NCBI RefSeq assembly: GCF_900169525.1
Contig: NZ_LT821239.1
Coordinates: forward strand, 1,386,708-1,450,707
DNA from: Corynebacterium pacaense
Lineage (GTDB): Bacteria > Actinomycetota > Actinomycetes > Mycobacteriales > Mycobacteriaceae
Direction: 5' to 3'
Length of the DNA: 64,000 nt
The position numbers and the translations under genes were made by a program. The notes beneath the pieces were generated by a model. It was not told the origin of the DNA, made no database searches, and saw only the letters and a program-made list of their open reading frames with translations. Shown here piece by piece: positions 1 to 64,000 of this stretch (positions within the stretch are counted from its first letter, which is position 1; every line of letters begins with the position of its first letter).

Positions 1-2121
1 AAGGTGCTCCCACCGGCGATCATGGCCAAGGACATTCCCCTCTCGGGGATCACCGATCCGGAGCACCCCCGCTTCAACGAGGCCGGTGAGGTGCGGTCCC
101 TCATCGAGACGGATCCGGATGTCAAACGCATCTATGACACCGCCAGGGGACTGGAGGGGGTGGTGCGCCAGGCGGGTGTCCACGCCTGTGCGGTGATCAT
201 GTCCTCGGTCCCGCTGCTCGACTGCATCCCGATGTGGAAGCGTGCCGCGGACGGCGCGCTGATCACCGGATGGGATTACCCGGCCTGCGAGGCCATCGGT
301 CTGTTGAAGATGGACTTCCTCGGGCTGCGAAACCTCACCGTCATCGGTGACGCCATTGACAACATCAAGGCCAACCGCGATGGCGAGGTGGTCGATCTGG
401 AGAATCTGAGTACCCAGGACCCGGAGACCTACGAGCTCCTGGCGCGCGGCGATACGCTCGGCGTTTTCCAGCTCGATGGTGGTGGCATGCAGGAACTGCT
501 CAAGAGGATGAAGCCGACCGGCTTCGATGACATCGTCGCCGCGCTGGCCCTCTACCGCCCGGGGCCCATGGGAGTTAACGCCCACTGGGACTATGCGGAC
601 AGGAAGAACGGCAGGAAGCCGATCACCCCCATCCACCCGGAGCTGGAGGAGCCGCTTCAGGAGATTCTCGGTGACACCTACGGGCTGATCGTCTACCAGG
701 AGCAGATCATGAGGATCTCGCAGAAGGTGGCCAACTACACGGCGGGTCAGGCCGACGGATTCCGGAAGGCCATGGGCAAGAAAAAGCCCGAGGTGCTGGA
801 GAAGGAGTTCGTCGCCTTTGAGCAGGGAATGAAGGACAACGGTTTCTCCGCTGGTGCCATTACGGCGCTGTGGGAGACCATCCTGCCCTTCGCCGCCTAC
901 GCCTTCAATAAATCGCATGCGGCCGGCTACGGGCTGGTCAGCTTCTGGACGGCGTACCTCAAGGCCCATTACACGGCCGAGTACATGGCGGCACTGCTGA
1001 CCTCCGTGGGTGACAACAAGGACAAATCCGCGATCTATCTCTCCGACTGCCGGCACCTTGGTATCAGGGTGCTCTCCCCGGACATCAACGAGTCCGTTTT
1101 GAACTTCCTTCCCGTCGGGACCGATATCCGATACGGACTCGGGGCCATTCGCAATGTCGGGTCCGAGGTGGTGGATTCGATCATCGAGACCAGGGCGGAG
1201 AAGGGACTGTTCAAGAACTTCTCCGACTACCTCGATAAGATCGACACGCTGCCGTGCAACAAGCGCATCACGGAATCCCTGATCAAGGCCGGTGCCTTCG
1301 ATTCCTTGGGCCATCCCCGCAAGGGCCTGATGCTGGTGTACGAGGATGCGGTGGATTCGGTGATCTCCACGAAGAAGGCCGCGGACAAGGGGCAGTTCGA
1401 TCTCTTCGCTGCCCTGGGATCGGAATCCTCCGAGGAGGCGGCGAGCTTCTTCTCCATCAATGTCCCCGATGAGGAATGGGAGCGCAAGCACGAGTTGGCG
1501 TTGGAGAGGGAGATGCTGGGCCTGTATGTGTCCGGTCACCCCCTCGACGGGTACGAGGGTGCGATCGCGGCACAGGTGGACACCGCACTGACCACCATCG
1601 TCGCCGGTGAGCTAAGCCACGGGGCGGAGGTCACCGTCGGTGGAATCATCTCCGGCGTGGACCGCCGATTCTCAAAGAAGGACGGTTCCCCCTGGGCGAT
1701 TGTCACCCTGGAAGACCACAACGGCGCCTCCGTGGAGCTGCTGGTGTTCAACAAGGTCTATTCAATCGTCGGATCCCTGATCGTCGAGGACAACATCATT
1801 CTCGCCAAGGCACATGTGTCCATCCGCGATGACCGGATGAGCCTGTTCTGCGATGATCTGCGGATACCTGAACTGGGTCCGGGAAACGGTACCGGATTGC
1901 CTCTGCGGCTGAGCATGAGGACCGATCAGTGCACCATGAGCAACATCACGAAGCTCAAACAGGTCCTGGTGGACAACAGGGGAGAGTCCGACGTCTACCT
2001 CAATCTCGTCGACGGTGACACCTCCACGGTCATGGTGCTCGGTGAGCATCTCCGGGTCAGCCGCTCGGCCAGCCTCATGGGCGATCTCAAGGCGACGATG
2101 GGCCCGGGCATCCTGGGTTGA
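1..2121 (+). CDS. dnaE: DNA polymerase III subunit alpha, C-terminal part (5' end outside window)
   Basis: This is the replicative polymerase catalytic subunit, open from base 1, so about 707 C-terminal residues are visible and the PHP domain plus the first catalytic aspartates lie outside. The segment [10 protein letters not shown] near residue 105 matches the KFDFLGLRTL block that carries the third catalytic Asp in E. coli Dna[21 protein letters not shown] near residue 300 is the usual tail of the finger domain. An OB-fold region ([20 protein letters not shown]) follows around residue 550. The gene ends in TGA at 2121. It reads as intact, vertically inherited DnaE1; the alternative DnaE2 is less likely because the clamp-binding and OB regions are full length. 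Confidence 0.95.
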
Positions 2122-2183
2122 TCGAAGCCGATTCACCCGGCGGGATTTCCCGGGGCTGGCATTCCCACGGCGCGGGGCTGCAA

Positions 2184-2199
2184 TAGACAGCACAGTCTA
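2184..2199. promoter_or_regulatory. McbR-type operator TAGAC-N6-GTCTA
   Basis: TAGACAGCACAGTCTA is a perfect inverted repeat of 5-bp arms with a 6-bp spacer. This is the published consensus for McbR, the TetR-type repressor of methionine and cysteine biosynthesis in C. glutamicum. It lies 80 bp before the chosen start of the MetE-like gene and supports that start and a sulfur-metabolism role. The match is seen directly; binding is inferred. Confidence 0.7.
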
Positions 2200-2278
2200 G
2201 ACCGTGACGTCCGGAGCCCCGGGAACGAGAACACTCAGGCTGAAGCACAACACCGACCCGGACAAGAAGGGGAGTACT

Positions 2279-3481
2279 TTGACTGATCACATTCGCACCA
2301 CCCATGTGGGTTCGCTTCCGCGCACCCCCGAGCTTCTCGACGCCAACCTCCGGCGCAGCGCAGGGGAGATCGATGAGGAGACGTTCCATCAGATTCTGCA
2401 GTCATCGGTTGATGAGGTGGTCAGGCGCCAGGTCGATCTGGGCATTGACATCGTCAACGAGGGCGAGTATGGACACGTCACCTCCGGGTCCGTGGACTAT
2501 GGGGCGTGGTGGAACTACATCTTCACCCGCCTCGGCGGACTGACCATCACCGACGAGGACCGGTGGGCGGCACGGGACGTGGTCCGTTCCACCCCGGGCC
2601 ACATCGCGCTGACCAGCTTCTCCGATCGGCGGGACCGGCAGCGGTTCGCCGACGCCTACTCCGACCCGGAGTCGGGTATCTTCACCGGTCGCGCACGGGT
2701 GGGAAACCCCAAGTTCACCGGACCGGTCACCTACATCGGGCGCAGGGAGGTCGAAACCGACGTGAAACTGCTCACCCACGCCCTTGAGGCGAACAACGCA
2801 GGCAACGGTTTCATCGCGGCGATCTCACCCGGTGCGGCGGCCCGACTCAAGGACGAATACTACGGAGATGACACCGCCGTCGTTGCAGCCTGTGCCGCGG
2901 CCCTGCATGAGGGGTACAAGGCGATCACCGACGCCGGTCTCACGGTTCAGCTCGATGCCCCGGACCTCGCCGAGGCCTGGGACCAGATCAACCCAGAGCC
3001 GAGCATCGAGGATTACCGTGCCTGGATCCGGATCCGCATCGATGCCATTAATGACTCGCTGCGCGGGATTCCTAGGCATCAGACGCGCCTGCACATCTGC
3101 TGGGGATCCTGGCATGGTCCGCACACGACCGACGTTCCATTCGTCGACATCATCGGGGAGATCCTGCGTGCAGAGGTCGGCGGCTTCTCCTTCGAGGGCG
3201 GATCCCCGAGGCACGAACACGAGTGGAGGGTGTGGCGGGACCACCAGCTTCCCGCAGGAACCGTGATCTACCCGGGTGTGGTCTCCCACGCGATGAACGC
3301 GGTGGAGCACCCCCGTCTGGTGGCAGACCGTATTGTCAGGTTCGCGGAACTGGTCGGCCCCGAGAACGTCATCGCCTCCACCGACTGCGGACTCGGTGGA
3401 CGGCTCCACCCCCAGATCGCCTGGGCGAAGCTCGAATCACTGGTGGAGGGGGCGCGTATCGCCTCCGGCGAACTGTTCTGA
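2279..3481 (+). CDS. Cobalamin-independent methionine synthase II (MetE C-terminal domain) family protein
   Basis: This 400-residue protein corresponds to the C-terminal catalytic barrel of MetE without the N-terminal half. Such stand-alone proteins transfer methyl or other groups to thiols. It opens with IRTTHVGSLPRT, typical of the family. Likely zinc ligands are the His and Cys in LHICWGSWHG (about residue 275) and the Cys in STDCGLGGRLHP near the end. I chose the TTG at 2279, preceded by AAGGGGAG, rather than the GTG at 2204, because the McbR-like operator ends at 2199 and homologues begin near this point. The acceptor thiol is not known; homocysteine is plausible given the operator. Confidence 0.85.
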   Translation: MTDHIRTTHVGSLPRTPELLDANLRRSAGEIDEETFHQILQSSVDEVVRRQVDLGIDIVNEGEYGHVTSGSVDYGAWWNYIFTRLGGLTITDEDRWAARDVVRSTPGHIALTSFSDRRDRQRFADAYSDPESGIFTGRARVGNPKFTGPVTYIGRREVETDVKLLTHALEANNAGNGFIAAISPGAAARLKDEYYGDDTAVVAACAAALHEGYKAITDAGLTVQLDAPDLAEAWDQINPEPSIEDYRAWIRIRIDAINDSLRGIPRHQTRLHICWGSWHGPHTTDVPFVDIIGEILRAEVGGFSFEGGSPRHEHEWRVWRDHQLPAGTVIYPGVVSHAMNAVEHPRLVADRIVRFAELVGPENVIASTDCGLGGRLHPQIAWAKLESLVEGARIASGELF

Positions 3482-3486
3482 CAGGC

Positions 3487-3512
3487 GCGGGAACCCAGTT
3501 GCTGGTTCCCGC
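3487..3512. terminator. Hairpin between convergent genes
   Basis: GCGGGAACC and GGTTCCCGC form a 9-bp perfect stem with an 8-nt loop. It lies 6 bp past the MetE-like gene and just before the end of the opposing small secreted-protein gene. There is no T-run, so it may work as a bidirectional intrinsic-like or mRNA-stabilising hairpin. Confidence 0.55.
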
Positions 3513-3522
3513 CTCCGCGGAC

Positions 3523-3912
3523 TCAGGCCCCGGTATTGATTCCGACGCTGCGCAGCCAATCCCGGAGGATCCGCTGTCCGTCGGGGTGTGCTGACAGCAC
3601 GATGCGCGCGAGCGTGGCGGCACCACCGGTGACCGCCATGATCAGCTGCAGGATGGACAGTGGCAGCTCGATCCATATCGGAAGGCCATCCGAGCTTCCC
3701 GAGGCGGTGTCCGCGTCCTCCGTGGTGTCCTCGTTGGAATCCCCGGAAACCGTGCCGCTCTGCGTTGACGAGGAACTCAGGCTCGGGGTGCCGGTATCGC
3801 TTCCCTGTGACAGGACAGTGGGCGATTCCACGGCGCCCGCGGGGGAGGGCAGCAGGGACATGCCGAGGGCCGCTGTGGTCAGGATGGTCAGTGAAAGTCG
3901 ACGCAGGGACAC
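3523..3912 (-). CDS. Small secreted protein with Ser/Thr-rich linker and C-terminal hydrophobic segment
   Basis: The protein has 129 residues from the GTG at 3912, which is preceded by AGGAG 7 nt upstream; a longer in-frame start at 3945 lacks this. Residues 1-26 (VSLRRLSLTILTTAALGMSLLPSPAGA) form a Sec signal peptide with an AGA-type cleavage site. A Ser/Thr/Asp-rich low-complexity linker covers residues 30-75. A hydrophobic helix (LPLSILQLIMAVTGGAATLARIVL) follows, then a short charged tail. I recognise no family. It could be an envelope protein held by its C-terminal helix. A TAGACT box at 3992-3997 (minus strand) may be its -10. Confidence 0.7.
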   Translation of the reverse strand: MSLRRLSLTILTTAALGMSLLPSPAGAVESPTVLSQGSDTGTPSLSSSSTQSGTVSGDSNEDTTEDADTASGSSDGLPIWIELPLSILQLIMAVTGGAATLARIVLSAHPDGQRILRDWLRSVGINTGA

Positions 3913-4069
3913 GGTTGGACTCCTAGATTCATAAGGGCTGCGCAACGGAATCTTCCCGGATGCACGGATGGGCTGTCTGGACCGAGTCCAAAGTCTAGTA
4001 TGGACCCGCAGCTATTGACCAGAAAACTATTTGCGGTCGGTCGACGTCGGCATCCAGCGGCGGAGGGAT

Positions 4070-4075
4070 TAGACT
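4070..4075 (+). promoter_or_regulatory. -10 box of ilvA (leaderless pattern)
   Basis: TAGACT ends 8 nt before the ilvA ATG, so transcription would start at or one base from the A of ATG. There is no Shine-Dalgarno sequence in between. Confidence 0.6.
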
Positions 4076-4083
4076 AAGGCACC

Positions 4084-5394
4084 ATGACGGAAACACAGGT
4101 GTCTGAGAAGAATCCAGGAGTGGTCGGCGGCGGGACGGAGCCGATTCACGCCGCGGACATTCAGTTGGCGCAGACCCGAATTTCCTCCGCGATTGCCCCC
4201 ACCCCGTTGCAGTACTGCCCCCGGCTCTCCGAGGAGACCGGCGCAGAGGTCTACCTCAAAAGGGAGGATCTGCAGGATGTGCGCTCCTACAAGATCCGCG
4301 GCGCCTTCAATGCGGGGACCCAGCTCACCCAGGAACAGCGCGACGCGGGTATTGTGGCAGCCTCAGCTGGAAATCACGCCCAGGGCGTGGCCTATGTCTG
4401 CCGGACCCTGGGAGTCGAGGGACGCATCTACGTCCCGGTCCAGACACCGAAGCAGAAGCGGGATCGGATCAAGGTTCACGGCGGATCGAATGTGACGCTG
4501 GTGGTGACCGGAAACAACTTCGATGAGGCCTCCGCGGCGGCACACGAGGATGCCAGCCGTACCGGTGCAACCCTCATCGAGCCTTTCGACGCCCGAAACA
4601 CCATCATCGGGCAGGGAACCGTTGCGGCCGAGATCGTCTCCCAACTGGCGGCTCTCGGAAAAACGCCGGATACCGTCATGGTTCCCGTCGGTGGCGGCGG
4701 CCTGCTTGCGGGTGTGGTCAGTTACATGGCGGACATGGCTCCGCGTACGGCCCTGGTCGGTATCGAACCCCTCGGTGCGGCGTCCATGCAGGCGGCGCTC
4801 AAGGCAGGTGGACCGGTGACCCTCGACCAGGTGGACCCCTTCGTCGATGGAGCCGCGGTCAAACGGGTCGGTGACCTCAACTACGAGATCGTGGAGAGAA
4901 ATCAGGGCCGTGTCCACATGATGAGCGCCAGTGAGGGTGCGGTGTGCACCGAGATGCTGGAGCTTTACCAGAATGAGGGCATCATCGCGGAGCCTGCGGG
5001 GGCGCTGTCGGTGGCTGGACTCAAGGAGATGAATTTCGCCAGGGGATCGGTGGTGGTGTGCATCATCTCCGGCGGTAACAACGATGTGCTGCGCTACAAC
5101 GAGGTTGTGGAGCGTTCGCTGGTGCATCGCGGTCTCAAGCACTACTTCCTGGTGAACTTCCCCCAGGAACCCGGTCAGCTGCGTTCATTCCTCCAGGACA
5201 TTCTGGGGCCCGATGATGACATCACCCTCTTCGAGTACCTCAAGCGCAACAACAGGGAGACCGGGACCGCCCTCGTCGGACTCCAGCTCAGCGCCGCGAG
5301 TGATCTCGATCCGCTGCTCGAGCGGATGAAGGTCTCCGCCATCGACTGTCGGCAGCTTCAGCCGGGCACCCCCGAGTACGAGTTCATCACCTAA
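4084..5394 (+). CDS. ilvA: Threonine ammonia-lyase (threonine dehydratase), biosynthetic
   Basis: It deaminates threonine to 2-oxobutanoate, the first committed step to isoleucine, using PLP. At 436 residues it has the same length as C. glutamicum IlvA. The PLP lysine is K70 in SYKIRGAFNAG. The glycine-rich phosphate loop VPVGGGGLLAGV is near residue 202. A single ACT-like regulatory domain (HYFLVNFPQEPGQLRSFL onward) occupies about residues 345-436, where isoleucine feedback acts in the family. No leader peptide or attenuator is visible, and the promoter pattern suggests a leaderless transcript. It converges on treZ with a 16-bp gap. Confidence 0.96.
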   Translation: MTETQVSEKNPGVVGGGTEPIHAADIQLAQTRISSAIAPTPLQYCPRLSEETGAEVYLKREDLQDVRSYKIRGAFNAGTQLTQEQRDAGIVAASAGNHAQGVAYVCRTLGVEGRIYVPVQTPKQKRDRIKVHGGSNVTLVVTGNNFDEASAAAHEDASRTGATLIEPFDARNTIIGQGTVAAEIVSQLAALGKTPDTVMVPVGGGGLLAGVVSYMADMAPRTALVGIEPLGAASMQAALKAGGPVTLDQVDPFVDGAAVKRVGDLNYEIVERNQGRVHMMSASEGAVCTEMLELYQNEGIIAEPAGALSVAGLKEMNFARGSVVVCIISGGNNDVLRYNEVVERSLVHRGLKHYFLVNFPQEPGQLRSFLQDILGPDDDITLFEYLKRNNRETGTALVGLQLSAASDLDPLLERMKVSAIDCRQLQPGTPEYEFIT

Positions 5395-5410
5395 CCCCGG
5401 GGCTTCGTGG

Positions 5411-7135
5411 TCAGCGTGAAAGCAGGGCGAAACCCCAGGGATCGAGGAGCGTCGAGTTGTCGCCGACCTCCGGGGAGGTGAAGGAGTAGATCAGCCTCCC
5501 GCCGTGGGGCACCTCGACCGGGGTGTCACCGAAGTTGGCCACGAGCCGGGCGTGGCCATTGGCCATGGACACCCATTGCTCGCCATGGTCGACCTCGACG
5601 GTGAGCAGATCCGACTGGGACAGTCCGTACTCTCTGCGCAGCTTCAGCAGCGTGCGGTAGGCCCCGAGGATCCGCCGCTGATCCACGCTGAAGGACCACT
5701 GCAGCCTGGAGGCGTCGAAGGTCTCCGGCGCCGCGGGCTCCGGGATGGTGTCGGCATCCCAACCGAGGCGGGCGAACTCCCTCTTCCGACCCTCTGAGGT
5801 GAGTCTGTTCAGCTCCGGATCGGTGTGCGAGGAGAAGAAGGCGAAGGGCGTCGTGGCACCGAACTCCTCACCCATGAACAGCATCGGAGTATAGGGGGAG
5901 CTGTAGATTACCGCCGCCTTGAGAACCTGCTGTTCCGGTGTCAGATTCACCGAGGGCCGGTCGCCGGTGGCCCGGTTTCCGGTCTGGTCGTGGGTGGTGG
6001 TGTAGGTGACGAAGCGGGATGCGGGGGTGACATCCCGACGAATCCACCTGCCGTGGCGGCGCCCGCGGAAACTCGAAGGATCCTGGGTGTGGTAGAACGC
6101 CTCCTCGAGTGTCTTCGCCAGTGCCCCGGTGGTGCCGAAATCTGAGTAGTACCCGTGGGTTTCGCCGGACACCAGGGCGTGCAGCGCATGGTGGATGTCA
6201 TCGACCCACTGCGCGTCCAGGCCGTAGCCACCGGCCGAGCGTTCCATGATCAGTTTGGGATCATTGAGATCGGACTCCGCGATCAGGGTCCTCGGAATCC
6301 CGGTTGTGGAGGAGATCTCCTGTGCGAGGACGACCAGCAGTTCCAGAAGCGGGAAGGCGCTGGGATCATCCAGGGAGTGGACCGCGTCGAGCCGCAGGCC
6401 GTCGACGTGGAACTCGCTGAACCACTGCCTGGCCGCGTCCAGGATGTAGGCGCGGACCTCGTCGGAATCGTAGCCGGCGACGTTGACCACCTCGCCCCAC
6501 CCGGTCGAACCGCCCGAGGTGTAGGGACCGAACATGCCGTTGTAGTTGCCGTCGGGGCCGAAATGGTTGTACACCACGTCGAGATAGACGGCGATTCCCG
6601 CTCGGTGCGCCGCATCGATGAGTTCCTTCAGCCCCGTCGGTCCGCCGTAGCCCTCGTGGACCGCGTGCCACAGCACGCCGTCGTAGCCCCAGTTACGATC
6701 GCCGCCGAAGGGCTGAACCGGCATGAGTTCGATCGCCGTGATGCCCAGGTCCCTGAGGTAATCGAGCTTGTCGATCACACCGCGGAAGGTCCCCGCCGGC
6801 GTGAAGGTTCCGACGTGGAGCTCGTAGAGGACGGATCCGGGGAGGATCCGGCCGGTCCAGGCGTCATCCCGCCATCCGAAGGAGGTGTCCACGGCTTCGC
6901 TGAGTCCGTGGACGCCGTCCGGCTGGGACGCCGAACGCGGGTCCGGCAGGGTTTTCGACCAGCCGTCCTCGGCGTCGTGAAGCTCGAAACCGTACCGTGC
7001 TCCCGCCTCGATGCCGATATCGGATTCCCACCACCCGCCCTCCCCGCGTCTGAGCGGGTGGGTTGTCCCGTTGAGTCGGAGACGGACATCATCCGGGAAG
7101 GGGGCCCAGACACGGTAGTTTCTCGAAGTCTGCAT
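5411..7135 (-). CDS. treZ: Malto-oligosyltrehalose trehalohydrolase
   Basis: It releases trehalose from maltooligosyl trehalose, the second step of the TreY/TreZ route; treY lies 4 kb away. An N-terminal CBM48-like domain (YRVWAPFPDDVRL) precedes a GH13 barrel. The barrel carries the nucleophile Asp in DGLRLDAVHSL, the acid/base Glu in LIAESDLNDP, and TTHDQTGNR. I chose the ATG at 7135 (574 residues) rather than the upstream in-frame ATG at 7171, because homologues start at the CBM strand and a TAGCCT box at 7143-7148 (minus strand) sits 7 nt before 7135, a leaderless arrangement. It is divergent from the YigZ gene. Confidence 0.94.
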   Translation of the reverse strand: MQTSRNYRVWAPFPDDVRLRLNGTTHPLRRGEGGWWESDIGIEAGARYGFELHDAEDGWSKTLPDPRSASQPDGVHGLSEAVDTSFGWRDDAWTGRILPGSVLYELHVGTFTPAGTFRGVIDKLDYLRDLGITAIELMPVQPFGGDRNWGYDGVLWHAVHEGYGGPTGLKELIDAAHRAGIAVYLDVVYNHFGPDGNYNGMFGPYTSGGSTGWGEVVNVAGYDSDEVRAYILDAARQWFSEFHVDGLRLDAVHSLDDPSAFPLLELLVVLAQEISSTTGIPRTLIAESDLNDPKLIMERSAGGYGLDAQWVDDIHHALHALVSGETHGYYSDFGTTGALAKTLEEAFYHTQDPSSFRGRRHGRWIRRDVTPASRFVTYTTTHDQTGNRATGDRPSVNLTPEQQVLKAAVIYSSPYTPMLFMGEEFGATTPFAFFSSHTDPELNRLTSEGRKREFARLGWDADTIPEPAAPETFDASRLQWSFSVDQRRILGAYRTLLKLRREYGLSQSDLLTVEVDHGEQWVSMANGHARLVANFGDTPVEVPHGGRLIYSFTSPEVGDNSTLLDPWGFALLSR

Positions 7136-7180
7136 GCCGTCCAGGCTAGTGAAAATCCCCCGGGGTAGCATGGAGCTGAT

Positions 7181-7870
7181 ATGGCCTCCACATCCAATTC
7201 ATCGATCACGGGTCCGGCCGGGCGCATGACCTACGAGCTGCCCGAGGCGGGGGGGGTCAGCGATTCCGAGCTGGAGATCAGGCGATCGAGGGTCATCACC
7301 CTTATCACCCGGGTGCAGAGTGAGGAGGAGGCCAGGGAGTTCATCACCATGGTCAGGGGACTCTACCCAGACGCCAGGCACCACTGCAGCGCCTATCTCT
7401 ACCACGTCGACGGTGCGAACGCGGTGGAGCGTTCCTCCGATGACGGCGAACCCTCCGGGACTGCGGGAAAGCCGATGCTGGAGGCGCTGCGGGGCTCCGG
7501 GATGCTTGATGTCGCAGCCGTCGTCGTGCGCTACTTCGGTGGCGTCAAGCTGGGAACGGGCGGACTGGTCAACGCCTACACAAACGCGGTGACCTCCACG
7601 CTCGCACGTGTCGGGCGATCCAGGCGGTCGGTGCGCGAAATCTACACCGTCAGTTTCCCGCATTCCGATGCGGGCAGAATCGAGGCGCACCTCCGCGGAA
7701 CGGGTGTGGTGATCACGGACACCGACTACGGATCGCAGGTGACCTTCACCCTCGCCGTGGAGCCGGGGGAGCGGGCACAGGTGGAATCCCTGCTGTCATC
7801 GCTTTCGGCAACGACGGTCGCGTTGCGGGAAGCGGGCCGGAAGTGGGTGGAATCCCCGATCGCCTCCTGA
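7181..7870 (+). CDS. YigZ/IMPACT family protein
   Basis: The protein has 229 residues with an N-terminal UPF0029 (Impact) domain and a C-terminal DUF1949-like domain. The hallmark block runs through ARHHCSAYLYHV, SDDGEPSGTAGKPML and VVVRYFGGVKLGTGGL. Members bind RNA or ribosome-related factors, and some were once annotated as proline dipeptidases, but the molecular role is not settled. GGAG at 7172-7175 serves as Shine-Dalgarno for the ATG at 7181. It stands alone between divergent treZ and a small membrane-protein gene. Identification of the family is firm; the function is open. Confidence 0.9.
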   Translation: MASTSNSSITGPAGRMTYELPEAGGVSDSELEIRRSRVITLITRVQSEEEAREFITMVRGLYPDARHHCSAYLYHVDGANAVERSSDDGEPSGTAGKPMLEALRGSGMLDVAAVVVRYFGGVKLGTGGLVNAYTNAVTSTLARVGRSRRSVREIYTVSFPHSDAGRIEAHLRGTGVVITDTDYGSQVTFTLAVEPGERAQVESLLSSLSATTVALREAGRKWVESPIAS

Positions 7871-7897
7871 GTCACCCTGCCACTACACTGGTGATCT

Positions 7898-8128
7898 ATG
7901 AGCATGGAACGGTACCCCAGGAATCCGATTGAGAAACGCAAACAGGAAGTGCGGAAGAATTCGCGGAACGCGGTGATAAGCGTTGCCGGCGGATTGGGCG
8001 GAGGAGCCCTGATGTGGTTGCTCGCCGATCCCACCTGGATGGTCATCGGTCTGATCGTCGCGGTGGTGGGTGGACTGTATTTCTACAACAAGGTGCGTAA
8101 GACCATCAATGAAAAGGACCAGTACTAG
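7898..8128 (+). CDS. Small membrane protein, 76 residues
   Basis: A basic N-terminus (MERYPRNPIEKRKQEVRKNSRN) is followed by two hydrophobic segments, residues about 25-42 and 47-63 (MVIGLIVAVVGGLYFY), with a short charged tail. This predicts a two-helix inner-membrane protein with both ends in the cytoplasm. TACACT at 7884-7889 lies 8 nt before the ATG and there is no Shine-Dalgarno sequence, so the mRNA is probably leaderless. The family is not recognised. Confidence 0.75.
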   Translation: MSMERYPRNPIEKRKQEVRKNSRNAVISVAGGLGGGALMWLLADPTWMVIGLIVAVVGGLYFYNKVRKTINEKDQY

Positions 8129-8138
8129 TTTTCCGGTT

Positions 8139-8154
8139 CGCCCCTGCCGGGGCG
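8139..8154. other. Perfect short hairpin between two small genes
   Basis: CGCCCC and GGGGCG pair around a TGCC loop. It sits just after the 76-residue membrane-protein gene and before the S4 gene. Without a U-run it is at best a weak terminator or a processing hairpin. Confidence 0.4.
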
Positions 8155-8181
8155 GACGGGGAAGGGTTGGATCGCAGCAGC

Positions 8182-8562
8182 ATGAGTGACATCGACGGCA
8201 GGCCGGTGCGCATCGACGCCTGGGTGTGGGCGGTGCGTCTGTTCAAGACGAGGTCCGACGCCGCTGAGGCCTGCCGCGCCGGGCACGTCAAGATCAACGG
8301 CGCCTCCGTCAAACCTGCCCAGCAGGTGGTGCCCGGTGACCGGGTGCGGGTTTGGGTGAATCATCGTGAACACGATGTCGAGGTGACCCGAAGCATCAAC
8401 AAGCGTGTCGGTGCCAGGATCGCGGTCGACTGCTACATCGATCACACACCGCCCCCGCCACCGATGGAGCTTTTCGCATCGGTGCCGGTCCGCGACCGTG
8501 GCGCGGGTCGGCCGACCAAGAAGGAGCGCCGGGAGATGGAGCAGTTCCGGGGTCAGCGCTGA
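8182..8562 (+). CDS. S4-domain RNA-binding protein (Hsp15/YrfH type)
   Basis: The protein has 126 residues. The S4 fold is clear in VRIDAWVWAVRLFKTRSDAAEACRAGHVKINGASVKPAQQVVPGDRVRV (about residues 8-57). A basic tail (GRPTKKERREMEQFRGQR) follows. In E. coli, Hsp15 recycles blocked 50S subunits that carry nascent chains; the same role is inferred here. I prefer the ATG at 8182 because the conserved part begins right after it; an in-frame TTG at 8167 is possible. The 3' end overlaps the convergent monooxygenase gene by 10 bp. Confidence 0.88.
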   Translation: MSDIDGRPVRIDAWVWAVRLFKTRSDAAEACRAGHVKINGASVKPAQQVVPGDRVRVWVNHREHDVEVTRSINKRVGARIAVDCYIDHTPPPPPMELFASVPVRDRGAGRPTKKERREMEQFRGQR

Positions 8563-9632
8563 GCGGATCTCTCCGCCAGCAGCTCGCGGACCCGCGGAAT
8601 CACCCGGGTGCCGTAGAGTTCCACCGATCGCATCAGGTGCTCGTGCGGCATCGGGCCGTTGGCGTACTTAAGGCTGAACCGGTCGAGATCAAGGACTTCG
8701 ATCGTCGCGGCGATCCGCTGGGCGACGGTCTCGGGGGAACCGATGTAGAGGGAACCGTGCTCTATCTCCTGTTCGAACTGCCTCGGGCTCGCCGGTGCCC
8801 AGCCACGCTCCTCACCGATCCTGCGCTGCTGCACCAGCCAGTGGTCGAGGCTGAGCTCGCGCGCCTGTTCATCGGTGTCGGCGATGAAACCGGGGGAGTG
8901 GGCACCGATGGGCAGTTGCGGGAGTCCGAACTGGTCATTGGCGCGGCGGTAGAGGTCGACGTAGGGGCGGAAGCGGGCCGCGGCCCCGCCGATGATGGCA
9001 AGCATGAGCGGGAAACGGTACTTGGCGGCGCGGACCACGGATTCGGGGGAGCCCCCGACGGCCACCCAGGTGGGGATGCCGGACTCGGTCTCCGGGTGGA
9101 GCTTCACGTTGTCCAGCGCCGCCCTGGTCTTTCCCGACCAGGTGACAGCGCTGTCCCGGGCGTCGGCGTCGAGGATGGTGCGGAAGAGATCGAGCTTCTC
9201 ATCGAAGAGAACCTCATAGTCCTGGAGGTTGAAGCCGAACAGCGGGAAGGACTCGGTGAAGGATCCGCGTCCGAGCGTGATCTCGGCCCGACCCCCGGAG
9301 AGGGCGTTCATGGTGGAGTAGCGCTCGAATATGCGCACCGGGTCATCGGAGGAGAGGACCGTCACCGCCGAGGTGACCCTGAGCCGGGTGGTGGACGCCA
9401 GGATGGAGGTCATGACGATGTCGGGAGCGGAGATCGAGTAGTCGGACCTGTGGTGCTCCCCGATGCCGATGAAGTCCACGCCTACCCTGTCGGCGAGCTT
9501 TGCCTGCTCGACGACATTGCGGATCGTCTGTGCAGGGGGGACGGGCTGACCTGCGGGGTCGACGGTGTTGTCGCCGAAGGTATCGAGTCCGAAGGAGATA
9601 TCGTCACTGGATGCGTGGATTTTTTCTGACAT
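8553..9632 (-). CDS. LLM-class flavin-dependent oxidoreductase (luciferase-like monooxygenase)
   Basis: The 359-residue single-domain TIM barrel of the bacterial luciferase superfamily shows FIGIGEHHRSDYSISAPDIVMTSILASTTRLRVTSAVTVLSSDDPVRIFE and GRAEITLGRGSFTESFPLFG. These suit FMN- or F420-type flavin binding. The protein is close to the Atu2307/SP_0267-like group, whose substrates are not established. Its start at 9632 has GAGG 9 nt upstream. Two near-palindromes at 9691-9733 lie in front of it and suggest control by a dedicated regulator. Confidence 0.88.
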   Translation of the reverse strand: MSEKIHASSDDISFGLDTFGDNTVDPAGQPVPPAQTIRNVVEQAKLADRVGVDFIGIGEHHRSDYSISAPDIVMTSILASTTRLRVTSAVTVLSSDDPVRIFERYSTMNALSGGRAEITLGRGSFTESFPLFGFNLQDYEVLFDEKLDLFRTILDADARDSAVTWSGKTRAALDNVKLHPETESGIPTWVAVGGSPESVVRAAKYRFPLMLAIIGGAAARFRPYVDLYRRANDQFGLPQLPIGAHSPGFIADTDEQARELSLDHWLVQQRRIGEERGWAPASPRQFEQEIEHGSLYIGSPETVAQRIAATIEVLDLDRFSLKYANGPMPHEHLMRSVELYGTRVIPRVRELLAERSAQR

Positions 9633-9690
9633 GGTGCCATCCTCTTCTGTTTGCGGGAACGGTGCTGGGTAGCCCGCAGCCGCGGGCCTG

Positions 9691-9708
9691 TTGTGGATAT
9701 ATCAACAA
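9691..9708. promoter_or_regulatory. Near-perfect palindrome upstream of the monooxygenase gene
   Basis: TTGTGGATATATCAACAA equals its reverse complement at 16 of 18 positions. It lies about 60 bp upstream of the luciferase-like gene, a position suited to a repressor or activator dimer. The cognate protein is unknown. Confidence 0.5.
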
Positions 9709-9717
9709 ATATCAGAA

Positions 9718-9733
9718 TTCGGGATATTCCGAA
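9718..9733. promoter_or_regulatory. Second near-palindrome upstream of the monooxygenase gene
   Basis: TTCGGGATATTCCGAA matches its reverse complement at 14 of 16 positions. It is centred about 26 bp from the first palindrome but has a different sequence, so it may bind a different protein or be part of one larger operator. Confidence 0.4.
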
Positions 9734-9739
9734 ACGACT

Positions 9740-9791
9740 GAGACGGGCCCGGCTCAACGCTCGATCGGAGCGAAGGAACCGGGCCCGTCTC
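9740..9791. terminator. Long nested hairpin downstream of the 42-residue ORF
   Basis: GAGACGGGCCCGG and CCGGGCCCGTCTC form a perfect 13-bp stem. The 26-nt loop holds a second hairpin, CGCTC-GATCG-GAGCG. On the minus strand it follows the small ORF ending at 9885 by about 95 nt and could terminate its transcript, with only a modest T-run beyond. Confidence 0.55.
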
Positions 9792-9884
9792 GGGGGGACC
9801 GTCGAGCCGGGGCGGGAGGCAGGGGGACCGACCCCCGGGGTACTGCCGACCGCTCACTGCGCGAGGGGGCCGTCGTGCCCGCTC

Positions 9885-10013
9885 CTACGCCCCCAGGGTC
9901 CAGTACGCCGGCGGGAAATCAACACCGAACGGACGGAAGAAATCGGCGATGGCCAGACCCCAGACGTGGAGGAAATCTGCGAGCATCGGGAAGTCCGAGA
10001 TGGATGACCCCAT
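9885..10013 (-). CDS. Small hydrophobic/amphipathic protein, 42 residues
   Basis: It starts at the ATG at 10013 behind a clear AGGAG 8 nt upstream and ends at 9885. The peptide MGSSISDFPMLADFLHVWGL… is rich in Phe, Leu, Trp and Asp with no signal peptide. Size and composition resemble the tiny corynebacterial cell-wall channel proteins (PorA/PorH type), which also lack signal peptides, but I see no sequence match and do not assign that function. The strong Shine-Dalgarno sequence, its own 3' hairpin and the 76-bp spacing from relS argue that it is a real, separately transcribed gene. Confidence 0.6.
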   Translation of the reverse strand: MGSSISDFPMLADFLHVWGLAIADFFRPFGVDFPPAYWTLGA

Positions 10014-10089
10014 GTTAAAAGCTCCTAGCGTTGCGACGGTTGAAGATGCCTGCCCCAGCGTACTATCCACGCTGCCCCGGTGTGCCCTT

Positions 10090-11181
10090 TTAGTCGTGGA
10101 GCGTGTCGGGGGCCGTGGCTGAATCGGCGGAGGTGCCGTCGACGGCGGCGGGGGAATCCCGGTGCGCCGCGAGGATGTGTGCCGCCTGCATCTGCTCCAG
10201 TTTGCGCTTGAGCTGCCTGTGGCGTTTGACATCGAGGGATTGGGAGTCCTGCCCGACGGTGGCGGAGATGTGAGCACCGCCGAACTTCTTCAGCAGCAGA
10301 TCGTCGATAATCCGAATCTGCCCCGGATGGAAGCGGTAGCGCATGACCTTGAGCAGCACCTCGATATCGGCGGCATTGAGCAGGTCGCGCAGCGAGGCAA
10401 CCGTGTTGATGCCGTTTGCGTGCAGAATATCCTCGAGGAAGCGGTAGTTCTCCGAGCGCGGACGGGGAAAGCGGTTGCCGATCAGCATCGCGAGAACCCC
10501 GGGGAGCGTCTCGGCGGTGAGCTCGACGGACTCGTCGGTGACCCGCTCATTGTCCTTGAGCGCCGCAATCTGGTCGAACTGCTGGTCCGCCAACTCGATG
10601 AGGCCGGCGGCGAGAGTGAATTTTCTGTCCACCTCCGGATCAATCTCGCCCTGGGGCCCCACCCCTGCACGCTTGTACCGGATGTCATGCTCGAACTCCG
10701 CCCACGCATGCTGCAGGACGGTGCGCACCTGCACCTCGAAGACCAGGCCCTGATAGTTCTGCAGCTCCTCGATGGTGTCATCGACCTCAAGGATCAGATG
10801 GTGTGATCCGTACCCGAAACCGCCGGAGATCCGCGTCTCTGCTGCCTTGTCCACAGACTTTCGAACGGCGAAGGAATCCTGCAGGACACTGAGTGCCACC
10901 GGGATCTCGGTGGAGTGGAAGGTGGTCACCCGCACGCCGATCATGTCGTGGATGTCGCTGCGTGGATCCGGATAGATCAACGTGCCCTCACCATCGCGTT
11001 TGCGCGCCTTCGCCTTGAGGCTGGACCATTCCTTCAGTCTGGTGCTCACGCGGTCGTATGTCACTCCGCCGTCGGTGAGCAGCTCCTCGATGGCTGACCG
11101 GAACTCCCGCGCAACCTGGGGGTGGTTGCGTCGGAAATCGTGGTAGTAGCTGCCGAAACGGGCGAGTGTGTTATCAGACAT
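10090..11181 (-). CDS. relS: Small alarmone (p)ppGpp synthetase, RelA/SpoT synthetase domain
   Basis: The 363-residue protein has a synthetase domain (about residues 50-190) and no HD hydrolase, TGS or ACT domains. It makes (p)ppGpp or pGpp from ATP and GDP/GTP/GMP. Motifs: DPRSDIHDMIGVRVTTF, GYGSHHLILEV and FEVQVRTVLQHAWAEFEHDIRYKR, which includes the catalytic Glu. A helical C-terminal extension follows. Position beside treY matches C. glutamicum relS, hence the symbol. I use the ATG at 11181; TAGAAT at 11193-11198 (minus strand) leaves only a few nt of leader, and the ATG at 11190 is too close to that box. Confidence 0.85.
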   Translation of the reverse strand: MSDNTLARFGSYYHDFRRNHPQVAREFRSAIEELLTDGGVTYDRVSTRLKEWSSLKAKARKRDGEGTLIYPDPRSDIHDMIGVRVTTFHSTEIPVALSVLQDSFAVRKSVDKAAETRISGGFGYGSHHLILEVDDTIEELQNYQGLVFEVQVRTVLQHAWAEFEHDIRYKRAGVGPQGEIDPEVDRKFTLAAGLIELADQQFDQIAALKDNERVTDESVELTAETLPGVLAMLIGNRFPRPRSENYRFLEDILHANGINTVASLRDLLNAADIEVLLKVMRYRFHPGQIRIIDDLLLKKFGGAHISATVGQDSQSLDVKRHRQLKRKLEQMQAAHILAAHRDSPAAVDGTSADSATAPDTLHD

Positions 11182-11250
11182 GTCGACCATCTATTCTAGA
11201 GGAACCGGTTGCTCTGCGCCCCGGTACCGGGGCATCCCGTCGGGAGCGGC

Positions 11251-13692
11251 CTAGATTTCCATGTCCGGCTCGAGCACAAGGAGTGCGGTGGGCAGCGCGG
11301 TGAAGATGTCCGTGGCGGGAACCATGCCGGTGAAGGTCTGCCCCGTCAGGCGATCCCGCCACCTTCCCGGTGGCAGCGTGATCGTGGTGTCGTCCCATCC
11401 GCCGTTGTTGCGCAGGATCAGTGGCCTCCGGGTGGCGAGTGCAACCACATTGAGGTGGTTCCTGTCCGCCCCCCGCGCGATTCCGACGACATGGGATTCT
11501 CTCCGCCCCTCACCGAAGACGGCCTGGTAGTCGCCCCCGATGAAGCTATCGGGAAACTCCGCGCGCACCGCGAGTGCCTGCCTGACCACATCGATCTTTG
11601 CCAGATCATGGAACTGACTGAGATGATCGCTTCCCTCTGCCGCCACCGCGAGCCACTCCCAGCCCTCCAGCTTCTCCAGTGCCTGGGCGCGCGCGGTGTA
11701 GTCGATGAAGCGACGGTTATCGGGATCGACCAGGGAATCCTCAAAGAACTCGGTGCCCTGGTAGGTGTCGGGAATTCCCGCACCGATCAATTGAAGCATC
11801 TTGCGGCCCAGGGACACCGAGGTCGCCCCCACCGCCAGGCGCGCGACGAAGTCGCTGATCATCGAGGTGGCCGGGCCGTCGAAAAGCGCGTCGATCCAGT
11901 CCAGGACGGACTGTTCGAAGGATTCCCTGCGATCGACCCACGAGGTCTGAACCCCGGCCTCACGGATGGCCTTGAGGGCGTAGTCCCGGAATCGGATGCG
12001 CAGTGATTCCGTGATCACTCCGTCCGCCGGCCACACCCCGAGAAGATTCTGGAAGAGGAAGTGCCCGGTTGCACCTTCCGGGGCGGGCAGGATCGAGCCG
12101 GTGCGACGAACGAGCTCGGCGAAGGAACTGGGGTCCTCGGTCAGTTCGATCAGCCGTGCGCGGACGTCTTCCCCGCGTTTGGTGTCGTGGGTGGACAGCG
12201 CGGTCATGGCGCTGGGCCACAGGACGCTGCGTTCCTCCTGGAGTAGATGGAATTCCGCAGCGGAAACACCGAAGCGGCCGGGTGCGCCGCCGACCTCCTG
12301 CAGGGCGACCAGCCGGGATGCGCGGTAGAACGTCGTATCCTCCACGCCCTTGGCCATGACGGCGCCACAGACCTGGGCGAAGCGAATCTTCGCCTCGCCG
12401 TTGGCCAGCAGGGCGGCGGCGATGAGATCCAATGCGTCTCGACGCGAGGGGAAGCGCCGCGACATGTCGGCTATGACGCTTGCGGTGGTACGGGATAGTG
12501 AGATGTAGTCCGCGCGGTACACGGGCATGGCGGCCACCAGCTCGATGATCGTCTCCCTCAGCTGGGCGTTGGACACGTTTGAACCGGCGGTGGAGAAATT
12601 GTCGCGGCGCATGGCCCTGGCGAGTCGGCGGATCTCCGCGGCCAGCTCCGACTCCGCCACCTCGCGTTTGAGCGCGTGCTCGGTTGATCCGATCGCGGCC
12701 TCGTCCCAGGTGGAACCGGTGACCTGCAGCGCCAGCATGGAGAAATGATCCTCCGCCTCGCGCGAGATGAACACACCGTCGAGTTCACGCAGTGCGTCAT
12801 AGCCGGTGGTTCCGTCGACCGAGAGTCGCGGATCCAGTGGTTCCTCCACGCCGAGGATCTTCTCCACGATCAGCCAGCGATCCGGTCCGACGACCTCCCG
12901 CAGCCGTTTGAGATAGTTGAAGGGCGCGGAGAGACCATCGGGATGATCAACGCGGACCCCGTCGATGAGGTCATCGGTGACAAGCTCCCGGAGCACCCGG
13001 TGGGTGTGTTCGAACACCAGGGGGTCCTCCTGCCGAATTCCGGCGAGGGTGTTGACGGAGAAGAAGCGGCGGTAGCCGATGACACCGTCACGCCAGTATC
13101 TCAGGCTGTAGGACTGGCGACGGTAGACCTCCACCGGTGTACCGTCCCCGGTGCCCGGGGCGATCGGGAACACGTCATCGTAGTAGCGCAGCACCCGCTC
13201 GCCACCGACCTCGTCGAATTCAAGCCTGTCCTCGTCTCCCTCGGCGCCGAGGATCGGCAGGCCCAGTTTTCCTTCCGAGCCGTTGTCCCGCTGCCAATCT
13301 ATGTCGAAGTAGTACTCAAAATCCGACTTCTGCCCGTTCTTGAGCACATCCCACCACCACTTGTTCAACTGTGGCTCGGCGATTCCAAGGTGATTGGGGA
13401 CGATATCGACGATGATGCCCATCCCGAGCTCATGGGTGGCATCGGCGAGTTCGCGGAAGCCGTCCATCCCGCCGAGCTCCTCATTGATCCTGGTGGGATC
13501 GATGACGTCATAGCCGTGGTTGGAATCGGGCATCGAGGTCAGGATCGGTGAGAGGTAGAGGTGGCTGATGCCGAGCCGTTTCAGATAGGGAAGAATTGCC
13601 TTCGCCTCGGCGAATCCGAATGCGCGGCCGGATGGATCGGCTCTGGGACCTCTCAGCTGCAGTCGGTAGGTGGCGGTGATCGGGCGTGCCAT
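11251..13692 (-). CDS. treY: Malto-oligosyltrehalose synthase
   Basis: It isomerises the reducing end of maltodextrins to an alpha,alpha-1,1 bond, feeding TreZ. The 813 residues begin MARPITATYRLQL; GGAAGGAG lies 8 nt before the ATG at 13692, so the longer frame to 13749 is not used. GH13 landmarks: GISHLYLSPILTS near residue 40, nucleophile Asp in DGVRVDHPDGL, Glu in LIVEKILGVEEPL, and STHDTKRGEDVRARL. The unusually long insertion between barrel strands is normal for TreY. It is transcribed alone, 60 bp upstream of relS on the same strand. Confidence 0.95.
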   Translation of the reverse strand: MARPITATYRLQLRGPRADPSGRAFGFAEAKAILPYLKRLGISHLYLSPILTSMPDSNHGYDVIDPTRINEELGGMDGFRELADATHELGMGIIVDIVPNHLGIAEPQLNKWWWDVLKNGQKSDFEYYFDIDWQRDNGSEGKLGLPILGAEGDEDRLEFDEVGGERVLRYYDDVFPIAPGTGDGTPVEVYRRQSYSLRYWRDGVIGYRRFFSVNTLAGIRQEDPLVFEHTHRVLRELVTDDLIDGVRVDHPDGLSAPFNYLKRLREVVGPDRWLIVEKILGVEEPLDPRLSVDGTTGYDALRELDGVFISREAEDHFSMLALQVTGSTWDEAAIGSTEHALKREVAESELAAEIRRLARAMRRDNFSTAGSNVSNAQLRETIIELVAAMPVYRADYISLSRTTASVIADMSRRFPSRRDALDLIAAALLANGEAKIRFAQVCGAVMAKGVEDTTFYRASRLVALQEVGGAPGRFGVSAAEFHLLQEERSVLWPSAMTALSTHDTKRGEDVRARLIELTEDPSSFAELVRRTGSILPAPEGATGHFLFQNLLGVWPADGVITESLRIRFRDYALKAIREAGVQTSWVDRRESFEQSVLDWIDALFDGPATSMISDFVARLAVGATSVSLGRKMLQLIGAGIPDTYQGTEFFEDSLVDPDNRRFIDYTARAQALEKLEGWEWLAVAAEGSDHLSQFHDLAKIDVVRQALAVRAEFPDSFIGGDYQAVFGEGRRESHVVGIARGADRNHLNVVALATRRPLILRNNGGWDDTTITLPPGRWRDRLTGQTFTGMVPATDIFTALPTALLVLEPDMEI

Positions 13693-13798
13693 TTGTGCTC
13701 TCCTTCCACGAAGCGATCGGTCGGCATGGCTGCTGAAGCAGCATGTCACGACCTTGATCCTAGTGAGTCTGCGGTGACGGCGTTGGAAAGCAGGGGGA

Positions 13799-14422
13799 TC
13801 AGGCGACGAGGAAGGTGCGGCGGTGCATGACGGAGGCGGGGGAGCCCGGGAAACCGTTGAGATATACCAGGGGTTCGGCGCTGATCAGTTCCCCACCTCG
13901 GATGATCGGGTTTTCCGCGGTGTGGCGCAACCAGTCGCACAGCTTTCCCAGCCGCGGGTCCGAGACGGCGGCGGCGATAAGACAGTCGGCCGAAGGCAGC
14001 AGATAGATGATCGAATCCCCCACCTGATCCCGGAGATGACCGTCGAGGATGGTGAATGGACGGGGATGGGCCAGCCAGGCACTGATCGGCGCCCCTGGTG
14101 TGCGGACCTGGACGGCGGCGGAGGCCACCGAGGTGATGGTGCGGGCCTCCCGGAGGTAAAAACAGGTGCCCGCGGGGCCGGCGGCGAGGTTGATCAGATT
14201 GCCCGCGGCCGCGTCCCACGCCTGGCGGATGCTCAGCCCCAATTCCGCCAGACCGCGGTAGCTCACGGTGGCACCCCGGGCCCGCAGCCCCATGGTCAGC
14301 TGCGCCGATAGATTGATGCTGGCCGGGGAATCACCGAAACCGTCATCGGAGATACGGTGGCGCGCCAGCCAGGAGCGGTGGCGGAGCCGGAGTTGGAGAA
14401 ACTGGGTCTGGGCACTGGACAT
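13799..14422 (-). CDS. Conserved hypothetical protein, 207 residues
   Basis: Soluble protein with no signal peptide or membrane helix. GGGAG 8 nt upstream supports the ATG at 14422. Visible pieces include QFLQLRLRHRSWLARHRIS at the N-terminus, an alanine-rich middle (AWDAAAGNLINLAAGPAGTCFYL) and DSIIYLLPSADCLIAAAVSDPRLGKL. I cannot name a family. It lies between treY and an exonuclease gene on the same strand, with about 100 bp on either side, so it might be read with treY, but nothing here shows a functional link. Confidence 0.7.
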   Translation of the reverse strand: MSSAQTQFLQLRLRHRSWLARHRISDDGFGDSPASINLSAQLTMGLRARGATVSYRGLAELGLSIRQAWDAAAGNLINLAAGPAGTCFYLREARTITSVASAAVQVRTPGAPISAWLAHPRPFTILDGHLRDQVGDSIIYLLPSADCLIAAAVSDPRLGKLCDWLRHTAENPIIRGGELISAEPLVYLNGFPGSPASVMHRRTFLVA

Positions 14423-14506
14423 GGGGCAACTCCCGGAGTCTGGATCGGTTGGGTACCGTCACACATGTTGGACTCCGCCACCGGCCACCGGGTTCCCGGA
14501 ATCTTC

Positions 14507-15928
14507 CTAGAAGGGTGGCTGCTCCTCCAGACCGAGAGCGGTGAAGAGCTGCTTTTCATCCCAGATCTCCAGCTTCTGGCCCTTTTCAATCAGTTCCTCC
14601 GCCCGCTTCTGTTTGGAGGTGATTGAATCCCAGGGGCCGGCGACGAGGATGGTGGTCTTCTTGGTCACGTTCTTGCCGACGGTCGCGCCCTGATCGGCAA
14701 TCCGCTGCCACAGGTTACCCTTCTCATAGGGTTCAAAGTCTCCGGTCAGCGTCACGTTCTGTCCGAAGAGGATCCCCTGCGGGTCCGCATCCGGATTCGG
14801 GTCCGGAACGGTGTCGGGGGTGGCAACCTTGGCCCAGGGTGCGGGTCCGCGACCGCCGCCGGACGTCTTCGCCTGCTCCGCGGGCTTGCTCCCGGCGTCC
14901 TGTGCGTCCCCGGAGTGCCCGGTGTCCCTCGTGGCAGGAGCGGCACCGGTATCCAGTCCGAGTGCGCGGCGCTGGGCTGCGACCCCAGCGCCGGAGCGGT
15001 CGCGCAGGACCGGAAATACCCTGGTGCCATCGGTGGATCCGAGGGTGAGACCGCAACTGTGGATGAAATCGATGAAACTGCCGGTGAAGTGGTGTTGCAG
15101 TGCCAGCGAAATGGCGATCTCCGCGCTCGCCCGCGCATCCTCGGTGGCATCGTGGTGGTTGTCCAGCGTGATTCCGAGGGCGGCGGCGACGGTGGGGAGC
15201 TTGTGATTGGCCACCTGGAGTTTTTCAACCCGGGACAGGATCAGGGAGCAGCCGAAGAGCATGTGCGGGGTGTCAATGCCCGAGGCCGCGCACGCGCGTT
15301 TGAGCGCTGTGAAGTCGAACTGCGCATTGTGCGCGATCAGCGGCAGATCGCCGACGAAGTCCACCATCTCGGGCAACCGGTCCGCGAAACTCGGTTCGTT
15401 TTCCACCTGCTTTCCGGAGATGCCGTGGATCGCGATGTTGGCGTCGAGGAACCCGCCCAGTGGTGCCGGCGGAGCGCACAGCCAGGACGCCGAATCCGTC
15501 TCCCTGCCGTCGCGGTAGCGCACCAGACCGATCTGGCAGATCGACCCCCAGTCATCATTCGCCGTCTCCACGTCGAACCCGACGACGTCGAATCCCGCCA
15601 CGCTGTTCCCGCGTGTCGACGCCTCCACCGTAGGGGCCTCCGGCGCGGGTGCCTCACCGTTGAGGATGCGCTCAAGATCGGCGGCCAGGGCCGCGGCTTG
15701 TTCGCCCTGACCGGGGGAGAAGGTGATCACCGTATCCCCGGCACCGCTGAACGCTATATCACCGCAGGTCAGTGCGGTGGGACGGGTGAACTCGAAACCG
15801 GTGACCGCGGACAGCTCAATGACAACCCTCTGTTTCCCGGTCTCGGAGAGCGCGGTGAGGAGCGGGGAGTAGGAGATGGTCAGGGTGGAGTCACCCAGGG
15901 TGAGGTCTGCGCCATGTGCCGCGATCAC
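14507..15928 (-). CDS. DEDDh exonuclease with C-terminal BRCT domain
   Basis: The 473-residue protein starts at the GTG at 15928, which has GAAAGGA 8 nt upstream. An N-terminal domain of about 120 residues (DLTLGDSTLTISYSPL…) precedes a DnaQ-like 3'-5' exonuclease: GFDVVGFDVETANDDWGSICQIGLVRY (motif I), PLIAHNAQFDFTALKRAC (motif II) and HDATEDARASAEIAI (motif III, His and Asp). A Pro/Ala-rich linker leads to a C-terminal BRCT domain (LFGQNVTLTGDF… onward, about residues 390-465). It is probably a DNA repair or proofreading-type nuclease. Its promoter region is shared with the divergent HxlR gene. Confidence 0.85.
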   Translation of the reverse strand: MIAAHGADLTLGDSTLTISYSPLLTALSETGKQRVVIELSAVTGFEFTRPTALTCGDIAFSGAGDTVITFSPGQGEQAAALAADLERILNGEAPAPEAPTVEASTRGNSVAGFDVVGFDVETANDDWGSICQIGLVRYRDGRETDSASWLCAPPAPLGGFLDANIAIHGISGKQVENEPSFADRLPEMVDFVGDLPLIAHNAQFDFTALKRACAASGIDTPHMLFGCSLILSRVEKLQVANHKLPTVAAALGITLDNHHDATEDARASAEIAISLALQHHFTGSFIDFIHSCGLTLGSTDGTRVFPVLRDRSGAGVAAQRRALGLDTGAAPATRDTGHSGDAQDAGSKPAEQAKTSGGGRGPAPWAKVATPDTVPDPNPDADPQGILFGQNVTLTGDFEPYEKGNLWQRIADQGATVGKNVTKKTTILVAGPWDSITSKQKRAEELIEKGQKLEIWDEKQLFTALGLEEQPPF

Positions 15929-16151
15929 AGGTGGTGTCCTTTCAGTGTGAATCTCAGGTGTCCACCACATTACCCGGCGGGGTGGCCGGGGCCGGGCAGG
16001 ACCGGGGCACGGACTCGAACGTCAGTTCGTGGCCCCGTTGTGCGTCGTCACGCCGGTGTGTGCAGGAAAATGTAACAGGGCGGGGGCGGGGAGCGAATTC
16101 ATCAGTAGAAGACATTGCAGCAAAGCCCTACGTTTGAGTGAGGTGGGAACA

Positions 16152-16550
16152 ATGACGCAGCTGGTCAGCAGGCCCCTTCGGGGACCGGCGCGCGGGGAGG
16201 TCTGGGACCCTTTCTTCCGGCACTGCCCCAGTCGGGAACTCCTTGACACGATCGGGGACAAATGGGCGATGCTGATTCTGTTGAGCCTCGAGCACGGCCC
16301 TTTGAGAAACGGGGAGATCCGCAACCGCGTCGATGGCATTTCGCCGAAGATGCTCACCCACCGACTGGGGGTGCTCGCGGAGGACGGTCTGATCACCAGG
16401 ACATCCCACGGGGAGGTCCCGCCCCGGGTGGACTATGAGCTCACTGAGCTGGGTGCTTCCGTATTGGAGCCGGCCCGCGCACTGTATCACTGGACTGTTG
16501 AGCACATGGATGACGTTGTTGCCCATCGCACAGATGAAGCGGAAACCTAG
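16152..16550 (+). CDS. HxlR-family winged-helix transcriptional regulator
   Basis: The protein has 132 residues from the ATG at 16152 (GAGGTGGG upstream). The family block is CPSRELLDTIGDKWAMLILLSLEHGPLRNGEIRNRVDGISPKMLTHRLGVLAEDGLITR. The Cys at the start of this block is the thiol used for redox sensing in several HxlR proteins. It is divergent from the exonuclease gene and 123 bp upstream of the ABC transporter genes; either could be its target, and I see no clear operator to decide. Confidence 0.9.
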   Translation: MTQLVSRPLRGPARGEVWDPFFRHCPSRELLDTIGDKWAMLILLSLEHGPLRNGEIRNRVDGISPKMLTHRLGVLAEDGLITRTSHGEVPPRVDYELTELGASVLEPARALYHWTVEHMDDVVAHRTDEAET

Positions 16551-16673
16551 ATTCCGCGCCCCCGGGGATTAGGGTTAGACATGTCCGACGTTCCCGGACG
16601 GGCCTCCTGCGACGGTGGTTGGAAACGGGGACGGCCAGCCTGAGAATGTTCACAAGGATGTGTCTTAGTTCAA

Positions 16674-17642
16674 ATGAGTGCCAGTTCCCGCACCCTCCCC
16701 GCATTTCTGGTTTCGCTGCTGCTCACCGCGGTGGCGCTCGTCGGCTGCAGCAGCGACGGCGCCGACACCACCGCGGATTCGACAACACCGGCTGCCTCTG
16801 CCGAGGGATTTCCCGTCACCGTCGAGTTCGCCGGCTCCGAACCGGTGACACTGGATAACCAGCCAGAGCGCATCGTCAGTCTCTCGCCCACCGCAACCGA
16901 GATGCTCTTCGCCGTCGGGGCGGGCGACCAGGTGGTCGCCGTGGATGAATACTCGGATTATCCCGCGGACGCACCGACGGTGGCGGGATTGTCCGGCTAC
17001 TCGCCCAGTGTGGAGGCGGTCCTGGACTACGATCCGGACCTGGTCGTGCTCATGGACAAAAGCGAATCCATCGTTGACGGATTGAAATCGGCGGGGGTGC
17101 CGGTGCTGATGATACGTTCCGCCAGGAACCTCGACGACAGCTACTCCCAGATCGATCAGCTGGCCATGGCGACCGGGCACGGTGCCACGGGCAGTGGCGT
17201 TATCGAGGAGATGAGGTCGGGGATCCAGGCCGCAATCGATTCGGTCCCGGCAAGCGTCAAGGACGCGGGGCTGACCTACTACCACGAGCTGACCAGCGAT
17301 TACTACACCACCACCGATGGCACCTTCATCGGGCAGATTTACTCCGAGTTCGGTTTGCGTTCCATCGCCGAGGGGGACTCGGGTTACCCCCAGCTCACCA
17401 GTGAGGCCGTCGTGGCAGCTGATCCCGACTATGTGTTCCTGGCCAACACGAGAGCCGAGGGAACGACCCCGGAGACCGTCGCCCAGCGACCCGGTTGGGA
17501 CACCATCACCGCGGTGCGTGAGGATCAGGTGATCAACCTCAACGATGACATCGCCTCCCGCTGGGGGCCGCGGATCGTCGAGTTGGTTGAACAGATCGCG
17601 CAGGCTCTTAACAGTCATGCCGCCGTTCCCGCGGCGGCCTGA
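16674..17642 (+). CDS. ABC transporter substrate-binding lipoprotein, vitamin B12/iron-complex (BtuF/FecB) type
   Basis: The 322-residue protein has a lipobox signal peptide: LLLTAVALVGCSS places the lipidated Cys near residue 25. A Ser/Thr/Asp linker leads to a periplasmic-binding fold type III: ERIVSLSPTATEMLFAVGAGDQVVAVDEYSDYP, YDPDLVVLMDKSES and RPGWDTITAVREDQVINLNDD. The DEYSDYP stretch is common in BtuF-like cobalamin-binding proteins but also occurs in siderophore and haem binders, so the ligand is open. It is the first gene of a tight three-gene operon. Confidence 0.88.
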   Translation: MSASSRTLPAFLVSLLLTAVALVGCSSDGADTTADSTTPAASAEGFPVTVEFAGSEPVTLDNQPERIVSLSPTATEMLFAVGAGDQVVAVDEYSDYPADAPTVAGLSGYSPSVEAVLDYDPDLVVLMDKSESIVDGLKSAGVPVLMIRSARNLDDSYSQIDQLAMATGHGATGSGVIEEMRSGIQAAIDSVPASVKDAGLTYYHELTSDYYTTTDGTFIGQIYSEFGLRSIAEGDSGYPQLTSEAVVAADPDYVFLANTRAEGTTPETVAQRPGWDTITAVREDQVINLNDDIASRWGPRIVELVEQIAQALNSHAAVPAAA

Positions 17643-18704
17643 GTGACCCAGCCAATGGCGGTCGCGGGCAGAGCTGCACGACATCCTGTCATCGCCACGT
17701 CGATCTCTGTTGTCATCCTGCTCATCGTCATCGGTGTGTCCGGGTTCGTCGGTGTGATCGACCTGAGCCCGGGAGCGGTGATCGCCGACATCTTCGGAGG
17801 TGACGGACTCAGCGATCGCGAACGCGCCATCTTCTTCGACATCCGCCTTCCCAGGATCGCCACCGGCATGGTCGTCGGTGCAACGCTGGCGCTGTCTGGC
17901 GCGGCCTATCAGGCGGTGTTTCGGAACCCGCTCGCCGACCCGTATCTCCTGGGAGTCTCCTCCGGAGCGGGACTGGGGGTGACCCTCGTCGTGGTCAGCG
18001 GCGGCGTGCTCGGCGCCACGCCGGGTGGGGCGGGCATCATCGTCGCCGCGTTCGTGGGCGGGGTCGCCGCGGTGGCGGCCACTGTCCTGGTGAGCCGGGG
18101 GGTCGGACAGAGCTCGTCCGCCACGGTGGTGGTGCTCGCCGGAGTCGCGGTGGCCGCGTTCGCAAGCGCCATCCAAACCTACCTCCAGCAGCGGAACATC
18201 GATACCGTGGCACGCGTGTACATCTGGATGCTGGGCAATCTCAACGTCACACGGTGGGAGACCGTCCTCACCGCTGCCGTCCCCGCGGCACTGAGCGCGA
18301 TGGTCATCTTGTCCTGTGCGCGTGTCCTCGACGTGATGGCGGTCGGCGATGTCGAAGCCCGCAGCCTGGGAATCGACCCCGGGCTGGTCCGTGTGGGACT
18401 GGTGGCGGTGGCGACACTCGGCACGGCCTCGGCGGTGGCGGTGTCCGGACTGATCGGATTCGTCGGGATCATCGTGCCGCATGCCCTCCGCCTGATCGTG
18501 GGGCCGGGGCACCGCATCCTGCTTCCCATGACCCTGGTGTGGGGCGCGATCTTTCTGGTGCTCGCAGACACTCTCGGACGCACCCTGATGGCACCACAGG
18601 AGCTTCCGGTCGGGGTGGTCACCGCGGCCGTGGGTGCACCCTTCTTTCTGTTCATCCTCCGGCGTTCAACGGGCACGGGGTCCGGGGGTGGTTCAGTTGC
18701 CTGA
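17643..18704 (+). CDS. FecCD-family ABC transporter permease
   Basis: The 353-residue permease has about ten membrane helices; it forms the channel for a B12 or iron-complex importer. Signatures: RLPRIATGMVVGATLALSGAAYQAVFRNPLADPYLLGVSSGAGLG near residue 60-105 and VSGLIGFVGIIVPHALRLIVGPGHRILLP near residue 275-305, the usual coupling-helix zone. The GTG start directly abuts the stop of the binding-protein gene, indicating translational coupling; the ATG four codons on is an alternative. Confidence 0.92.
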   Translation: MTQPMAVAGRAARHPVIATSISVVILLIVIGVSGFVGVIDLSPGAVIADIFGGDGLSDRERAIFFDIRLPRIATGMVVGATLALSGAAYQAVFRNPLADPYLLGVSSGAGLGVTLVVVSGGVLGATPGGAGIIVAAFVGGVAAVAATVLVSRGVGQSSSATVVVLAGVAVAAFASAIQTYLQQRNIDTVARVYIWMLGNLNVTRWETVLTAAVPAALSAMVILSCARVLDVMAVGDVEARSLGIDPGLVRVGLVAVATLGTASAVAVSGLIGFVGIIVPHALRLIVGPGHRILLPMTLVWGAIFLVLADTLGRTLMAPQELPVGVVTAAVGAPFFLFILRRSTGTGSGGGSVA

Positions 18705-19521
18705 ATCCGAAGCCGCCGTTGTCTGTGAATCCATCCGTGTCCGCCATCCGGGTGCCGCCAGCGATGCCGTTCTGGACCTGAGCATGAGCGTCCGTTCCGG
18801 GGAGTGGCTGAACATCATCGGACCCAACGGATGCGGCAAGACCACGCTGCTCCACGCGCTCGCGCAGGTGCTGGAGGTGGAATCGGGGAGAATCACGATC
18901 GCCGGGCACAGCCGGGTCCATCATTCGCGGCTGGACCGCCTGACCCCGGGGGCGGCACGGCGACGCAGGCTTTTCGCCAGGACCGTTGCCCTGATGCCAC
19001 AGACCCCGATGATCCCGGCCGGTCTGACTGTTGAGGACTACGTCCTTTTGGGCAGGCATCCCCATTCGCCGATCCCGGGGGCACGGGATACCCGGGTGGT
19101 GCGCGGCTGCCTCGAGGAGCTCAATCTCGGCGGATTCGCCAACCGCATGCTCAGCGGACTCTCCGGTGGTGAACGTCAACGGGTGACGCTGGCCAGGGCA
19201 CTCGCCCAGGAACCGTCAATTCTCCTCCTCGACGAACCGACCTCCGCTCTCGACATCGGACACGCACAGGACACGCTTGAACTCATCGATGCCGTTCGCT
19301 CCGCCAGGGGACTGACCGTCCTGGCCGCCATGCACGATCTCACGCTCGCCGGCCAGTACGGCGACCGTGTCCTCCTGATGGCGGGAGGATCCGCGGTCGC
19401 CGAGGGGACACCCGCCCGGGTCCTGAGTGCGGCGAGGATCAACGAGGTCTACGGGGCCAGAGTCACGGTGGACCTGCATGAGGGGTACCCCGTGGTGGTT
19501 CCGATGAGGAAGCCGCGCTGA
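18688..19521 (+). CDS. ABC transporter ATP-binding protein, iron-complex/B12 type
   Basis: This is the ATPase of the importer (277 residues): Walker A GPNGCGKTT, signature LSGGERQRVTLARAL, Walker B ILLLDEPTSALD and the switch His in AAMHDLTLA. The start overlaps the permease gene by 17 bp. I give the GTG at 18688, but the TTG at 18697 with GGGGGTGG upstream is about as likely. The operon ends at a hairpin shared with glgX. Confidence 0.92.
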   Translation: MVQLPESEAAVVCESIRVRHPGAASDAVLDLSMSVRSGEWLNIIGPNGCGKTTLLHALAQVLEVESGRITIAGHSRVHHSRLDRLTPGAARRRRLFARTVALMPQTPMIPAGLTVEDYVLLGRHPHSPIPGARDTRVVRGCLEELNLGGFANRMLSGLSGGERQRVTLARALAQEPSILLLDEPTSALDIGHAQDTLELIDAVRSARGLTVLAAMHDLTLAGQYGDRVLLMAGGSAVAEGTPARVLSAARINEVYGARVTVDLHEGYPVVVPMRKPR

Positions 19522-19537
19522 GCGGGTAACGAGGAAA

Positions 19538-19579
19538 CCCCCGCGTTCCCTGACAGAGACTGTGCAGGAAACGCGGGGG
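19538..19579. terminator. Hairpin terminator between the ABC operon and glgX
   Basis: CCCCCGCGTT…CC pairs with GGAAACGCGGGGG with one bulged base around a 16-nt loop. It lies between two convergent genes and likely serves both directions. Confidence 0.6.
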
Positions 19580-19596
19580 AGGTGAACCCGGGGGAA

Positions 19597-22245
19597 TCAG
19601 TCGTCGGTATCCACCGAATCATAGTCGTCATCGCGGGCCGCCTGCTGACGCTGGCGCTTGAGCTCCCCCGAGGCCTTGTTGTCGGCGGAAGTCTCGGCGG
19701 CACCGTCCTCCACCGGGGCCGGGTCCGCGGTGTCATCGGAATCCGCGGTGTCAGCGGCGCCCGCGGCAGCCTCCTTCGGCACCTCGGTCGGCACGGCCGG
19801 TGTTGGTTCCGCCGGTTTTTGCGCTGCCGGGTCCACCGAATCGGCCTCATTGGCCGCATCCGTGGCGTCAGCAGGGGCTGCCTCAATATCCGGGGTGGTC
19901 GCGTCCGCTGCATCGGTCGGTGCGTCGTCACGCTTCTTCTCGGTGGCGTGCAGTTCCGCGAGGCCGGTCTCGACCTTGATCGCCTCATCGGCGGAGGCGG
20001 CATCGGCGGCGCTGGCCTGGGCCGCTTCGCGCGCGGCGGCCTCCTCGGCCTCGCGTTTCTCCTCCGCCAGGCGGGCGTCCAGCTTCTCGTAGTTGGGTTC
20101 TTCGATCTGGCGCAGCAGCATGGTGGACCGGGCGGGCACGGTCAGGGTGCCACCCGCGTCGATGTTGAGTTCTTCCATCGGGTAGCCGGTTGCCTCGGTG
20201 GTATCGACCAGGAGTTTCCATTTCATACCGAAATGCTCCTCGGGGAGGGTGAAGTCGATGGGTTCGAAATGGGCGTTGAACATCAGGATGAAGGAATCAT
20301 CGTGGATCTTCTGGCCCCGCTCGTCCGGTTCCTCGATGGCCTCGCCGTTCAGGAAGACCATGAGGGACTTTCCGAAGGCGAAGTCCCAGTCATCCTGGGT
20401 CATCAGACGCCCGTCCGGCACCAGCCAGGCGATGTCACGGTCGCGGACATCGGTTCCCAGTGGCCCACCCGCGAGGAATCGGCGACGCCGGAACACCGGG
20501 TGGTTGGCGCGGATGCGGAGCAATCTCCTGGTGAAGCCGACCAGCTCCGCATTGGACTCCACCTGGGTCCAGTCGATCCAGGCGAGTTCGTTGTCCTGGC
20601 AGTAGACGTTGTTGTTTCCGTTCTGGGTGCGGGCCATCTCATCGCCGTGTGCGAGCATCGGGGTGCCCAGTGACAGCAGCAGGGTGGTCAGGAAGTTGCG
20701 CCGCTGCTGATCCCGGAGCTGGAGGATCTCCGGGTCGTCGGTGGGACCCTCCACTCCGCAGTTCCACGACCGGTTGTGTGATTCGCCGTCGCGACCATCC
20801 TCACCATTGGCCATGTTGTGCTTCTCGTTGTAGCTGACCAGGTCGTTGAGGGTGAAACCGTCATGGGCCGTGACGAAGTTGATCGATGCGGTTGGACGGC
20901 GGCCGTTGTTGGCGTAGAGATCGGAGGATCCGGTCAGGCGGGATGCGAACTCGCCGAGGGTGGCCGGCTCACCGCGCCAGAAATCCCGGACTGTATCACG
21001 GTACTTGCCGTTCCACTCCGTCCACAGGGGCGGGAAGTTGCCCACCTGGTAGCCGCCCTCGCCGATGTCCCAGGGTTCCGCGATCAGCTTGACCTGGGAG
21101 ACGACCGGGTCCTGCTGAACCAGGTCGAAGAAGGTTGCCAGGCGGTCGACGTCATGGAGCTCACGGGCCAGCGTGGAGGCCAGATCGAAGCGGAAGCCGT
21201 CGACGTGCATCTCCGAGACCCAGTAGCGCAGCGAATCCATGATCAGCTGGAGTGAGTGCGGGTGGCGCACGTTGAGCGAATTTCCGGTGCCCGTGTAGTC
21301 CATGTAGTGGACCTTGTCACCATCGACGAGCCGGTAGTAGGCCTCGTTGTCAATGCCGCGGAATGCGATCGTCGGACCCATGTGGTTTCCCTCGGCGGTG
21401 TGGTTGTAGACGACGTCGAGGATCACCTCGATCCCCGCCTCGTGGAAGGCACGGACCATTCCCTTGAACTCGGCCACCGCGCCACCGGGACGGCTCGACG
21501 CCGCGTAGTCGTTGTAGGGGGCGAAGAAGCCGAAGGTGTTGTAGCCCCAGTAGTTGCGCAGGCCGAGCTCCCGCAGGCGGTCATCCTGGAGGAACTGGTG
21601 CACCGGCATCAGCTCGATAGCGCTGACGCCGAGGTTCTTCAGGTAGTTGATGATGGCAGGGTGCGCGAGCCCGGCGTAGGTGCCGCGGAGATTCTCCGGG
21701 ATGTCCGGATGCGTCATGGTCATGCCCTTGACATGGGCCTCGTAGATCACCGTCTCGTGGTACGGCGTCTTTGGGGCGCGGTCGTTGCCCCAGTCGAAGA
21801 AGGGGTTGACCACCACGGACTTCATCGTGTGGTCGATGCTGTCCTCGGTGTTGCGGGCGGCGGGATCCTCGGGGTTGTTGATGTCATAGCTGAACAGTGA
21901 GGGATCCCCGTCGAACTCCCCGTCGAAGGCGCGGGCATAGGGGTCAACCAGCAGCTTGCTCGGATCACAGCGCTGCCCGTTCTTCGGGTTCCAGGGACCG
22001 TGGACGCGGTAGCCGTAGCGCTGGCCGGGCTGGATCCCCGGGATGTAGCAGTGCCAGATGTGGGCGTCCACCTCCTCCAGGTTGATGCGCGTCTCATTGT
22101 TCTGGCGATCCAGGAGGCAGAGTTCGACCTGCTCAGCTACCTCGGAGAAGATGGCAAAATTGGTTCCCGCGCCGTCGTAGGTCGAACCCAGAGGGTAGGC
22201 GTCGCCAGGCCAGACGGAATACGGGGCGTCACTCGATGGTGTCAT
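19597..22245 (-). CDS. glgX: Glycogen debranching enzyme with long acidic C-terminal tail
   Basis: This GH13 isoamylase-type enzyme hydrolyses alpha-1,6 branches of phosphorylase-trimmed glycogen, working with the phosphorylase encoded at 39 kb. A CBM48 domain ([19 protein letters not shown]) is followed by the barrel: nucleophile Asp in [11 protein letters not shown], Glu in [19 protein letters not shown], and [20 protein letters not shown]. Residues about 724-882 form a 159-residue Ala/Asp/Glu/Pro/Thr tail that looks disordered, ending in [26 protein letters not shown] lies 8 nt before the ATG, so the transcript is probably leaderless. The start is firm because the conserved fold begins within 15 residues. 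Confidence 0.95.
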
Positions 22246-22251
22246 GAGAAG

Positions 22252-22812
22252 TCATTCTAACGTTCCTGTGGTGTTAAGGCCTGAAATGATGATATTCACC
22301 CCGTTATCGAAACGATCCTCGAACGCCGCGCGGACCTCCGGAGCGGCGGTCTCAGAGACCTCGTCGAGCCGGGTTCGGGTCTGTTCCGCGAGGACCGCAC
22401 CGATGACGAAGTGGAGCAGCGTGAACGCGCCGATCTCACGCCTCTCCCCATCAGCACCGCTTATCGACGCCGCCACCGCATCCTGCAACTGTGCGTGGAG
22501 GGCCTCATCGGAGAGAGCGGCGCTGACGAGTTCGGCGCCGTCACGGTGCTCGATCATCAGCGTCCGCAGGTGCCGGCACGTCTCCGGGGCCGACCGGATG
22601 ACGGACTCCCCGAACAGGGGCTGAAGGATCCGGCGGGCCGTGGCGTCGATCAACTCCTGCTTGTTCCGGAAATGCCAGTAGAGTGCCCCCGGGGCCACCT
22701 CGAGCTGCTTGGCCACGCGACGCATCGTCATATCGGCGATGCCGTAGGTGTCCAGAATATCGAGGGCGGAGGTGATGATCGCATCGCGGTTGAGTTGCAC
22801 GATTGCCAGCAT
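22252..22812 (-). CDS. TetR-family transcriptional regulator
   Basis: The 186-residue protein begins MLAIVQLNRDAIITSALDILDTYGIADMTMRRVAKQLEVAPGALYWHFRNKQELIDA, a textbook TetR helix-turn-helix. A ligand-binding C-terminal domain follows (HLRTLMIEHRDGAELVSAALSDEALHAQL and the TetR_C-like tail). An in-frame extension to 23553 runs antisense to the lipoprotein gene and is not credible. The gene is divergent from that lipoprotein gene and 6 bp upstream of glgX, so either may be its target. No clear Shine-Dalgarno sequence is present before 22812. Confidence 0.88.
   Translation of the reverse strand: MLAIVQLNRDAIITSALDILDTYGIADMTMRRVAKQLEVAPGALYWHFRNKQELIDATARRILQPLFGESVIRSAPETCRHLRTLMIEHRDGAELVSAALSDEALHAQLQDAVAASISGADGERREIGAFTLLHFVIGAVLAEQTRTRLDEVSETAAPEVRAAFEDRFDNGVNIIISGLNTTGTLE
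22254..22259 (-). promoter_or_regulatory. -10 box of glgX inside the 3' end of the TetR gene
   Basis: TAGAAT on the minus strand ends 8 nt before the glgX ATG and lies within the last codons of the TetR gene. glgX can therefore be read from its own leaderless promoter as well as by read-through. Confidence 0.6.
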
Positions 22813-22926
22813 AATGACAGCCGTTGAAAGGCAGTAAAAAGGAGAAAAGCTGCTAATGTGTTCGGAGATTCTCGTGCGGAATCCGCCGCCGGGAGCAGTC
22901 GAGGAAAACCTCCAGGAGTAAATAAC

Positions 22927-23583
22927 GTGTCTTTTCGTCTTTCCGCCAAGAAGCTGGCCATCGCCTCCGCGCTGGTGACTCCGTTGGTGCTCGCAGCCTG
23001 TGGCAGCGGCGACAGTGATTCCGAGGACACCAACGCAAATTCGACCTCCTCCTCCACCACGGCGGCATCGTCCGGCGCCTCTTCCTCGAAGCAGGCGACC
23101 GAATCCGGCTCCGCGACGCCGACCGAGGGTGAGACGACCGTGCATGAGCCCTCCCCGGAAGAGGCTGAGGCCGCATCGTCGGCCGTTGCGGCCGCCGCAG
23201 CCAACCCGGAGATCACCTTCGCCAACCTCACGCCCGTTGAGGCAGGACAGCCGGCCACCCCGGAGCAGGCCGCTGAGATCGAGGGGCTGGTTCGCGGACA
23301 GCTCAATGAGACCTCGCTGCGCTCCTTCATGACATACATCCCGAACAACACCTGCTCCCGGGTGCTGGCGGACCAGGGTGTCGGCCAGGCCGACTTCAAT
23401 GAGATCCCGGACATCCCGCTCAGCGCCATCGGTGCCGATTCCGGAACGATCGATTCCATCTCGGAGATCCAGGTTGAGGGCGATTCCGCTTCGGCTCTGG
23501 TCACCGCCTCCGCCTCCGGCACCACCGACACCGGTGTCCAGCGCTTCCTGCATGAGGACGGCCGCTGGAAGTTCTGCAACTAA
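22927..23583 (+). CDS. Lipoprotein with Ser/Ala-rich linker, function unknown
   Basis: The protein has 218 residues from the GTG at 22927 with AGGAG 8 nt upstream. The signal peptide ends in the lipobox LVLAACGS (Cys near residue 25). A long Ser/Thr/Ala/Glu linker (to about residue 95) leads to a compact C-terminal domain: LVRGQLNETSLRSFMTYIPNNTCSRVLADQGV… and VQRFLHEDGRWKFCN. The ending is typical of small corynebacterial export proteins with an NTF2- or DUF-like fold and two Cys that may pair. No function can be assigned. Confidence 0.82.
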   Translation: MSFRLSAKKLAIASALVTPLVLAACGSGDSDSEDTNANSTSSSTTAASSGASSSKQATESGSATPTEGETTVHEPSPEEAEAASSAVAAAAANPEITFANLTPVEAGQPATPEQAAEIEGLVRGQLNETSLRSFMTYIPNNTCSRVLADQGVGQADFNEIPDIPLSAIGADSGTIDSISEIQVEGDSASALVTASASGTTDTGVQRFLHEDGRWKFCN

Positions 23584-23609
23584 ACCCGGCCGGGGTAGGC
23601 TCTAGCAGC

Positions 23610-24233
23610 ATGAGTTCATCCCAGGTACCCGGAAGTCTGGACCCTTACGCCGGGTACATCCCCGAAACCGCTGATGTCGCGGGCGCCGGGGCGCGGGCGC
23701 AGGGGCACAGATTCCCCCGGCCCTCCCGGAAGGTCGGAACCGGCGCCGGAATCCTGGCGGTCTCCCTCAGCGTCTATTCCGTCGCCGGTGTGATCTGGGG
23801 GCTTTTTCGGCCCACCTACACCGTCGCGGTCCGGGATGGCGAATCCGCCTCCGTGGAGGCCGCACCCAATGTGGAGTTCACCAGCTTCATCTGGTTCGTG
23901 GTGTTCACCGGGCTTCTCGGCTGTGCCATGGCACTGGTTGTTTTCATCCGTTCGGTGTCCACCCGCGGCCCGCTCATGCTGCTCTGGGTGACCGTGGTGG
24001 CGTTTCTCGGCTCCCTCGTCTTCCTGCTATTCGGTGACATGTCCGCGGGGCTGCTCCACCGCACACCTGCGGATTTCTCCCGGATGGTGGGGGAGACCTT
24101 CACGGTGGTGCCCCCGATGTCACCCGGTGTGGGGCTGGCGGCGGCCCCCTTTCTCGCCGTGTGCACCTACTGGTGCGCGGCCTTTGTCACTCCATCCGCC
24201 GAGCCCGTCGCTGATGGAGATAGCGGTAAATAG
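23610..24233 (+). CDS. Integral membrane protein, four helices
   Basis: The protein has 207 residues. A polar N-terminus of about 40 residues precedes hydrophobic segments near 46-66 (GAGILAVSLSVYSVAGVIWGL), 92-115, 122-142 (LLWVTVVAFLGSLVFLLFG) and 172-190. TAGGCT at 23596-23601 lies 8 nt before the ATG with no Shine-Dalgarno sequence, so it is likely expressed as a leaderless mRNA separate from the lipoprotein gene 26 bp upstream. The family is not recognised. Confidence 0.75.
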   Translation: MSSSQVPGSLDPYAGYIPETADVAGAGARAQGHRFPRPSRKVGTGAGILAVSLSVYSVAGVIWGLFRPTYTVAVRDGESASVEAAPNVEFTSFIWFVVFTGLLGCAMALVVFIRSVSTRGPLMLLWVTVVAFLGSLVFLLFGDMSAGLLHRTPADFSRMVGETFTVVPPMSPGVGLAAAPFLAVCTYWCAAFVTPSAEPVADGDSGK

Positions 24234-24283
24234 CTGACCACGCTCCGCGGTGCCGGACCGTGGGAGTGCGCCGCCGGAGCGCG

Positions 24284-25450
24284 TCAATCACCCTGTTCCG
24301 GCCAATCCACCACGGAGGTTCCGGTGGCCTCGGTGCTCAGGGAATCGATCGCCTTGAGAATGTGGTGTATCGACAGGGCGATATTGTGTCTGAGCTGATC
24401 ATCGGTGAGCCCCTGGGCCACCGGGATGGAAAACTCGACCCTGACCTGGAGGCCCTGTTCGTCCCTGTGGCAGAAGGCCTTGGTGTACAGCGACTGCTCG
24501 TTCCACCGGTTGCACACCATGAACAGCTTCACAAAATCACGTGTCGGATCCATTCCGGGGTCCCAGTGGCCCTTGACCAGGAACGTGGGACCGTTGTCCA
24601 CGAAGAAGCCCACGAAGACCTCGTTGATCCAGGCGACGATGAAATCCTCCTCGCCGCTTGTGTTGACAACCCCGATGTCGCCGAGGTGGGAGCGGATTCG
24701 ATTCAGTGTCACCTCAGTCGGATACTCCGGAGAATCAGGCCAGAGGGAGGGATGGATCGCCTGGCCGGGGGAGTGGGGATCAGCTGAATCATCGGCGGAC
24801 CCCCAGGAATCGTCACCGTCTTCCCAGACAGCATCAAAATCCTCGTCGTCCGATTCCCCATCCGGTGGATCCGTGCTCATGGTGCCGCTTTCATTTTCGC
24901 TGTCGGTCAACGGTGGGGCGATTATCATTCCCGCGATCCGCTCGCCCAGATCGGATTCATCCTGCTCCGCGGAGAGGACACCGCTGTTCGGGCCCGCAAC
25001 AGCCAACTCGGGAAAGCTCGAGAGCGTATCCTGCACGGCCATGTCAATGGTGTCCGCGGCGAGCTGGATGAAATGGAGCAGCTGCTCGGTGGACAGGCCC
25101 TCATCGACATTGACGGATGTCCGGAAACGGATCTCCACATCCCCCGCGTCATCGAGGTGGACCAGGCCCTTCGGCCCGATGCGTTCGGCATTCCAGTCGT
25201 TGAGCACCACCGATACCAGGTTGATCTCCGAGAGATCGAGACTCCGGCGCATCCGGGCCTCCACGTTGAGCGCGAGTCCGGTCTCCCCGGCGAAGTAGAT
25301 GAAGACACGGTAATCGGTATGGGGAACAAGCAGCCGGTCCCTCGTGGTCAGGCTCTGAAAGCCCAGTTCATCAACCGCATCCTCGACCCTGTCCAGATCA
25401 AGGGGGCGGGGCAGGAGGGTGTCCGGGGTCCTGAAATTATGCTCCGCCAT
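24284..25450 (-). CDS. YbjN-domain protein with two YbjN-like halves
   Basis: The 388-residue protein has two related globular halves: about residues 12-155 (DRVEDAVDELGFQSLTTRDRLLVPHTDYRVFIYF…) and about 235-365 (VTLNRIRSHLGDIGVVNTSGEEDFIVAWINEVFVGFFV…). A highly acidic linker (SDDEDFDAVWEDGDDSWGSADDSADP) joins them. YbjN folds resemble type III secretion chaperones, and their role in actinobacteria is unclear. GGAGG precedes both the GTG at 25456 and the ATG at 25450; I use the ATG. A TAGAAT box about 20 nt upstream is a candidate -10. It is divergent from the his operon. Confidence 0.78.
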   Translation of the reverse strand: MAEHNFRTPDTLLPRPLDLDRVEDAVDELGFQSLTTRDRLLVPHTDYRVFIYFAGETGLALNVEARMRRSLDLSEINLVSVVLNDWNAERIGPKGLVHLDDAGDVEIRFRTSVNVDEGLSTEQLLHFIQLAADTIDMAVQDTLSSFPELAVAGPNSGVLSAEQDESDLGERIAGMIIAPPLTDSENESGTMSTDPPDGESDDEDFDAVWEDGDDSWGSADDSADPHSPGQAIHPSLWPDSPEYPTEVTLNRIRSHLGDIGVVNTSGEEDFIVAWINEVFVGFFVDNGPTFLVKGHWDPGMDPTRDFVKLFMVCNRWNEQSLYTKAFCHRDEQGLQVRVEFSIPVAQGLTDDQLRHNIALSIHHILKAIDSLSTEATGTSVVDWPEQGD

Positions 25451-25571
25451 GCGCACCCATCCTCCGTCCGATTCTAGTTAGGTGGTGAAGAAACTCCGGA
25501 TCCTGGAATATGAGTCTAGGGGTAAACCGCGTCCGCCGTGGCCTGAATCCGGTTGAAGCGCCGGAGGGGAA

Positions 25572-25659
25572 TACAATGTTGAGTTGCGGGGCGCCGAGGC
25601 GGAATCCACCGGTGCCATCGATTGCAGAAGCCCTCAACTTTCAGGGAGAATTCCTCGCC
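25572..25659 (+). promoter_or_regulatory. his operon promoter -10 and structured leader
   Basis: TACAAT at 25572-25577 is a good -10 box, giving a leader of about 75 nt. Within it GCGCCG (25590 on) can pair with CGGTGC. CCCT at 25631-25634 can pair with AGGG at 25643-25646, which would hide the hisD Shine-Dalgarno sequence AGGGAG. Leader-based control has been described for the C. glutamicum his operon; here only the pairing potential is seen, and there is no leader peptide rich in His. Confidence 0.5.
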
Positions 25660-26988
25660 ATGCTCAACGTCACCGATCTTCGCGGTCAGACCCCATCCAC
25701 GGGTGATATCCGACGGGCACTGCCACGTGGCGGCACGGATGTGCTGTCCGTGCTGCCCCAGGTGGCACCCCTCGTGGAGGAGGTGAGGGCCCACGGTGCA
25801 CGGGCCGCACTGGACTTCGGCGAGAAATTCGATCACGTCCGGCCCGCGTCGGTACGGGTCCCGGCCGAGGTGATCGGGGCCGCGGAGGAGGCACTCGAGC
25901 CCCGGGTTCGGGAGGCCATCGAGGAATCCATCCGGCGGGTGCGCCGCGTGCACGCGGAACAGAAGCCTGTGGAGCACACCACCGAGCTCGTGCCGGGCGG
26001 GACGGTCACCGAGCGTTTCCTGCCGGTTGGCAGGGTGGGGCTTTATGTACCCGGTGGCAATGCCGTCTACCCCTCGAGTGTGATCATGAACACCGTCCCC
26101 GCCCAGGAGGCGGGGGTGGGCTCGCTCGTGGTCGCCTCACCGCCGCAGGCCGATCACGGAGGGTGGCCGCACCCGACGATTCTCGCCGCCTGCTCGATTC
26201 TCGGTGTCGATGAGGTCTGGGCAGTCGGTGGTGGACAGGCCGTGGCGCTGCTGGCCTATGGCGATGACCAGCAGGGACTGGAACCCGTCGACATGATCAC
26301 GGGTCCCGGCAACATTTACGTCACCGCGGCGAAGCGGCTGGTCCGCGGGGTCGTGGGCACGGACGCGGAGGCCGGCCCGACGGAGATCGCCGTTCTGGCC
26401 GATGCGACCGCCGATCCGGTCAGGGTCGCCTACGATCTGATCAGCCAGGCCGAGCACGATGTCATGGCGGCCTCCGTCCTGATCACCGATTCGCCACTGC
26501 TGGCGGAGCAGGTTGACCGGGAGATCGAGGCCAGGTACTCCATCACCCGCAACTCCGGACGGGTCGCCGAGGCGCTGCGCGGCCGGCAGAGCGGCATCGT
26601 GCTTGTCGACGACCTGGATACCGCGATCACCGTCGCCGACCAGTACGCCGCCGAACACCTGGAGATCCACACGGCCAACCCGCGCGGGGTCGCCGAGCGG
26701 ATCCGCAATGCCGGAGCCATTTTCGTCGGCGATTTCTCACCCGTGCCGCTGGGTGACTATTCGGCGGGTTCGAACCACGTGCTGCCGACCTCGGGTACCG
26801 CGCGGTTCTCCGCCGGCCTGTCCACCCACACCTTCCTGCGTCCGGTCAACCTGATCGAATACGATGAAGCCGCCCTCAAGGATGTTTCCGACGTGGTGAT
26901 CAACTTCGCTGACGCCGAGGATCTGCCAGCCCACGGCGAGGCCATCCGCGCCCGCTTCGAATCCCTTCCGACCACTGATGAGGCCTGA
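25660..26988 (+). CDS. hisD: Histidinol dehydrogenase
   Basis: It oxidises L-histidinol to L-histidine in two NAD-dependent steps (last steps of the pathway). The 442-residue protein shows [48 protein letters not shown] and [10 protein letters not shown], with the C-terminal [21 protein letters not shown] carrying a zinc-ligand His. I chose the ATG at 25660 behind GGGAG; longer in-frame starts run into the leader. The stop overlaps the hisC start by one base (TGATG). Confidence 0.96.
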
Positions 26989-28112
26989 TGTCCATGAATG
27001 ACGCTCCGCTCGCATCCGAGACGACGCTCGCACAGCTTCCCCTCCGCGAGGAACTGCGTGGCGAAACCGCCTATGGCGCCCCCCAGCTGGACGTCGCCGT
27101 GCGCCTGAACACCAATGAAAACCCCTACCCACCCTCCGAGGCATTGATCACGGATCTCGTGGCTACGGTGGATAAGATCGCCACCGAACTCAACCGCTAT
27201 CCCGAACGCGACTCCATTGAGCTCCGTGAGGCCCTGGCCGAGTACATCAGCGGGCAGACAGGTGTCGCGGTCACCAGGGATAACCTCTGGGCGGCCAACG
27301 GCTCCAATGAGGTTCTCCAGCAGCTGCTTCAGGCCTTCGGCGGCCCCGGACGCAGTGTCATGGGGTTCCAACCCAGCTATTCCATGCACCCCATCCTGGC
27401 CAAGGCGACGCAGACGGAGTTCATCGCAGTGCCGCGCGGTGCCGATTTCCGCATCGACCCAGACGTCGCGCTCGGAGCCATCCGGGAACACCGCCCGGAC
27501 ATCATTTTCATCACCTCGCCCAACAACCCCACCGGGGATGTGACGGAGCTAGAGGAGATTGAGGCCATCATCGCCGCCGCTCCCGGGATCGTCATCGTCG
27601 ATGAGGCCTATGCCGAGTTCTCGCCATCGCCATCGGCCACCACCCTGATTTCGAGGTACCCGAGCAAGCTCGTGGTGTCCCGGACCATGTCAAAGGCCTT
27701 TGATTTCGCCGGTGGCCGGCTGGGCTACTTCGTCGCCGCGCCGGCCTTCGTCGAGGCCGTCATGCTCGTCCGCCTCCCGTACCACCTGTCGGCGTTGAGT
27801 CAGGCCGCGGCGGTCGTGGCGCTGCGCCACAGCGCGGACACCCTCGACACCGTGGCGGCCCTGGCAAGGGAGCGGGACCGGGTCGTCGACAAGCTCGTGT
27901 CACTGGGTTTCGCCGTTGTCCCCAGTGAGTCCAATTTCGTGTTCTTCGGCTCCTTCACCGACCAGCATGCGGCCTGGCAGGCCTTTCTGGATCGCGGGGT
28001 GCTCATCCGCGACGTGGGGGTCGCGGGGCACCTGCGCGTGACCATCGGCCTTCCCGCGGAAAACGACGCCTTCCTCGAGGCCGCGGAATCGATCATCAAC
28101 CTCAACCTCTGA
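26988..28112 (+). CDS. hisC: Histidinol-phosphate aminotransferase
   Basis: This PLP enzyme of 374 residues (fold type I) transfers the amino group from glutamate to imidazole-acetol phosphate. [13 protein letters not shown] at the N-terminus, [14 protein letters not shown] and the PLP lysine in [19 protein letters not shown] (about residue 230) are all present. It is translationally coupled to hisD by the 1-bp stop/start overlap, followed after 17 bp by hisB. Confidence 0.96.
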
Positions 28113-28129
28113 CCTAGGGAGAATTCTCA

Positions 28130-28735
28130 ATGACCACCCCCCGCATCGGGCGAGCGTCCCGGACAACCAGTGAGTCCGACATTTCCGTTGAGATCAACCT
28201 CGACGGCTCCGGACAAGTGGACATAGACACCGGACTTCCCTTCTTCGACCACATGCTCACCGCCTTCGGCGTCCACGGCAGCTTCGATCTGAGCATCCGG
28301 GCCAAGGGGGACACCGAGATCGATGCCCACCACACGGTCGAGGACACCGCCATCGTCCTCGGCCGGGCGCTGCTGGAGGCCATCGGGGACAAGCGCGGCA
28401 TCCGGCGCTTCGGTTCCTGCCAGCTGCCCATGGATGAGACGCTGTGCGAGGGTGTCGTCGACATCTCCGGCCGCCCCTACTTCGTGATCAGTGGCGAGCC
28501 CGATCACATGGTCACCTCCGTGATCGGGGGGCACTACGCCACCGTGATCAATGAGCACTTCTTCGAGACCCTCGCGCTGAATTCCAGAATCACTCTCCAT
28601 GTGATCTGCCACTACGGGCGCGACCCACATCACATCACGGAAGCCGAGTACAAGGCGGTGGCCCGCGCCCTCCGTGGCGCGGTCGAGATCGACCCCAGGC
28701 AGGCGGGAATCCCGTCCACTAAGGGAGCTCTGTAA
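28130..28735 (+). CDS. hisB: Imidazoleglycerol-phosphate dehydratase
   Basis: The 201-residue monofunctional enzyme dehydrates IGP to imidazole-acetol phosphate using manganese. The metal-binding His clusters are visible: [29 protein letters not shown] and [19 protein letters not shown]. The bifunctional phosphatase domain of enterobacterial HisB is absent, as is normal for actinobacteria. Shine-Dalgarno AGGGAG lies 9 nt before the ATG. Confidence 0.96.
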
Positions 28736-28738
28736 GCG

Positions 28739-28969
28739 GTGGGGAATCTTCCCGGTGGGACCACCTCCATTGTCGCCATGGTTGAGCAGAACCCCGCCGG
28801 TGCCGGAACCTGGATGATCTATGCGCTGTTTCTCATCGCGGGATTGTTCGTCGGCGGCGCATGGTCGGCCTATAAGAGTAAGAACGTTCCACTGACCGTC
28901 CTCGCGGGGGCCGTCGCCGTGGTGGCGGCCGCTGGCGGCGTGCTGTGGATGATGGGAGACATGGCTTAA
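28739..28969 (+). CDS. Small membrane protein in the his operon, 76 residues
   Basis: Two hydrophobic helices are predicted at about residues 26-44 (MIYALFLIAGLFVGGAWSA) and 51-73 (PLTVLAGAVAVVAAAGGVLWMMG). It sits 3 bp after hisB and 1 bp before the MFS gene, so it is co-transcribed and probably co-translated. A GTG start at 28739 is used; an internal ATG at 28778 would remove the non-hydrophobic first 13 residues. The equivalent slot in the C. glutamicum his operon also holds a small unknown ORF. The function is unknown. Confidence 0.75.
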   Translation: MGNLPGGTTSIVAMVEQNPAGAGTWMIYALFLIAGLFVGGAWSAYKSKNVPLTVLAGAVAVVAAAGGVLWMMGDMA

Positions 28970-28970
28970 G

Positions 28971-30281
28971 TTGGCAACCAGGGCTCTCTCCAGAGCTGAG
29001 ATTGAAAAGCTGCCCGGCATGTGGAAGAGCCCGGGGTTCATTGAAACCCTCGTGGCGGTCGCCGCTGCATTCGGCAGCTGGTCTCTGCTGCTTCCCGTGG
29101 TCCCGCTGGCCGTCCTCGACGGTGGTGGTTCGGCCAGCCTGGCGGGCGCGACCACGGGAATCTTCATGGCCGCAACCGTGGTCACCCAGATTTTCACCCC
29201 CCGGGCACTGCGCCACTTCGGTTACAACCCGGTGATGGTCTTCGCCGCCTTCATCCTCGGTGTCCCGGCCGTTGGGTATCTCTTCGGTACCGACCCGCTG
29301 CCCGTCCTGCTTGTCTCCGCACTACGGGGCATCGGTTTCGGTGCGCTGACGGTTGCGGAATCCGCACTGGTCGCCGAACTCGTGCCGGTCCGCTTCCTGG
29401 GAAAGGCCTCGGGCATGCTCGGGGTCTTCGTCGGATTGGCGCAGATGATCTTTCTGCCGCTGGGGCTGGTGCTGGCACAGGCCTTCGGCTTCGGAACGGT
29501 TTACCTGCTCGGAGCCGCGATCGCGCTTCTGGCGGCGGTGATGTGCCTGCGCATCCCCGCTCTCAGGGCGGCCCCGCGGTCCCGGGTGAGCACGCAGGGG
29601 AACCCAGGGGAGGACGACCAGCCTACGGCGTCGACCTGGAAGCTGGTCACCGTGCCCGCACTGGCGGTGACCTCACTGTCCATGAGCTTCGGCGCGGTGT
29701 CCTCCTTCCTGCCCGCAGCGGTGCTCGAACTCGATCCCGTGCTCGGGGCGACCCTCGGTGGCATCATCTTGTCCATCACCGGAGGATCCGCCATGGTTTT
29801 CCGCTACCTCTCCGGCGTGGTCGCCGATCGCCGCGGCACGCCGGGGGCGACGATGATTCCGGCGCAGGTCACCGGTTTCGCGGGTGTCGCGCTGATCGCC
29901 GCGACCATCCTCGGAGAATGGTCCGGCTGGCTGCTGGTGGTCGGAGCAGTGCTTTTCGGAGGGGGATTCGGCATGGTGCAGAACGAGGCACTACTGTCGA
30001 TGTTCTTTCGCCTCCCCCGTTCGCGGGTGTCGGAGGCGTCGGCGATCTGGAATGTCGCCTTCGACGCCGGTACCGGGCTCGGCAGTTTCATCCTAGGCGT
30101 GGTGGCGGCGCAGCTGGCCTACGGCGGTGCTTTCGCGGCCGGTGCCCTGGTGATCGCCCTCGGTCTGCTGATGACGACGGCGGACCGGATCGTGGGCCGG
30201 TACCGCATCACCGAATACAACAACACCCGCGCCAGGTTGAGGCAGCTTCCGCTGTCCGGCCGCCCGGAGCGGCGCGGGTAG
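28971..30281 (+). CDS. MFS transporter within the his operon
   Basis: The 436-residue major-facilitator protein has 12 predicted helices and a cytoplasmic loop near residue 205 (RVSTQGNPGEDDQPTAST). The loop after helix 2 region reads FTPRALRHFGYNP, and RYLSGVVADRRGTPG is the matching A-like motif of the second half. The start is a TTG one base after the preceding stop. The position between hisB and hisH suggests export or import of histidine or an intermediate, but substrate specificity cannot be read from sequence. Confidence 0.85.
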   Translation: MATRALSRAEIEKLPGMWKSPGFIETLVAVAAAFGSWSLLLPVVPLAVLDGGGSASLAGATTGIFMAATVVTQIFTPRALRHFGYNPVMVFAAFILGVPAVGYLFGTDPLPVLLVSALRGIGFGALTVAESALVAELVPVRFLGKASGMLGVFVGLAQMIFLPLGLVLAQAFGFGTVYLLGAAIALLAAVMCLRIPALRAAPRSRVSTQGNPGEDDQPTASTWKLVTVPALAVTSLSMSFGAVSSFLPAAVLELDPVLGATLGGIILSITGGSAMVFRYLSGVVADRRGTPGATMIPAQVTGFAGVALIAATILGEWSGWLLVVGAVLFGGGFGMVQNEALLSMFFRLPRSRVSEASAIWNVAFDAGTGLGSFILGVVAAQLAYGGAFAAGALVIALGLLMTTADRIVGRYRITEYNNTRARLRQLPLSGRPERRG

Positions 30282-30359
30282 GGCCCGGGGGAATCGCGTG
30301 GTGTCGTGCGGCGCCATCGGAAACATGGTCGCGGTGATGGCACGGGCTGGTGCTTGTCC

Positions 30360-30365
30360 TAGACT
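30360..30365 (+). promoter_or_regulatory. Internal -10 box before hisH (leaderless pattern)
   Basis: TAGACT ends 6 nt before the hisH ATG, with no Shine-Dalgarno sequence between. It would give hisHA-impA-hisFI a second promoter that bypasses the hisD leader. Confidence 0.55.
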
Positions 30366-30371
30366 GATGGC

Positions 30372-31007
30372 ATGACCACAACCGTCGCACTGCTCGACTA
30401 CGGATCGGGAAATCTTCGATCGGCCCTACGCGCGCTGGAGCGCGCGGGCGCAACCGTCACGGTAACCTCCGACCCCCAGATCTGCGTCAACGCCGATGGC
30501 CTGCTGGTGCCGGGCGTGGGTGCCTTCGCCGCCTGCATGCAGGGTCTCAACCGGGTCTACGGTCATCGGATCATCGGCCAGCGACTCGCCGGTGGCCGAC
30601 CGGTTCTGGGCATCTGCGTCGGCATGCAGATCCTCTTCGAGGAGGGCGTTGAACACGGCATCAGGGCCAGAGGATGCGGTGAATGGCCGGGCCGGGTGGA
30701 GCGGCTGCACGCCGAAATCCTGCCCCACATGGGCTGGAACACGGTTGAGGCACCGGAATCCTCCCAGCTGTTCGCCGGCATGAGTGAGAATGAGCGCTAC
30801 TATTTTGTGCACTCCTACGGGGTGCGGGACTGGACTCTGCGCACCGATCATCTGACCGCGCCACCGCTTGTCAGCTGGGCGCAGCATGAAGGTGACCGCT
30901 TCGTCGCCGCGGTGGAAAACGGTGCGCTGTGGGCCACCCAGTTCCACCCCGAGAAGTCGGGTGATGCGGGGGCGCAATTGTTGCGCAACTGGATTGATAC
31001 TCTTTAG
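30372..31007 (+). CDS. hisH: Imidazole glycerol phosphate synthase, glutaminase subunit
   Basis: This class I glutamine amidotransferase of 211 residues supplies ammonia to HisF. The catalytic Cys is in [15 protein letters not shown] (about residue 80) and the His/Glu of the triad in [12 protein letters not shown] near the C-terminus. It begins a second his block (hisH-hisA-impA-hisF-hisI) after a 90-bp gap from the MFS gene. Confidence 0.96.
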
Positions 31008-31033
31008 GACATCTGAAAGATAGGATCAACTAC

Positions 31034-31774
31034 ATGACATTTACCATTCTTCCCGCAGTCGATGTGGTTGATGGCCGGGCGGTGCGCCTGGATCAGGGGG
31101 AGGCGGGAACGGAGAAATCCTATGGCTCGCCGCTGGAATCCGCCCTCAACTGGCAGGAACAGGGTGCGCAGTGGCTGCACTTTGTCGATCTGGATGCGGC
31201 ATTCAACCGCGGGTCGAATCATGAGATGATGGCCGAGATCGTGGGCACCCTCGACATCAAGGTGGAGCTGACCGGCGGGATCCGAGATGATGAGTCGCTG
31301 GAACGCGCACTCGCCACCGGCGCCCAGCGGGTCAATATCGGTACCGCGGCCCTGGAGAAACCGGAATGGATCGGTTCGGTGCTCAAGCGATACGGCGATA
31401 AGGTCGCCGTGGACATCGCCGTCAGGCTCATTGATGGTGAGTGGCGCACCCGCGGCAACGGGTGGGTATCCGATGGAGGCGATCTCTGGGAGGTTCTCGA
31501 ACGCCTGGATTCCCAGGGCTGCAGCCGCTTCGTGGTCACCGACGTCTCCAGGGACGGCACGCTGAGCGGCCCCAACGTCGAGCTGCTCCGCGATGTCGCC
31601 GCAGCCACCGACGCCCCCATCGTCGCCTCCGGCGGCATCTCGGTTCTCGAGGATGTGCTCCAGCTTGCCCGCTACCGGGATGAGGGAATCGATTCGGCGA
31701 TCATCGGTAAGGCCCTTTATGAGCACCGCTTCACGTTGACCGAGGCGCTCGCGGCCGTCGAAAAGCTTGGTTAG
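31034..31774 (+). CDS. hisA: ProFAR isomerase (phosphoribosylformimino-5-aminoimidazole carboxamide ribotide isomerase)
   Basis: The 246-residue TIM barrel shows [15 protein letters not shown] with the first catalytic Asp, [28 protein letters not shown] with the second, and [13 protein letters not shown]. In actinobacteria this gene type often doubles as TrpF (PriA). Here separate trp genes elsewhere are likely, so dual activity is possible but not shown. Confidence 0.95.
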
Positions 31775-31786
31775 GTCGTTTGAGAC

Positions 31787-32575
31787 ATGGAAGCGCGTGA
31801 GCTGCTTGCCGTCGCCGAGGCCGTCGTCGATGACGCGGAGACCCTGTTCCTGGAGGGGTTCGGCGCGGCGCCGTCCCAGATGAAGTCTCCGAGCGATTTC
31901 GCGACCGACGTTGATTTCGCCATCGAATCCCACATCAGGTCCATGCTGGGGGTCATGACGGGCATCCCGGTCATCGGCGAGGAATCAGGTGGGGCCACCT
32001 CGGGTACACGCTGGGTCATCGATCCCATCGACGGAACCGCCAATTTTGCGGCCCGAAATCCCATGTGCGCCATCCTTGTCTCGCTCGTGGTGGATGACAC
32101 CCCGGTCGTGGGACTGACCTCGATGCCCCTGCTGGGAAAACGGCTGACTGCGTTCGAGGGTTCACCCCTGCTGGTCAACGGCCAGCCGCAGCCCCCGCTC
32201 CGGGAGAAGTCCCATCTGGTGGCACACGTCGGTTTCAGTTCCATGGCGACCCCGCGCAACGCAGAGTTCCCCTCACAGCTGCGCAGGGATCTCCTCTCCG
32301 AACTCACCGATTCCTACCTGCGTCCCAGGATCACGGGTTCGGTCGGTGTCGATCTCGCTTTCACCGCCCAGGGAATCTTCGGCGCCTGCGTATCATTTAG
32401 TCCGCATATCTGGGACAACTCGGCCGGAGTCATGCTGGTGCGCGCCGCGGGGGGTGTGGTCACGGACACCGCCGGAGATCAGTGGAAGCCGGGCAGCGGC
32501 GTGGTGGCCGGAACGGAGAAGGCCCATGAGATCCTGTTGAGTACGATTGAAAAGGTTCGCATGGAGCATGACTGA
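31787..32575 (+). CDS. impA: Inositol monophosphatase family protein
   Basis: The 262-residue Mg-dependent phosphatase shows the metal-binding blocks IGEESGG (about residue 63) and [21 protein letters not shown] (about 76-96) and the C-terminal [17 protein letters not shown]. Its place between hisA and hisF matches impA of the C. glutamicum his operon. It may hydrolyse inositol phosphate or histidinol phosphate; C. glutamicum uses a separate HisN for the latter, so inositol phosphate is favoured. Confidence 0.9.
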
Positions 32576-32613
32576 ATCATGTGGTTTCAAGGTTGAAGAA
32601 GGAGAGCAGTGAC

Positions 32614-33390
32614 ATGGGCGTTGCAGTACGCGTGATCCCCTGCCTGGATGTGGACAACGGCAGGGTGGTCAAGGGGGTGAACTTTGAGAACCTCAGGGAT
32701 GCGGGCGACCCGGTTGAACTGGCCAAACGCTATGACTCTGAAGGGGCGGACGAACTGACCTTCCTCGATGTCACAGCCTCCAGGGACGGCCGTGGGACCA
32801 TGCTCGAGGTGGTGCGGCGGACCGCGGACCAGGTGTTCATCCCGCTCACCGTCGGCGGCGGTATCCGCAGCGAGGAGGATGTGGATCAGCTCCTGCGCGC
32901 CGGTGCGGACAAGGTCAGCGTGAACACCTCCGCGATTGCGCGTCCCGAACTGCTGTCGGAGTTGTCCAGGCGTTTCGGTGCCCAGTGCATCGTCCTGTCC
33001 GTCGACGCCCGGCGTGTCCCTGCCGGGGGCACCGCACAACCCTCTGGTTTTGAGGTGACCACGCACGGCGGCTCGGTGTCCGCGGGCCTGGATGCCGTTG
33101 AATGGGCCCGCCGCGGACAGGAGCTCGGGGTCGGGGAGATCCTGCTCAACTCCATGGACGGCGACGGCACCAAGGAGGGATTCGATCTCGAGCTTTTGGA
33201 AAAGGTCAGGGCCGCGGTCAGCATCCCCATCATTGCCTCCGGTGGTGCCGGAAAGGTGGAGGACTTCCCACCCGCCATCCGCGCCGGGGCCAATGCCGTC
33301 CTGGCGGCCACGATCTTCCACTTCCGCGAGGTCAGCATCAGGGATGTCAAGACCGCCATCGCGCAGGCAGGATTCGAGGTGCGGCTATGA
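32614..33390 (+). CDS. hisF: Imidazole glycerol phosphate synthase, cyclase subunit
   Basis: The 258-residue TIM barrel partner of HisH makes IGP and [37 protein letters not shown] at the N-terminus includes the catalytic Asp; [31 protein letters not shown] (second Asp) and [13 protein letters not shown] follow. AAGGAGAG 8 nt upstream fixes the ATG at 32614 over the longer frame at 32581. It overlaps hisI by ATGA. Confidence 0.96.
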
Positions 33391-33746
33391 GCACCGAAAA
33401 CCCGGCGGGATACGAGCTCGACCCGGCCATCGCCACACGCCTCAAGCTTAACGACGCCGGCCTGATCCCCGTGGTCACCCAGGCCGCGGGGACCGGGGAG
33501 GTGCTGATGATGGCGTGGATGGATGTCCATGCACTCGCGTACACTTTGGCCACGCGCCGTGGGACCTACTATTCGCGTTCCCGGAAAGAGTACTGGATCA
33601 AGGGCCTGACCTCCGGCAACGTGCAGGAGGTGACCGGAGTCGCGCTCGATTGTGACGGGGACACCGTCCTGCTGACGGTCAATCAGACGGGTGGTGCGTG
33701 CCACACCGGCGCCAGGACCTGCTTCGACAATGACGTTCTCCTCTGA
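33387..33746 (+). CDS. hisI: Phosphoribosyl-AMP cyclohydrolase
   Basis: The 119-residue zinc enzyme opens the purine ring of [49 protein letters not shown], the metal-binding DCDGDTVLL and HTGARTCF are intact. The phosphoribosyl-ATP pyrophosphatase (HisE) domain is absent, as expected where hisE pairs with hisG elsewhere. It is the last gene of the his operon, coupled to hisF by a 4-bp overlap. Confidence 0.96.
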
Positions 33747-33770
33747 AGGGGACAGGTAAGGATACCCTCT

Positions 33771-34421
33771 ATGAAGCCACACGTGCTGTCAGCTCTACTG
33801 ATCGGTGCTGGAGCCCTCGTGGTATGGATCAGCTCCCGGATGCCGTGGATCACCGTCACGGCCTACGATGACAAGTCGGGGGAGACCACGCAATCCATCG
33901 TCGGTGCCACCTGGTCAACCGAGATCATGGCGCTGGCGCTGGTACTTGCCGCGGCCGCGGTGGCGGGACTGGTCCTGCGTCGATTCGGACGCCGGATCAT
34001 CGGGGTGGTCTCCGCGATCGTTGCAGTGGGTGCCAGCCTCGCCCCGCTCGCCCTGCTCACCGCCGAACCCGACGCGGACCGGGCGCATCAGCTGCTGGCC
34101 TCGGGAATCGCTAGCCAACGCGCCAGTGACCCGACGATGCTCTCCGAATGGGCCGAGATCACCGCCATGGATACCCATCCGCTTTCGGCGGTGGTCGCCC
34201 TGATCGGGTGCGCCCTCGCGCTTTTCGGTGGGGTGCTGCTGGCCATGCGCCCGGGTATCAACACCCCGCGCAGCAATCAGTATGAACGCAAGGCGGCCAG
34301 GGCCGAGAGGATCAGGGTCGATCTCGAGGAGGCCCCCGAGTCCGGACGCGTACTGTGGGATGCTCTCGACGAGGACATTGATCCGACCGAGGGCGGCGGG
34401 GGTCCGGCTCGCCGGGGTTAG
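33771..34421 (+). CDS. TIGR02234-type (Trp operon-associated) membrane protein
   Basis: The 216-residue protein has four predicted helices (about residues 5-22, 52-68, 76-97 and 140-160) and a basic-acidic C-terminal tail after RPGINTPRSNQYERKAARAERI. In mycobacteria this family sits inside the trp operon, just before trpC; here it likewise precedes a TrpC-like gene although trpE, trpB and trpA are missing. AAGGA 9 nt before the ATG. Its molecular role is unknown. Confidence 0.82.
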   Translation: MKPHVLSALLIGAGALVVWISSRMPWITVTAYDDKSGETTQSIVGATWSTEIMALALVLAAAAVAGLVLRRFGRRIIGVVSAIVAVGASLAPLALLTAEPDADRAHQLLASGIASQRASDPTMLSEWAEITAMDTHPLSAVVALIGCALALFGGVLLAMRPGINTPRSNQYERKAARAERIRVDLEEAPESGRVLWDALDEDIDPTEGGGGPARRG

Positions 34422-34529
34422 CCTGCCGGAGCTAGCTCACCGGAATTGAACAGCGGTCCGCCAGATTTCTTCCAATCCCACCCCTCGGGATATTCTAATC
34501 AGGGTATTGGGCAGGGAAGGAGGTCTGGT

Positions 34530-35315
34530 GTGGTGACGGTTGAGAATCGCCTCCTGGCGGATGTGGCCGCGGAGGTGGCGGGCAGGGAAGCCCTGGTGAC
34601 CTTCCAGGAGGTCAAATCGGCCTCCCGTTCGCCGCATCTGGAATCCCCGAGTGATGTCCGTTCGATGCTCCTCGCCTCGGGTTGCGGGGTTATCACCGCC
34701 TTCGACCGCTTCGCCTCGGACTGGCGCGACCACAATGATCCGGGCGATTTCGCATCCCAGGTGGAGGATTCCGGTGCGCTGCTGCTCAGCTACACCATCC
34801 GCCGTGCACATTTCGCCGATGGTGTCCGGGATCTGAAGTACATAAGGGAGGTCTGCGGGCTTCCGCTGCTCCTGCATGATCTCATCATCGATCCCTACCA
34901 GATTCATGAGGCACGGGTACTCGGTGCGGACGCCCTGGTACTGGCGGTGTGGGCGATGGATCAGGCGAAACTGGAATCACTTCTGGACCGAATTGAATCA
35001 TTGGGGATGACGGCCCTGGTGGAGGTACACAATCCCCAGGAGGCCAGACGTGCCGTCGATGCGGGGGCATCGGTGCTGGCCATCGACGTCACCGGCTACC
35101 GGGGTGAGATGACCCTTCCCGAAGCCTTCGGGGGAATCTGCAGGCAGCTGCCCCGGGAGGTGCTCCGGGTGGCGATGGGGGGATGCTTCACGGCGAAGGA
35201 ACTGATGCGTTTCGCAGGACACGGCGCTGATGCCGTCTATCTTCCGCACACCGATGTCGCCACCACACGGACCCTGGCGACCGCCGGATCGCACCCGGCG
35301 TGCCCATCGAGGTGA
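34530..35315 (+). CDS. TrpC-fold (indole-3-glycerol-phosphate synthase family) protein, probably not catalytic
   Basis: The 261 residues align end to end with actinobacterial TrpC: DPYQIHEARVLGADALVLAV, SLGMTALVEVHNPQEA and RFAGHGADAVYLPHTD are conserved. Yet active-site blocks are replaced: the IAEVKRASPS motif reads ITAFDRFASD (catalytic Glu and Lys gone), RKDF reads LHDL (Lys to His), GVNARDL reads AIDVTGYRG, and AESG reads AMGG. Only the Glu of LVEVH remains. The barrel is otherwise uninterrupted, so it is under constraint for another role. GTG at 34530 follows AAGGAGG by 6 nt; TATTCT at 34491-34496 may be its -10. Databases would call it TrpC. Confidence 0.8.
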   Translation: MVTVENRLLADVAAEVAGREALVTFQEVKSASRSPHLESPSDVRSMLLASGCGVITAFDRFASDWRDHNDPGDFASQVEDSGALLLSYTIRRAHFADGVRDLKYIREVCGLPLLLHDLIIDPYQIHEARVLGADALVLAVWAMDQAKLESLLDRIESLGMTALVEVHNPQEARRAVDAGASVLAIDVTGYRGEMTLPEAFGGICRQLPREVLRVAMGGCFTAKELMRFAGHGADAVYLPHTDVATTRTLATAGSHPACPSR

Positions 35316-35405
35316 GTCCGCCTCCCCTCGGGTAGGGGTTGGGGTCAAAGCTTGTTACATTTGTTCCCATTACTGTTTTCGTTTTCGGGAGGCCTTGAAC
35401 AACTC

Positions 35406-36350
35406 GTGGACATCTTGACACTTGCAGCAATCCCGTCGCCTCCCCAGGGAGTGTGGTATCTGGGGCCGATCCCGATCAGAGCTTATGCCCTGTGCATCAT
35501 CGCCGGAATCATCGTCGCGGTGTGGCTGACCCGCAGGCGCTATGCGGCCAGGGGAGGCAACCCGGAAGTCGTTCTGGACGCGGCGATCGTCGCCGTGCCC
35601 GCCGGAATCATCGGTGGGCGTCTCTATCACGTCATCACCGACAACCAGAAGTACTTCTGTTCCGGGTGTAATCCGGTGGATGCGCTGAAGATCACCAACG
35701 GTGGCCTGGGAATCTGGGGGGCGGTCATTCTGGGAGGTCTGGCCGTTGCGATTCTGTTCCGGGTGAAGAAGCTCCCGCTGGCGCCCTTCGCTGACGCTGT
35801 TGCACCCGCGATCATCCTCGCCCAGGCCATCGGGCGGTTGGGAAACTGGTTCAACCAGGAGCTCTATGGAGCCGAGACCAATGTGCCCTGGGCCCTGGAG
35901 ATCTACTACCGCGTCGACGACGCCGGCCGGCTGGCACCTGTCACCGGAGTCTCCACAGGCGAGGTCATGGCCACCGTCCACCCGACCTTCCTCTATGAAA
36001 TTTTGTGGAATCTGCTTGTCTTCGCGCTGCTGATCTGGGTTGATCGGCGGTACAGGATGGGCCATGGAAGGGTCTTCGCCCTCTATGTCGCCGGGTACAC
36101 CCTCGGACGGTTCTGGATTGAGCAGATGCGTGTGGATGAGGCGACGATGGTCTTCGGATTGCGGATCAACACCCTGGTGTCCGCGGTCGTCTTCGCCGCA
36201 GCCGTGATTGTGTTCCTCCTTCTGAAGAAGGGGCGGGAGACACCCTCCGAGGTGGACCCGGCCCACCATGATCGGCTGGCTTCCGGGGAGCCGGCGGGGG
36301 GCGACGCCGTGGCGGAAACGGACGCCCCGAGAGGCGCCACAGAGCGTTAG
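35406..36350 (+). CDS. lgt: Prolipoprotein diacylglyceryl transferase
   Basis: It adds diacylglycerol to the lipobox Cys of preprolipoproteins in the membrane, serving the lipoproteins seen elsewhere in this window. Motifs: [20 protein letters not shown], the Lgt signature [13 protein letters not shown] (about residue 145) and [20 protein letters not shown]; about seven helices, then a charged 35-residue tail. The start is uncertain: GTG 35406 (314 residues), TTG 35394 and TTG 35415 are all in frame, and TACATT at 35356-35361 is a likely -10. Confidence 0.93.
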
Positions 36351-36458
36351 GGAGGATATGTGACTGGAATCGCTTTTGTTTTTTGACATTTCTGATTCCT
36401 TTTGCTGACGTCCGTTCGCATCTGGTTTATCCACGTCAACGCCTGTTCGGTCATTGAT

Positions 36459-36474
36459 CGTGATGGGGGTCACA
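36459..36474. promoter_or_regulatory. GlxR (CRP-type) binding site upstream of pyk
   Basis: CGTGA-TGGGGG-TCACA differs from the GlxR consensus TGTGA-N6-TCACA at one position. It is centred about 90 bp before the pyk start. GlxR is the global cAMP-dependent regulator in C. glutamicum and controls many glycolytic genes, so regulation of pyk is plausible. Confidence 0.6.
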
Positions 36475-36555
36475 GTGGTGCGGGCGTGCATGTTCATCAA
36501 AGTTTAATGGTCACACCAGCAGCCCCGGCGGTGTCGAGGCGCTAAGCTGGTCACC

Positions 36556-37980
36556 GTGGAAAGAAGAACCAAGATTGTATGCACCCTCGGCCCTGCCGTC
36601 GCCAGCGCGGACGGAATCCTGCGCCTCGTGGAAGACGGGATGAACGTAGCCCGACTGAATTTCTCCCACGGTGATCACCCCGATCATGAGCAGAACTACA
36701 AATGGGTCCGTGAAGCCACCGACAAGACCGGTCACGCTGTCGGCATTCTGGCCGATCTCCAGGGTCCCAAGATTCGACTGGGTCGATTCAAGGATGGAGC
36801 CACCGTCTGGGAAACCGGCGAGACCGTACGGATCACCGTCGATGATGTCCAGGGAACCCACGATCGAGTTTCCACCACCTACAAGAATCTGGCCAAGGAC
36901 GCCAAGCCGGGTGACCGGCTCCTCGTCGACGATGGCAAGGTTGGTCTGGTCTGTGTCGGCGTCGAGGGAAATGACGTCATCTGCGAGGTCACCGAGGGTG
37001 GCCCCGTGTCCAACAACAAGGGCGTGTCCCTGCCCGGGATGGACATCTCGGTGCCCGCCCTGTCCGAGAAGGATATCGCCGATCTGCGGTTCGCACTCAA
37101 GCTGGGCGTCGATTTCATCGCCCTGTCCTTCGTGCGTTCCCCCGCCGATGTGGAACTGGTCCACCAGATCATGGACGAGGAGGGTCGTCGCCTGCCGGTG
37201 ATCGCGAAGCTGGAGAAGCCGGAGGCGGTTGCAGCGCTCGAGTCCATCGTGCTGGCCTTCGACGCGATCATGGTCGCCCGCGGCGACCTCGGTGTGGAGG
37301 TCCCACTGGAGGAGGTTCCGCTGGTGCAGAAGCGTGCGATCCAGATCGCACGCGAAAACGCCAAGCCGGTCATCGTGGCCACCCAGATGCTTGATTCGAT
37401 GATTGAGAATTCGCGCCCGACGCGCGCCGAGGCCTCGGACGTGGCAAACGCCGTCCTCGATGGCGCTGACGCCGTGATGCTCTCCGGTGAGACCTCGGTG
37501 GGCAAGGACCCGCACAACGTGGTCCGGACCATGTCCCGCATTGTGCGTTTCGCGGAGACCGATGGCCGCGTGCCGGATCTGACCCACATTCCGCGCACCA
37601 AGCGCGGCGTGATCTCCTACTCCGCCCGTGACATCGCCGAGCGGCTCAACGCCCGGGCACTGGTGGCGTTCACCACCTCCGGTGACACCGCCAAGCGCCT
37701 GGCACGTCTGCACTCACACCTGCCTCTGCTGGTGTTCACCCCGAGTCCAGCGGTGCGCTCCCAGCTCGCGCTTACCTGGGGTGCCGAGACCTTTCTCTGC
37801 CCAAAGGTTGACGACACCGACGCGATGATGCGTGAGGTTGACCGTGCGCTGCTGGCAATGGATGAGTACAACAGGGACGACATGATGGTCGTCGTGGCCG
37901 GTTCACCCCCCGGAGTCACCGGCAACACCAACATGATCCACGTCCATCTTCTCGGCGAGGACACCCGCGCACCCAGGTAG
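36556..37980 (+). CDS. pyk: Pyruvate kinase
   Basis: It converts PEP and ADP to pyruvate and ATP at the end of glycolysis. The 474-residue protein starts ERRTKIVCTLGPAVASADGILRLVEDGMNVARLNFSHGDH and includes PVIAKLEKPEAV, MVARGDLGVEVPLEEVPLVQKRAI and the K+/Mg2+ and allosteric C-terminal domain. It starts with GTG; TAAGCT at 36543-36548 lies 7 nt upstream without a Shine-Dalgarno sequence, a leaderless pattern. The upstream 200 bp also hold a GlxR-like site. A strong terminator follows. Confidence 0.96.
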   Translation: MERRTKIVCTLGPAVASADGILRLVEDGMNVARLNFSHGDHPDHEQNYKWVREATDKTGHAVGILADLQGPKIRLGRFKDGATVWETGETVRITVDDVQGTHDRVSTTYKNLAKDAKPGDRLLVDDGKVGLVCVGVEGNDVICEVTEGGPVSNNKGVSLPGMDISVPALSEKDIADLRFALKLGVDFIALSFVRSPADVELVHQIMDEEGRRLPVIAKLEKPEAVAALESIVLAFDAIMVARGDLGVEVPLEEVPLVQKRAIQIARENAKPVIVATQMLDSMIENSRPTRAEASDVANAVLDGADAVMLSGETSVGKDPHNVVRTMSRIVRFAETDGRVPDLTHIPRTKRGVISYSARDIAERLNARALVAFTTSGDTAKRLARLHSHLPLLVFTPSPAVRSQLALTWGAETFLCPKVDDTDAMMREVDRALLAMDEYNRDDMMVVVAGSPPGVTGNTNMIHVHLLGEDTRAPR

Positions 37981-37997
37981 TGGGGATTCAGGGGCAA

Positions 37998-38032
37998 TGG
38001 CACCGACAGGTTAACCTGCCGGTGCCATTTTT
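37998..38032 (+). terminator. Intrinsic terminator of pyk
   Basis: TGGCACCGaCAGG, a TTAA loop and CCTGcCGGTGCCA form a 13-position stem with one mismatch, followed by TTTTT. It is 17 bp past the pyk stop. Confidence 0.88.
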
Positions 38033-38082
38033 CGTGGGTGCGGGAGGGTAGGGACGCGGGGGCAGCGGTGCTGCCTGAGAAA

Positions 38083-38115
38083 TTAGTTGACACGGCAATT
38101 AAAATGGACTAAACA
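38083..38115 (+). promoter_or_regulatory. Promoter with overlapping inverted repeat before the VOC gene
   Basis: TTGACA (38087-38092), a 17-bp spacer and TAAACA (38110-38115) form an unusually consensus-like promoter. TTAGTTG (38083-38089) and CAATTAA (38096-38102) are inverted arms with one mismatch that cover the -35 box, as MarR- or HxlR-type repressors often do. The regulator is not adjacent. Confidence 0.6.
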
Positions 38116-38161
38116 TGAATAACGTATCAACAAAAATCCCCCTGTGAACGGACAAGCCATC

Positions 38162-39064
38162 ATGAACACTCACAACCCGAAGATCAATCCCTCCACCACC
38201 ATGGATGCCGTTACCCTCCGCGTCGGTGATCTGGAGAATATGAGCACCTACTACGCCTCAATCCTCTCCCTCGAGCCTATCGAGGAGAGGGCGCGCGGGA
38301 GGCAGGTCCACCGCGTTCTGGGGCGAAACGGCGTGCCCCTTCTCCGACTCATCGGAACCCCCGACCTGCCGCCGGTTCGGCAGAACCAGGCAGGGCTCTA
38401 CCACACGGCCTTCCTCTTCGAGTCGCAGGAGAGCCTCGCGGCAACCGTATACCGCACGGCACAGGATCCGCGCTCGTCCTTTGCCGGTTCCTCCGACCAC
38501 CTGGTTTCGGAGGCCTTCTACTTCACTGATCCGGAGGGCAACGGCATCGAGCTCTACGTGGACCGCCCACGCGAGTCCTGGGTCTACGGACCCCAGGGCA
38601 ATGTCGATATGACCACCGTCCACCTGGATCCCAACGTCTACCTCTCGCAGCACCTGCAGGAGTCTGTGCTGGAATCCACCGATGTCCTGCCCGCCTCAAT
38701 CGGCCATGTCCACCTCCAGGTGGGCAGCGTCGAGCAGGCCAGGGAGTTCTACGTCGACCGACTCGGCTTCGATCTCACCAACGCCTTCCCCGGGGCGCTG
38801 TTCGCTTCAGCCGGTGGATACCACCACCATGTGGCGATGAACACATGGAACTCCGGTGGTGCCGGTCCCCGCGCGGCAACTCTCGGCCTCGCCGACGTCG
38901 CAGTGACCGTGCCGCTGCGCAGCGACCTCGACGCACTGGTTGACAGGCTCAGGGGCTGGGAGTTCGCAGACAACGGGACCTCGGTGACCACCGCCGATCC
39001 CTGGGGCACCCAGCTGAGCATCTCGCTGCCGGAGACATCCGCAGAGGAGCTCCTGGAGCGCTGA
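38162..39064 (+). CDS. VOC-family protein, catechol 2,3-dioxygenase-like
   Basis: The protein has 300 residues with two vicinal-oxygen-chelate modules: about residues 12-130 (MDAVTLRVGDLENMSTYYASILSL… FYFTDPEGNGIELYVDRPRESW) and 175-290 (IGHVHLQVGSVEQAREFYVDRLGFDL… PWGTQLSISLPE). Candidate metal ligands are His in LYHTAFLF, Glu in GIELYVDRP, His in GHVHLQVG and His in GGYHHHVAMN. The layout matches CatE-like extradiol dioxygenases; substrate unknown. ATG at 38162 is used; an in-frame GTG at 38144 is possible. A repressible-looking promoter precedes it. Confidence 0.85.
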   Translation: MNTHNPKINPSTTMDAVTLRVGDLENMSTYYASILSLEPIEERARGRQVHRVLGRNGVPLLRLIGTPDLPPVRQNQAGLYHTAFLFESQESLAATVYRTAQDPRSSFAGSSDHLVSEAFYFTDPEGNGIELYVDRPRESWVYGPQGNVDMTTVHLDPNVYLSQHLQESVLESTDVLPASIGHVHLQVGSVEQAREFYVDRLGFDLTNAFPGALFASAGGYHHHVAMNTWNSGGAGPRAATLGLADVAVTVPLRSDLDALVDRLRGWEFADNGTSVTTADPWGTQLSISLPETSAEELLER

Positions 39065-39134
39065 ACCTTCCGACCGCAAACCTTTTTCCACCTTTAGGTA
39101 GCAGGAGCACTTGCCACCGGCTACATTGAGGAGC

Positions 39135-41708
39135 GTGAAATCAGTCGGCACAGTACAGTTCAGTAATCAGATCCCCACTCAGTTAGAGCCCCTGGTTCAA
39201 CTGGCACACAACTTGCGCTGGTCATGGCGCGAAGAGGCGAAACAGCTGTTCCGGGATATCTCACCTGAACTCTGGCACTCCCTCGGTGAGGACCCCAAAC
39301 AGACGCTCATCCAGACCCCGGCATCACGCCTGCGCGAGCTGGCCTCCGATGATGAGTTCCTCGGGCGGCTCAACGATGAGTCCCAGAATCTCAGCGAGTA
39401 CCTCAGCGATGAGCTCTGGTACCAGAAAACCGCCTCCAATCCGGAGCGCGCCCATGATCCGATCGTGGCCTACTTCTCAATGGAATTCGGTATCCACCCG
39501 ACCCTGCCCATCTATTCGGGTGGCCTCGGCGTCCTTGCCGGCGACCACATGAAGTCCGCCTCCGATCTCGGAGTTCCGCTGATCGGTGTCGGTCTGCTCT
39601 ACACCCACGGCTACTTCACCCAGTCGCTGACCGGCGATGGTTGGCAGGAAGAGTCCTACTACTATCACAATCCCAAGGACCTCCCCATCGAGGCGGTCAG
39701 GGACGCCTCCGGCAGGCAGGTCACCGTTTCCGTCGCGTTCCCCGAGGGGCGCGACATCACCATCGCGCTCTGGGTGGCCAACGTCGGGCGGATCCCGCTG
39801 CTCCTGCTCGACACCAACATCCCGGAGAACCCCGAGGATATGCGCACGGTCACGGACCGTCTCTACGGAGGCGACGCCGAGCACCGCATCAAGCAGGAGC
39901 TCGTCCTCGGTGTCGGTGGCGTCCGCGCGGTCAATGCTTTCTGCAACGCCCGTGGGCTGGCCAATCCCTCGGTCGCACATCTCAATGAGGGACACGCGGG
40001 CTTCCTGACCCTGGAGCGCATCCGCGAACGCATCGCCGCCGGAATGGACTACGCCTCGGCGCTGGAGCAGGTCAGGGCCTCCAACATCTTCACCACCCAC
40101 ACCCCGGTCCCCGCCGGCATCGACCGCTTCGATATGTCACTGGTCCGCCGCTACCTGGGCGAGGGTCTTCCCGAGAACCTGCAGCTGTGCCCCGGGGTTC
40201 CGATCGCCAATGCTATCGATCTCGGCCGCGAGAGCGACCCGAACCGCTTCAACATGGCGCATATGGGCCTGCGGGCGTCGCAGCACGCGAACGGTGTGGC
40301 GAAGCTCCATGGCGAGGTGTCCCGCGAGATGTTCGCAAGCCTGTATCCCGGATACGACCCGCGTGAGGTCCCCATCGGACATGTTACCAACGGCGTGCAC
40401 CTGCCGACCTGGGTCAAGCCCGAGATGATGGAACTGATCGAACGGGTCTCCGGCGGAGCCGACCTGGCCGTCGTTGATTCCTGGGACAGCCCCGACGCCG
40501 TGACCCCCGCCAAACTGTGGGAGGTACGGAACAAGCTTCGCGCGGATCTGGTCGAGGTCGCCAGGGAGGCCACTCACAAGTCCTGGGCGCACCGCGGACA
40601 CACCGAGGCCCAGCTGGCGTGGACCCGCCGCGTTCTCGATCCGGAGATCCTGACCATCGGTTTCGCCCGTCGCGTGTCCACCTACAAGCGACTGACCCTG
40701 ATGCTGCGCAACCCCGAGCGTCTGCGTTCGATCCTGCTCAACCCCGAGCGCCCCGTCCAGTTCGTCATCGCGGGCAAGGCCCACCCCCACGACATGGGTG
40801 GAAAGAAGCTGATGCAGGAGATCGTCCACTTCGCCGATCAGGCGGGTGTGCGTGACCGTTTCCTCTTCCTGCCCGACTACGACATCAATCTCGCCAGCTA
40901 CCTGATCTCGGGCACCGACGTGTGGTTGAACAACCCCGTCCGGCCCCAGGAGGCCTCCGGTACCTCGGGAATGAAGGCCGTGATGAACGGTGGACTGACG
41001 CTGTCGATCTCCGACGGCTGGTGGGATGAGATGCCCAAGGACGAGACGGGATGGACGATCCCGACCGTCGAGTCGCAGGACTTCGAGTTCCGGGATCAGC
41101 TTGAGGCCCAGGCACTCTATGACCTGCTGGAGAACGAGATCGCGCCACTGTTCTACGACCGCGACGCGACGGGAATTCCGCACCGCTGGCTCGATCTGGT
41201 CCGCACCTCATGGACGACCCTGTCCCCGCTGGTCACCTCGACCCGCATGGTGCGCGACTACACCGACGGCTACTACCGTCCCACCAGGCATCAGGCCGCG
41301 TTGATCGAGGATCGCCAGGCCGCGACCGCTTACGCCACCTGGCTCGAGCGGATCCATCAGGGATGGCAGAACATCGCCCTCTCCGATCTGCGGATCAACG
41401 GCACCCCGGTGAATGAGGTCGCAGGTGCAGCCACCGACGCCGAGGTCGAGGTCAGCGTCAGCGTTGAGCTCGGATTGCTGTCGGACGGCGAGGTTCGGGT
41501 GCAGGCGCTGGTCGGCCCCATCGATGACTTCGGAACGATCACCGCCCCGACGGTCTATGATCTCACCGATGATGGTGAGGGCACCTACACCGGACGAATC
41601 TCCTCCGATTTGCCCGGGCGCTTCGGGTACACCGCCCGAGTCGTTCCCTCTAATGAGATGCTGGTCAATCCCGCTGAAACCGGATTGGTCACCTACTACC
41701 AGGGCTAG
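39135..41708 (+). CDS. malP: Maltodextrin/alpha-glucan phosphorylase (GlgP family with DUF3417)
   Basis: It cleaves alpha-1,4-glucans with phosphate to glucose 1-phosphate. The 857-residue protein has an N-terminal DUF3417 segment (LEPLVQLAHNLRWSWREEAKQLFRDISPELW), YFSMEFGIHPTLPIYSGGLGVLAGDHMKSASDLGVPL, and the PLP region ASGTSGMKAVMNGGL near residue 615. Its place beside pyk and gdhA matches C. glutamicum malP, rather than the glgP paralogue elsewhere. The GTG at 39135 is 7 nt after TACATT (39122-39127), a leaderless pattern; the frame to 39111 is not needed. The IS481 element follows its stop by 3 bp of original sequence plus the target repeat. Confidence 0.93.
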   Translation: MKSVGTVQFSNQIPTQLEPLVQLAHNLRWSWREEAKQLFRDISPELWHSLGEDPKQTLIQTPASRLRELASDDEFLGRLNDESQNLSEYLSDELWYQKTASNPERAHDPIVAYFSMEFGIHPTLPIYSGGLGVLAGDHMKSASDLGVPLIGVGLLYTHGYFTQSLTGDGWQEESYYYHNPKDLPIEAVRDASGRQVTVSVAFPEGRDITIALWVANVGRIPLLLLDTNIPENPEDMRTVTDRLYGGDAEHRIKQELVLGVGGVRAVNAFCNARGLANPSVAHLNEGHAGFLTLERIRERIAAGMDYASALEQVRASNIFTTHTPVPAGIDRFDMSLVRRYLGEGLPENLQLCPGVPIANAIDLGRESDPNRFNMAHMGLRASQHANGVAKLHGEVSREMFASLYPGYDPREVPIGHVTNGVHLPTWVKPEMMELIERVSGGADLAVVDSWDSPDAVTPAKLWEVRNKLRADLVEVAREATHKSWAHRGHTEAQLAWTRRVLDPEILTIGFARRVSTYKRLTLMLRNPERLRSILLNPERPVQFVIAGKAHPHDMGGKKLMQEIVHFADQAGVRDRFLFLPDYDINLASYLISGTDVWLNNPVRPQEASGTSGMKAVMNGGLTLSISDGWWDEMPKDETGWTIPTVESQDFEFRDQLEAQALYDLLENEIAPLFYDRDATGIPHRWLDLVRTSWTTLSPLVTSTRMVRDYTDGYYRPTRHQAALIEDRQAATAYATWLERIHQGWQNIALSDLRINGTPVNEVAGAATDAEVEVSVSVELGLLSDGEVRVQALVGPIDDFGTITAPTVYDLTDDGEGTYTGRISSDLPGRFGYTARVVPSNEMLVNPAETGLVTYYQG

Positions 41709-41711
41709 GAC

Positions 41712-41717
41712 TCTAGG
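41712..41717. repeat. Left target-site duplication of the IS481 element
   Basis: TCTAGG here is repeated exactly at 42782-42787. It fits NCTAGN, the known preferred target of IS481 elements. Confidence 0.85.
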
Positions 41718-42781
41718 TGTACTGACCCGGAGCGTTGTTGACGTAGGAGAGACCTCCGTAGTCGAGTTGGAGCTGTCTAGGTTCTCAACTCGATCCCACG
41801 GAGGTCTCTCGTGTCCCACTTTAATGCCCGGCTGACTCCGGCTGGCAGGTTGATCATGGTCCAGCGCATCCAGTCGGGTCGTGCGGTCGCGCATGTCGCG
41901 GCGGAAATGGGTATCTCGCGCACGACGGCGTGGCGGTGGTGGCGCCGGTTCCGGGAACACGGCCCGGCAGGTTTGCAGGATCGTTCGAGCGTGGCCCGCT
42001 CGCACCCGCATCGCACGGGCGTGTGTGTGGAGACGCGGGTGCGGATCATGCGTCACCTCACACGTCGCGGTCCGGTGTTCATCGCGGGCAAGCTCGGCCT
42101 GCATGCCTCAACGGTGGGGCGTGTGCTGCGCCGCCACCACGTCCCGCTGCTACGGGAGCTGGACCCAGTCACCGGGGCCGTGATCCGCGCGACCCGCCGA
42201 TCCGCGCGACGCTACGAGCACGACCATCCAGGCTTACTGATCCACATCGATGTGAAGAAACTCGGCCGCATCCCTGATGGCGGCGGGTGGCGTCTGCACG
42301 GCCGTGGCGAACGCCCGAAACGCAAGCGCGGCCTTGGCTACGACTACGTCCACACCGTCATCGACGACCACTCCCGTCTCGCCTACGCGGAGATCCATGA
42401 CGACGAGAAAGGCACGACAGCGGCCGGGGTTCTCGAACGCGCGATCGCGTTCTACGCAGCCTTCGGGGTCACGGTCGAACGGGTGATCAGTGACAATGCG
42501 TTCGCCTACCGCCACTCGACCGCATTCCGGGACGTGATCAACGCGCACGGCATCGGGCAGAAGTTCATCAAACCCCACTGCCCCTGGACGAACGGGAAAG
42601 TCGAGAGACTAAAACCGCACCATCGCGACCGAGTGGGCCTATGCGAGACCCTGGACCTCCAACGAGGACCGAACTGCCGGCTTGACGACCTGGCTCGACT
42701 ACTACAATCTAGACAGAGCCCACCTCGGCATCGGAGGCAAGACCCCCATCGACCGAATCAACAACGGTCGAGGTCAGTACA
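41718..42781 (+). mobile_element. IS481-family insertion sequence, 1064 bp
   Basis: The ends are TGTACTGACC at the left and its exact inverse GGTCAGTACA at the right, in the TGT…ACA form usual for the family. A 6-bp duplication TCTAGG flanks it. It carries one transposase gene with a single-base frameshift. It lies between the convergent malP and amidohydrolase genes; removing it and one repeat leaves their stop codons 4 bp apart. No flanking coding sequence is damaged. Intact ends and exact duplication suggest a fairly recent insertion. Confidence 0.92.
41747..41810 (+). other. Long hairpin hiding the transposase ribosome-binding site
   Basis: GAGAGACCTCCGT (41747-41759) pairs with ACGGAGGTCTCTC (41798-41810), and TCGAGTTG (41762-41769) pairs with CAACTCGA (41786-41793). 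The structure has 21 bp, a small internal loop and a 16-nt terminal loop. The Shine-Dalgarno GGAGG lies inside the stem and the GTG start follows directly. In read-through transcripts this should block transposase translation. Confidence 0.75.
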
Positions 42782-42786
42782 TCTAG
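41811..42786 (+). pseudogene. IS481-family transposase, frameshifted
   Basis: A helix-turn-helix (VAHVAAEMGISRTTAWRWWRRFREHGPAGLQDRSS) precedes an rve/DDE core: Asp in LLIHIDVKKLGR, Asp in VISDNAFAYRHS and Glu in WTNGKVERL. At 42611-42614 four A residues stand where three would keep the frame. The next frame then gives NRTIATEWAYARPWTSNEDRTAGL… to GGKTPIDRINNGRGQYI, the normal family C-terminus, ending at TAG 42784-42786. Without the shift the frame runs on into the amidohydrolase gene. All three catalytic residues lie before the break, but the lost tail probably inactivates it. A sequencing error in the A-run is the other explanation. Confidence 0.85.
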
Positions 42787-42787
42787 G
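42782..42787. repeat. Right target-site duplication of the IS481 element
   Basis: TCTAGG. Its CTAG supplies the stop codon TAG of the transposase on the plus strand and of the amidohydrolase on the minus strand. Confidence 0.85.
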
Positions 42788-44045
42788 TCCTGACCAGGTA
42801 GGTCAGCACCGCCGCCGCTGCGGCCCTGGTCGAGGCGGTGACGGTGGGGAGGTAGTCGGGGAGAAAGTTGCCCATGTGGTTGCCCGGAACATCCAGGGCC
42901 ACCCGGTCAGCGGCTTCGGCCTCCTCCCACTGCTGACGTGGTGTCACCCCGACGGTCCAGAAGAGATAGGGGGCGTTGAACGCATGGGGGATCGAGGGGA
43001 AGTCCTCGGATGCCGTCCATCGCGATGCGGTGATCGAGTCCTTCCCGAAGACGGCATTGAAAGTGTGCCGCACCTTGGAAAACACCTCGGAATCATTGTC
43101 GGTGAGCTCCCCGTGCCCTGAGTAGGCGATTTCGGGCTCCTCCTCAATCCCGGAGGCCGCGCATTCGGCGCGAACCACCCTGTCGATGGCGCGGTAGACC
43201 TTGCGCTTGACGGTGTCATTGTAGAAGCGGCAATTGAGCACCAGTTTCGCCTCCCCGGGGATGGTGTTGTTGGTGTTGCCCGATTGCAGGGTTCCCACGG
43301 AGATCACCGCGAAATCCTCCGGCGAGACCTCACGGCCGACGATCCCCTGGAGACGGACCACGATCATCGCCGCCGCGTAGGTGGGATCGATGGAGTTGTG
43401 CGGCATCGACCCGTGGGCGCTGCGTCCCCTGATGGTGATGGTGATGGAATCGCATGCCGCCAGCGCGGGCCCCGGCATGCTCATGACGGCGCCTGCGGGG
43501 CCGGGAACGACGTGCTGGCCGAAGCAGACATCGGGGCGGGGTACGCGCTCGACCAGGCCATCGGAAACCATCGCCAGTGCCCCGAGCGCGTTCTCCTCGG
43601 AGGGTTGGAAGAGTGCGATGAATGTGCCCTCCCAGGCATCACGGCGGGCATCCATCAGGGCGCATGCACCGAGCAGGGCGGTGGTGTGCATGTCGTGACC
43701 GCAGGCGTGCATCACCGGGACGGCGTTGCCGTCGAGTTGGCGCATCCGGGTGGACGCCCACGGGACCCCTGTTGTCTCCCTGACCGGGAGGCCGTCGAAA
43801 TCCGCGCGCATGAGGGCAACGGGTCGATCCTCCACGGCACCGTTTCGGAAGATCCCGACCACTCCGAAACCCCCGATAGGGGCGATGATCTCGCAATCGA
43901 ACCCTTCGAGTTGACGCTGGATCGTGCGGGAGGTCTCCGATTCGAATCCGGACAATTCGGGGCGTTCGTGGAGATCCCGGTACAGGGCCTCCTGCCAGGA
44001 CAGATCGACGCCGTGGTCATTGAGGATATCGGAGATAAGGCTCAT
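42783..44045 (-). CDS. M20-family amidohydrolase (hippurate hydrolase/N-acyl amino acid hydrolase type)
   Basis: The 420-residue metallopeptidase of the M20D group has metal ligands in VMHACGHDMHTTALLG (about residue 112), FQPSEENALGA and FGQHVVPGPAG. The dimerisation domain insertion spans about residues 190-310 (ITITIRGRSAHGSMPHNSIDP). C-terminal ASEDFPSIPHAFNAPYLFW is also typical. It probably removes acyl groups from amino acids. The stop codon lies in the right target duplication of the IS481 element, but the protein sequence is unchanged by the insertion. It is followed on the same strand, upstream, by the DUF4921 gene. Confidence 0.9.
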   Translation of the reverse strand: MSLISDILNDHGVDLSWQEALYRDLHERPELSGFESETSRTIQRQLEGFDCEIIAPIGGFGVVGIFRNGAVEDRPVALMRADFDGLPVRETTGVPWASTRMRQLDGNAVPVMHACGHDMHTTALLGACALMDARRDAWEGTFIALFQPSEENALGALAMVSDGLVERVPRPDVCFGQHVVPGPAGAVMSMPGPALAACDSITITIRGRSAHGSMPHNSIDPTYAAAMIVVRLQGIVGREVSPEDFAVISVGTLQSGNTNNTIPGEAKLVLNCRFYNDTVKRKVYRAIDRVVRAECAASGIEEEPEIAYSGHGELTDNDSEVFSKVRHTFNAVFGKDSITASRWTASEDFPSIPHAFNAPYLFWTVGVTPRQQWEEAEAADRVALDVPGNHMGNFLPDYLPTVTASTRAAAAAVLTYLVRT

Positions 44046-44056
44046 GGCCTCCGATA

Positions 44057-45394
44057 CTAGTTGTTGTTGAGCAGGGGATTGTACTTGAGGCTATTGCGTT
44101 CCACGGAGCATTCCGTGGCAATCCTGATGCCCCCGGCGATCATTCCGGCCTCGCGCAGTTGGTAGAGCCGTTTGACCACGCGGTCACGGATATTCTGCGG
44201 GGACAGGGTATTGAGGTAGATCTTCGTGCCCCCCTCGAACCCCGCGAGGGTGGACACCCGCCACTTGATCAGGACCCGCCAGGGCATGGGAATGTCAACG
44301 TCGATGGGTTTGTGGTGCCATTCCTCATTGCAGGCGACGTCCGCCCCCGCCGCGGCGTGGCAGGCGTGTATGAGGTCGCTCATCGCGGTGACCTCCGGGA
44401 TGCTCTGCAGCCACGGTTCTGCCACGGGGGAGCGGGAATAGATTTCCAGGGTCGGGTAGCGGTGCCCGAATCCGGCGAAGGCCACGGCATGGTCATTCTC
44501 TGCGATGATCAGATTCTGGTACCCCGCATAGTCGACCGCCCATTCGTTGTACATGTTGGGGTTCTGGCGCAGGTTCGCGATCTCCAGGTTCGACTGGTTG
44601 CCGCGCTCGTCGATGGCCACCAGTTGCTTGTGCAGATGGTCGAAGGAGGCGCCGGCCGGTTTCAGCCAGTTCTGGAATGCCACCACGTAGGGTGCGTAGC
44701 GGTTGCGTTTGTAGAGATCGCGGATTCCATCCACGGTGAACCTGATGAAGGCGGCGTGCTCCTCGGGGGTGAGCGTGCCGGAGGACGCCAGTTGGCTGTC
44801 GTCGACGGCGTCGTCGGTGAAATGCCGGCGGGCGATGATCACATCGTGACCGCCCGCGAAGTACCCGGGCGCATGCTCGAGCAACTCCGCGGTTCCCAGC
44901 GTCGAGGGGTCCTCACCCGAGGCGCGCATCCGGGTGCGCACGATCGCCAGCACGTGGTCGAGTCCGGCGGGATCCTCCAGGTAGGCCAGCATCCGTTCCG
45001 CGGTCCGTGGATCCATCTCGAAGCCGAAGTTCTGGTGCCAGTAGTCGTAGGAAACGATCTCGAAGAGGTTGGGTACTCGCCTGAACTCCGGCACCGATTC
45101 CGTGACCTGCGCTGGAAGGAGTGAATCGAGTTGGACCCAGGAGCCGTCGGCAGCGCGTTCCAGGCGTGACTTCTCCGGCGGAGTGGACAGGAGGTTTCCC
45201 GCGCAGAAGGCGCAGAAGGTCTCGTGGTCGGTTTCCTCGAGGGGGCGGGGGTGGGGAGCGGGATGCGACAACGGTCGGTTGCCACGTCCGGGGACGGTCC
45301 AGACTTCGGTGCCGGTGAAGGGGTTGACCTGCTTGACTGTGCCGTCTGCCATTGTCCTGATGGGGGTGGGACGGGTGCGGAAAGGGCTGTTCAT
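44057..45394 (-). CDS. DUF4921/GalT-like HIT-superfamily protein
   Basis: The 445-residue protein resembles galactose-1-phosphate uridylyltransferase in layout. ETFCAFCAGN (about residue 50) offers a CxxC metal site, and SFDHLHKQLVAIDERG is the HxHxQ-type nucleotidyl-transfer motif. PGRGNRPLSHPAPHPRP precedes the Cys pair. It may transfer nucleotides to sugar phosphates, but canonical GalT motifs are only partly kept, so the substrate is open. The start ATG at 45394 is 7 nt after TAGCGT (45402-45407, minus strand), a leaderless pattern; the frame extends to 45616 but that part is antisense to the next gene. Confidence 0.82.
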   Translation of the reverse strand: MNSPFRTRPTPIRTMADGTVKQVNPFTGTEVWTVPGRGNRPLSHPAPHPRPLEETDHETFCAFCAGNLLSTPPEKSRLERAADGSWVQLDSLLPAQVTESVPEFRRVPNLFEIVSYDYWHQNFGFEMDPRTAERMLAYLEDPAGLDHVLAIVRTRMRASGEDPSTLGTAELLEHAPGYFAGGHDVIIARRHFTDDAVDDSQLASSGTLTPEEHAAFIRFTVDGIRDLYKRNRYAPYVVAFQNWLKPAGASFDHLHKQLVAIDERGNQSNLEIANLRQNPNMYNEWAVDYAGYQNLIIAENDHAVAFAGFGHRYPTLEIYSRSPVAEPWLQSIPEVTAMSDLIHACHAAAGADVACNEEWHHKPIDVDIPMPWRVLIKWRVSTLAGFEGGTKIYLNTLSPQNIRDRVVKRLYQLREAGMIAGGIRIATECSVERNSLKYNPLLNNN

Positions 45395-45401
45395 AGTGTC
45401 C

Positions 45402-45418
45402 ACGCTATTGGCTAAGGT
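45402..45418. promoter_or_regulatory. Back-to-back -10 boxes for two divergent leaderless genes
   Basis: On the minus strand TAGCGT (45402-45407) is 7 nt before the DUF4921 start. On the plus strand TAAGGT (45413-45418) is 6 nt before the start at 45425. The two start codons are only 30 bp apart, so the two promoters must exclude each other sterically. Confidence 0.55.
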
Positions 45419-45424
45419 GTCCTC

Positions 45425-45823
45425 ATGCCGAAGATTCAGTTTGATGTTCTTGTTCCCGACACCGAATCCATCGATATGGCGGGCCGATTCACCAGGGTCG
45501 CCGGACTGCTCACCGACAAGGGGTTGATCGGCCCGGCCGCGGTGATCCACGATCCGGTTCCGTCGTTGGCCGATGGTGTCGAGGACCAGTTGCGCCAGAC
45601 CTACCGCGATGAGCATGAGGATGCGGGGATGGAGGATGCCTCCGTCAACCGGTACATCGTGGATGTGCCCGAGGTCAGAACGTCCGTCAACCAGGTGACC
45701 ATGATCTTCTCCCGCCTGCTCACGCCGGCGGCCGACCTGCCCAAGGACGCGTTCCTGCTCGAGCAGGAAACGCTCTACGAGGTGCCCGCGAACTATCCCT
45801 GGAGCGTGGAGATCATCCGCTGA
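45425..45823 (+). CDS. Conserved hypothetical protein, 132 residues
   Basis: A soluble, acidic protein with no signal peptide or membrane helix: MPKIQFDVLVPDTESIDMAGRFTRVAGLLTDKGLIG…; it ends PANYPWSVEIIR. An alpha/beta fold is likely from the alternating pattern (RYIVDVPEVRTSVNQVTMIFSRLLTP). I recognise no family. It overlaps the convergent glycerate kinase gene by 31 bp and is divergent from the DUF4921 gene, with which it shares a 30-bp promoter region. Confidence 0.75.
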   Translation: MPKIQFDVLVPDTESIDMAGRFTRVAGLLTDKGLIGPAAVIHDPVPSLADGVEDQLRQTYRDEHEDAGMEDASVNRYIVDVPEVRTSVNQVTMIFSRLLTPAADLPKDAFLLEQETLYEVPANYPWSVEIIR

Positions 45824-46899
45824 GCTATCTCGCGTCCGGCTGACCGCAGTTGCTTTTCGACGCCCACCCCCGGCTCCAGCTCCACCGCCAGCAGATCGTC
45901 GGGAAGCGACCCCTCAATGATGCCCGCGGCCACCGCGAGCGGTGTGCCCGCGGCCGCGGTCAGCGCGTGCAGCGTCCCCACCACCTTGCCGGTGAAGGAC
46001 TGTGAGTCCAGGCGTCCCTCACCGGTAATCACCAGATCCGCGGTGGGTATCAGCTCCTCGACGCCGGTGGCGCGCGCAATCAGCGGTGCGCCGGGCAGGA
46101 TGTGGATGTGCTCGGCGCTGCCGTGAATCAGGGTGGACAACCAGGTGATGCCGATGGCGACGCCTCCGGCGGCGCCCATGCCCGGCAGCGTACCGTCGAC
46201 CCCGAGGACGGAGCACAGGTGCGCCAGGGAGGCGTCGAGACGCATCACCTCCGCCGGAGTCGCCCCCTTCTGCGGCCCGAACACCGCGGCGGAGCCGGTG
46301 GGGCCGGTGGCAGGGGAGCTGACGTCGGTGAGCAGGATCCACTCCACCGCGGCCGCGCGGATGTTGAGCTCGGCGATATCCACATTGTCCAGGTTGATCA
46401 GATCGGCTCCACCCTTGGGCAGCGCGTATCCGGCCCTGTCCCGCAGAACTGCGCCCAGTGCCGTGAGAATGCCGCTGCCGCCGTCCGTGGTTGCGGAACC
46501 GCCCAGTCCCAGCATGACGCGGGTCGCGTCGCGGCTGACCGCATCGGCTATGAGAACCCCGGTTCCATAGGTGTCGCCGGTGGTGGGAACCGGCTGCGAC
46601 GCGACCGCGGGGAGTCCGGAGGCCGCGGCGACATCGATGTAGGCGGTCCCGCTTGCGGCATCGAAGGTGTAGCTGGCTTCAACGAGCCGTCCGGCGGCGT
46701 CGGTGGTGGGCAGGGTTATGGTCTGGCCATGAAAGATCTCGGAGCTGCCCTCTCCGCCGTCCGCCATCGGCGCCAGCGTGATATCGGCATCGGGAAGCAC
46801 CTCGCGCACGCCCTCGGCCAGCAGCTCGGCGGCCTGGGTGGCGGTAGCCGTGCCCTTGAAGGAATCGGGTGCAATGACAATGGTGGGGCGGCGGTTCAT
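45793..46899 (-). CDS. glxK: Glycerate kinase (GlxK/GarK family)
   Basis: The 368-residue enzyme phosphorylates glycerate to 2-phosphoglycerate, feeding glycolysis. VIAPDSFKGTATATQAAELLAEGVREVLPDADITLAPMADGGEGS is the family N-terminus. VMLGLGGSATTDGGSGILTALGA, GPQKGATPAEV and LVITGEGRLDSQSFTGKVV are all present. GAAAGG 9 nt before the ATG. It is transcribed alone and converges on the 132-residue hypothetical gene with a 31-bp overlap. Confidence 0.93.
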   Translation of the reverse strand: MNRRPTIVIAPDSFKGTATATQAAELLAEGVREVLPDADITLAPMADGGEGSSEIFHGQTITLPTTDAAGRLVEASYTFDAASGTAYIDVAAASGLPAVASQPVPTTGDTYGTGVLIADAVSRDATRVMLGLGGSATTDGGSGILTALGAVLRDRAGYALPKGGADLINLDNVDIAELNIRAAAVEWILLTDVSSPATGPTGSAAVFGPQKGATPAEVMRLDASLAHLCSVLGVDGTLPGMGAAGGVAIGITWLSTLIHGSAEHIHILPGAPLIARATGVEELIPTADLVITGEGRLDSQSFTGKVVGTLHALTAAAGTPLAVAAGIIEGSLPDDLLAVELEPGVGVEKQLRSAGREIAQRMISTLQG

Positions 46900-47127
46900 T
46901 GGTCTCTGCCTTTCGCAGGTGGTCTGGCGTACCGTCCAAGTCTCCCAAATTCCACGCCGCGGGGGTGCCGCGGGGCCGCGGTATTAAGACCAGTTGTGGC
47001 GGTGGTATGGGAAAACGGGGGAGGTGGTTGAAGTTTGCGGTGCTCAGGGGCATCCACGGTGGTGCCGGGGGTGGACAGGGGCTGCACTGTGGTCTTATAC
47101 ACGATGGCTCACAATCCTCCTGCGTGA

Positions 47128-48642
<1,515 letters not shown>

Positions 48643-48655
48643 CTATCTCTTGCCT

Positions 48656-48694
48656 CGGCCCCATCACGGCGACGTGGTGGGGCCGTTGTCGTTT
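48656..48694 (+). terminator. Intrinsic terminator of gdhA
   Basis: CGGCCCCATCAC pairs with GTGGTGGGGCCG (12 bp including one G-T pair) around a 6-nt loop, followed by TTGTCGTTT. It is 13 bp past the gdhA stop. Confidence 0.78.
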
Positions 48695-48791
48695 CCGGCC
48701 AGGGATGTGCCGGTCGAGTCCGCTGGTGGCGCCCGCTGGTGGCGCCCGCTTAGCATGGCCGCGCTTCCGGGAGTCCGGACAGGTAGAGTAC

Positions 48792-49270
48792 TGACAGTAT
48801 TTGTTCAGTTTTCTGGCGGGGTGTGGACAGCCGGGGTGAGGTTTTGCGGGTCCTGGGGTTTGTGTCGACCGTTTTCGGTCTTTGCCCCGGTTATCTTCTT
48901 TGGGTCAGTTCCGGGGTGCGGGGTGCGGCGATGGCTCGTTCCGCGGGACTGGCCGGCCACGCTCTCCCGGGAGAATGATAGTTTTTGTTCAGCTTTCTTG
49001 CGGTGTGTGGACAGCCGGGGTGAGGTTTTGCGGGTCCTGGGGTTTGTGTCGACGGTTTTCGGACTTTGCCCCGGTTATCTTCTTTGGGTCAGTTCCGGGG
49101 TGCGGGGCGCGGCGATGGCTCGTTCCGCGGGACTGGCCGGCCACGCTCTCCCGGGAGAATGATAGTTTTTGTTCAGCTTTCTTGCGGGGTGTGGACAGCC
49201 GAGGTGAGGTTTTGCGGGTCCTGGGGTTTGTGTCGACGGTTTTCGGACTTTGCCCCGGTTTTCCTCGGTG
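48792..49270. repeat. Non-coding tandem repeat, 184-bp period, about 2.6 copies
   Basis: The anchor GTGTGGACAGCCGGGG recurs at 48821, 49005 and 49189, exactly 184 bp apart. Copies 1 and 2 are complete and about 95% alike; copy 3 breaks off after CTTTGCCCCGGTTTT near 49265. Each full unit holds TTTTGTTCAG or close variants, GGTTTGTGTCGAC, the palindromes TGGCCGGCCA and CTCCCGGGAG, and ends TGATAGT. A weaker remnant of the unit end lies at about 48750-48775. As 184 is not a multiple of three, open frames crossing it do not repeat as protein. The rest of the 840-bp gap holds only the gdhA terminator and the decamer repeats. Confidence 0.85.
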
Positions 49271-49320
49271 TCCGACTCTCGGTTCCATCCGAAGTCCTTA
49301 AACCCCAATCACCTGGAGTC

Positions 49321-49360
49321 GCTACAGATAGCTACAGATCGCCATACATCGCTAGAGATC
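49321..49360. repeat. Four degenerate 10-bp tandem repeats
   Basis: GCTACAGATA, GCTACAGATC, GCCATACATC and GCTAGAGATC follow without gaps. A 10-bp period places each on the same face of the helix. It lies 100-160 bp before the sepIVA-like gene and could be a cooperative protein-binding site. Confidence 0.6.
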
Positions 49361-49481
49361 GCCCAAGCCCCGCCGTGTTCACTCCGCGGTCGGCCCGGCA
49401 GGCGTTGACTGCACCTTTCGCGGTGAGGGGGAGGGCGTGGTGCAATCCCCGTGCCGCGGGAACTGAGTAGGCTGGGTTCCC

Positions 49482-50228
49482 ATGTACCGTGTATTCGAGG
49501 CCCTAGATGAACTTGTCCAGACCGTCGGACGTGCCTACGGCGTACCGATGACCTCTAATTGCGTCGTTCCGCGCCAAGAGGTCCTTACGTTGCTCGATGA
49601 CCTCCGTGACGCCCTTCCCGCTGAACTCGATGATGCCCAGGACGTGCTCGATCACCGGGACAGCATCATCCGTGACGCGGAGGAGAAAGCCCGTGCGCTG
49701 GTCGATGATGCCGAAGCGGAGGCCCGCGATCTGCTCGCCCGGGCGCATGAGGAGTCCGATGCCATGGTCGAGGACGCTACAAATCATGCGAATTCCGTGG
49801 TGGCCAAGGCGAATGACACCGCTGACCGTACGGTCCACGATGCACGTCGTGAGGCGGATGCCGTCACTGAGCGCGCGCAGTCGGAGGCGGATCGACTCGT
49901 CCAGAGCGGAAACGAATCCTATCGACGGGCGGTCGAGGAGGGGCAGGCGGAGCAGGAGCGCCTGATCAGTGAGTCTGAGGTTGTGAGGCGTTCGAATGAC
50001 GAGGCGCACCGCATCGTCGCCGCGGCACACGCAGATTCCAACAAGTTGCGCGGTGAATGCGACGAGTATGTCGACTCCAAACTGGCCGAGTTTGAGACCT
50101 CGTTGTCCACCACGCTGCGCAGCGTCTCAGCGGACCGGACCGCTCTCAGGCGTGGAGCCGGCGCGGCCGGGTCGGGTGCGGACCGCTCCGCTGATTACGG
50201 TGAGCGCGGCGGCCGGCGGGACTACTGA
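49482..50228 (+). CDS. sepIVA: SepIVA-like DivIVA-domain coiled-coil protein
   Basis: The 248-residue protein starts MYRVFEALDELVQTVGRAYGVPMTSNCVVPRQEVLTLLDDLRDALP, then is almost entirely charged coiled coil (EEKARALVDDAEAEARDLLARAHEESDAMVEDATNHANSV… to about residue 215) and ends in a Gly/Arg tail. The order with yceD, rnc, mutM and smc equals that around Rv2927c (SepIVA) of M. tuberculosis, a septum and polar-growth factor. A similar envelope-growth role is inferred. TAGGCT at 49468-49473 lies 8 nt before the ATG, a leaderless pattern. Confidence 0.82.
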   Translation: MYRVFEALDELVQTVGRAYGVPMTSNCVVPRQEVLTLLDDLRDALPAELDDAQDVLDHRDSIIRDAEEKARALVDDAEAEARDLLARAHEESDAMVEDATNHANSVVAKANDTADRTVHDARREADAVTERAQSEADRLVQSGNESYRRAVEEGQAEQERLISESEVVRRSNDEAHRIVAAAHADSNKLRGECDEYVDSKLAEFETSLSTTLRSVSADRTALRRGAGAAGSGADRSADYGERGGRRDY

Positions 50229-50293
50229 TTCGAGGCCGATCAACCTGTCGATGTATATGATCGCGCGGCACTGCGGGTAGGATATGCCACGTC

Positions 50294-50836
50294 ATGAAAT
50301 CTCCTTTTGTTTTTGATGTCGCAGCTGTGCTGCGCGGTAACGGTCTCCCGGAACATCGCACGCAGTCGGGTTCGAGCCCGGCTCGGATCGGACCGGAGAT
50401 GATCGCCATTCCCGAGGGTGGCGATGTCGTCGTCGACGCCGTTCTGAGTTCCCTCGGCGGCGGCATTCTCGTCGAAGCGGATGTGCGCGCCACCCTCAGC
50501 GGCCAGTGCTCGCGTTGTCTCAGGGAAATCACCCCCGAGTTCACCCTGCATGTCTCAGAGGTTTTTGCCGCCTCCGATGACTTCATCACCGGCGAGGCGG
50601 CTGAGGATGAGGATGAGCTGCCCAGGGTGGACCGGGATCAGATCGATCTGCTCCAGTCGGTCCTGGATGAGGCCGGACTCAACCTTCCCTTCAACCCGAC
50701 CTGCGGGCGCTTCGGCTACCCCGGTTGTGACGAGGCCTCGGTGCCCGCTCCGGACGGCGAGTCCGATGGCGAATCGGGGATGGTCGGCGAGGAGAAGGTC
50801 GATCCCAGGTGGTCGGGCTTGGAGAAGTTCCTGTGA
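50294..50836 (+). CDS. YceD/DUF177 family protein
   Basis: The 180-residue protein is of the family that often precedes rpmF or rnc; it is linked to 23S rRNA or ribosome biogenesis, with no defined activity. Cys pairs in SGQCSRCLREITPEF and NPTCGRFGYPGCDE may bind zinc. Arg in FDVAAVLRGNGLPE at the start is family-typical. The central acidic loop (AAEDEDELPRVDRDQIDL) is also usual. TAGGAT at 50278-50283 is 10 nt before the ATG. The stop overlaps the rnc start (GTGA). Confidence 0.9.
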   Translation: MKSPFVFDVAAVLRGNGLPEHRTQSGSSPARIGPEMIAIPEGGDVVVDAVLSSLGGGILVEADVRATLSGQCSRCLREITPEFTLHVSEVFAASDDFITGEAAEDEDELPRVDRDQIDLLQSVLDEAGLNLPFNPTCGRFGYPGCDEASVPAPDGESDGESGMVGEEKVDPRWSGLEKFL

Positions 50837-51576
50837 CCCGGAGAAAGAGCCGGCTCACAGGTGAGGAGGCGCTGAACGAGGCCTTCGATTCAGTTGATCA
50901 TGTGCCCCTGCTGGAAAGCCTCGGTGTCGAGCTGGATCGCGATCTGCTGATCCTCGCACTGACCCACCGTTCCTTTGCCAACGAGAACGGCACACTGCCC
51001 AACAACGAGCGCCTGGAGTTTCTCGGCGACGCTGTGCTGGGGCTCTCGGTTGCCAACAAGCTCTATGAGTTGCACCCGAGTCGCCCGGAGTCCGATATCT
51101 CCAAGATGCGGGCGTCGATTGTCAGCCGCTACGGTTTGGCCGATGTGGCCAGGGAGATCGACCTCGGAAAGTTCATTCTCCTGGGCAAGGGAGAGCTGCT
51201 CACGGAGGGGCGCGGCAAGGATTCCATTCTCGCCGATACCACTGAGGCGCTGCTGGGAGCGGTGTTTCGTCAGCACGGTTTCGAGACTGCACGCGGAGTA
51301 GTGCTCCGCCTCTTCGCCGACAAGCTAGCCCATGCCACGGCCAGAGGCATCCACCAGGATTGGAAGACCACCCTGCAGGAGGAGCTGGCGCACCGGAAGC
51401 GGCCCATGGCCGAGTACGTTGCCAGTTCCGAGGGGCCGGATCATGATCAGGTGTTTACCGCCCTCGCCACCGTCGAGGGCGAGGAGATGGGAAGGGGAGT
51501 GGGACCCAACAAGAAGCTGGCCGAACAGGAGGCCGCGCACCAGGCTTATCGCAAGCTGAGAGAGAAGCGTGCCTGA
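50833..51576 (+). CDS. rnc: Ribonuclease III
   Basis: It cuts double-stranded RNA in rRNA processing and mRNA decay. The 247 residues show the signature NERLEFLGDAVLGLSVANKLYE, the second acidic cluster ADTTEALLGAVFRQHG and a C-terminal dsRNA-binding domain (DWKTTLQEELAHRKRPMAEYVASSEGPDHDQVF… GPNKKLAEQEAAHQAYRKL). The GTG start at 50833 overlaps the yceD stop and has GGAG about 8 nt upstream. The 3' end overlaps mutM by 8 bp. Confidence 0.95.
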   Translation: MTRRKSRLTGEEALNEAFDSVDHVPLLESLGVELDRDLLILALTHRSFANENGTLPNNERLEFLGDAVLGLSVANKLYELHPSRPESDISKMRASIVSRYGLADVAREIDLGKFILLGKGELLTEGRGKDSILADTTEALLGAVFRQHGFETARGVVLRLFADKLAHATARGIHQDWKTTLQEELAHRKRPMAEYVASSEGPDHDQVFTALATVEGEEMGRGVGPNKKLAEQEAAHQAYRKLREKRA

Positions 51577-52438
51577 ACTTCCGGAGGTCGAGGTTGTCCG
51601 GCGCGGGTTGGACGCCAACCTTGTCGGGCACCGCATCACGGCGGCCCACGTGCTGCATCCGAGGGCGGCACGCAATCAACCGGGTGGTGCCCCGGAGATC
51701 GAGACGAGCCTCGACGGCTTGACGGTCACCGCCGCGCGCCGGCGCGGCAAATTCTGCTGGCTGTTGCTTGCCGACACCACCCCCGGCAGCCACCGGGCAC
51801 CACACACGGAGCTCGCGCTGCTTGTGCACCTGGGGATGAGCGGACAAATGCTGGTGAAGACCCCCGGCGCTGAAACTTCCCCCCACCTGCGGGCCTACCT
51901 CGAACTCGACGACGGCAAGCAGATCTGGTTCGTCGATCAGCGCACCTTCGGCTACTGGTGGGTGGGTCCGGTACGCGACGGGGTGCCCGAACGTGTGGCC
52001 CATATCGCCATGGATCTCCTCGACCAGAACCTTGACGTTCATGCCGCGGCCCGGCTGCTGAAATCCAGGCCGACGGAGATCAAGCGCCTTCTGCTCAACC
52101 AGGAGATCGTTTCGGGAATCGGCAACATCTACGCCGATGAAATGCTCTGGGAGGCCGGGATCCACCCCATGCAGAATGCGAGCCGTGTCTCTTTGAACCG
52201 CCTCCGCGGGCTCCTGATGTCGGGCATCGAGGTGATGAATCGCGCCCTGGCGGAGGGCGGGACATCCTTTGACTCCCTCTACATCAACGTCAACGGCAAC
52301 TCGGGCTACTTCAGCAGGAGTCTGCAGGCCTACGGGCGCACGGGGAAGCCGTGCCTGCGCTGCGGCACGGCGCTTCGTCGCATCGTGATCGGCGGGCGCT
52401 CCTCGCACTTCTGCCCGCGCTGCCAGCGGCGACGCTGA
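51569..52438 (+). CDS. mutM: Formamidopyrimidine-DNA glycosylase
   Basis: It removes 8-oxoguanine and Fapy lesions and nicks the site. The 289-residue protein begins PELPEVEVVRRGLDANL, with the N-terminal Pro nucleophile and the Glu at residue 3 (after Met removal, residue 2). RRRGKFCWLLL holds the conserved Lys, IGNIYADEMLWEAGIHP is the H2TH region, and CLRCGTALRRIVIGGRSSHFCPRCQ is the C-terminal zinc finger. It is coupled to rnc by an 8-bp overlap. A terminator follows about 150 bp on. Confidence 0.96.
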   Translation: MPELPEVEVVRRGLDANLVGHRITAAHVLHPRAARNQPGGAPEIETSLDGLTVTAARRRGKFCWLLLADTTPGSHRAPHTELALLVHLGMSGQMLVKTPGAETSPHLRAYLELDDGKQIWFVDQRTFGYWWVGPVRDGVPERVAHIAMDLLDQNLDVHAAARLLKSRPTEIKRLLLNQEIVSGIGNIYADEMLWEAGIHPMQNASRVSLNRLRGLLMSGIEVMNRALAEGGTSFDSLYINVNGNSGYFSRSLQAYGRTGKPCLRCGTALRRIVIGGRSSHFCPRCQRRR

Positions 52439-52584
52439 TGTTGAAACAATCACATGGTGGGTGCTGCGATTTCGGGTTAGGCGAGGCCTACGGAGCACCA
52501 TGCTGTTGAGTCGCTCACCCACGGCAATGGTTGCTCCGCCGGGGTGACATGGGTGAAACTGAGGTTCTGGGACTGGCGCCGCCG

Positions 52585-52608
52585 GAGAATCCCGGCGATT
52601 CTCTTTTT
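52585..52608 (+). terminator. Intrinsic terminator of the sepIVA-yceD-rnc-mutM operon
   Basis: GAGAATC, loop CCGGC, GATTCTC, then TTTTT. It is a perfect 7-bp stem with a U-run. Confidence 0.88.
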
Positions 52609-52977
52609 GTCAGCGGTGATGAGTCACTCATCTCGCTCGATGAAGAGGTGATCGCCCCCTGATTCGATGAGCACTGTGGTCAACTCGATCAGTCATGGCC
52701 GTCAGGCTTGCTGGTCGGGGAGGCCTTTCGCGATCCACACGGTCACGCGCAGATCGAGTTCGCACCTCCCGGAGGGAGTTTCCCCGCGGCGGATGTAGCG
52801 TTCGCTCTTGAAATGGTTGCGACGCCGCCCGGCTTTCTTGAGGCTGCGAAGCGATTTCCCTGTGACGGGAGGCGATGGTGGTGATGCTGCCGTCGCAGCA
52901 ACGACGTAGTCTCGCGCTTTGGACTCGTTAACGAATACGCGGTCACCGGGCGAGAAAGCCAAAGGAGGTGCTGGATG
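52609..52977. other. Intergenic patch without a recognisable gene
   Basis: Frames of 80-90 codons exist on the minus strand (52702-52962, 52743-53009), but they lack Shine-Dalgarno sequences and known motifs. At 52963 the plus strand has AAAGGAGG followed by ATG and only four codons (MLLV then stop), which looks like the relic of a lost gene start. Base composition is more mixed than in the neighbours. Confidence 0.5.
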
Positions 52978-53244
52978 CTACTGGTTTGAGCGGTGATGAG
53001 CGAGTTCAAGCTCGATGAACGCGCCGATCATTGCACGGTGGGTGTCTTCGGTGGCGTCTGGCGATGCACCCGCCGAGCCTGCGAGCGATCGCACCGTATC
53101 AATCACTGCTTCGACTAGGGCAGGTGCACGCACGCCATCCTCATCTTTCTTGAGAGTGCCCGCGATCAGCTGCACCAGCCGTTGGTCAATCCCATCAATT
53201 GCAGATCGCACTTCGTTGAGGGTCGGTAATTTTTCCGAATCCAT
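52978..53244 (-). CDS. Shortened chorismate mutase (AroQ)-like protein
   Basis: The 88-residue protein fits the AroQ/PchB-type helical fold: LPTLNEVRSAIDGIDQRLVQLIAG, then TLKKDEDGVRAPALVEAVIDTVRSLAGSAGASPDATEDTHRAMIGAFIELELAHH. Family members have about 11 more residues between these parts, with the Arg that binds the substrate carboxylate; here they are missing in frame. K in LKKDED and the RAP segment remain. Chorismate mutase activity is therefore doubtful; a decayed gene or altered enzyme is likely. AGGGAAG stands just before the ATG at 53244. Confidence 0.6.
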   Translation of the reverse strand: MDSEKLPTLNEVRSAIDGIDQRLVQLIAGTLKKDEDGVRAPALVEAVIDTVRSLAGSAGASPDATEDTHRAMIGAFIELELAHHRSNQ

Positions 53245-53401
53245 GACTTCCCTGTAATGGCGAGCTCCGGGAGTAATACGTGGACACGTCGAGATAAGAG
53301 ATGACAGAATGAATGAAATCTGCTTTGACAGGCGGGGTACTTTCGCCGATCCTTCCAGGTTTATGATCGCGGGGGGTGAGCCTGCGATCGTTGCGGAACC
53401 C

Positions 53402-53956
53402 TCATCGGGTGGATCCCTTTCGCCCGGCGCTCCTCTCACTGCTGCGCGCGCCGCCAGCAGAGGTTCCGGGACCGCGTGGCTTCTCCCTGCCGGGAAGGAG
53501 CCTCGCCAGCATCTGACTGATGATCGCGCCGGGGATCAGGACGAATGCGCCCCGGACGAAGTCCAGTGTTTCCAGAGGAGGACCAGCGAGTTGGAGTTCC
53601 CTCCGCGCGGCAACGACTGCGGGGAGCATTATCGGGACCGCGGTGGCGACACCGGCCGTGTAGCGACGTAGTCCGGCTGAAGCTGCCAGATGCGTGTAGA
53701 CGTGACCCTCGAGACCCGCCAGCACCGCGCGGTACATCCGGGACCGGCCACCGGTCCTGTATCCCCGCCAGCAGGCCGTGGCCACAATTGCACCCATGAT
53801 CCCGACTGCCGTCCAGGACTGGTGTGCGTCGATACGCAGATGCTCGATTCCGGTACGGTTCGCCAGATCGTCACATGTCGCCGGGAATGCCAGGGCCTCC
53901 TCCACGTCGTGGATAGCCCAGGCAATGAATAGCACTTCCGGCCCGCGAACCCTCAT
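53402..53956 (-). CDS. HXXEE-domain membrane protein
   Basis: The 184-residue protein begins RVRGPEVLFIAWAIHDVEEALAFP, with the HxxEE signature at residues 16-20. Several hydrophobic segments follow (AVGIMGAIVATACW, YTAGVATAVPIMLPAVVAA, GAFVLIPGAIISQMLARLL), and a later conserved His lies in EGHVYTHLAAS. The family is of unknown function, possibly a membrane metal enzyme. The C-terminal 30 residues are basic and disordered. TAAGAT (53963-53968, minus strand) is 6 nt before the ATG, a leaderless pattern. Confidence 0.75.
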   Translation of the reverse strand: MRVRGPEVLFIAWAIHDVEEALAFPATCDDLANRTGIEHLRIDAHQSWTAVGIMGAIVATACWRGYRTGGRSRMYRAVLAGLEGHVYTHLAASAGLRRYTAGVATAVPIMLPAVVAARRELQLAGPPLETLDFVRGAFVLIPGAIISQMLARLLPGREKPRGPGTSAGGARSSERSAGRKGSTR

Positions 53957-54000
53957 ACGAGAATCTTAGGTGCCGCAACATGGAGCCGCGCCAAGTTCGG

Positions 54001-54315
54001 CTAGGGACGCACCGATGACAGGATCACCACCGGGGCGACGGCGTCGAGGATGGTGCAGGGGATCGACCGTGCCAGGGGAAGTGTCGCGCAGTTGACCCAT
54101 TCCTGTGTGCCGACGACGGACTCGCGGAAGCGGAAGAGCTCGGAGAGGAGGGTGGTTTCCTGACCGCGGTCGAGACCGGTCGATGTCATGGGAGGGCCGT
54201 CGACCATGGGGTTGGATGGAATGTGGCTTGATGTGTCCGCGGACGCTGCCGGGGCGGCGACAGCGATGGCAATGGCACAACCGGCCGTGGCGGTCAGGGA
54301 CCTGAGTCTCGTCAT
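54001..54315 (-). CDS. Small secreted protein, 104 residues
   Basis: A Sec signal peptide (MTRLRSLTATAGCAIAIAVAAPAASADT, cleavage after ASA) precedes about 77 mature residues with two Cys (VNCATLPLARSIPCTIL) that could form a disulfide, and a hydrophobic end (LDAVAPVVILSSVRP). AAGGAG 6 nt before the ATG at 54315 supports the start. The family is not recognised. It is in the accessory patch between mutM and acyP. Confidence 0.72.
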   Translation of the reverse strand: MTRLRSLTATAGCAIAIAVAAPAASADTSSHIPSNPMVDGPPMTSTGLDRGQETTLLSELFRFRESVVGTQEWVNCATLPLARSIPCTILDAVAPVVILSSVRP

Positions 54316-54492
54316 GGGGGCTCCTTGGGGAATTGGGTTTGATCGGTGTTGATCAGGCTAACTGAAGAATGGGGCCACGGTGCGGGAACATGGATTCCGG
54401 AGGGTGTTCGCGTGCCCTTTCCCCGATGTTCCGCCGTGTTGTGGAATGCTTGGGGCCAGCTGATCGATGCGCGAGGGATGGGAGAACATAAG

Positions 54493-54777
54493 ATGCCGGA
54501 CGTCAGACTCACCGCATTCGTCCACGGCCGTGTCCAGGGTGTGGGCTTCCGCTGGTGGACCAGATCCCAGGCACTGGAGCTCGGGATCAGCGGCTCGGCG
54601 ACGAACCTGGATGACGGCAGGGTCTGTGTCGTGGCGGAGGGAACGCGGGCGCAGTGCGAGGAACTGCTCACCCGGTTGTCCGAACACCCGAGCCGGCACA
54701 ACCGGGCGGGGAGGGTCACCACGGTGGTGGAGCAGTGGGGATCCCCGCGTGGCGTCAAGGGCTTCACCGAACGCTAG
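54493..54777 (+). CDS. acyP: Acylphosphatase
   Basis: The 94-residue enzyme hydrolyses acyl phosphates. [47 protein letters not shown] contains the catalytic Arg (in QGVGFRWW) and Asn (SATNLDDG). Size matches the family exactly when starting at the ATG at 54493 (GGGAG about 10 nt upstream); the open frame to 54346 is not coding by homology. It lies directly upstream of smc, as in other actinobacteria. Confidence 0.93.
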
Positions 54778-54791
54778 ACTCTGAAGCCGTT

Positions 54792-57700
54792 ATGTATTTG
54801 AAATCGTTGACGCTCAAGGGATTCAAGTCCTTCGCATCCGCGACGACCCTGAAATTCGAGCCGGGCATCTGCGCGGTCGTCGGCCCCAACGGTTCCGGAA
54901 AGTCAAACGTCGCCGATGCCCTGGCCTGGGTGATGGGCGAGGGTTCGGCGAAGACACTGCGCGGCGGAAAGATGGAGGATGTCATCTTCGCCGGTGCGGG
55001 GGAGCGCAAACCTCTCGGTCGCGCCGAGGTGACGCTGACCATCGACAACACCGATGGGGCGCTTCCCATCGACTACACCGAGGTCTCCGTGACTCGTCGG
55101 ATGTTCCGTGACGGGGCCAGCGAGTACGAGATCAATGGTTCCCGCGCGCGATTGATGGACGTCCAGGAGCTGTTGTCGGACTCCGGCATCGGCCGGGAGA
55201 TGCACGTGATGGTGGGGCAGGGAAAGCTCGCGGAGATCCTGGAATCCCGCCCCGAGGAACGCCGCGCCTACATCGAGGAGGCGGCCGGGGTGCTCAAGCA
55301 CCGCAGGCGGAAGGAGAAGGCGCAGCGAAAGCTCCAGGGAATGCAGATCAATCTCGATCGCCTCCAGGACCTCACCGAGGAGCTGGGCAAACAGCTCAGG
55401 CCTCTGGCACGTCAGGCGGAGGCTGCGCGGCGTGCGGCCACCGTCCAGTCGGATCTGCGGGACGCCAGATTCCAGCTCGCCGGGTTTGAGATCGTCAGGC
55501 TCGCGGAGAAGCTCGAGACCTCCACCGAGCGGGAGAAGATGATCCGTCAGCAGGTGGAGGAGGCACGGGAGCTGCTCGAGGGCACCACCACGACCCAGAT
55601 GGAGCTGGAGACCGAGCTGGGCGATCTCGTTCCGCGTGCGGAGGCGGCCCAGCAACTGTGGTTCGATCTTTCCTCCCTGGCAGAAAGGGTCTCGGCGACG
55701 ATGCGGATCGCGGCGGATCGCGCCTCCGCCGGTGCCGCGGAGACGGCATACACGGGGCAGGAACCCGGGGACCTGCTGCGTCGCGCGGAAGCCGCGGACC
55801 GTGAGTCCGAGGATCTCGAGATGCAGGTGGACATGGCCCGCGAGCGTCTGGAGTCCATCCGCGAGGAGTCCGAGGAGAAGGCCGCGCAGGCGCGTGAAGC
55901 AGAGCGCGAGCACCTGGCGCAGGTACGGGCGATCGCGGACAGGCGTGAGGGTGTGGTGCGCCTGCTCGCCAGCGAGGAGTCACTGCACACACAGCTCGCG
56001 GCCGCGGAGGATGACGCCCGGCGCATGGGGGAACAGCTCGAGGAGTCCATTGGGCGGATCCTCGACATTGAACGGGAGCACCGGCTGGCGACGGAGCGGA
56101 AGCTGGCCATCGCCACCGAGCGCGAACCGCTTGAGGACGCCCACGAACAGGCGCGGAATGAGGCAGAGGCGGCGGAGACGCGCCTGGAGGAGCTGCGTTC
56201 CCGGCGTGGCCTACTGGAGAGGGACGTATCCGCCCTGGAATCCCGGATTGACACACTGACCCAGAATCAGCCGAGGTCCTCCGCGGCGGAGGTCCTCGAC
56301 TATCCCCGGCTGGCTGGACTGATGCGCGCCGCGGGCGGCGTGGAACGTGCCCTGGCGGCGGCACTCGGGCCGCACGCCGAGGCGCTCGCCGGTGGGGTCG
56401 GCGGTGGGGTCGTCGACAAGCTTCTCGACGCCGGTGTACCGCTCACCGTCATCGTCGATACGGCCGGCACGGATGCCGCCTGGCGACTGGACGCCGATCT
56501 GCCATCCGGCGCGACCTGGCTGCTCGACCACCTAAGCCTCGATCCGCGGATCGCCGGTCCCGTCAACCGGCTGCTCGCGGACGTGGTGCTTATCGACGCC
56601 CCCGCCGCGGGACGCGCGATCGTCACCGCGGATCCGAGGTTGCGGGCGGTCACCCGCGAGGGCGTGCTCCTCGGGCAGGGGTGGGTGCAGCTCGGCACCG
56701 GCACCTCGACCGTGGAGATCACCGCGCAGATCGACTCCGCCGGAATGGAACTGGTCCGGACCACCTCGCTGCTGGATGACATCAGTGGCACCTTCGAGGG
56801 GGCCAGGCAGGCCGCGGAGAACAGCCGGGTCGACGCCGCCGCGGCCAGGGCCGCGCTGCGCGAACTCGACATCACCCTGGACAACGTCGGGCGCGATCTC
56901 TCGCGTCTGGACAAGCAGCACCGGGCGGCGGAAGCCGAGAGGACCCGCCACATGGATCGCCACACCGCGGCGGAAACCCGGCGGGAGGAGCTCCGTGGGC
57001 GCCTGGAGGAGATACTCGACCGCCTGTCCAGGATCGACGACGATGGCGGGGAGCAGGAACCCTCGACCCGGGACCGTGACCTGGCTGGTGCCGCTCTGGC
57101 GCAGATCCGCGCCATGGAGATGGAGGCACGCCTGGCACTGCGCACCGCGGAGGAGCGCGCCGGGCAGATCCGTGGCAGGGGCGATAATCTGCGCAGGCAG
57201 GCCGAGCAGGAGAAGCAGGCGAAGATCCGGCACGAACGTGCCATGGAGGCCCGCCGGCGGCGCGCCGATCTCGCGGCGACCGTGCACCGTGGGGCCAGGG
57301 ACCTCGCGGAGAGAGTCGCCGCGGCGCTCGCCGGGGCCACCGCGGAACGCGACGCCACCAACCGGGAAAAGGCCCTACTGAACGCGGGGGTCGCCCGGGC
57401 CAGGGACGCGGTCAGCGCGGCCAGGCATCAGCTCGACCGACTCAGCGACAACTCCCACGCCATGGAACTGGCGCGCAGCCAGGCTCAGGTGAGGATGGAG
57501 GAATCGGTGGCAAAGATCACCGAACAGCTCGGTGTGCCGGTGGGGGACCTGCTCCGTGACTACACCCCGGATCAGGATTTCGATGAGGCGGCCCAGCGCG
57601 CCCGTCTCAAGAGAGCGGAGAAGGATCTCGCCTCCCTGGGCAAGGTCAATCCCCTTGCACTGGAGGAGTTCAAGGCGCTGGAGGAGCGCTACGAGTTTCT

Positions 57701-58241
57701 GTCCACTCAACTTGCCGATGTCAAGCAGGCGCGTGCGGATCTCAGCGGCGTGATCGAGGAGGTTGACGCGAAGATCCTGCAGCTGTTCTCCGATGCCTGG
57801 CACGATGTGGAGGCGGAGTTTCCGAGGGTGTTCAACACCCTGTTTCCCGGCGGCGAGGGCCGTCTGCTGCTCACCGATCCCGATGATCTGCTGGCCACCG
57901 GTATCGAGGTCGAGGCCCGTCCGCCGGGAAAGAAGGTCAAACGCCTCTCGCTGCTGTCGGGTGGTGAAAAGTCACTGACGGCGCTGGCGATGCTCGTGGC
58001 CATCTTCCGGGCGCGTCCCAGCCCCTTCTACGTGATGGACGAGGTGGAGGCGGCGCTCGATGATGTCAACCTGCGCCGACTGATCGCGCTGTTTGAGGAA
58101 CTGCGCCGGGATTCCCAACTGATCGTGATCACCCACCAGAAACCGACGATGGATGTGGCCAACGTGCTCTATGGTGTGACCATGCGTGGGGATGGCGTTA
58201 CCCGGGTGATCAGCCAGCGTATGGAGCCCACCCGCAGTTGA
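54792..58241 (+). CDS. smc: Chromosome segregation protein SMC
   Basis: This ATPase of the SMC-ScpAB condensin complex organises and segregates the chromosome. The 1149 residues begin MYLKSLTLKGFKSFASATTLKFEPG with Walker A GPNGSGKSN near residue 36. Two long coiled coils (about 165-480 and 640-985) flank a hinge near residue 500-620 (PRLAGLMRAAGGVERALAAALG…). The C-terminus has LSGGEKSLTALAML and Walker B FYVMDEVEAALDDVN. TAGACT at 54775-54780, within the acyP stop, is 11 nt before the ATG, so smc has a near-leaderless promoter of its own. Confidence 0.96.
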   Translation: MYLKSLTLKGFKSFASATTLKFEPGICAVVGPNGSGKSNVADALAWVMGEGSAKTLRGGKMEDVIFAGAGERKPLGRAEVTLTIDNTDGALPIDYTEVSVTRRMFRDGASEYEINGSRARLMDVQELLSDSGIGREMHVMVGQGKLAEILESRPEERRAYIEEAAGVLKHRRRKEKAQRKLQGMQINLDRLQDLTEELGKQLRPLARQAEAARRAATVQSDLRDARFQLAGFEIVRLAEKLETSTEREKMIRQQVEEARELLEGTTTTQMELETELGDLVPRAEAAQQLWFDLSSLAERVSATMRIAADRASAGAAETAYTGQEPGDLLRRAEAADRESEDLEMQVDMARERLESIREESEEKAAQAREAEREHLAQVRAIADRREGVVRLLASEESLHTQLAAAEDDARRMGEQLEESIGRILDIEREHRLATERKLAIATEREPLEDAHEQARNEAEAAETRLEELRSRRGLLERDVSALESRIDTLTQNQPRSSAAEVLDYPRLAGLMRAAGGVERALAAALGPHAEALAGGVGGGVVDKLLDAGVPLTVIVDTAGTDAAWRLDADLPSGATWLLDHLSLDPRIAGPVNRLLADVVLIDAPAAGRAIVTADPRLRAVTREGVLLGQGWVQLGTGTSTVEITAQIDSAGMELVRTTSLLDDISGTFEGARQAAENSRVDAAAARAALRELDITLDNVGRDLSRLDKQHRAAEAERTRHMDRHTAAETRREELRGRLEEILDRLSRIDDDGGEQEPSTRDRDLAGAALAQIRAMEMEARLALRTAEERAGQIRGRGDNLRRQAEQEKQAKIRHERAMEARRRRADLAATVHRGARDLAERVAAALAGATAERDATNREKALLNAGVARARDAVSAARHQLDRLSDNSHAMELARSQAQVRMEESVAKITEQLGVPVGDLLRDYTPDQDFDEAAQRARLKRAEKDLASLGKVNPLALEEFKALEERYEFLSTQLADVKQARADLSGVIEEVDAKILQLFSDAWHDVEAEFPRVFNTLFPGGEGRLLLTDPDDLLATGIEVEARPPGKKVKRLSLLSGGEKSLTALAMLVAIFRARPSPFYVMDEVEAALDDVNLRRLIALFEELRRDSQLIVITHQKPTMDVANVLYGVTMRGDGVTRVISQRMEPTRS

Positions 58242-58326
58242 TTATGTCCCCGCGGCGGTGGGGTAGGGTGAGAGGGCATTTTGGATCCAACAAGTGGGAC
58301 GCGGTGACGCGGGGGAGAGTGTATAC

Positions 58327-61300
58327 ATGCCTGGTGGCATTGCCGATTTCAATGATTCACTGCTCGGATGGGCATCACAGACCGAGCTGAAATTGTCGCA
58401 GCGCCTGGCCGCCGTGGAGTTCTTTCCGCAGGCGGGATTGCGCAGCGATGAACTTGAACGGATAGACCGCTTCTACGGCACCTTCCTATCGCGCCAGCTC
58501 GCAGCGGGTGCCGAGCTTCCGGATCTCCTTGAGATGACGCCCGCCCTGACCGTCGCAACGCTTGTATCCCGGGCGTCGAAGATCGTCGACCCCTCCGACT
58601 TCCTCAACGAGTACCTCGGGGGACTGGGACTCGGCGCTGAGCACGCCGCGACCCTGGCCGCCGGCGTGCAGGGGCTTTTCGGCAGGGTCGGACTTTTCCT
58701 CCCGACGGAGCCTGTCGAGGTGATCGACCTTGTGGCCGTGCACAGCGGGGTCACCGGTGGGGAGGTGGCGGCTGTTCTCACCGAGGTCGAGTCAGGCACC
58801 GCGGAGTACCCGTATCTCTTTGACACCGTCAGGCGACTTGCCCCGAACTGGGCGGGGGAGATTCTGGGCGGGGTGCGGACACTGTGTGACTTCGCCACCG
58901 AACACCCCACCTCCTGGTCCGACCGGCAGCGCGAGCTCGGGCTACCGGTGATGCTCGATGAGCTCTTCGTCGCCGAGCTGCGTGAACGACCAGTGGGCAC
59001 CGTCGATCGGGAGAACTCGGTCGGTGTGGCGCTGCGGGAGCTGCGTCCGCGTCTGGTGCTTGACGCCGAGCGTCGAAAAGTCTGCCTCCGCCTGCCGGAA
59101 CAGCGCGTTGCCGATGAGGAGGTCAGCTGGCGGGTCAGCCTCGAGGGCACCACCAGGATTTACTCCACCACGAGGGCCTGGGGAGATACCTCAGGCTACT
59201 CCGAGGCGCTGGATGTGACCCTGGAACGCCAGGTCCGTGAGACCACGGTCAGCGACACCACCAACCAGATAACCTGGGTGGTCCCCGTCGTGGACTTCAC
59301 TGATCCCGTCCTGGTGTTCTCCGCACGCGGGGAGAACCTCACGGACAAGGTCTCGCTGCACCACCAGGAGATCTTCGTCCTCGCGCCGAGCGACGCCACC
59401 CTGGAGGACATGGTCACCGGTGAGACCGTGCCCGTCCTCGAGTCCTTCGGGGTGGAGGGATGGACCTCCTGGACCTGTTCCCGGGTGGATGCCCGCGGAC
59501 TGGCCTCATTGAAGGTCAACCAGGAGGTCCGCTGCATCGACCCCCGGCGCCGCGTGGCCTTCCACCACCCCGCCGAACTCGTTCCCCATGTGCGTTCGGC
59601 CTCCGGACTCCCGCTCTATTCGCAGTCCCTGGTCGCGGAGTTCCCCGAGACCCAGAGTGGCAGGGATGAGACGTGGATGCTGTCGATCTCCGCCTTCGCG
59701 GGTGTGGGCAGCGCAGGCGAGGAGATCGCCGATCCCGAACCACTCGAGGTGCCTGCGGAGGGCGGGCTGTTCTACATCTTCGATCCCGAGGCCTACGACG
59801 CCCCCTGGGTCGGCGAGTACCTGGTGCGTCTGCGCGGACCCCGAAACGAGTCCTTCCGCCATGAGTTCGCCATCGTGGAGGGGATGACCACGGAGTTGGA
59901 GATCGCCGGATCGGGAGCCTCCTTCCGGATTCCGACCACCTCCGGTTTGAGCGAGGCATCACTGAGGGTGCGCTCGGGGGAGAAGCACTTCACCTCCGAA
60001 CCGCGCCGGGTGGAGGTCGGTTCCACAGACCCCAACGCCGGTTTCGTCATCACCACCGATGAGGGCGATCAGATGCCCCTGCGCTTCATTCCCCCGCAGA
60101 TCGCCATCGAACTGCCGCTGAACACCGAACCGCCGATGTGGCGGGTGACCCGCACTGTGTGCGGACCACGCGATCTCGATGGCTTCGGCGAGCTGCGGAT
60201 CCGCCCGGGCGTCGGGGTAGGGGATCCACGGATCAGCGTGCGCAACCACCACGGATCCCCGCTGCGGACGGTCAGGATGACCACTCCCGACGGTGGGCGC
60301 ACCTGGGTGGCCGGCATGAGGGAGATCGCGGCGAGTACCTTCGTCATGCCGCGGGGTTCGATCGAGTTCGAGTGGACGGACTTCGGTGCCGATCGTCGAG
60401 TCTCGGTGACCATCGCGGTGATCGACAAGGTAGAGCACACCACGGGCATCACCGTTGAAGACGGTGAACTGGTCCTCGAGAACCTGGCACCCGGCCGCAC
60501 GCTCAGCGCATGGGTCTGGCCGGCAACCGCGCCGTGGATCCGCGCCTTCGACATCGCGGTGGGCGGACCCCGCGTCGCTCTGCCCGCCCAGCTCGTGGCA
60601 GCGGGTGATCTGATCGTCCAGCTGCACACCGCAGATCCCTTCACCACGCTGCTCACCCCGCTGTCCCCCGGGCGATCCGCGATCACCGTCGCCCAGGAGG
60701 GTTTCTACCGGGATCAGGCCGAGGACTTCGCACAGCTCTCCGCGTTCTTCGGCCACGAGGCGGAGGAACCCCCGGTCTCAGACTCGGTGGTTCCCGCTCT
60801 GTGGGACGTGGCCCATATCTGGTCCGAGCAGGGAACCGTCGAGCACCTGCCGGTGATCCACGCCGCCCTGCGGGCCCATCCCGCCGCGGCACTTCGTGGT
60901 TTGTCCGCATCGCTTGTCCCGGCGGCGGCACAGCCGGGCAAGATCATCTCCTCCGGCCTCGCTGCGTCACCATTCACCACCGATTCCCCGGCAACGGAGA
61001 TTCACCGCACCGCGTGGATCGGTACCCTCCAGCTGCTCGGAGCGCTTCCCCATGCCTACACGCAGGCGGAGGAGGTGGGAAACCGCTCACCGTTGCTGCC
61101 CATTCTCGGACAGCTGGAGGAGGTGGCGGGAAGGAATATTCTCTACACCCTGGCCACCGGGCGGGATTCCACGCTGGATACCGCCTGTATTGACCAGTCG
61201 ACGGTGGCCATCGCCGGAATGAACGAGGCGCAGCAGGCGGCACTGCTGGAGATGTTCTTCAGCAACGCCGATATCGTCCCCGGTCCGCTCATGCAGGACA

Positions 61301-61704
61301 GCACCAGGCTGATGGCCGTCTTTGAAACCTTCAAGAAGCGTGACCAGCTCCGCGAGGTACTCGAGACGGAGGGCCTGATCAAAACCGCCGTTGACCTTCT
61401 ACGTGCCATGCGCGGAACGCAGCGGCAGCTGTACTCCTCGGCGCGGATCCGCTTTGACAAACTCGACGGGGTCAACACCGAGGAGGTGGGCAACAAGTGG
61501 GCGCTGACACCGGTGGTGTCGCTGGTGTTCGCCCTGTCCTCGCGGATGCACGCCCACGGGCTGATGGGAAAGACCCGCACGCTCGACAGGGCGGCGGGGG
61601 GATGGGGCAGGATCGCCGATATCGTGCCCGACCTGGTCACCGGTGATCTGATCTCGGCGGAGGCCATGGTGCTCGGGGTGAACTACCCCGGACTGGTGGA
61701 CTAG
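58327..61704 (+). CDS. Large conserved protein of unknown function between smc and ftsY, 1125 residues
   Basis: The start ATG at 58327 is preceded by GGGGGAGAG. There is no signal peptide, membrane helix or recognised catalytic motif. The first 220 residues look helical (LTVATLVSRASKIVDPSDFLNEYLGG… WSDRQRELGLPVMLDEL). Residues about 225-790 are rich in beta strands, suggesting several sandwich domains (RPRLVLDAERRKVCLRLPEQRVADEEVSWRVSLEG; TWVVPVVDFTDPVLVFSARGENL). The last 330 are helical again (LREVLETEGLIKTAVDLLRAMRG… ISAEAMVLGVNYPGLVD). It sits 85 bp after smc and 100 bp before ftsY on the same strand. An intracellular structural or nucleic-acid role is only a guess. Confidence 0.78.
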   Translation: MPGGIADFNDSLLGWASQTELKLSQRLAAVEFFPQAGLRSDELERIDRFYGTFLSRQLAAGAELPDLLEMTPALTVATLVSRASKIVDPSDFLNEYLGGLGLGAEHAATLAAGVQGLFGRVGLFLPTEPVEVIDLVAVHSGVTGGEVAAVLTEVESGTAEYPYLFDTVRRLAPNWAGEILGGVRTLCDFATEHPTSWSDRQRELGLPVMLDELFVAELRERPVGTVDRENSVGVALRELRPRLVLDAERRKVCLRLPEQRVADEEVSWRVSLEGTTRIYSTTRAWGDTSGYSEALDVTLERQVRETTVSDTTNQITWVVPVVDFTDPVLVFSARGENLTDKVSLHHQEIFVLAPSDATLEDMVTGETVPVLESFGVEGWTSWTCSRVDARGLASLKVNQEVRCIDPRRRVAFHHPAELVPHVRSASGLPLYSQSLVAEFPETQSGRDETWMLSISAFAGVGSAGEEIADPEPLEVPAEGGLFYIFDPEAYDAPWVGEYLVRLRGPRNESFRHEFAIVEGMTTELEIAGSGASFRIPTTSGLSEASLRVRSGEKHFTSEPRRVEVGSTDPNAGFVITTDEGDQMPLRFIPPQIAIELPLNTEPPMWRVTRTVCGPRDLDGFGELRIRPGVGVGDPRISVRNHHGSPLRTVRMTTPDGGRTWVAGMREIAASTFVMPRGSIEFEWTDFGADRRVSVTIAVIDKVEHTTGITVEDGELVLENLAPGRTLSAWVWPATAPWIRAFDIAVGGPRVALPAQLVAAGDLIVQLHTADPFTTLLTPLSPGRSAITVAQEGFYRDQAEDFAQLSAFFGHEAEEPPVSDSVVPALWDVAHIWSEQGTVEHLPVIHAALRAHPAAALRGLSASLVPAAAQPGKIISSGLAASPFTTDSPATEIHRTAWIGTLQLLGALPHAYTQAEEVGNRSPLLPILGQLEEVAGRNILYTLATGRDSTLDTACIDQSTVAIAGMNEAQQAALLEMFFSNADIVPGPLMQDSTRLMAVFETFKKRDQLREVLETEGLIKTAVDLLRAMRGTQRQLYSSARIRFDKLDGVNTEEVGNKWALTPVVSLVFALSSRMHAHGLMGKTRTLDRAAGGWGRIADIVPDLVTGDLISAEAMVLGVNYPGLVD

Positions 61705-61804
61705 CGCCGGAATCTGCGCTTCCCGGAAGGAGATTTGAATCTTTTGCCCGGAAAACCCGGGCGGTGCCATGTACTCGGGTGATAAACCTGCCACTATGGA
61801 GGGC

Positions 61805-63370
61805 ATGGATGCTACCTTCTGGATCATTGGCCTAGTCGTCCTCGCCGTTCTCGTGATCATCGCAGTGCTGATCATCGGGAAGAGGCGGGGCGAATCGAAA
61901 ACCGTCAGCTTTGAGAAGCCGGATGAGCCCAGGGAGCTCACCCAGCAGGAGAAATCGGGCAACTACCAGGCACAGGGGGGCTTCAGCTTCGCTCCCGCAA
62001 AGCAGGAGGAGAAGGAGCCGGTCCTGCTCGGGGAGCAGCAGCCCGAGGTGGTCCAGGCGCCGGAGGAGGACACCGATTCCTTCCCCGTCCAGGAGTCCGA
62101 TGAGGCCCCGGTGATCGCTGAGGAGGTCACGGTCGAGGAGGCGTCGGTCGGGGAGATCATCGACGGGCCCTCGGGGGAGGAGGCTTCCGTCGAGGAGGCG
62201 TCGGTCGGGGAGATCATCGACGGGCCCTCGGGGGAGGAGGCTTCCGTCGAGGAGGCGTCGGTCGGGGAGAATTCGGTCGAGCAGATCATCGCGGAGCCGG
62301 AAGCCGGCACTCCGGTCCCCACTCCCGAGGAGGTGGTCGAGGCCGCGGAGGCCGCACAGGTCACGGCTGAGTCGGCGGAGGCCGCCCTGGAGCAGACCCC
62401 GGTGCCGGAGACGGAGCCGGAGCCGGCTCCCGAGCCACTCGATGAGATCGCCCCGGCCGCCGGTCGTATCGGCAAGCTGCGCGGTCGGCTGGCCCGCTCG
62501 CAGAACGTGTTCGGCAAATCGGTTCTCGGGATTCTCACCGCGGGTGATCTTGATGATGAGGCCTGGGAGGACATCGAGGCCATGCTGATCAAGGCGGACC
62601 TGGGAAACAACGTGACCATGAGAGTCGTCGATGAGCTGCGGGGCAAGATCGCGGCCAACGGCGTGTCCAATGAGGCGGAGGCGCGTGCGATGCTGCGGGA
62701 AACGCTTATCGACGCCTGCCGTCCCGACCTCGACAGGGCGATCAAGGCGATGCCTTACGAGGGCAAGCCCGCGGTGGTCCTCGTCGTCGGTGTCAACGGC
62801 ACCGGAAAGACCACCACCACCGGAAAGCTGGCGAGAGTTCTCGTGTCCATGGGGCACAAGGTGCTACTCGGGGCAGCTGATACCTTCCGAGCGGCGGCCG
62901 CTGATCAGCTGGAGACCTGGGGTCGGCGCGTGGGCGCGGACACCGTGCGCGGGGCGGAGGGGGCCGATCCGGCATCGGTCGCCTTTGATGCGGTGGCCAG
63001 GGGTGTCGAGCAGCAGGCGGATGTCGTGCTGGTCGACACTGCGGGCAGGCTGCACACCTCCACCGGTCTGATGGATCAGCTCGGCAAGGTCAAGCGTGTG
63101 GTGGAGAAGAAGGCCGTCGTCGACGAGGTGCTTCTGGTCCTCGATGCCACGGTGGGGCAGAACGGAATGCAGCAGGCGAGGATCTTCTCCGAGGTTGTCG
63201 ATATCACCGGCGTGGTGCTGACGAAGCTCGATGGCACCGCGAAGGGCGGAATCGTGTTCCAGGTGCAGGAGGAGCTCGGTGTGCCCGTCAAACTGGTCGG
63301 CCTGGGCGAGGGCGCGGATGATCTGGCACCATTCGAGGTGGAGGGCTTCGTGGACGCGTTGCTCGGGTAG
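61805..63370 (+). CDS. ftsY: Signal recognition particle receptor FtsY
   Basis: The SRP receptor GTPase delivers ribosome-nascent chains to the translocon. The 521 residues start with a membrane helix (MDATFWIIGLVVLAVLVIIAVLIIGKRR), then a Glu-rich A domain of about 195 residues holding 19-residue repeats, and the NG domain: VNGTGKTTTTGKLARVL (G1), AADTFRAAAADQLETW (G2), LVDTAGRLHTSTGLMDQL (G3), TKLDGTAKGGIVF (G4). I use the ATG at 61805 because homologues begin there; ATGs at 61796 and 61769 are in frame, and the Shine-Dalgarno GGAGG is only 2 nt before 61805, so 61796 is possible. Confidence 0.94.
   Translation: MDATFWIIGLVVLAVLVIIAVLIIGKRRGESKTVSFEKPDEPRELTQQEKSGNYQAQGGFSFAPAKQEEKEPVLLGEQQPEVVQAPEEDTDSFPVQESDEAPVIAEEVTVEEASVGEIIDGPSGEEASVEEASVGEIIDGPSGEEASVEEASVGENSVEQIIAEPEAGTPVPTPEEVVEAAEAAQVTAESAEAALEQTPVPETEPEPAPEPLDEIAPAAGRIGKLRGRLARSQNVFGKSVLGILTAGDLDDEAWEDIEAMLIKADLGNNVTMRVVDELRGKIAANGVSNEAEARAMLRETLIDACRPDLDRAIKAMPYEGKPAVVLVVGVNGTGKTTTTGKLARVLVSMGHKVLLGAADTFRAAAADQLETWGRRVGADTVRGAEGADPASVAFDAVARGVEQQADVVLVDTAGRLHTSTGLMDQLGKVKRVVEKKAVVDEVLLVLDATVGQNGMQQARIFSEVVDITGVVLTKLDGTAKGGIVFQVQEELGVPVKLVGLGEGADDLAPFEVEGFVDALLG
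62132..62272 (+). repeat. 57-bp coding tandem repeat in ftsY
   Basis: GTCGAGGAGGCGTCGGTCGG recurs at 62132, 62189 and 62246. The DNA copies are almost identical, giving the 19-residue unit VEEASVGEIIDGPSGEEAS twice plus a partial third. This marks a recent in-frame expansion in the acidic A domain. Confidence 0.88.
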
Positions 63371-63389
63371 TCCCGTTACTTTGATGGTG

Positions 63390-63620
63390 TCCCCATAATG
63401 GGGATAGTCGCTGGGCCCGGTATGGCTTATTTCCCCTGTAGTTACCATGATCCGGGGGGTGTTGTCGCCGGGCTACCAGGACACCCGTTGACTGCTGATA
63501 GGGACACGGACGAGTCACTCGACTCAGTTCTCTTTTGTAACGTGGGTGCCAGCATCGGATGTCGAGACACCAGCGACGAGGTTTGACCTGTCACTGTTGC
63601 TCCGACACCACAAGGAGGCC
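63390..63620 (+). ncRNA. Candidate bridge RNA region of the IS110 element
   Basis: IS110 elements encode a structured bridge RNA in the non-coding end next to the transposase, with loops pairing to donor and target DNA. Here TCCCCAT-A-ATGGGGA (63390-63404) and GGGTGT…ACACCC (63457-63486) can fold. The first hairpin could instead be the ftsY terminator. Limits and loops cannot be assigned without the right end of the element. Confidence 0.3.
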
Positions 63621-63624
63621 GGCC

Positions 63625-64000
63625 ATGACCACCGGCACCATCGACGTCACCATCGGATTAGACGTCGGCAAAACCGCCCACCACGCCTGCGCCATGCTAG
63701 CCACAGGCGAGATCATCTACGACAAACCCCTGCCCCAGGACGAGGATCAGCTTCGCAAGGTCTTCACCGACCTCCAAGCCTGCGGCACCGTCCTGGTGGT
63801 CGTCGACCAGCCCAACACCATCGGTGCCCTGCCCATCGCCGTGGCCCGGGACGCTGGCTGCTTCGTCGGCTATCTACCCGGCCTGGCGATGCGCAAAGCC
63901 GCGGACTTGCACCCCGGCCGGTCGAAGACCGACCGGCGGGACGCATTCATCATCGCTGATACCGCCCGGACGATGCCGCATACCCTGCGGGCCGTGGACC
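63625..64000 (+). CDS. IS110-family transposase, N-terminal part
   Basis: The frame is open from the ATG at 63625 (AAGGAGG 6 nt upstream) to the window edge, 125 residues. MTTGTIDVTIGLDVGKTAHHACAML carries the first catalytic Asp, VVVDQPNTIGALPIAVARDAG the second acidic site, and KTDRRDAFIIADTARTMPHTLR the DxxxD part of the RuvC-like DEDD core. The serine-containing C-terminal Tnp domain lies outside the window, so whether it is intact cannot be judged. Confidence 0.9.
   Translation, partial: MTTGTIDVTIGLDVGKTAHHACAMLATGEIIYDKPLPQDEDQLRKVFTDLQACGTVLVVVDQPNTIGALPIAVARDAGCFVGYLPGLAMRKAADLHPGRSKTDRRDAFIIADTARTMPHTLRAVD

What the first reader, a model, noticed from the sequence alone, without database searches (positions are those of the whole stretch)
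63371..64000. IS110 element directly behind ftsY, with a likely bridge RNA
The DEDD transposase start and 254 bp of hairpin-rich non-coding DNA fit an IS110 left end. These elements are programmable through a bridge RNA, so this copy offers donor and target loops that could be read once the right end is known. The transposase is easily missed because its frame runs off the window.
Basis: partly seen in the sequence, partly recalled or inferred. Interest (0 to 1): 0.5.

Follow-up and report, generated by a model that had tools for sequence, protein, structure and literature searches.

The report
IS110 jumping gene seeking C-runs
Directly behind the ftsY gene sits a complete copy of an IS110-type jumping gene that very likely makes a guide ("bridge") RNA; the guide can be read, and it appears to steer the element into short runs of the base C.

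Summary
Confirmed. Window 63372 onward is the left part of a complete ~1.6 kb IS110-group element, one of four near-identical copies in this genome. The edge is 63372-63375, leaving 250 nt before the transposase ATG at 63625. A covariance model places a two-loop bridge RNA at 63385-63567. In 26 left ends (own included) its helices covary: 94.7% of cells paired, 32-47% when slid. The donor loop reads cleanly: AUAGGGACAC repeats the right end, GUAAC complements the left-end GTTAC, and both change together in relatives.

The target loop carries G6. 54 of 55 distinct left flanks end in CCC; 45 of 53 right flanks have five C after GACAC. Orthologous empty sites of two insertions read C5, C5, C5, C9 and C4. 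The nearest of eight ftsY orthologues examined has C6 at this copy's site; the other seven do not. A relative with GAAAAAG in the guide sits at CTTTTT. The left guide beyond CCC has little measurable effect.

A new member of a known kind with an unusually short, homopolymeric target. Expression and recombination are inferred; the 2-bp core cannot be placed inside the C-run.

The parts
61769..63370 (+). ftsY (host gene directly left of the element; stop codon 63368-63370 intact)
   Evidence: ORF; TIGR00064 ftsY 334.3 bits, cut-off 260.7
63372..63374 (+). CCC at the left junction: target/core C-run; the crossover lies somewhere inside the run
   Evidence: four copies agree from here; 54 of 55 distinct left flanks of relatives end in CCC
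63375..63379 (+). GTTAC, left-end donor half (right donor, RD) read by the RDG
   Evidence: complementary to GUAAC in the RNA; ATTAC/GUAAU and GTTATG/CAUAAC in relatives
63377..63382 (+). TACTTT, possible -10 of a junction promoter whose TTGACA (-35) lies near the right end; spacer would be 19 nt
   Evidence: sequence; inference. No consensus promoter was found in the linear copy
63385..63567 (+). predicted bridge RNA (model extent; true 5' and 3' ends unknown)
   Evidence: covariance model R1, 186.1 bits, E 2.4e-48; an own-genome copy (L009) is among the 23 sequences of the model, so the score is partly by construction
63387..63406 (+). 5' stem-loop of the bridge RNA
   Evidence: the stretch between GTTAC/ATTAC and GUCRC folds with at least 4 pairs in 33 of 33 non-redundant left ends; in group B that stretch is about 100 nt and the structure larger
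63413..63473 (+). target-binding stem-loop
   Evidence: helix 1 covariation, 96.2% of cells paired
63427..63440 (+). left target guide strand, UUAUUUCCCCUGUA
   Evidence: position in the loop; match to flanks beyond CCC weak
63452..63464 (+). right target guide strand, CCGGGGGGUGUUG
   Evidence: G-run complementary to the C-run target; GAAAAAG version goes with CTTTTT target
63480..63563 (+). donor-binding stem-loop
   Evidence: helices 3 and 4 covariation
63496..63509 (+). left donor guide, UGAUAGGGACACGG; AUAGGGACAC equals the right end of the element
63533..63546 (+). right donor guide, UUUUGUAACGUGGG; GUAAC complements GTTAC at 63375
63612..63618 (+). ribosome-binding site AAGGAGG
   Evidence: sequence
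63625..64000 (+). IS110 transposase gene, 5' part (continues to window-equivalent 64830)

Best explanation
63372 to window-equivalent ~64970 is a complete IS110-group insertion sequence. Its left end encodes a bridge RNA (about 63385-63567). On excision to a circle the right end (TTGACA near its tip) and the left end (GTTACTTT) join and probably form the RNA's promoter (inferred). The RNA binds the transposase. Its second loop pairs with the circle junction (AUAGGGACAC with the right end, GUAAC with the left end). Its first loop carries G6 and pairs with a genomic run of about five C, where the circle is integrated without a long target duplication. Shown here: element ends, copy number, RNA fold by covariation, joint change of donor guide and donor, and the C-run at insertion sites and at several empty sites. 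Inferred: transcription, RNP formation, circle, recombination chemistry, and a CC core.
For: Transposase family. The only solved relatives by sequence at E up to 0.01 are IS621 and ISCro4; the best 11 Foldseek matches of a modest model of a relative (pLDDT 69.8, pTM 0.48) are IS621/ISCro4 chains. Four copies share ends. RNA covariation: 31 pairs, 13 with change on both sides, 88 such cells vs 28.6 shuffled. Donor guide vs donor in 31 of 33 elements: LD 235 of 248 letters (shuffled 225.8), RD 152 of 155 (shuffled 142.5), 0 of 5000 shuffles as high for either. Further donor types. C-run: against 2.45% of window positions preceded by CCC. Empty sites; own site in one orthologue (L246, C6). Model hits in 91 of 242 genus genomes and 25 of 296 class genomes, the own included in both.
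Against: No expression or activity data. Donor covariation rests on few independent changes because relatives fall into clades; one control ('further pair types' 37 vs 37.4 shuffled, 350 of 500 as high) shows no excess. L167 reads GCAA where GUAAU would be expected; for GTTAC types a free search for the guide ties at 5 of 7 letters elsewhere in several loci. LDG reads GG where a CC core would be expected. The left target guide beyond CCC matches flanks only weakly (-4: 29 of 71 vs 21.8, p 0.028; -5 to -8 not significant; 3 of the 71 guides were cut short by the pattern). Orthologues L144 and L233, 76-77% alike, show no uninterrupted C-run at the site; neither do 7 of 8 ftsY orthologues. No sigma-70-like promoter in the linear copy, and the junction spacer would be 19 nt. 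No Rfam family reached its gathering score.
Confidence: 0.9

Rival explanations
1. The element is an IS110 element with a bridge RNA, but the C-run belongs to the element's own ends and is not read in the target; insertion is nearly unselective.
For: Ends of IS110 elements are often misplaced, with target bases counted as element or the reverse (PMC11187229 section 13). Flanks outside the C-run show little preference, and left-guide matching is weak. Orthologues L144 and L233 (76-77% alike) and 7 of 8 ftsY orthologues show no uninterrupted C-run.
Against: Nearer orthologous empty sites contain the run: L125 C5 and L126 C9 for one insertion (94% and 92% alike), L224 C5 and L225 C5 (88%) and L232 C4 (76%) for another, and L246 C6 behind ftsY (89%). 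The two arms of a hairpin at the L086 site fit C5 or C6 before insertion (flanks). C-runs at the junctions vary from 2 to 10 on the left and 2 to 9 on the right. The guide variant GAAAAAG goes with CTTTTT.
Confidence: 0.12
2. The left end is merely a structured 5' untranslated region that controls transposase expression; there is no separate guide RNA.
For: The stretch lies directly upstream of the gene, and its fold energy alone is unremarkable (z -1.86).
Against: The two-loop covarying fold, the donor guide changing with the donor ends and the target guide variant are not expected of a leader. It occupies the place and form of the IS621 bridge RNA (PMC11208160 sections 6, 7, 12 read).
Confidence: 0.03
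3. It is an IS1111-type element, with sub-terminal inverted repeats and the guide RNA in the right end.
For: Short inverted similarity GGTGTCCC at both ends (63386-63393; right end GGGACACC).
Against: Left non-coding end 250 nt; right end 142 nt after the last sense codon, 139 after the stop. The covarying RNA is in the left end. GGGACAC is the donor itself, and the repeat lies at unequal distances from the two tips.
Confidence: 0.02

Closest known systems
IS621 (IS110 group; Durrant et al. 2024, PMC11208160, sections 6, 7, 12 and passages read; Hiraizumi et al. 2024, PMC11208158, passages only)
   Same: Left-end bridge RNA with 5' stem-loop, then target loop, then donor loop; left guide copies the top strand, right guide complements it; discontiguous right donor guide (here GUAAC-GU-GG against CC-GTTAC fits the nine-against-seven pairing described); TTGACA near the right end fits a junction promoter; transposase is the nearest solved relative.
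   Different: Target is a short C-run, whereas IS621's left guide pairs over eight or nine and its right guide over four to seven bases; core would be CC instead of CT; protein longer (401 aa against 328 in the solved chain); D61 stands where the E of DEDD is expected.
ISEc21 / IS110 family with seekRNA (Siddiquee et al. 2024, PMC11187229; passages and section 13)
   Same: Upstream non-coding region encoding a guide RNA; natural re-aiming among relatives is described there for ISEc11/ISXne4 (passage) and is seen here as G6 to GA5.
   Different: The words cytosine, homopolymer and CCCC do not occur in its main text, and section 13 names no C-run target; its figures and supplements were not seen.
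ISKrh6 of Kocuria rhizophila (PMC12500396, passages only)
   Same: Actinobacterial IS110 element of similar size (1,476 bp) with a region proposed to give a seekRNA.
   Different: Target not resolved in that paper; its sequence was not compared here.

Membership tests
IS110 family | DEDD (RuvC-like) transposase with C-terminal Tnp domain | tested here: met
   PF01548, PF02371 and NF033542 above cut-off
IS110 family | Catalytic D, E, D, D and serine | tested here: inconclusive
   D13, D103, D106, S318 and G319 invariant in 13 aligned relatives; the second acidic residue is an invariant D61, not E (A5). Assigned by spacing and strand position, not by residue-level alignment to IS621.
IS110 family | No long terminal inverted repeats and no target duplication beyond the core | tested here: met
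   ends compared among four copies and with orthologous empty sites of two other insertions; only the C-run is repeated
IS110 group (vs IS1111) | Left non-coding end longer than right, guide RNA in the left end | tested here: met
   250 vs 142 nt, stop codon counted in the latter; model hit 63385-63567
Bridge RNA | Conserved two-loop secondary structure | tested here: met
Bridge RNA | Second loop complementary to donor, covarying with it | tested here: met
   few independent changes
Bridge RNA | First loop complementary to target, both guides | tested here: inconclusive
   right guide met; left guide only for CCC
Bridge RNA | Transcribed RNA bound by transposase and required for recombination | not testable with these tools
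   needs RNA and biochemical data
IS110 family | Circular intermediate with junction promoter | not tested
   only the sequence elements were noted

The most novel reading that the evidence does not exclude
An actinobacterial clade of bridge RNAs in which target recognition has shrunk to a homopolymer guide (G5-G7) that seeks C-runs. This gives an RNA-guided element thousands of possible sites in a GC-rich genome. The guide and target lengths drift by replication slippage, and sister lineages have re-aimed by changing a few guide bases (GAAAAAG for CTTTTT inside an IS4/5-type transposase gene).
Probability: 0.45. Interest if true: 0.55.

Novelty: new member of a known kind. Interest (0 to 1): 0.4.

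Why it matters
It gives a bridge RNA whose donor loop can be read letter by letter and whose target rule (a C-run) differs from the longer targets described for IS621. If true, it shows how little target sequence a bridge recombinase can work with, and it offers a natural pair (G6/C-run and GA5/CT5) for testing how the right target guide sets the site. It also warns that some IS110 elements are nearly promiscuous, which bears on specificity claims for bridge editing.

Tried and rejected
Rfam: nothing reached a gathering score. Promoter scan of the linear copy: none. Fixing the core dinucleotide: from junction runs a and b and empty-site runs n, the donor run a+b-n comes out as 3 (L100, if the five positions kept in orthologue L144 are taken as n) or 4 (L096 with L224/L225; L086 if its hairpin arms mean C5, or 3 if C6), so the crossover cannot be placed uniquely. 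A stop-free-frame test of the joined L100 flanks pointed to run lengths 0, 3, 6 or 9 instead, in a frame without the ATPase-like motif that I read by eye; I set it aside. In L170 the donor run would be 1 or 2, depending on whether C5 or C4 orthologues are taken as the ancestor. Left target guide matching: tested, mostly not significant. Guide G-run length against C-run length: too few elements with 5 and 7 G to judge. Structure model: too weak in the serine loop (pLDDT below 50 at 313-330) to judge the D61 question. Rows dropped: one search located 107 copies (82 distinct); 26 of the 107 lacked one end motif as I had written it and were left out of the C-run count (18 of group B, L072, and seven cut or degenerate ones). 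L030, L047, L068 and L116 were skipped; L068 and L116 had no readable right end. Literature: in nine PubMed Central searches the listed titles and abstract starts showed no report of an IS110 element aimed at C-runs; one search returned no paper, and searches listed only 15 of 61 and 12 of 251. Only open-licence papers are held; ISfinder and supplements were not read.

Full report
WHAT IS THERE. The host gene ftsY ends at 63370. From 63372 the sequence is shared by four copies in the own genome: each of the other three agrees with this one for 129 bases left of a common anchor and diverges beyond. On the right all four end in TTGACAAAAACATAGGGACACCCCCC, outside the window at equivalent 64969-64974. 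The transposase starts at 63625 and ends at equivalent 64830. PF01548 finds exactly these four places in the own genome. Right of the element lie an ammonium transporter and a P-II gene.

THE PROTEIN. PF01548 1.8e-48, PF02371 1e-21, NF033542 above its cut-off. By sequence the only solved relatives at E up to 0.01 are IS621 and ISCro4. A model of a relative (L039, 90% identical) is modest (pLDDT 69.8, pTM 0.48), and its best 11 structural matches are IS621 and ISCro4 chains; the twelfth is TIGR-TasR. D13, D61, D103, D106 and S318-G319 are invariant in 13 relatives. An aspartate, not the usual glutamate, stands at the second acidic position; this is placed by spacing only.

THE RNA. 26 left ends (own included) were aligned. 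RNAalifold gave 45 pairs, 14 with compensatory change. A reduced 31-pair structure (I left out pairs within the guide strands and pairs with the donor end) has 94.7% of cells paired against 83.8% shuffled (0 of 500) and 32-47% when slid; 88 cells are changed on both sides against 28.6 shuffled (0 of 500); the covariation score is 0.369 against 0.176 (0 of 500); pairs with change on both sides are 13 against 9.9 (3 of 500); only the count of further pair types shows no excess (37 vs 37.4). The 5' stretch folds with at least 4 pairs in 33 of 33 non-redundant left ends. The model built from 23 left ends, an own-genome copy among them, marks 63385-63567. It finds matches in 91 of 242 genus genomes and in 25 of 296 class genomes, the own included in both.

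DONOR LOOP. The 5' strand UGAUAGGGACACGG repeats the right end (CATAGGGACAC); the 3' strand GUAACGUGGG complements the left end (GTTAC, then GG for CC after a two-base bulge, by my reading). In the 48-50% group B the right end is TAGGAACA with guide UAGGAAC, and the left end is ATTAC with guide GUAAU. In 31 of 33 non-redundant elements the letters agree better than under shuffling, though these are few independent events. Class-level relatives add more types: GTTATG with CAUAAC in six loci (L174-L178, L182; 6 or 7 of 7 letters), ATTAC with GUAAU together with a GGGACA right end (L166, L187), and GGGGCA on both sides in L170. Against: L167 reads GCAA where GUAAU would be expected, and for GTTAC types the free search ties at 5 of 7 elsewhere in several loci.

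TARGET LOOP. The right strand holds G6 (5 to 7 G among relatives and near-identical copies). Of 107 copies located, 82 of them distinct, 81 showed both end motifs, giving 57 distinct sites: 54 of 55 distinct left flanks end in CCC; after GACAC 50 of 53 distinct right flanks start with CCCC and 45 with CCCCC. In the window 2.45% of positions follow CCC and 0.14% start CCCCC. Bases outside the run show little preference. Matching of the left guide upstream of CCC is weak.

EMPTY SITES. For the L095 insertion, orthologues read C5 (L125) and C9 (L126); for L096 they read C5, C5 and C4 (L224, L225, L232). For L100 and L088, orthologues 76-77% alike show no uninterrupted run (L144, L233), though L144 keeps the length of five between the flanks. 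The two arms of a hairpin at the L086 site fit C5 or C6 (flanks). For this window's own copy I read the DNA behind ftsY in eight genomes whose match ran to or past the junction: the nearest (L246, 89% over the ftsY end) reads TAA-CCCCCC-GG directly behind the stop, like TAGT-C-run-GGG here; the other seven (82-86%) have no such run. No spanning match for the other three own copies was listed. Runs of five or more C or G occur 158 times in this 64 kb window, of six or more 20 times; scaled to 3.03 Mb that is about 7,500 and 950.

A NATURAL RE-AIMING. Three class-level matches (L170, L173, L180) carry GAAAAAG or GAAAGGG in place of G6. L170 has a readable right end followed by CTTTTTAGCC, as AAAAAG predicts. 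Its joined flanks match 56 of 150 genomes of that genus, its own included. Of 15 aligned rows from the loci fetched, 13 read C4-C5 followed by at least four T at the site. In L209 the site lies in an IS4/5-type transposase gene (PF13340). L173 and L180 have similar left flanks, but no right end was found for them.

HOW IT PROBABLY WORKS, AND WHAT IT IS. The anatomy follows the IS621 scheme read in PMC11208160 sections 6, 7 and 12 and in passages of PMC11208160 and PMC11208158: a circular intermediate, a junction promoter, a bridge RNA with target and donor loops, and strand exchange at a dinucleotide core. Everything after the sequence evidence (transcription, complex, circle, core) is inference. 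The core is probably CC but cannot be placed inside the C-run. The element is a new member of the IS110 group. What is unusual is the short homopolymeric target, a point I did not see in the listings of my searches, none of which covers ISfinder or supplements.

Noticed in passing
L092 (G180:C67:46000-54000); also G035, G082, G181, G201, G238, G239: In 7 of 242 genus genomes two copies of a 77%-identical relative lie on one strand 4,271-4,274 bp apart (one of the pair partial in G181). In L092 they enclose a metal ABC-uptake module (PF00005; PF00950 plus PF01297). The same inner junction occurs with at least four different outer left flanks (L092, L041, L044, L049), as if moved as a composite transposon.
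   Followed up: partly
L097 (G081:C1:431200-434700): This copy's left flank is the right end (TTGACAACCTATATAGGAACACCC) of another, group B, IS110 copy: the C-run at one element's end has served as target for another.
   Followed up: no
L044, L092, L093-L095, L104-L106: The G-run of the right target guide varies from 5 to 7 among near-identical elements, and C-runs at the junctions vary too; slippage or sequencing error.
   Followed up: partly
A5 column 61 (own transposase D61): An invariant aspartate stands where the glutamate of the DEDD motif is expected.
   Followed up: partly
Helcobacillus massiliensis loci L054-L062, L064, L065, L071, L076: 13 copies of a 68%-identical relative among the loci fetched from one genome, at distinct sites with C-runs.
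   Followed up: partly
window 62130-62270: The ftsY reading frame holds a near-perfect repeat (EEASVGEIIDGPSGEEASVE...) in its acidic N-terminal part.
   Followed up: no
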